Position numbers and translations under genes: made by a program
In this document: positions 1 through 17,335 of the stretch, piece after piece
Layout of the letters: each line of letters opens with the position of its first letter
Numbering within the stretch: position 1 is the stretch's first letter
Origin: a bacterium
Lineage (GTDB): Bacteria > T1Sed10-126
Assembly (NCBI GenBank): GCA_003557545.1
Contig: PWOD01000049.1
Location: forward strand, 1 to 17,335
Length of the DNA: 17,335 bases
Reading direction: 5' to 3'
Notes under the pieces: model-generated
The model's input: the letters and a program-made list of their open reading frames with translations, nothing else
The model's database searches: none
What the model was told of the DNA's origin: nothing

Positions 1-202
1 CATGCGCCTGAGCCATACCACGTCCAGCCATTCTCATCTTTTCTGAAATGGCCAGTCCAGCGACGTCATCCGCGGCTCGATTAATCCTAAACCCACTTGC
101 CAATCGTTCCTGAGCTTCATTCAAAGATCGGTTAGTGAGGGCAATTTGTCGCTGTGCAAATGTAGCGGGTAAATTGTTGTTAACTCGAAATAAATCACTC
201 AT
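1..202 (-). CDS. hag: flagellin, N-terminal part (cut by left window edge)
   Basis: Only the first 67 codons lie in the window; the rest runs off the left edge. The product is a flagellin, the filament subunit exported through the flagellar type III apparatus. The visible part is the conserved D0/D1 helix: it opens MSDLFRVNNN and contains the flagellin signature ERLASGFRINRAADDVAG (residues 32-49). By hand alignment 45 of 67 residues match the complete flagellin at 2165-3058, so the two are paralogues. The ATG at 202 is preceded by GGGAGG about 8 bases upstream. That site can pair with a CCTCC just before it in the mRNA, so translation may be gated. A strong sigma-28-type promoter lies at 413-440, giving a leader of about 200 bases. 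The family call is firm. Whether this is a major or minor filament protein cannot be told. Confidence 0.93.
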   Translation of the reverse strand, partial: MSDLFRVNNNLPATFAQRQIALTNRSLNEAQERLASGFRINRAADDVAGLAISEKMRMAGRGMAQAH

Positions 203-272
203 GATGCAGGCCTCCCTCTATGGAGGATAAATCTGGATCTTCCTCTGCTAAATCTAAAATCGACTCCTCCAT
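195..272 (-). other. possible 25-codon leader ORF overlapping the flagellin start
   Basis: An ATG at 270-272 opens a 25-codon frame whose TGA stop (195-197) lies just inside the flagellin gene (ATG at 200-202). Its product would be short and acidic, starting MEESILDLAEED. The overlap would allow translational coupling. No Shine-Dalgarno sequence precedes this ATG, and its own GGAGGAG lies in a predicted loop, so it may be chance. Confidence 0.2.
211..226 (-). promoter_or_regulatory. hairpin that can sequester the flagellin ribosome binding site
   Basis: In the mRNA, CCUCC (222-226) can pair with GGAGG (211-215), leaving a 6-base loop. The GGAGG is the only good Shine-Dalgarno sequence for the flagellin start at 202, so the stem would hide it. 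The fold is short (5 base pairs) and the pairing is inferred by eye. Confidence 0.45.
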
Positions 273-280
273 AAATCGAT
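259..280 (-). promoter_or_regulatory. GGA-loop hairpin in the flagellin leader (possible CsrA site)
   Basis: The mRNA arms AUCGA (276-280) and UCGAU (259-263) form a 5-bp stem around a 12-base loop containing GGAGGAG. CsrA recognises GGA in hairpin loops, so this could be an upstream CsrA site paired with the ribosome binding site below it. The evidence is stem plus motif only. Confidence 0.35.
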
Positions 281-412
281 CAAAACAACTAAAGTCGTTT
301 ACTCAAATGATGGCTACTGAAAAAATGCAAACCGAATCACTACCACACCGACCGTATTCAATTTTCAAAGAACCAAGAATTAAAAATACTCCTCTATTAC
401 TCTTGAATTTTA

Positions 413-440
413 TTATCGGTACCTGAAACTTTAAACTTTA
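413..440 (-). promoter_or_regulatory. sigma-28 (SigD/FliA-type) promoter of the left-edge flagellin
   Basis: Reading the minus strand, TAAAGTTT (433-440), a 12-base spacer, then ACCGATAA (413-420). The -35 part equals the enterobacterial FliA consensus TAAAGTTT exactly, and the -10 part matches GCCGATAA in 7 of 8 positions. Transcription would start near 406 and give a leader of about 200 bases. This is the best promoter in the window. Confidence 0.8.
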
Positions 441-453
441 AAAATATCTCGAT

Positions 454-1419
454 TTATTCGTGCTTTTCTGAAAAATTGAACAACTCTTCCAGATCCCTTA
501 AATAAGGTAAAATCTCATATTCCAGAATATCACATACCATAATCGGATCCTTCTCTTTAACCGCCATCTGTAACTCTTCAATTCCGGTGTTCAACTCCCG
601 GTGGCTTTTTATCATTTCAACCTGCTGTTCCGGTGGTAGATTAAGCTTCAACAGACCGTTATCATCCAATTTTTTGATATTATTGAGGATTGATTCCAAT
701 CCGATTATTACCCGCTCAAGACTGCTATATCCCTCAGATACCCGCCCCGACTGTAAATCATCGACTGTCTGGGGAAGAGTAACAAAAAGCTCTTTGATAT
801 TTTTCTCAAAATCCTTCTGATCATCATTAAGCTTCTGTTTTTCCCTGGACAGATGATCGATTGTTTCACGTAGATTTTCTAAAAGTCCAGAAAAAAACTG
901 TTTGGCCTGCTGAGCTAACAAAGCCTGCAATTCAGCCTCACTCTGTTCAACAGCCAACTGCTGCTTGATCTTTACCCCATCTTCTAACAGATCGGTAAGT
1001 TTAGGGCTGGAAAAATTGAGAAACTCATGGATCGACCTGACTACATTGTTTGCCATTTCCAGGGCTTCTTCTACCTGATCCGTTAACTGCTCTATCTCCT
1101 CCGCAGATTTTTCATCCCAGTCTTCCAGCACCTGGGGCAACCGAACGAGAAAGCTCTGACAGTACTCCCCCAGATGACCAATAGAATCGATCGTCATATC
1201 CTCATACGTACGGGATTTAATCTCAATCTTATCAAACTCACCACAGGTTTCTGATGAATCAACCTCAGATAAAGACTGTCCATCCACCCTGACCTCATAT
1301 ATAAAACGGTTAACTTTATTCAGCTGCTCCCCTAGTCCGGTCAAATAATCAGCCAGCTGCTGCTCAGCTTCAGGCTGCTCAATCTCTAACGGCTGGTTCT
1401 CGGTCATTACTACCTGCAT
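454..1419 (-). CDS. unrecognised helical protein encoded between two flagellin genes
   Basis: I do not recognise a named family. The protein has 321 residues, is acidic, and has no signal peptide or membrane segment, so it is probably cytoplasmic. Residues 36-70 look like a small beta-containing unit (YEVRVDGQ, then KIEIKSRT). The rest is predicted helical or coiled coil. Two stretches resemble each other: residues 91-126 (VRLPQVLEDWDEK...) and 211-248 (FVTLPQTVDDLQSG...), both an LPQ-containing helix followed by a second helix ending in NNV/NNI. This suggests an internal duplication. The ATG at 1419 has AGGAGG 7 bases upstream. A sigma-28-like promoter lies at 1470-1495. Position between flaG and a flagellin, plus that promoter, suggests a flagellar role such as a chaperone or regulator. 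That is inference; fliD and fliS, often found here, are not present in the window. Confidence 0.85.
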   Translation of the reverse strand: MQVVMTENQPLEIEQPEAEQQLADYLTGLGEQLNKVNRFIYEVRVDGQSLSEVDSSETCGEFDKIEIKSRTYEDMTIDSIGHLGEYCQSFLVRLPQVLEDWDEKSAEEIEQLTDQVEEALEMANNVVRSIHEFLNFSSPKLTDLLEDGVKIKQQLAVEQSEAELQALLAQQAKQFFSGLLENLRETIDHLSREKQKLNDDQKDFEKNIKELFVTLPQTVDDLQSGRVSEGYSSLERVIIGLESILNNIKKLDDNGLLKLNLPPEQQVEMIKSHRELNTGIEELQMAVKEKDPIMVCDILEYEILPYLRDLEELFNFSEKHE

Positions 1420-1469
1420 CGGATAACCTCCTGAATACTATTTTCCTGTGGTTTAGTGATCTCTGTTAA

Positions 1470-1495
1470 TTATCGTCTATTTATTTTACTGCTTA
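1470..1495 (-). promoter_or_regulatory. sigma-28-like promoter upstream of the unrecognised gene
   Basis: Reading the minus strand, TAAG (1492-1495), a 14-base spacer, then GACGATAA (1470-1477), which matches the GCCGATAA -10 element in 7 of 8 positions. The -35 element is only 3 of 4 to TAAA. It lies about 50 bases before the start codon at 1419. Confidence 0.5.
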
Positions 1496-1701
1496 AGGTT
1501 TTTTAGAGATTTTAAATAAACTAAATGGCTGGTTTCAAATCAATTGAATTTAAGTGTTGCCCGACACCAAACAGCATATACCGATATAGGCCGACAGGTT
1601 CTATTGAAAAATAAGCTAAGGTCAAAAAGGTAGGAATGAACCAGTAAACCAGCGGCAGAGCATAAAATCACAATAATATTTTCCAGATTAAAACTATTAA
1701 T

Positions 1702-2067
1702 TTAGCCCTGTGAATCGAATAATATTCCAATAAATTCTGTGATTTTTTTACGCATTTCTAACAGTTCATCAGCCGGAATTGCCCTGATTAGTTCCTCCGT
1801 CTCTCTATGTAAAATCCGAGCCTGAACAATATTCTCTTCCGGTAAAATATTGAACTGGATCCGACGTGGTGATAGACTGCCGCCGATTTCATTCAGGAAC
1901 TCAACTGTTTCTGCCAGATCCTCTTTAGCAGCAGCTTCCTCAACAAACTCTGGCGGGGGGCTAACAGCAGCTTCACCGGCCCGGCCGGCAGAACGCTCCC
2001 GTGGATAAACAGGACTATAGCTTCTGATGCTATTTGAATTAATAGCTTCCGGTTTCATTTCAGTCAA
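1702..2067 (-). CDS. flaG: FlaG-family flagellar protein
   Basis: FlaG-family proteins are small, typically sit between flagellin and fliD, and are linked to filament length in some species. The C-terminal half has the family pattern: a strand segment RIQFNILPEENIVQARIL, then RETEELIRAIPADELLEMRKKI and a closing helix ending at FDSQG. The N-terminal 50 residues are low-complexity and rich in Ser, Pro and Glu, as is usual for the family. The open frame extends to a TTG at 2100, but no good ribosome binding site serves it. I place the start at the TTG at 2067, where GGAGG stands 8 bases upstream. An ATG at 2058 is a second option, 17 bases from that GGAGG. The gene follows flagellin by about 100 bases with no clear terminator between them, so co-transcription is likely. 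Confidence 0.85.
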   Translation of the reverse strand: MTEMKPEAINSNSIRSYSPVYPRERSAGRAGEAAVSPPPEFVEEAAAKEDLAETVEFLNEIGGSLSPRRIQFNILPEENIVQARILHRETEELIRAIPADELLEMRKKITEFIGILFDSQG

Positions 2068-2164
2068 ACCGTAAACCTCCAATTCAATCTGCACAACCAA
2101 AAAACCTCATCCAGTCCGCAGAAGATTGAGTTAAACAGTTCCACCTGACAGCTCTATCTCCTTG

Positions 2165-3058
2165 CTAAGGCAGCAGCTGAAGAGCCATCATCGGTCTTTG
2201 CTGAGCCTGCAACAAGATAGCCATGCCAGCCTGGGTCAAAATGTGAGCCCGAGTCTGATTAACCGTTTCCTGGGCAATATCAGCATCCCGTATACGACTC
2301 TCAGCGGCCTCAACATTTTCCTCCTGAATACGGAGAAAATCAACAGTACTTTCCAACCGGTTCTGTAATCCGCCGACTCTGGCCCGCGTAAAGGATACCC
2401 GGTCTATGGCATTAGTAACAACTTCAATCGCCGATTCGGCCTGTTGACGGGTCAAAACCGGTAAAACCTCATCAGTCTCAAGATCACGCAAACCAAGGGC
2501 AGCCCCGGTGGTTGTTTGAATATCATTAATCGTCACTCTGATCACATCATCCCTGTTCGCACCCACATGAAACACCAGAGAATTCTGTCCCAGCTGATCA
2601 ACCTGACCATCATTTCCCATTAAACCAAAATCGTTTTTCAGCAACTGCCGATTATTAAACTGAACGGACGAAGCCGAACGATCAATTTCATTAACCAGGT
2701 CCGCTATTTCGGCGTTGATCATAGCACGCTCATTATCTGTCAGACCATCACTGGCCGCATCTATCGCCAACACACGAATACTCTGAAGATTCTCAGTGAT
2801 AGCATCCAGTCCACCCTCGGCTGTCTGTAATACAGAAATACCATCCTGAGCGTTAGCGCGCGCCTGTTTCAACCCTCTGTGGGTTGACCGCATCCGCTCA
2901 GATATGGCCAGTCCGGCGACATCATCCGCCGCCCTGTTTATCCTCAGCCCACTGGCTAATCTCTCCTCAGCCTGATTAAGCTGACGAAAATTTCTCGCCA
3001 TCGATCTCTGGGCAAAAGCGACCAGCATATTTGAATTAATCCTGAATAAATCACTCAT
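2165..3058 (-). CDS. hag: flagellin (complete)
   Basis: Filament subunit of 297 residues. The N-terminal D0/D1 region starts MSDLFRINSN and includes ERLASGLRINRAADDVAG. The C-terminal D1/D0 region runs from about residue 200 to the end (ESRIRDADIAQETVNQTRA... QAGMAILLQAQQ). The centre is short, so this is a minimal flagellin without D2/D3 domains, close to the size of Bacillus Hag. It lies directly downstream of csrA, the order known from Bacillus, where CsrA represses flagellin translation and FliW relieves it. The leader has two hairpins with GGA in the loop (3067-3081 and 3086-3109), the first covering the ribosome binding site AGGAGGGAG. No convincing sigma-28 promoter was found in the 399 bases upstream, unlike the left-edge paralogue. 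The N-terminus MSDLF- is a few residues longer than the usual flagellin start. Confidence 0.96.
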   Translation of the reverse strand: MSDLFRINSNMLVAFAQRSMARNFRQLNQAEERLASGLRINRAADDVAGLAISERMRSTHRGLKQARANAQDGISVLQTAEGGLDAITENLQSIRVLAIDAASDGLTDNERAMINAEIADLVNEIDRSASSVQFNNRQLLKNDFGLMGNDGQVDQLGQNSLVFHVGANRDDVIRVTINDIQTTTGAALGLRDLETDEVLPVLTRQQAESAIEVVTNAIDRVSFTRARVGGLQNRLESTVDFLRIQEENVEAAESRIRDADIAQETVNQTRAHILTQAGMAILLQAQQRPMMALQLLP

Positions 3059-3066
3059 GGTAAGTC

Positions 3067-3081
3067 ACTCCCTCCTGGAGT
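3067..3081 (-). promoter_or_regulatory. CsrA-type hairpin over the flagellin ribosome binding site
   Basis: The mRNA reads ACUCC-AGGAG-GGAGU: a perfect 5-bp stem with GGA in a 5-base loop, spanning the AGGAGGGAG Shine-Dalgarno sequence 9-12 bases before the flagellin ATG. This is the geometry of the B. subtilis hag BS2 site, where CsrA competes with the ribosome. Binding itself is inferred. Confidence 0.65.
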
Positions 3082-3085
3082 TTGA

Positions 3086-3109
3086 ACTCGTCTCATCCTT
3101 GATCCGAGT
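3086..3109 (-). promoter_or_regulatory. upstream CsrA-type hairpin in the flagellin leader
   Basis: The mRNA arms ACUCG (3105-3109) and CGAGU (3086-3090) enclose a 14-base loop, GAUCAAGGAUGAGA. The loop contains CAAGGAUG, which matches the core of the CsrA consensus RUACARGGAUGU. It stands directly upstream of the ribosome-site hairpin, so the two form a BS1/BS2-like pair for one CsrA dimer. Confidence 0.62.
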
Positions 3110-3141
3110 CGTAAAACTAAATTGAATCAACCACTCTACTT

Positions 3142-3164
3142 CCCGACCAAACAAACAAGCCGGG
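3142..3164 (-). other. GC-rich stem-loop in the flagellin leader
   Basis: The mRNA arms CCCGGC (3159-3164) and GUCGGG (3142-3147) pair over 6 bp, including one G-U pair, with an 11-base U/G loop. It stands out in an AT-rich leader. No U-tract follows, so it is not a terminator. Its role is unknown; it may be structural. Confidence 0.35.
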
Positions 3165-3191
3165 CCTAACTTTTAAACTTTCTAACCAACT

Positions 3192-3200
3192 ATCACCTCC
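3192..3200 (-). promoter_or_regulatory. orphan Shine-Dalgarno-like sequence GGAGGTGAT
   Basis: GGAGGUGAU is a near-complete complement of the 16S 3' end, yet no real gene follows. The only downstream frame is TTG plus six codons and a stop (3166-3189). It lies about 130 bases before the flagellin start. It could be a ribosome standby or leader-peptide site, another GGA site, or chance. Confidence 0.3.
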
Positions 3201-3380
3201 AAATAAAAGAATTATTATCCTCATCCAACTATCTTCAGCTGTAACTGTTGCTATCTCATGAGCCCTCAAATGCTATTTAAAAAAGAAAAACCTACTCCCC
3301 CTGACAGCAAAAAGCTGAACAAAATGGAATAGGCTAAATTAGTCGAATTATTGATTATCAAACCTCCATGTGAAAAATAT

Positions 3381-3410
3381 CAGGAGAAGCATCCTTGCTT
3401 CCCTATCCTG
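3381..3410 (-). terminator. hairpin behind csrA with an AAGGAU hexaloop
   Basis: The mRNA inner stem GAAGC/GCUUC closes the hexaloop AAGGAU. An outer stem CAGGA/UCCUG is separated from it by a 4-base bulge on one side. A short U-run (AUAUUUUU) follows, as in a weak intrinsic terminator for csrA. The loop with its closing bases, GCAAGGAUGC, is also close to the optimal CsrA ligand, which is presented as GGA in a hexaloop. It may therefore be a terminator, a CsrA-binding element, or both. Confidence 0.5.
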
Positions 3411-3420
3411 CTACATCCAC

Positions 3421-3449
3421 AGTATGCAACAGGATTTAAAAAAAGTCAA
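3421..3449 (-). promoter_or_regulatory. possible sigma-A promoter for flagellin (or a short RNA)
   Basis: Reading the minus strand, TTGACT (3444-3449), a 17-base spacer, then CATACT (3421-3426). The -35 element matches TTGACA in 5 of 6 positions and the -10 element matches TATAAT in 4 of 6. It begins just after the csrA stop. A transcript from about 3414 would start immediately before the GGA-loop hairpin at 3381-3410. Confidence 0.35.
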
Positions 3450-3457
3450 AATCTTTT

Positions 3458-3706
3458 TTAGATTTTTTTGTTTTTACTTTTATCTCGAATAAATTGGGCG
3501 GCTGATATGATCTCTTTTTCTGAGCTTTCAACCGCATTGATCGTCTCTTTTTTTATCTCCTCATAAACCTCATGACGGTGGATAGGAATATCCCTTGGTG
3601 CCTCAATTCCAATCTTCACCTGATCCCCCTCCTGCCCTACAATCATTATCTCAATATCATCTCCAATCATTATCTTTTCATCAATCTTACGAGTTAAAAT
3701 CAACAT
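3458..3706 (-). CDS. csrA: carbon storage regulator CsrA
   Basis: RNA-binding homodimer that represses or stabilises mRNAs by binding GGA motifs. The sequence MLILTRKIDEKIMIG at the N-terminus and APRDIPIHRHEVYEEI at residues 36-51 are family hallmarks. The RNA-contact residues L4, R6, H43 and R44 are present at their usual positions. At 82 residues it is longer than the roughly 61-75 usual for the family. The extra C-terminal helix ends in a lysine-rich tail (RDKSKNKKI). In Bacillus the C-terminal extension is the part FliW binds. The ATG follows the fliW stop by 2 bases, so the two are translated from one message. No clear Shine-Dalgarno sequence precedes it. Instead the start codon lies in AGGGAUGU, the core of the CsrA consensus, suggesting autoregulation. 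Identification is certain; autoregulation is inferred. Confidence 0.97.
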   Translation of the reverse strand: MLILTRKIDEKIMIGDDIEIMIVGQEGDQVKIGIEAPRDIPIHRHEVYEEIKKETINAVESSEKEIISAAQFIRDKSKNKKI

Positions 3707-3710
3707 CCCT
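3699..3710 (-). promoter_or_regulatory. CsrA consensus core covering the csrA start codon
   Basis: The mRNA around the csrA AUG reads UAGGGAUGUUGA. AGGGAUGU fits ARGGAUGU, the 3' part of the CsrA consensus, at all 8 positions. Only a weak 3-bp stem (AAC/GUU) flanks it, so a loop context is not well supported. Binding here would block initiation directly. Confidence 0.4.
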
Positions 3711-4182
3711 ACGTTCTACCTTCGGCCAGCAGATCCTCGCGGCCAGTCTTCTCAAGCTCGGCTAAAACTGAATGTCTAACAGTATAATTATCCACCTGAT
3801 TTATTACCTGTTTTCCAATATAATTATTCTGATTAATAATAATCGGACCCCGAAAATTTACAGTCATTTTTTCCGGATCCCGGGGAACCACAACAATCGA
3901 ATAGATAGCCAGATCCTCAGTTGAATTCGTTCCAATTTTTTTTAAATCGTCAGTTGAAATGGATAGTTTATATTGTGGATTTATCAGCTGTGGGCAAACA
4001 ATAACAAAGGCAAGATCACGATTCCCCAGGGCTTGAAGCCATTCAAAAGGTTGTTCTTCCTCTTTGCCGATTATCACATATTTCTCCTGCTCTTCGAAAC
4101 CAAACAGGCCATTTTTTATAGTCACTATTCGAGAATCATCAATCTCAATCTCACCATAAGGTTTAGACTCTATCTTTTGCAT
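3709..4182 (-). CDS. fliW: flagellar assembly factor FliW
   Basis: FliW binds flagellin when subunits accumulate, and otherwise binds CsrA and blocks its RNA binding, so flagellin translation follows filament export. The 157-residue protein fits the family. The N-terminal part has the strand-turn pattern YGEIEIDDSRIVTIKNGLFG. A core segment reads FEWLQALGNRDLAFVIVCP, the middle carries IYSIVVVPRDPEKMTVNFRGPI, and the end has the usual helix (VRHSVLAELEK). The ATG at 4182 has only a weak ribosome site (AAAGGG, about 10 bases away). The stop abuts csrA with a 2-base gap, an arrangement typical of this pair. The upstream 301 bases contain a possible sigma-28 promoter and two GGA motifs. Confidence 0.96.
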   Translation of the reverse strand: MQKIESKPYGEIEIDDSRIVTIKNGLFGFEEQEKYVIIGKEEEQPFEWLQALGNRDLAFVIVCPQLINPQYKLSISTDDLKKIGTNSTEDLAIYSIVVVPRDPEKMTVNFRGPIIINQNNYIGKQVINQVDNYTVRHSVLAELEKTGREDLLAEGRT

Positions 4183-4483
4183 TCAACCAGGCCCTTTCAT
4201 AATCTAATAAAAATACAGGTCCAGCAACCGATTAACCATCCGGTCCAGAGCAGCAACAGGTGATAAAACTGGCCTAAATAATGCACTGGCAACTGACTAA
4301 ATTCTATCGGAATATTTCGATAAAACAAGAAAAAATCTCGCTTGTTGGTGTTTTCGAAATTATTGACTTCTATTCCCTACCCTGCCCTATATTTTCAATT
4401 GAACAGTCTACTATTTGGCTGTCAACCGATCGCTGCGAAAATCCTTAATATTAATCTGAATAATCTTAACAGTGTCCGGTTTT
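4183..4483 (-). other. intergenic region between flgL and fliW
   Basis: This region is AT-rich with no credible gene. It holds a candidate sigma-28 promoter (4304-4330) and a perfect TTGACA hexamer with no good -10 partner. A short direct repeat, GGTCCAG on the plus strand, lies at 4218-4224 and 4242-4248, near CAGCAAC copies at 4222-4228 and 4251-4257. On the mRNA this segment gives GGA motifs (CUGGACC, CCGGAUGG) that could also attract CsrA. I see no strong terminator after flgL. Confidence 0.5.
4304..4330 (-). promoter_or_regulatory. possible sigma-28-like promoter for fliW-csrA
   Basis: Reading the minus strand, TCTTGTTT (4323-4330), an 11-base spacer, then TCCGATAG (4304-4311). The matches are 5 of 8 to TAAAGTTT and 6 of 8 to GCCGATAA, with canonical spacing. 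It lies about 125 bases before the fliW start. Confidence 0.35.
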
Positions 4484-5878
4484 TTACAAAAAATTAACAA
4501 GAGAAAGATGCATAATATTAGAGGTCAATCTCAGGGATGCTTCCTGAACAATCCGCTGACGCTCATACTCACTGATCGCCTCAGCAAAATTTGTGTCCTC
4601 AAGCTTAGAAATTAACTCTTTAGTAGACAGCTCCCGATCCTCAACCCTGTTTGCGGCAGTTTCCAACCGGTTAAGGCGGGCCCCTCCAATACTGCGATGA
4701 ACCATAATATTATCCAGCCCTAACCTCAGGTCTTCGATCGCCTGCTGAATACCCTCCTGTGTATTTTCCACATCGGGAGGTGGATTGCCCAGTAGTGAAT
4801 CACGCAGATCAATCAGTACATCGAACATATTCTGCCCTTCGGTACTACTATTTTCATGTAAAGTAAGGGGATAATTCTGCCGTTCTTTTAGTTCCGGCTG
4901 ACTGCCGTTTTCTCCCAGTATTTCCAGTTCATGCAGAAGACCATCAATGGTTTCTCCATTATCCGGCCGACGATCAAAATCACGAATATAGAACTCCTGG
5001 GGTCTTCTACTCTGTAAAGCAAATCTCAAATTGCCGGAAATATTCTCGGGATCTATAGTTGTGGCCTGCTCCGGTGTGAACTCACGACCATCTGCATCGA
5101 CAAAAACAGCTTCAACCTGTAGCTGTCTATCATTGATTTGTTGGGCGAGATCAACGATTGAATCAGTTTCTGTATCATAATAAATTCTTGTGTCATTAAT
5201 CAAAAAATTTCCTTTTGTCTTAGCCAGACCTGTTTCAGACATAGGAATCTCCAGATCAGTTTCGGGGTCAAATTGAAATCCCCCAGCAACCTGTCTGTTA
5301 TTCGCTTGAAAAATCTGGTTTACCAGTAAATTAGAAGCAATATGCTGATTATCACCTATTGCTTTTGTTTTAGCGTTTATATCCCCATTATACTGGGTAT
5401 CGACTATTCTACCCTGGTCGTCTCGTGTTGTAGAAACCAGCTTATCTAAACTTTGTGTCTCCGCTCCACCAAATAAAAATTTATCAGCAAAACGGGTATT
5501 GGACAGATCCACCAGTTCCTCTAGCCGTTCATTTATCTCATCGGCCACCAACCTCCTGTCATCCGCCGTCAGGGTATCATTCGCCGACTGAATTGCCAGT
5601 TCTCTAACACTTTGAAGCAGATCATTAACCTGTCCAAGAGTGGCCTCTGACGCCTCCAGCTCACTTTTTGCACTGTTAATATTCCTCTGGTATTGATCCA
5701 ACCTCGCAGTTTCATTGTGAAACGAAAACAATCGGGTAAGTTCAGCCGGGCTATCTGAAGGTTTTAAAATCTTTTTACCGGTCGATATTTTTTCCATGGT
5801 TTTTTGCATATTACTTGAATTTTCCATCAGCTGCCTGGTTGGACCTGAAAAACCGCTTATAAAAGAGATCCTCGACAT
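4484..5878 (-). CDS. flgL: hook-filament junction protein FlgL (HAP3), enlarged
   Basis: FlgL forms the ring between FlgK and the filament. The flagellin-like N-terminus (residues 1-140) contains MEKISTGKKILKPSDSPAELTR and the FGGAETQ turn at 136-142. The C-terminal helix ends FAEAISEYERQRIVQEASLR...SLVNFL. At 464 residues it is longer than the usual roughly 300. The extra length lies between about 150 and 350 and includes a segment near 221-260 (NFLINDTRIYYDTETDSIVD) resembling the flagellin-IN motif of hook-associated proteins, with a similar segment in the neighbouring FlgK. The ATG at 5878 has AGGTGA 6 bases upstream. The gene follows flgK by 28 bases, so one transcript is likely. Identity is firm; the IN-motif reading is by eye. 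Confidence 0.95.
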   Translation of the reverse strand: MSRISFISGFSGPTRQLMENSSNMQKTMEKISTGKKILKPSDSPAELTRLFSFHNETARLDQYQRNINSAKSELEASEATLGQVNDLLQSVRELAIQSANDTLTADDRRLVADEINERLEELVDLSNTRFADKFLFGGAETQSLDKLVSTTRDDQGRIVDTQYNGDINAKTKAIGDNQHIASNLLVNQIFQANNRQVAGGFQFDPETDLEIPMSETGLAKTKGNFLINDTRIYYDTETDSIVDLAQQINDRQLQVEAVFVDADGREFTPEQATTIDPENISGNLRFALQSRRPQEFYIRDFDRRPDNGETIDGLLHELEILGENGSQPELKERQNYPLTLHENSSTEGQNMFDVLIDLRDSLLGNPPPDVENTQEGIQQAIEDLRLGLDNIMVHRSIGGARLNRLETAANRVEDRELSTKELISKLEDTNFAEAISEYERQRIVQEASLRLTSNIMHLSLVNFL

Positions 5879-5906
5879 CTTCGTTCACCTACCTATCGTT
5901 TGATTT

Positions 5907-8405
5907 TCATAACAATTGAAGAATTGAATTCGACATATCATTCACAGTATTGATAATCCGACTGGAAGCCTGAAAAACCTGCTGATGTCTTATTAAATTT
6001 GTCAGCTCTTCGTCAAGATTAACACCTGAAATGCTCTGTATTCTCTCCGTAACATCATTCACTATCTGTTTAGAAATATTGGCTTCACGTTCTACCTGTG
6101 ATGCTTTAGTCCCAATCTTCGAGACAAAAGCACTAACATATTGATCAACAGTCTTACGTCCTTCAGAAAAAATATTTTCATCATGTAGCTGTGAAAGTTC
6201 GAGCACGGTTGACCCGTCACCGGGACCTTTCATAGTATTAGCAATCCCCGTTAGATCAACATCATCATCACCGGACACTGCAATCAGATCGGGGTTGTCA
6301 ACTATTCTCGAATTAACCTGAAACATATATGCGGCATCACCGGCCGGCGGCCGGTTGCTCATACCTTTAACTGCAAACTCAGTAGTTGCATCTCTTTCCA
6401 GGTAATATCGTTCAAATCCGGCAGTAGAGAGAAAATTCCTCGTCTGATTAAAATCCTCAACCCGTCGCACTGCCCCATTATTACCGGGGCCGCCATCATA
6501 ATCATTAACCAGATCAACCACCAGGGAATTAGTCGCCGTGTCGACCTCAAGCACCGTTGTTTCTTCCCACTCCTGACCATCTGACACAATTATTGTATCG
6601 CCCTCATTAAACCCCGAAACATCAGTCAATTGAAGTTCAACATCAACTCCCGCTGTAACAGAATCAGCAAGTTGCTGACTGGCCGTGTCATTCACCTTGA
6701 AAGATTCCGCAGAATTTTCCAGGACATTTGGCTCCAGACCGGGATCTGGCGGTTGGTCTGTGGCGAAAATTCGCAACTGATCACGTTGGTTTATTTCAGC
6801 AGCAATATTTGAGCCTGCCTGATCAGCCGCGATATTTATACGACTTACAATATCTTCGAGAGAATCTTCCGTTAGATCATAGTTGATCTCAAATCCGGGT
6901 GAATTAGTCGACTCAAAGATCAAACTTCCTTCAGCCTGCAACGGATCGGAAAAATTAAAATCACCTGTTGCTACAAGCTCTAAATCAGTTTCAGAAACCT
7001 CCAGCCGGCCGGTTCTAGCAGTTCCACCGATACCAAGAATATTTGTTTTTTCTAACAAGAGACCATCATCTCGCAACTCATCGATCTGATAATCGTTTTC
7101 TCCAGTTCCTTTTATCACCAGACGGTTCTCCGCACTTAAGTAAGCGGTTGCCTGATTATCCGAACGATTAATCCGCGAGATGATGTCATGAATCGTATCC
7201 GAACTCATATCATACTCAATTGTTTTACCGTTAATGGTTAAATGACCGGTAGGATTTTCCTGGACCCCTGAGTCATCCTGGAAATTTTCCCGGTAGTTTG
7301 ATCCGACCACTCCAGTCAAAACCTCATCAGGATGATCTATAAAACCAGCAGAACGGGTGGTAATATCACCATCAATATTTCCCAACCCTTCAAACCTGAA
7401 AACCCCTGTTTCTTGCTCAGTAAAGGGCTTCCAAAAATCCTCTCTTGTCTGGCCCTGTAAACCAAACCCATTCCGGTGAATGTCATTAAACCGATCCACA
7501 AAATTAACAGCGAAATCGTTTAATTGATCAATTATCCCAGGAATATAATCATCCCTCAGATCAACTAAAGCTTTCAGTTTACCACCGGTTATATTAGCTT
7601 CCTGGGTGCAGGCCTCATAAAGAATTTTTCTTGGGCCGTCCGGTTCTTTACGTTCAAAACTGTACTGATAGTTACTTCCATTCTGAACCAGTGTAAAACC
7701 ACCGGCCGTGACTCGATATTTGTTACTTGTTTTATTGACACGGACATCAATATATTCCGACAGTTCCCTGACCAGTTCTGTTCGTTCATCCAATAGATCA
7801 TTCGGTGTCGCCCCGGTAGCTTCAGCGGAGCTGATCTGTTTGTTTAAATCAGCTATTCTCTCCCCAATTCCGTTGATTTTCTCAACCGTAGCCTCTATTT
7901 GACTATCTATCCGATTATTATCACCAGATCCACCAAGATCATACAGATCAGCATAAATTCTGTTCAGGTTGTTGGCCAGATCTTCGGCTTTGCTTAAAAC
8001 TACTTCACGACCACCACGATTCTCCGGTTCGTTCGCTAAATCCTGCAGAGCTGAATTCAATTCACTTATACCGGCTCGCAAACCCTGTCCGGAGGGTTCA
8101 TTAATTATCTGCTCTATCTCTCTATAGATACTATTCAACTGGTCATAACGACCATGAACCTGGGTTTCTTGTATAAGCCGATTATCCAGCAGCTGATCAC
8201 GTGCTCGACTGATATTCCCCACAAGAACACCGGTTCCCACACTATGGCGATCAATCCTCAACGGATCTGCCGTCCTCAACTCCGCCCGTTGACGAGAATA
8301 GCTTTCATTGGAAGCGTTGGCAATATTATGGGATATTACATCAATCGCCCTTTTGGAAGATAAAATGCCCGATAATGCGCTGTCCATCGAAAGAAAACCA
8401 CCCAT
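5907..8405 (-). CDS. flgK: hook-associated protein FlgK (HAP1), with large insertion
   Basis: FlgK is the first junction ring on the hook. The N-terminus (residues 8-45) has the rod/hook-family helix: SALSGILSSKRAIDVISHNIANASNESYSRQRAEL. The C-terminus (residues 795-832) has the matching VNLDEELTNLIRHQQVFQASSRIINTVNDMSNSILQLL. At 832 residues it is well above the usual 450-650. The surplus is an insertion of roughly 300 residues (about 365-665). It contains two IN-like repeats, near 386-432 (HLTINGKTIEYDMSSDTIHD) and near 493-548 (GSLIFESTNSPGFEINYDLT). A beta-type stretch at 590-632 follows (GFNEGDTIIVSDGQEW). The insertion is acidic and presumably forms surface domains. The ATG at 8405 starts 5 bases after the flgN stop, with only a weak GAGGCGG upstream, so translational coupling to flgN is likely. 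Confidence 0.96.
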   Translation of the reverse strand: MGGFLSMDSALSGILSSKRAIDVISHNIANASNESYSRQRAELRTADPLRIDRHSVGTGVLVGNISRARDQLLDNRLIQETQVHGRYDQLNSIYREIEQIINEPSGQGLRAGISELNSALQDLANEPENRGGREVVLSKAEDLANNLNRIYADLYDLGGSGDNNRIDSQIEATVEKINGIGERIADLNKQISSAEATGATPNDLLDERTELVRELSEYIDVRVNKTSNKYRVTAGGFTLVQNGSNYQYSFERKEPDGPRKILYEACTQEANITGGKLKALVDLRDDYIPGIIDQLNDFAVNFVDRFNDIHRNGFGLQGQTREDFWKPFTEQETGVFRFEGLGNIDGDITTRSAGFIDHPDEVLTGVVGSNYRENFQDDSGVQENPTGHLTINGKTIEYDMSSDTIHDIISRINRSDNQATAYLSAENRLVIKGTGENDYQIDELRDDGLLLEKTNILGIGGTARTGRLEVSETDLELVATGDFNFSDPLQAEGSLIFESTNSPGFEINYDLTEDSLEDIVSRINIAADQAGSNIAAEINQRDQLRIFATDQPPDPGLEPNVLENSAESFKVNDTASQQLADSVTAGVDVELQLTDVSGFNEGDTIIVSDGQEWEETTVLEVDTATNSLVVDLVNDYDGGPGNNGAVRRVEDFNQTRNFLSTAGFERYYLERDATTEFAVKGMSNRPPAGDAAYMFQVNSRIVDNPDLIAVSGDDDVDLTGIANTMKGPGDGSTVLELSQLHDENIFSEGRKTVDQYVSAFVSKIGTKASQVEREANISKQIVNDVTERIQSISGVNLDEELTNLIRHQQVFQASSRIINTVNDMSNSILQLL

Positions 8406-8410
8406 CGTTA

Positions 8411-8908
8411 TTACACCGCCTCATCTATAACCACAGAAGGTTTTTGCTGCGTTTTGTCCTGTTTTCCCTGCCCATCATAGGTCTGAACCTCAGGGTGATC
8501 ATCCAAAGACTCAAACAATGATGTGAAAATTTTATTGTACCCATCTAATCGATCGGTAAGACTTTCAGAAATCTCCGCCGAAAGAAACTGAATTTTCTCC
8601 ATCCTCTGTCTTAAAACTCCAACCAGCTCTTCCACCTCTTCCACAATATTTCCAGAAAGTTCGGATAACAGAAGCTCGGCGGTTGGATATTTCTCCCCCA
8701 CAATCAATTTTCCCCAGAGCTGCTTACGGCGTTTATGAAGCTGTTTGATCTCATCGGTTATTTCGGCAGTTGATCGATTCAAAATTTCCAAACGCTCTAT
8801 ATTACGCTCCATGACTGCCTGCTGTTTCTCAAACAACTGTTTTTCCAGGCTCTCATGGTATTTATTAAGAGTCTTTAAGTTGACCAGAATGCTTTCTTCA
8901 ACACCCAT
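8411..8908 (-). CDS. flgN: FlgN-family flagellar export chaperone
   Basis: FlgN is a cytoplasmic chaperone for FlgK and FlgL, encoded just downstream here. The 165-residue protein is almost wholly helical and acidic in the pattern of the family. A long N-terminal helix (about 1-70) includes LVNLKTLNKYHESLEKQLFEKQ, and a second helical region follows to about 135. The tail after that (GQGKQDKTQQKPS) looks disordered. Start ATG at 8908 with GGAGG 9 bases upstream. A sigma-28-like promoter (8945-8972) and a perfect dyad (8923-8942) precede it. The family is weakly conserved in sequence, so the call rests on length, helical character and position before flgK. Confidence 0.88.
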   Translation of the reverse strand: MGVEESILVNLKTLNKYHESLEKQLFEKQQAVMERNIERLEILNRSTAEITDEIKQLHKRRKQLWGKLIVGEKYPTAELLLSELSGNIVEEVEELVGVLRQRMEKIQFLSAEISESLTDRLDGYNKIFTSLFESLDDHPEVQTYDGQGKQDKTQQKPSVVIDEAV

Positions 8909-8922
8909 TCTATGGACCTCCC

Positions 8923-8942
8923 GTAATGGTAATCACCATTAC
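8923..8942. repeat. perfect 8-bp dyad at the putative flgN transcription start
   Basis: Arms GTAATGGT (8923-8930) and ACCATTAC (8935-8942) are exact inverted repeats separated by 4 bases. Transcription from the promoter at 8945-8972 would start near 8938, inside this dyad. It could be a repressor operator, or a 5' hairpin on the message just before the flgN ribosome binding site. There is no minus-strand T-run, so it does not terminate the comF transcript. Confidence 0.5.
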
Positions 8943-8944
8943 TT

Positions 8945-8972
8945 TTATCGACCCACAGAAAAAAGAACTAAA
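8945..8972 (-). promoter_or_regulatory. sigma-28-like promoter for flgN-flgK-flgL
   Basis: Reading the minus strand, TTTAGTTC (8965-8972), a 12-base spacer, then GTCGATAA (8945-8952). The matches are 5 of 8 to TAAAGTTT and 7 of 8 to GCCGATAA. The spacer equals that of the strong flagellin promoter at 413-440. The -35 element overlaps the comF stop codon. Confidence 0.55.
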
Positions 8973-9834
8973 GGAAAGATTTAATCGCCTGTTTGGGAAG
9001 TGAACGGGCCAGAACTATTGCCGCAAGCTTCTCAGCTCCCGCGGTTAGCGCAGCCCGGGCAGCAGTTTTCAAGGTGGCTCCTGTAGTATAAATATCATCG
9101 ACAAAAATTATCCGTTTGCCCGGAAAAAAATCTCGGTAAGAATCCTTGATTTTAAAACAATTTTTTAGGTTGGTCAGTCGTTCTTCACGTTTCAGTGCTG
9201 ATTGAGCAGGGGTTGCAAACTCTTTATACAGCAGCCGGCTGACAGGCAAATCAAAAATTTCACCTAACTTTGAAGCAAGTTGGTTAGACTGATTAAATCC
9301 CCGCTCCTCATATTTTTTATAATAAAGTGGGATGGGAAGTAAACAATCCCAACCGTCAGAGGCAAATCTATCCATCAACAATCTACCCAGTTTAACAGCC
9401 AGCCACTCACCCCAGGGCTGAAACCTATTAAATTTCCAATCGTGAACTATTGTGCGAATAGGTCCAGTAAAGGAAAATCCGGCCAGAACAAATTCAAAAT
9501 CAACCGGTGTAAGACGACAGTCTCCACAAACCGGTGTATCAAATGATAAAACACTCTCGGTTATCTGTTCAAACTGATTCAAAGAAACTATTTTAGAGCT
9601 ACCAAGAGGAAAACCACAAAGACGGCAAAAAGGTGGTCTAAGAACGGGGAGTTCTTGTTCATCATGCTGACATATCGGCACAGGAGTTAGTTTGTGTCGA
9701 TCAACCGTTTTTTCACAAAATAAGCAGCTAACCGGCAATAACAGATCAAGAAAACCAATGCTGATCTTTTTCCCCAAACCCCAAAAACCATCTTTAACCT
9801 CAGAACCACCTGAAAGATCAGGTTTTTTTATCAC
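8968..9834 (-). CDS. comF: ComF-family phosphoribosyltransferase-like protein
   Basis: The 288-residue protein has two parts. The N-terminal zinc-ribbon-like region carries cysteine pairs C37/C40, C70/C73 and C103/C106 plus C55. The C-terminal type I phosphoribosyltransferase domain has the PRPP-binding loop FVDDIYTTGAT (244-254) and the family motif ERGFNQS (177-183). ComF/ComFC proteins take part in DNA uptake in competent bacteria. The gene is also commonly found just before flgM/flgN in Firmicutes, as here without flgM. The start is GTG at 9834, with GGAG 6 bases upstream. It overlaps the stop of the preceding dehydratase gene by 4 bases (GTGA), so the two are translationally coupled. The exact enzymatic role of ComF is not settled. 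Confidence 0.93.
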   Translation of the reverse strand: MIKKPDLSGGSEVKDGFWGLGKKISIGFLDLLLPVSCLFCEKTVDRHKLTPVPICQHDEQELPVLRPPFCRLCGFPLGSSKIVSLNQFEQITESVLSFDTPVCGDCRLTPVDFEFVLAGFSFTGPIRTIVHDWKFNRFQPWGEWLAVKLGRLLMDRFASDGWDCLLPIPLYYKKYEERGFNQSNQLASKLGEIFDLPVSRLLYKEFATPAQSALKREERLTNLKNCFKIKDSYRDFFPGKRIIFVDDIYTTGATLKTAARAALTAGAEKLAAIVLARSLPKQAIKSFL

Positions 9835-11219
9835 ACGAATTGCTCCATTACACGATAATTCTTCTCATCTGAACCATGAGGATTATCAATAAACTCCAGT
9901 AGTTTAACAAGTTCGTCATTGCTATATTCAGGAGGTCTGATCCAGGAAATTTTAGGATGTGCTGTTGGGCCGGGTTGTTCAGCCGGGCTACAGATCATCT
10001 CCTGTTTTTTTTCGCCTTTTCTCAAACCTGTTATTGTAACTGATATATCCTGATCCGGAATATATCCAGAAACCATAATAAGCTGCCGGGCAAGATCGAC
10101 TATCTTTATCGGCTCACCCATACTTAGCAGATAAACAATTCCGTCCTCCTTAAAACTGGCCGCTTTGAGCACAAGATTTACAGCCTCTGAACCAGTCATA
10201 AAATAACGATAAACGTCAGGAGCAGTAACGGTGATCGGACCACCCTGCTCAATCTGTTTTTTAAACAGCGGAACAACACTGCCACGACTGCCAATCACAT
10301 TTCCAAAGCGGACCGCAGTTAATCTTACATTTTTAATCTCCGTCTGATAGGTTGATACCAACCGCTCAATAATCCGCTTTGTTTGCCCCATAATACTTTT
10401 TGGTTCAACAGCTTTATCAGTTGAAATAAACACACAATCGTCAACCGAAAAGCTGTCAAGAAGATTTATCAGATTAACTGTACCACCCAGGTTGGTTTTG
10501 ACTGCTTCCTGAGAATTTGTTTCCAGCAATGGAACCTGTTTCAAAGCAGCCACATGAAATACTATATCAGGTTTGAATTGCTGAAAAATATCTTCCAGCC
10601 GTTGCTTGTCACGTATGTCCGCAATAACAGACTCAAAACAAGCTGATCTGTCACTATCAGCCTCCAGAGATTTTTCCAGCTCATATAGCCGGGACTCGTC
10701 GATATCCAATGCCAGCAGTTTATTCACCGGTAAATCAAATAGATATTCAACCAGTTGCGAACCAATTGAACCGGCCCCCCCGGTAACCAGCACACGTTTC
10801 CCCGTGAAAAACTCCTGCATCTCCTGGAAATTAATTTTCACCGTATCTCTTCCCAGCAAATCCTCCGGCTTAACCTCCCGGATCTGGTGCAATCTAACAG
10901 TTCCTTCAATTATCTCTTTTATCCCGGGAACAATTCTAATACGGCAATCAATTCCGGCTGTCTGCTCAATAATTTTACGAATTGTTTTGCCACCGGCCGA
11001 AGGAATTGCAATAATCAATTCATCAAAATCCAGCTGCTGCCAGAGCTGTTTGATATTGCTCGTAGTCCCTCTAACTTCAACTCCTCCTATTGACTTCAAA
11101 TCAGTATTATCATCAACAAAACCAACAACCTGACGGTTCTGTTGAAAACAGTTCTCTATCTCATCAAGTACCATCTGACCGGCAGTTCCCGCTCCGGCAA
11201 TTAAAACTTTTTTTGGCAT
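9831..11219 (-). CDS. FlaA1/CapD-type nucleotide-sugar 4,6-dehydratase, soluble form
   Basis: A short-chain dehydratase of the polysaccharide-biosynthesis family, acting on UDP-GlcNAc-like sugars as the first step toward modified glycans. Residues 1-110 form a first Rossmann-like domain (IAGAGTAG at 7-14). The catalytic domain begins near 140 with the NAD-binding loop VTGGAGSIGSQ (145-155). STDKAVEPKSIMGQTKR at 266-282 carries the FlaA1/WbpM-type catalytic set, where Met277 replaces the usual Tyr before Lys281. Most family members have about 600 residues with four N-terminal membrane helices. At 462 residues this one lacks them, so it should be cytoplasmic. ATG at 11219 with AGGAG 6 bases upstream. 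Its position in a flagellar run hints at flagellin or surface glycosylation, but no glycosyltransferase is in the window. The substrate is not known. Confidence 0.9.
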   Translation of the reverse strand: MPKKVLIAGAGTAGQMVLDEIENCFQQNRQVVGFVDDNTDLKSIGGVEVRGTTSNIKQLWQQLDFDELIIAIPSAGGKTIRKIIEQTAGIDCRIRIVPGIKEIIEGTVRLHQIREVKPEDLLGRDTVKINFQEMQEFFTGKRVLVTGGAGSIGSQLVEYLFDLPVNKLLALDIDESRLYELEKSLEADSDRSACFESVIADIRDKQRLEDIFQQFKPDIVFHVAALKQVPLLETNSQEAVKTNLGGTVNLINLLDSFSVDDCVFISTDKAVEPKSIMGQTKRIIERLVSTYQTEIKNVRLTAVRFGNVIGSRGSVVPLFKKQIEQGGPITVTAPDVYRYFMTGSEAVNLVLKAASFKEDGIVYLLSMGEPIKIVDLARQLIMVSGYIPDQDISVTITGLRKGEKKQEMICSPAEQPGPTAHPKISWIRPPEYSNDELVKLLEFIDNPHGSDEKNYRVMEQFV

Positions 11220-11281
11220 TTTATTCTCCTGATTCTATAATACCGCAAATTAAAACTTATTCCACAATCAATAGAGCCGAC

Positions 11282-13432
11282 TCAGCGCACTGAACTAACA
11301 GTAAACTCCTGCTTGATTCGATTTCCGGCTCGATCAACCAGTTCAACTTGAAGTAACTCGGCATCAGCTGCTTTTAGTTGGCTGGCAGATAAAACTATCT
11401 CATGATTATCCTGGTCAAAATAGCTTGTCATTTTACGATCAGTTGTTTTTACTAAGAGATCCTCATGGTTATATCCAGATCCGGTTTCAGAGATCTTAAT
11501 CCGTATCTGGTCACTCCGCCGGTCATAATAGATCTTTTCGATTTCAGGATTGATACTATCTTTAAACAGAGCAACCACGGGAAACTCAAAGAGCTGTACC
11601 TCCTTCTCCCGGGGAAATAATTGACGGGAATATCCTTCGAATGAAAGAACCTCCCACTCCCCAGAAACCTTATTCAAACGATAAACTCCTACTTTTTCCG
11701 GATGCTCAACATCAGCTGGCACCATGGCATTTAGATAAAATCCGCCAGTTGTCTGTAAAAAACTCGGTTCCATTCGATATGCTGGCCCCACCCGCTCAAC
11801 TCCTGCGGGGATGGGCGGAATATCATTTAACCGCTGAAAAATAATTTTTGAACTATAATTTAAACCGGTTCCATCCGAAAACAGAGTAAATATCCCGTCG
11901 GGACTGGAGACTGCCCCGGCTCTCCCCTGTATTAAATTCTGCAGATAGACAGACTGAGTTTCCGCACGATCTTCCCCGGGTAGATCAACAGTAACTTCAT
12001 GCCATCCTTCACGCTGTAAAGACGGTGCCCACCAACTAATAAATCTGCCCGGTTCAACCTGAATCGGCTCAGGCTTAACTGGTGGATGGCCAGACGATTC
12101 AATAACTATTTCAGGCCAGCCATTCCAGTTACCATCAATCTGAAACTCAATTTTAATTCGGTTATTTATTGGAGTAACAATCAAATTAATCTCTGGTGAG
12201 GTTTCCTCAACCGAAAACAAAGGTGGAGAATATTGACGCTGCTCCCGCTGATGATCTTCAAGAGTTGCTGTGATAAATCGTTCCTCGCCATGAAAATTCG
12301 AATTGTTCTCTAATCCAACTCCCAGCCGCTCAATTATCTTACTCCAATCTTTAGCTCGGGGAGGTAATTTAATTTGATAATTAATCCTACGACTTCGCAT
12401 CTCACCCGTTTTGGTGTGTGACCTGATCTCTATCCAGCCAGTATCTCCAGGTTCCATAAAACTAATATACTCTGTCCCAATTTCTGAAAACCGGTTCCCT
12501 GTCATTTTTAAACAATATTCTGTTGGTACAATATTTGAATAACCTAAATAAAAATATTCCGCTGCGGCCGTATCTATCTCATCAGCCGAAAATTTATCAA
12601 ATAGCCGTCGCGAAACAGGTTCATCATTCAACAAAATTTCTGTTCTATAGGGTAAACTTCTGTTGGCATTCCCCGGATGAAAATTCCGGACATTGACTGC
12701 GAATCCAATCCGCCCCCATAGATTCACAGTCTCATCGGTCGGAAAATCAATTAGCTGTTCCTCCGGCCCACCGTTCACCCAGCTTTCACCATCAACCGGA
12801 ATCAACCTCAGGCTATCAATAACAGGTACCGGATTATATGAAAGGGGTGGGTCGAAATATCCAATCGGATTTATAAAATATCCTGCAGCTGATTGAAGAG
12901 CAAAATGCAGATGCACTGGACCCCGTCCTGTTTCACCGGCTATACCTAATTTTTCTCCTCGATTAACTAAAATCCTGGTGTCTGGTATTATCTTGAGATT
13001 TGGTTCGACAAGCTGTTCAATATCTTTAAGAATAGTTTCAGAAAACCTCTCCAGATGTGAATACCAGCTACGATACCCTGAAGGATGACCGATTACAATT
13101 GTTTTACCATAACGAACCGGATCAAATAGAATTTTTTCTACCTGCCCCTCATCAACTGCCAGTACCGGTCGACCACGCTGCTGCAAAGTTGAAAAATCTA
13201 TTCCATTATGTAATCCATTTGCTCGTATTTCACCAAAACTAGAGGTGAGATGGGTAGGTTGATCCAGCGGCCAGCTGAAATTTTTAGCCGCCACCCTGCC
13301 GGCTGCTATCAGACAACTAAAAATTATCAACAGGGAAAAAATAATAACGGTCAGCTTCTTCCCCGTAGTCATAGTGAATTTTTTCAGTTTTAAATAATCG
13401 TCATATCTCGCCATTTTTTCTTGCCAACTCAA
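11282..13432 (-). CDS. secreted M23-family (LytM/peptidoglycan) metallopeptidase with long C-terminal region
   Basis: An N-terminal hydrophobic segment (about 28-45, [17 protein letters not shown]) marks export. The M23 domain follows directly: HNGIDF at 75-80 (Zn ligands H75 and D79), YSHL at 124-127 and HLHF at 174-177 (H176). With all ligands present an active peptidoglycan endopeptidase is plausible. The remaining 530 residues are mostly beta-rich and unrecognised. The last 90 ([14 protein letters not shown]... to the end) look like an Ig-like domain. The total of 716 residues is long for the family. The frame begins at a TTG at 13432 that overlaps the ruvB stop (TTGA). ATGs at 13414 and 13372 are alternative starts, and none has a clear Shine-Dalgarno sequence, so the exact start is uncertain. 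It might remodel the wall for the flagellum or in growth; context cannot decide. Confidence 0.88.
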
Positions 13433-14493
13433 CTTTCAAATAACGTCGGTGAATCAGATTGTAAATCAATATTTAAATGTTCCTGGGCCCGCCGGGTTGC
13501 AACTCTTCCTCGATTGGTTCTTTTAATAAAACCAGATTGTATCAAGAAAGGTTCGTGTAGTTCTTCAATCGTACCAGCCTCTTCTCCCACCGCCGTTGCC
13601 AGCGTATCTATCCCCACTGGACCGCCATCAAAATAATTAAGTATCCGGGACAAAATCTGCCTGTCCATACCATTCAAACCCATCTTATCGACAGCCAATC
13701 TTTCAAGTGCAATATCAGCTATTTCCCGATCTATCAGACCACTGCCCTCTACTTCGGCGAAATCACGCACCCTACGGAGCAGACGATTGGCAATTCTCGG
13801 AGTTCCCCGAGCTCGTCTCGATATTTCCTCTGCCCCTCTTTTTTCTATCTCAACTCCTAAAATTTTAGCCGAACGTAGAATTATTTTGTACATCTCATTA
13901 TAACCATAAAAGTTCAACCTGGTATGAACCCCGAAACGTGACCGCAATGGTTCTGTTAATAACCCGGCACGGGTTGTAGCACCCACCAATGTAAAATCAT
14001 TCAATTCCAAACTTACTGCTCTGGCCGACGGACCATCCCCAATAGTAATATCAATTTTTTTGTCCTCCATTGCCGGGTATAAAAACTCTTCCACAATGTG
14101 GGATAAACGATGAATCTCGTCAATAAACAATACACTTCCGGGCTCAATGTTGGTCAGAATCGCTGCAAGATCTCCCGGTTGCTCCATGGCCGGGCCTGAG
14201 GTTGTCTTTATTGGACAGTTCAGTTCATTCGCTATGATATGGGCGAGGGTTGTTTTTCCCAAACCCGGGGGTCCATAAAGCAAAACATGGTCGAGCGACT
14301 CACCACGTTTGCGTGCGGCCTGGATAAAGACTCGAAGATTATATTTTTCCTTGTGCTGCCCAATAAACTGGGACAAACGAGCCGGGCGCAGATTAATTTC
14401 AAATTCGGCCTCCTGACGATCAACTACTTCCCGCTTAAGTGGATCGATCTGGAGTTTTGATTCGTCAATATTTGAACTTTCAAATTCGGTCAT
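13429..14493 (-). CDS. ruvB: Holliday junction branch-migration ATPase RuvB
   Basis: AAA+ motor that drives branch migration with RuvA at recombination junctions. Motifs are complete: Walker A GPPGLGKT (74-81), Walker [14 protein letters not shown] (122-130), sensor GATTRAG (171-177) and a C-terminal winged-helix region ([15 protein letters not shown], typical of RuvB). At 354 residues it is a normal length with a slightly extended acidic N-terminus ([14 protein letters not shown]). ATG at 14493 with GGAGG 9 bases upstream. It lies 47 bases after ruvA and its stop overlaps the following peptidase gene by 4 bases. Identification is certain. Confidence 0.98.
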
Positions 14494-14540
14494 CTATAGT
14501 TTCCTCCACTAATAGATCAAGCTATTTTAACTGTTTTCTA

Positions 14541-15125
14541 TTAATCAGTTGTAGACAGTGAATCACCAATTAATTCTTCCAGAGAACTATAATCCTTTTT
14601 TTCAACCCGCCGTCGAATCATTTTACTCGCTTCAGCCTTACCAAAACCCAGCCCGATAAGAGCTTCTACAGCTTCCTCCACAATCTGATTATCAGAAGTT
14701 TGACCGCTGTCCATCGGATCCAGGGGCAATTTTTCAGCCAGTTCCAAAATCAACCGACGAGCAGTTTTTTTGCCCACACCACTAATTGTCATCAGACTGT
14801 CTAAATCCTGTTCATGAACTGCTTTACGGAATCTTTCTGCCCCTAAATCAGACAGTATGTTAAGTGCCATACTGGGACCCAATCCCTTGATTCCTAATAG
14901 CTGACGAAAAAAATCCCGGTTAGCTCTTTTTAAAAAACCATATAAACGCTGAACATCCTCACGCACGTAAAGATGACAATAAAGCAGGACCGGCTCGGAT
15001 TTCTGTGGAAAAAGATTTTGTTCACTAGCAATAATATTTAGTTCATATCCCACACCACCAGCTGTTTCAACTATTGCCCGATCTTTACCTTTTTCTATAA
15101 GTTGACCTTTAATATATGAAAACAT
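14541..15125 (-). CDS. ruvA: Holliday junction DNA helicase subunit RuvA
   Basis: Binds four-way junctions as a tetramer and loads RuvB. It begins MFSYIKGQLIEKGKDRAIVE (OB-fold domain). It has two helix-hairpin-helix motifs, LLGIKGLGPSMALNIL (about 76-91) and ISGVGKKTARRLILEL (about 114-129). The C-terminal domain III that contacts RuvB starts near 148 (VEEAVEALIGLGFGKAEA). The open frame extends 5 codons further to a TTG at 15140, but the ATG at 15125 has GAGGG 6 bases upstream and gives the usual RuvA N-terminus, so I use it (194 residues). ruvC, often next to ruvA, is not here; a DHH-family gene stands 28 bases upstream instead. Confidence 0.97.
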   Translation of the reverse strand: MFSYIKGQLIEKGKDRAIVETAGGVGYELNIIASEQNLFPQKSEPVLLYCHLYVREDVQRLYGFLKRANRDFFRQLLGIKGLGPSMALNILSDLGAERFRKAVHEQDLDSLMTISGVGKKTARRLILELAEKLPLDPMDSGQTSDNQIVEEAVEALIGLGFGKAEASKMIRRRVEKKDYSSLEELIGDSLSTTD

Positions 15126-15153
15126 TATTATCCCTCTCAATGAACTCTTATTA

Positions 15154-16068
15154 TCACTTAAAAACCTGTTTTATTTCCTCCAAAATACTGTTAAAACTGC
15201 TCTTATCAACAGCACATCCGGAGGCACGAGCATGACCTCCGCCGCCATATTTTGCCAGCAGATTACCATAATGTGTTGAACAATCTTGTTCCGGCCAGAA
15301 AATATTAAAGCCCAGACCCATTCTTAGCTGTGTCTCATTATGTTCCTTAACTCTTAAAAGAGCCTCACTATCCGGATCAATTACAAAAGGTAGAAATTTA
15401 TTAGTACAGAGAGCGATCTCCTGCTCGGTCATATCCCGGCAATCCAATAATAATAACCGTCCATAACGATTTAGATGTTTTTTTAAAAATTTCAAACTTC
15501 TGGATAAATTTTTTAAAAAATCAGCGGCTTTTTTCTGAAATACAGGATGTTTCAATACTACCTCAGGATCACCGGATTTTAATAGATTTATCATCAGATT
15601 GTTTTCAGAAACAGTTCCGGTTTCCAGCGGATTTGAGTCTATCAAAAAACTTAACAAGACAGCCCCCCGGGGATTCAAAATATCATCTGCCGTAAGTTTT
15701 CCATCATCAACTCGATCAGTTTCTTCCAACAGTCTTTCTAAACCGACAAAACTCTCTGCCCGGCCCTGGTTAGAGTAATAATCATAAATTACCCGGGCGG
15801 CGCTGGGGGCTTGCGGATCATATCTACCCTGAAAATCCTCGGGCGCTGTATTACTATCATGATGATCAAACCATAATTTGCAGCCCTCAATATATGGCAT
15901 ATTAACAACCAGATCAACCGGACTGGTAGAAAAACTACCTGCTTTGATCCGAGAAAGCGGCAAAAATTTTACAGTCCCTATAGTTTCTACCGTCTTCAAT
16001 AAAACGGTGGAAACTATCGCATCAAGATCTGAATTTGTGATAACTCTTAAACTCTGTTCTGTTGTCAT
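15154..16068 (-). CDS. DHH-family phosphoesterase
   Basis: The 304-residue protein has the two domains of the DHH superfamily (RecJ, NrnA, exopolyphosphatase-like enzymes that cut phosphodiester or phosphoanhydride bonds with Mn). Motif I reads TNSDLDA (11-17). The signature WFDHHDSN lies at 66-73. The DHHA1 glycine motif GGGGHARASG is at about 275-284. Motif I lacks the usual leading His, and the motif II region reads VVNMPY rather than an Asp-containing strand. I recall a DHH subfamily (annotated exopolyphosphatase-like) with TRSDFDG and NVPY in these places, so this is probably subfamily character and not decay. The substrate is unknown. The frame extends to 16158, but the ATG at 16068 with AGCAGG upstream gives the natural N-terminus. 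It leads the operon into ruvAB with a 28-base gap. Confidence 0.88.
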   Translation of the reverse strand: MTTEQSLRVITNSDLDAIVSTVLLKTVETIGTVKFLPLSRIKAGSFSTSPVDLVVNMPYIEGCKLWFDHHDSNTAPEDFQGRYDPQAPSAARVIYDYYSNQGRAESFVGLERLLEETDRVDDGKLTADDILNPRGAVLLSFLIDSNPLETGTVSENNLMINLLKSGDPEVVLKHPVFQKKAADFLKNLSRSLKFLKKHLNRYGRLLLLDCRDMTEQEIALCTNKFLPFVIDPDSEALLRVKEHNETQLRMGLGFNIFWPEQDCSTHYGNLLAKYGGGGHARASGCAVDKSSFNSILEEIKQVFK

Positions 16069-16105
16069 TTTCAACCTGCTTAACTGTATTATTGTCATTT
16101 TCAAA
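16063..16105. repeat. imperfect tandem duplication at the DHH gene start
   Basis: On the plus strand TTGTCATTTTCAA occurs at 16063-16075 and again at 16093-16105, a period of 30 bases with further similarity in between. Each copy holds an in-frame ATG (16068 and 16098 on the minus strand). The upstream copy has no ribosome binding site. Confidence 0.6.
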
Positions 16106-16758
16106 ACACTTATGGTTCTACTGCACAAATAACTAATTGTACACAATTTATCCGGCAATTTTTAGAAAAAATTCAGATTTCCACTTTAGTTTTCAGCTCG
16201 AAAACCATAACTATAATTTTTGCCCGGATTTCACTTAATTCCCAAACTTCAACTGGAAATCCAGTGCTAATTATAAATTTACCCCGGCAAATCCATCCAG
16301 ATAATTTCTCCCCTATTAAGTCTCCAACAACCATACGTTATTTATCCCAAAAACAAAAGTTTCCAATAGGAAAAACTGTCACTGGCAAGCAACAAAAAAT
16401 CATCAAACTATAACAGTTAGATTTATCAACCTGAAAACGAAAGATTAATTTTCAACAGTCATCCATTAACTAATTACCCACTTACTCCAGAATAATAAAG
16501 CTGGTGAATTAAATTTTCAGTCTGGCCGACGAGTTTTTTAATAAATTAAATTTCTTCCTTCGGTCAATTGACTTTACCTATAATCTTTATGGCCGTAAAA
16601 TAATAATTACTATCAACTCACACTACAGTTTTTTAGCCTCCTATGATAGGCTTATACAGAATTTAGTACAGTTGTCTCAGTTGTCAACCTCTGATAAATT
16701 CAAGTTGCTAAAAACCTCAACATAAATATATAAACTCAACTTCCAAGGAGGAGTTATA
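16069..16758. other. AT-rich divergent intergenic region
   Basis: About 690 bases between the minus-strand DHH gene and the plus-strand oxidoreductase gene, with no credible gene. Visible elements are few. There is a perfect palindrome GTCAATTGAC (16564-16573). An exact TATAAT stands at 16579-16584 without a good -35. A small hairpin, AGCCT/AGGCT, lies at 16635-16652, and a tandem CAGTTGTC pair at 16669-16676 and 16678-16685. Near the DHH start, ATTGT/ACAAT arms flank two bases (16136-16147). A weak minus-strand promoter of the type TTAAGT-N17-TATAGT can be read near 16208-16240. The rest shows nothing I can interpret. Confidence 0.45.
16705..16734 (+). promoter_or_regulatory. probable sigma-A promoter of the plus-strand oxidoreductase gene
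   Basis: TTGCTA (16705-16710) is followed by TATATA (16727-16732, spacer 16) or TATAAA (16729-16734, spacer 18). The start would be near 16740, giving a very short leader before AAGGAGGAG at 16745-16753. The tandem CAGTTGTC repeat lies 20-36 bases upstream. Confidence 0.5.
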
Positions 16759-17335
16759 GTGACAAATTTAGTTAAACAGCGTGACCCCATAGCAAGTGAT
16801 CCTGACGATTCGTTATACCACACCAATCTATTTTTAACCGATGCTCAACTAAAAGCTGAAGTTGAAAAATGCGAGTTTTGTGAGGATAAACCCTGTAAAG
16901 ACGGCTGTCCTTGTGATTGCTCTCCGGCTGATTTTATCAAAGCAGTCGAAATCGGCAATCCCTCAGATATTAAACGCGCTGCCGCTGAAATTATGACACT
17001 CAACCCCTTTGGGGGAGTTTGCGGCATGGTCTGCCCCGATAAACACTGTATGGCTAAATGTACACACAAAAACTTTGACTCACCACTCAATATACCTGCC
17101 GTTCAGGCAACAATTGTCGAAAAAGCCAAACAGATGGGAGTTATGCCTAAACTTAGTTCGCCACCGGCGACCCGGGAGCCGATAGCTGTTGTAGGAGGAG
17201 GACCGGCCGGACTGGCTGCCGCTACCCTCCTGGCCCAGAGAGGTCACTCCGTTAAAATTTTTGAAAGAGATAATATTCTGGGGGGAATGTGTCAACTAAT
17301 TCCCGAGTTCAGACTGGATCCCGAAGTTCTAAAAA
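16759..17335 (+). CDS. GltD/PreT-type Fe-S FAD-dependent oxidoreductase, N-terminal part (cut by right edge)
   Basis: The first 192 codons are present; the gene runs off the right edge. The N-terminal domain carries ten cysteines in the pattern of the glutamate synthase small subunit and dihydropyrimidine dehydrogenase N-terminal domain: C38, C41, C46, C50, C52 and C54, then C88, C92, C97 and C101. These hold two 4Fe-4S clusters. NPFGGVCGMVCPDKHC (82-97) resembles the PreT/DPYD version. An FAD-binding loop follows (VVGGGPAGLAAA, 144-155). Such proteins pass electrons from NAD(P)H to a partner subunit. The start is GTG at 16759 with AAGGAGGAG 5 bases upstream, the strongest ribosome site in the window. 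It is the only plus-strand gene, divergent from the recombination/flagellar run. Which partner it serves cannot be seen. Confidence 0.9.
   Translation, partial: MTNLVKQRDPIASDPDDSLYHTNLFLTDAQLKAEVEKCEFCEDKPCKDGCPCDCSPADFIKAVEIGNPSDIKRAAAEIMTLNPFGGVCGMVCPDKHCMAKCTHKNFDSPLNIPAVQATIVEKAKQMGVMPKLSSPPATREPIAVVGGGPAGLAAATLLAQRGHSVKIFERDNILGGMCQLIPEFRLDPEVLK

Follow-up and report, generated by a model that had tools for sequence, protein, structure and literature searches.

The flaA leader of C. jejuni contains two adjacent stem-loops (SL1 and SL2) with ANGGA loops, the second of which lies over the ribosome-binding site. These stem-loops have been footprinted and mutated, CsrA binding and repression have been measured, compensatory changes occur in relatives, and FliW acts as the CsrA antagonist (PMC4894983). 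In B. subtilis, the hag leader has two CsrA sites, one over the Shine–Dalgarno sequence, and fliW, csrA, and flagellin constitute a partner switch with FliW as the antagonist (PMC7652899, PMC8523840). For the C. difficile fliC leader, one of these sources gives the CsrA sites TGACAAGGATGT and CTAAGGAGGG, which resemble UCAAGGAUGA and CCAGGAGGG in the leader described below; these sites are predictions only, and a conserved intergenic RNA is not mentioned in the sections consulted (PMC8523840).

Here, we analyzed a 17,335-nucleotide stretch of DNA, referred to as the window, from a genome of 2,151,867 bases (G000) belonging to the phylum T1Sed10-126 (“Ca. Busufiota”). In a review, the phylum is listed with two genomes of 2.15–2.2 Mb from hypersaline soda-lake sediment (PMC11382960), and two MAGs of T1Sed10-126 have been reported from Odiel soils (PMC12942990). 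The only relative compared from the same order and phylum was G001; a scan of genome_contigs with a single flagellin protein confirmed no relative. A 16S rRNA was found in neither G000 nor G001.

Gene neighborhood and comparison with known systems

The genes on the minus strand are arranged in the order flgL, fliW, csrA, and flagellin, with a gap of 400 nt between the last two (Table 1), which agrees with an earlier reading of the sequence alone that had placed fliW-csrA upstream of flagellin. Both fliW and csrA are intact, and their products match FliW and CsrA chains of known structure, such as those of 5DMB. The CsrA protein can be aligned up to residue 64 with the CsrA chain of 5DMB and up to residue 70 with that of 1t3o, which is longer. 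Residue 55, which is important for FliW, is Thr in the CsrA of the window and Asn in B. subtilis and G001, a difference that counts against a FliW-relieved checkpoint here.

The sequence-only reading had likened the locus to the BS1/BS2 pair of B. subtilis hag, and this arrangement was recovered, with two GGA-loop hairpins, the second over the Shine–Dalgarno sequence, and an adjacent fliW-csrA pair. The likeness to hag is one of anatomy and parts, between members of different phyla, and an RNA such as the one found here in the intergenic gap has not been described for hag. Compared with C. jejuni flaA, the stem of hairpin 1 in the window is longer and interrupted, and the fliW-csrA pair immediately precedes flagellin, from which it is separated by an RNA element.

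Table 1. Positions of genes and predicted RNA elements in the window
Feature	Position	Strand	Sequence or basis
flgL	5878-4484	-	named from sequence and place; Flagellin_N matches
fliW (157 aa)	3709..4182	-	PF02623, E 2.2e-36; 5DMB chain A, E 1e-20
csrA (82 aa, putative C-terminal extension)	3458..3706	-	PF02599, E 3.7e-25; PDB CsrA matches
Sigma-A-like promoter	3421..3449	-	TTGACT-N17-CATACT; TTGACA-N17-GATAAT at the equivalent place in G001
Conserved core of putative noncoding RNA (model R2)	3279..3404	-	
GGA hairpin of putative noncoding RNA	3386..3401	-	GAAGCA-[AGGA]-UGCUUC; R1 match 3354-3406
24-nt block	3354..3377	-	UUUUUCACAUGGAGGUUUGAUAAU; identical in G000 and G001; single copy
Putative terminator	3285..3335	-	AGCCUAUUCC...GGGGGAGUAGGUUUUU; terminator-like in both genomes
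Hairpin 1 (BS1-like)	3085..3110	-	GACUCG-GA-UCA-[AGGA]-UGA-GA-CGAGUU; fold, covariation
Hairpin 2 (BS2-like)	3067..3081	-	ACUCC-[AGGAG]-GGAGU; fold, kept in relatives
Flagellin (297 aa), proposed regulated gene	2165..3058	-	Pfam Flagellin_N, E 1.2e-36

Two GGA hairpins precede the flagellin start

Two consecutive stem-loops are located just 5′ of the flagellin start at 3058 (minus strand), with the sequence and position that had been claimed for them. The leader reads GACUCG GA UCA AGGA UGA GA CGAGUU CAA ACUCC AGGAG GGAGU GACUUACC AUG on the minus strand, and folding of its 57 bases, a check that the sequence-only reading had proposed for a 60-base leader, returned exactly hairpins 1 and 2 (-17.1 kcal/mol, z -1.9, with 10 of 200 shuffles as low). 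Hairpin 1 has the ACUCG/CGAGU arms described in that reading; the simple loop drawn between them was not borne out, in that the 14 nt enclosed hold a tandem GA/GA step and a 3-bp UCA/UGA helix that closes an AGGA tetraloop. A CARGGAUG-type CsrA motif is present within this hairpin. Hairpin 2 is as it had been described, with ACUCC/GGAGU arms and an AGGAG loop, and it sequesters the Shine–Dalgarno sequence AGGAGG (3076-3071, minus strand).

When approximately 50 nt of coding sequence were added to the fold, hairpin 2 re-paired with the coding region in the minimum-energy structure, and hairpin 1 persisted. This re-pairing is a mild weakness, and because of it, the support for hairpin 2 is more comparative than energetic.

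A leader that is rich in GGA could form such hairpins by chance, and a single GGA hairpin was indeed obtained in 740 of 5000 dinucleotide-shuffled versions of the leader. Two non-overlapping hairpins, each with at least five Watson–Crick pairs and enclosing a GGA, occurred in only 13 of the 5000, and a search of both strands elsewhere in the 17-kb window gave one further twin site, inside a coding frame near 715 (minus strand). These counts uphold the earlier view that the pair is unlikely to be accidental. The probability that we assign to chance is negligible, because the covarying conservation among relatives that is described below already refutes this explanation.

Conservation of the leader in relatives

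Seven leaders were aligned, including those of five flagellins of G001 and one flagellin of G029, a genome outside the phylum in which fliW-csrA is also found upstream of flagellin. All five G001 leaders have the same hairpin pair, with stems that differ in sequence, as exemplified by UCGAAUCA-AGGA-UGAUUCGA followed by AUUCC-AGGAG-GGAGU in one leader and GGGAUCA-CGGA-UGAUCCU followed by GCUCC-AGGAG-GGAGC in another. The G029 leader contains CGUGG-C-UCA-AGGA-UGA-A-CCACG and GAUUC-AAGGAG-GAAUC. Across the seven leaders, the structure was paired in 82.9% of the cells, compared with 74.1 +/- 2.3% after shuffling (0 of 500 as high), and the covariation score was 0.359, compared with at most 0.152 when the partner was slid, with the same outcome on a model-fitted alignment.

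Six pairs have changed on both sides, one in hairpin 2 and the other five in hairpin 1. Of the two, hairpin 1 shows the stronger compensatory conservation; the 3′ arm of hairpin 2 is already constrained by the Shine–Dalgarno sequence. The sequence-only reading had looked to orthologous leaders for kept stems, compensated changes, and a kept loop GGA. The stems are kept, the bases of hairpin 1 vary with compensation, and its loop is ANGGA in all seven leaders (AGGA or CGGA), the GGA never being lost. The loop of hairpin 2 has a GGA in six of the seven; the exception is G001_48610, with the loop AUAGA.

Among the flagellin paralogues of G000, no clear copy of the hairpin pair was seen for those on C82 and C94 or for the gene at window positions 1-202, which weighs against the checkpoint proposed below. 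The gene at 1-202, a second flagellin that runs off the window start, has a stem resembling hairpin 2 over its Shine–Dalgarno sequence (CCUCC-AUAGA-GGGAGG, 226-211, minus strand), with a loop that lacks GGA and no clear hairpin 1.

A CUCC/GGAG stem without a loop GGA is therefore kept in two leaders, namely those of G001_48610 and of the flagellin at window 1-202, and hairpin 2 covers the Shine–Dalgarno sequence, as would be expected if the hairpins merely sequestered this sequence without CsrA, in the manner of an RNA thermosensor or an intrinsic translation damper. We consider this highly improbable: hairpin 1 lies away from the ribosome-binding site, and even so its loop is ANGGA without exception, with compensated variation in its stem, and csrA and fliW are adjacent.

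Because the parts and the anatomy match those of the C. jejuni and B. subtilis systems, we conclude that the twin hairpins very probably represent a dual CsrA-binding site in the flagellin leader, forming a checkpoint that would be repressed by CsrA and relieved by FliW. The two loops, AGGA in hairpin 1 and AGGAG in hairpin 2, with 20 nt between the GGAs (21 nt in C. jejuni flaA), would be occupied by one CsrA dimer, which would cover the Shine–Dalgarno sequence and thereby block ribosome entry. While flagellin is being exported, free FliW would remove CsrA and translation would resume; when flagellin accumulates, FliW would be occupied and repression by CsrA would return. The sequence-only reading had gone as far as stating that this feedback operates in the lineage. 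The analysis bore out which genes are present and that the leader structures are conserved with compensation and positioned on the ribosome-binding site; from this, we infer that in T1Sed10-126 CsrA would bind and repress the leader and FliW would relieve the repression.

A putative noncoding RNA in the csrA-flagellin gap

The gap between csrA and flagellin contains a conserved element at approximately 3418-3279 (minus strand), or 3449-3254 (minus strand) with its promoter and 3′ block included, the counterpart of which in G001 is L043 5731-5910. This element is probably a noncoding RNA. Promoter-like and terminator-like elements are conserved in G000 and G001, and in both genomes, a GCAAGGAUGC hairpin is found 22–23 nt past the promoter, with compensated outer pairs (A-U to C-G and G-C to A-U). 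In shuffles, the longest match was 13, compared with the 24 nt of the block that is identical in both genomes. The block may fold as UCA-C-AU-[GGAG]-GU-U-UGA, and of the GGA hairpins of the RNA, one is strong and one weak. Just past the terminator, GGGCUCAUGAGA (3254..3265, minus strand) is identical in both genomes.

The covariance model R2 gave one match each in G000 and G001 and none in 384 other genomes, and its scores in the other FliW loci that were covered were not convincing. Searches of Rfam and of viral and plasmid sequences gave no match for the intergenic RNA. Three further candidates were rejected. Matches to a 22-nt block with up to three mismatches occurred in three other genomes, in each case within a coding frame or at its end; predicted base-pairing between the 24-nt block and the leader of flagellin (-14.2 kcal/mol in G000) fell in a different place in G001; and the frame of a short leader peptide behind GGAGG was not conserved between the two genomes.

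One possible role, to which we give somewhat less than an even chance, is that of an attenuator or riboswitch-like flagellin leader, in which a ligand or CsrA would set terminator read-through from the sigma-A-like promoter. The terminator is located upstream of flagellin in the same orientation, no sigma-28-type promoter was found between the two in G000, and the conservation extends to the GGGCUCAUGAGA block past the terminator. An invariant block of 24 nt is typical of a ligand-binding core and was counted for attenuation. No alternative antiterminator pairing was evident in the folds, however, there is no Rfam family, and a metabolite switch would not need two GGA sites.

The RNA could also be a small CsrA-binding decoy that acts beside FliW, a tentative reading that we regard as slightly less probable than attenuation. 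It has an AGGA tetraloop hairpin with compensatory changes, a second GGAG that is possibly looped, and its own putative promoter and terminator, and it adjoins csrA. When the covariance model built from flagellin leaders (R1) was run on the whole window, the intergenic RNA was the second-best match (20.4 bits, E 8.4e-5), and in the csrA-flagellin gap, GGA occurs 14 times, compared with four on the opposite strand. The element is known from two genomes only, however; in G001, R1 gave only a local match of 4.4 bits, and GGA enrichment within the intergenic RNA alone was not significant there (P 0.125). CsrB/RsmZ-type decoys are likewise noncoding RNAs with GGA hairpins, but they have many sites rather than two clear ones, whereas the RNA described here lies beside FliW and has no sequence relation to them in Rfam. 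Taken to its full extent, the proposal that an RNA resembling the flagellin leader in build is encoded in the T1Sed10-126 gap as a dedicated CsrA decoy, and that CsrA would thereby be controlled by FliW and RNA antagonists from one locus, seems rather unlikely to us.

Leaders of other flagellar genes

R1, whose training leaders are not independent because they are mostly paralogues of one genome, was also searched against 280 genomes. It recovered the training leaders, and the three best new matches included a flagellin leader in G120 and, in G001, the leader of flgD. The latter has a 9-bp hairpin, CUUGAGCCA-AGGA-UGGCUUGAG (L099 1501-1553; G001:C113:10126-10178), and the flgD leader of G000 has only a 4-bp CUUC-AGGA-GAAG hairpin approximately 40 nt upstream of the start. 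CsrA control may thus extend to the hook-cap gene flgD, which we regard as a lead and not as a result. The weaker R1 matches in other genomes were mostly within coding sequence, and we regarded these as chance.

A boxA-like element (TTCTTTGAAAATTGAATACGGTCGG and relatives) was observed in four flagellin leaders, one in the window (372-348, minus strand) and three in L029 (G001:C104). The latter precede the flagellin starts at 43690, 46432, and 48610 by approximately 237, 126, and 163 nt, respectively. In two of the four leaders, a TAAA-N-CCGATAAT sigma-28-type promoter lies upstream of the element, with its CGATA 43 nt away. The sequence of these elements suggests NusB/NusE antitermination on flagellin transcripts.

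Implications

The checkpoint proposed here for the candidate phylum T1Sed10-126 is most likely a known system in a new host phylum. Because similar leaders were found in two further lineages outside the phylum, the dual-hairpin leader would be either ancient or repeatedly regained. The flagellin checkpoint, its RNA anatomy unchanged, would now reach a phylum without a cultured member. The intergenic RNA is previously undescribed and is the part worth following. Joint antagonism of CsrA by FliW and RNA was left as an open point in a 2020 review (PMC7652899), and if the intergenic RNA were truly a decoy, this locus would be an example of both kinds of antagonist acting on CsrA.

Follow-up and report, generated by a model that had tools for sequence, protein, structure and literature searches.

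A candidate CsrA decoy RNA encoded directly behind csrA in the uncultured phylum T1Sed10-126

Introduction

The RNAs known so far to soak up CsrA are mostly small RNAs of Gammaproteobacteria, with a few mRNA leaders besides. What, then, could a GGA-loop hairpin be doing directly behind csrA itself, in a bacterium that also encodes the CsrA antagonist FliW? The original prediction for this locus left three answers: a terminator that also titrates CsrA, a long leader of the flagellin mRNA containing a third CsrA site, or a small CsrA-sponge RNA. An ANGGAX hexaloop placed directly on a stem is a high-affinity ligand of CsrA/RsmE (PMC4005645). Titration of CsrA by a flagellin leader has been proven in C. 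jejuni, where the flaA leader sites bridged by a CsrA dimer are 21 nt apart, 18 nt being cited as optimal (PMC4894983).

Here we analyzed a whole stretch of DNA (the window), a 17,335-base contig of a 2.15 Mb metagenome-assembled genome (MAG). Its phylum, T1Sed10-126 or ‘Candidatus Busufiota’, is listed with two genomes, both from hypersaline soda-lake sediment and 2.15-2.2 Mb in size (PMC11382960). All statements on conservation come from a single pairwise comparison, between the window MAG and one MAG of the same phylum and another genus (the relative).

Results

The csrA locus and its spacer

On the minus strand, the genes run in the order flgN, flgK, flgL, fliW, csrA, flagellin and flaG, with flgK and flgL assigned by sequence (Table 1). 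With fliW, csrA and the flagellin gene adjacent and CsrA sites predicted in the flagellin leader, this is the makeup of a FliW-CsrA-Hag partner-switch locus; FliA is also present. The CsrA core of the window aligns with CsrA/RsmE chains of solved structure, among them that of CsrA in entry 5dmb, and the CsrA proteins of the window genome and the relative are 67% identical.

The spacers between csrA and the flagellin gene align in collinear blocks that follow the same order in both genomes. Past GGGCTCATGAGA, nothing notable is conserved until the flagellin leader’s final 50 bases. Between the terminator and this leader, hardly any sequence is conserved and the two genomes are about 160 nt apart in length, a pattern suggestive of two separate units. 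The sequence GGGCTCATGAGA itself occurs exactly twice per genome, behind the csrA-3′ terminator and beside a terminator upstream of rpsB (second copy in the window genome, C236:9092-9103; relative, C104:43340-43351 and C54:47314-47325). We found no support for it as a promoter element.

Table 1 Predicted and annotated features of the csrA-flagellin region. Offsets are counted from the csrA stop (window/relative).
Feature	Position in window	Strand	Offset	Details
fliW, CsrA antagonist	3709..4182	-		Pfam FliW 2.1e-36
csrA	3458..3706	-		Pfam CsrA 1.6e-25
P1, sigma-A-like promoter (predicted)	3421..3449	-		TTGACT-N17-CATACT; predicted start near 3414; 9 nt behind csrA stop
Spacer block, promoter hexamers			8/8	
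12-bp inverted repeat	3405..3435	-		ATCCTGTTGCAT/ATGTAGCAGGAT, over P1 -10 and start site; window only, absent from relative
Spacer block			58/59	AGCAAGGATGCT
CsrA-site 1 (predicted), AAGGAU hexaloop hairpin	3384..3403	-		GGGAAGC[AAGGAU]GCUUCUC; 7-bp stem; loop 3396-3391
24-nt block, identical in relative	3354..3377	-	80/85	TTTTTCACATGGAGGTTTGATAAT; relative L003 about 1837-1860
CsrA-site 2 (predicted, linear)	3362..3371	-		ACATGGAGGT; perfect linear CsrA consensus ACAUGGAGGU, inside 24-nt block
Spacer block			120/124	TTAGCCTATTC
Intrinsic terminator (predicted)	3279..3335	-		AGCCUAUUCC...GGGGAGUAGGUU hairpin + UUUUUCUUUUUU; -22.0 kcal/mol
Spacer block			162/167	GTAGGTTTTT
Spacer block behind terminator	3254..3265	-	192/210	GGGCTCATGAGA
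Flagellin-leader CsrA hairpin (predicted)	3085..3110	-		AAGGAU loop 3095-3100; equivalent hairpins in relative’s flagellin leaders
Flagellin Shine-Dalgarno hairpin	3067..3081	-		ACUCC-AGGAG-GGAGU
Flagellin gene (hag)	2165..3058	-		Pfam Flagellin_N + Flagellin_C

A conserved GGA hairpin behind csrA

The AAGGAU hexaloop hairpin that had been predicted in the csrA 3′ region, with a loop of the high-affinity ANGGAX class, is indeed present on the minus strand, 61 nt from csrA in the window and 62 nt in the relative. The prediction had made its own fate depend on whether the loop is kept as GGA in relatives. The outcome favoured the prediction: in the one relative compared, the loop is identical and all seven stem pairs are kept; four of the seven differ, three of them by two-sided, compensatory changes. 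When the two csrA-3′ hairpins are set beside two flagellin-leader hairpins, 28 of 28 cells pair, with two-sided changes in five of the seven pairs.

Hairpins of this type are rare in both genomes. In 894 kb of strand-sequence from the window genome, the csrA-3′ hairpin is the single case of an AAGGAY hexaloop carried by a stem of 5 bp or longer. A scan of 634 kb from the relative gave four, of which one lies behind csrA and three belong to flagellin leaders. Across the 1.5 Mb of strand-sequence combined, every such hexaloop therefore belongs either to a csrA-3′ element or to a flagellin-leader CsrA hairpin. A check of CAAGGAYG across the window genome, made from pattern matches and individual sequence stretches, covered all 47 sites; the csrA-3′ hairpin has the longest stem (7 bp), and the runner-up, with 6 bp, lies inside a coding ORF. 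The csrA loci of 20-odd distant genomes showed no comparable hairpin directly behind csrA, and flagellin-leader-type hairpins were found among these genomes only in L005, which belongs to another phylum.

A second candidate CsrA site downstream

The 24-nt block that follows the hairpin is identical in both genomes, compared with a maximum of 11 identical bases in shuffled controls. It contains ACAUGGAGGU, which matches ACANGGANGU perfectly; neither the window nor the 20 kb of the relative around the element has another such match. Taken alone, this match is within chance (about 0.5 expected per region); its position is conserved. Counted on the sequence, site 2 lies 27 nt from site 1 in the window and 31 nt in the relative, and the pair has the arrangement of a flagellin-leader-type module, an AAGGAY hexaloop hairpin with a second GGA about 20-30 nt downstream.

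The original prediction had also pointed to three more GGA motifs. All are present on the minus strand (GUGGAUG, 3420-3414; CAGGAU, 3410-3405; AUGGAGG, 3369-3363). However, the GGA of CAGGAU is base-paired in the predicted transcript fold and that of GUGGAUG coincides with or precedes the predicted start at 3414. This leaves two credible CsrA sites, the AAGGAU loop and ACAUGGAGGU. Each predicted RNA has five GGA in all, of which only one sits in an ANGGAN hexaloop and one in a consensus linear site. No conserved start codon or ORF follows GGAGG in window 3354-3377 and the relative, and the overlap with a Shine-Dalgarno sequence that marks a flagellin leader was not found there. We rejected a short reading frame downstream of GGAGG that starts with TTG and has 31 codons in the window, as its spacing is 1 nt and it stops after six codons in the relative.

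Predicted promoter and terminator

The sigma-A-like promoter proposed right after the csrA stop, P1, is present in sequence and conserved in position. Its counterpart in the relative, TTGACA-N17-GATAAT, scores 11/12 at the same 9-nt distance from the csrA stop and is the best sigma-A match of its spacer (4 of 300 shuffles equal it, and 296 are beaten). The window copy is weaker; its score of 9/12 is not significant alone, and the best score in its spacer, 10, is reached by 22 of 300 shuffles. Conservation of P1 in the window is weak by score and exact in position. The inverted repeat over P1 could possibly form a hairpin in read-through RNA or serve as an operator.

The GGA hairpin is not the terminator, one of the roles that the original prediction had considered for it. 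It is followed by CUGAUAUUUUU, with no proper U-run, and in the relative 9 nt separate the stem from the U-run, so that a U-run is adjacent in neither genome. A far stronger, separate terminator hairpin lies about 60 nt downstream, beyond the interval that the original prediction covered, and had been overlooked there. In the relative, this terminator (-28.9 kcal/mol) has both arms conserved, a different inner part and U8; the long inner part caused both terminators to be missed by a terminator scan. From P1 to the terminator, the predicted transcript is about 130 nt long in the window (fold z-score -2.2) and 139 nt long in the relative (-6.0), and would have a promoter and an intrinsic terminator of its own, as expected of a sponge sRNA. 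An antiterminator pairing of GGAUAGG with CCUAUUCC is possible in the window and was rejected, as it is not conserved in the relative; inspection of both genomes by eye found no conserved competing antiterminator pairing.

Flagellin leaders

In the flagellin leader of the window, the AAGGAU stem is interrupted by a GA/GA internal loop and went uncounted in the contiguous-stem scan. The leader hairpins of the relative lie a short way upstream of a CUCC-AGGA-GGGAG Shine-Dalgarno hairpin or a variant of it, and with the looser loop ANGGAN two more of its flagellin leaders are added, giving a hairpin in five of the five leaders examined there. The distance from the AAGGAY hairpin to the Shine-Dalgarno GGA is 22-23 nt in flagellin leaders. 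Between the terminator and the csrA-linked flagellin gene, no sigma-28 promoter was recognisable in either genome. Perfect sigma-28 promoters, TAAA-N17-CCGATAAT, precede two further flagellin genes, in the window at 202 and below and in the relative at 48610; they are matched by 0 of 200 shuffles and lie 228-238 nt before the start codon (window copy at 413-440 on the minus strand; relative copy on C104 upstream of 48610).

The second flagellin leader of the window (200-290, minus strand) departs from the AAGGAY type: its loop, AUGGAG, sits on a stem of 9 bp, GATCGATTT/GAGTCGATT, and its Shine-Dalgarno hairpin is CUCCAUAGAGGGAG. Several flagellin leaders also carry boxA-like elements that resemble the NusB/S10 site of rRNA leaders (GGTTCTTTGAAAATTGAATACGG; TGTTCTCTGACAATTAAATACGG; GCTCTTTGACATTC; ATCTTTGACATG), at 355-372 of the window (minus strand) and, in the relative, at C104:48450-48467, at 43456-43465 and in the leader of flagellin 46432. 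Where a sigma-28 promoter exists, they lie about 35-50 nt behind it. Such an element could shield untranslated, CsrA-repressed flagellin mRNA from Rho; a literature search for boxA together with flagellin found nothing specific. Outside the flagellin genes, the boxA-like TTCTCTGAAAACTGAACA occurs in the window genome at C185:4553-4570, with no rRNA adjacent on that contig.

Searches for further copies

Neither genome contains a further copy of the csrA-3′ element. A 17-mer of the element, compared with 85,000 species genomes, gave no informative match except the relative itself; the 14 other matches were either titled as other groups or untitled, and the single match inspected among them was unrelated. 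A genome-collection scan with FliW found nothing. In Rfam, the element matches no known family, the Csr/Rsm families included (CsrB model, 12.2 bits in the relative vs a gathering score of 71), and no UvrY/GacA-type box (TGTAAG-N6-CTTACA) was found near it with up to three mismatches allowed.

Discussion

We estimate a probability of about 0.5 that the csrA-3′ region encodes a self-contained, two-site CsrA-binding decoy RNA of about 130 nt that eases flagellin repression. Such an RNA would be made from P1, directly behind csrA, would also form the 3′ end of the fliW-csrA mRNA, and would stop at its own terminator. Its AAGGAU hairpin and the linear ACAUGGAGGU 27-31 nt downstream would probably be bridged by one CsrA dimer, as in the flagellin leader. 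Since this two-site module has no start codon and runs into a terminator, the RNA looks like a decoy version of the flagellin leader that it appears to mimic. By lowering free CsrA, it would ease the repression of flagellin mRNA, acting beside the protein antagonist FliW. With one CsrA dimer per RNA, it would be a small sponge, and high abundance would be needed. We infer transcription, CsrA binding and titration from sequence, the binding from motif, structure and conservation. The predicted promoter, hairpin, site 2 and terminator arms are shared by two genera, whereas the RNA that separates the module from the flagellin leader shows no conservation, which supports the decoy reading. Among the three original options, the small CsrA-sponge RNA is best supported, with promoter position, hairpin, site 2 and terminator all kept in the relative. 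That this is a dedicated CsrA-sponge RNA, encoded at the csrA 3′ end of a FliW-using bacterium, we propose tentatively. For this uncultured phylum, T1Sed10-126, we know of no earlier proposal of a regulatory RNA.

The long flagellin leader of the original prediction survives in altered form. P1 could be the flagellin promoter, with the terminator ending most transcripts and read-through into the flagellin gene being altered by CsrA bound close to the 5′ end. The missing sigma-28 promoter, which two other flagellin genes do have, speaks for such attenuation, as does the retention in the window of what is the best promoter of the relative’s spacer, from which read-through may feed the flagellin gene. 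However, transcripts would have to pass very stable terminator hairpins for which inspection by eye showed no conserved antiterminator pairing, flagellin mRNA requires strong expression, and the poorly conserved, length-variable stretch before the flagellin leader points to separate units. We consider this attenuated leader, the main rival of the decoy reading, unlikely.

It is less probable still that the element acts only in cis, as an autoregulatory 3′ UTR through which CsrA alters the stability or processing of the fliW-csrA message without being titrated. Lying between the csrA stop and the operon terminator in both genomes, the element would be on every read-through csrA mRNA, but a promoter placed identically behind csrA in the two genomes would then be superfluous, and no RNase site could be read from the sequence. 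A plain operon terminator region with a GGA hairpin arising by chance seems very improbable. Although a terminator is expected behind csrA and a weak U-run does follow the hairpin, chance would hardly account for a loop and a 24-nt block that are identical across genera, for compensatory stem changes, or for a hairpin type otherwise confined to flagellin leaders.

Compared with CsrB, CsrC and RsmX/Y/Z of Gammaproteobacteria, the proposed decoy RNA would likewise be an intergenic structured RNA with its own sigma-A-type promoter and intrinsic terminator, and with a GGA hexaloop on a stem as predicted CsrA site. It differs from them in having one strong loop site and one linear site instead of many, in its lack of an Rfam match and of a nearby UvrY/GacA box, and in adjoining csrA in a FliW-bearing organism. 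The untranslated leader of Salmonella fimAICDHF also antagonizes CsrA, but it is the 5′ leader of an unrelated operon and is used with CsrB/C (PMC4894983).

The closest parallels are found in flagellar regulons. The C. jejuni flaA leader, in another FliW user, also has AAGGA loops in hairpins and two GGA sites about 20-30 nt apart for a CsrA dimer (PMC4894983); there, however, the sponge is the flagellin mRNA itself, whereas here it would be a separate, terminated RNA without a flagellin start codon. The gene order fliW-csrA-hag is that of Bacillus subtilis (reviewed in PMC7652899; stoichiometry in PMC6529632), whose hag leader likewise combines an upstream CsrA site with another that covers the Shine-Dalgarno sequence, but an extra CsrA-binding RNA between csrA and hag is not described there, as far as the available part of PMC7652899 goes. 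According to the same review, Gammaproteobacteria lack fliW, and the occurrence of fliW is anti-correlated with that of BarA-UvrY. FliW and Csr sponge RNAs are viewed as alternative controls of CsrA, and a csrA-3′ RNA in a fliW-csrA-hag locus would join both. If the decoy reading is true, an RNA arm mimicking the flagellin leader is added to the partner switch, the csrA unit makes both a regulator and its decoy, and a decoy would be seen to originate from the 3′ end of the regulator’s own operon.
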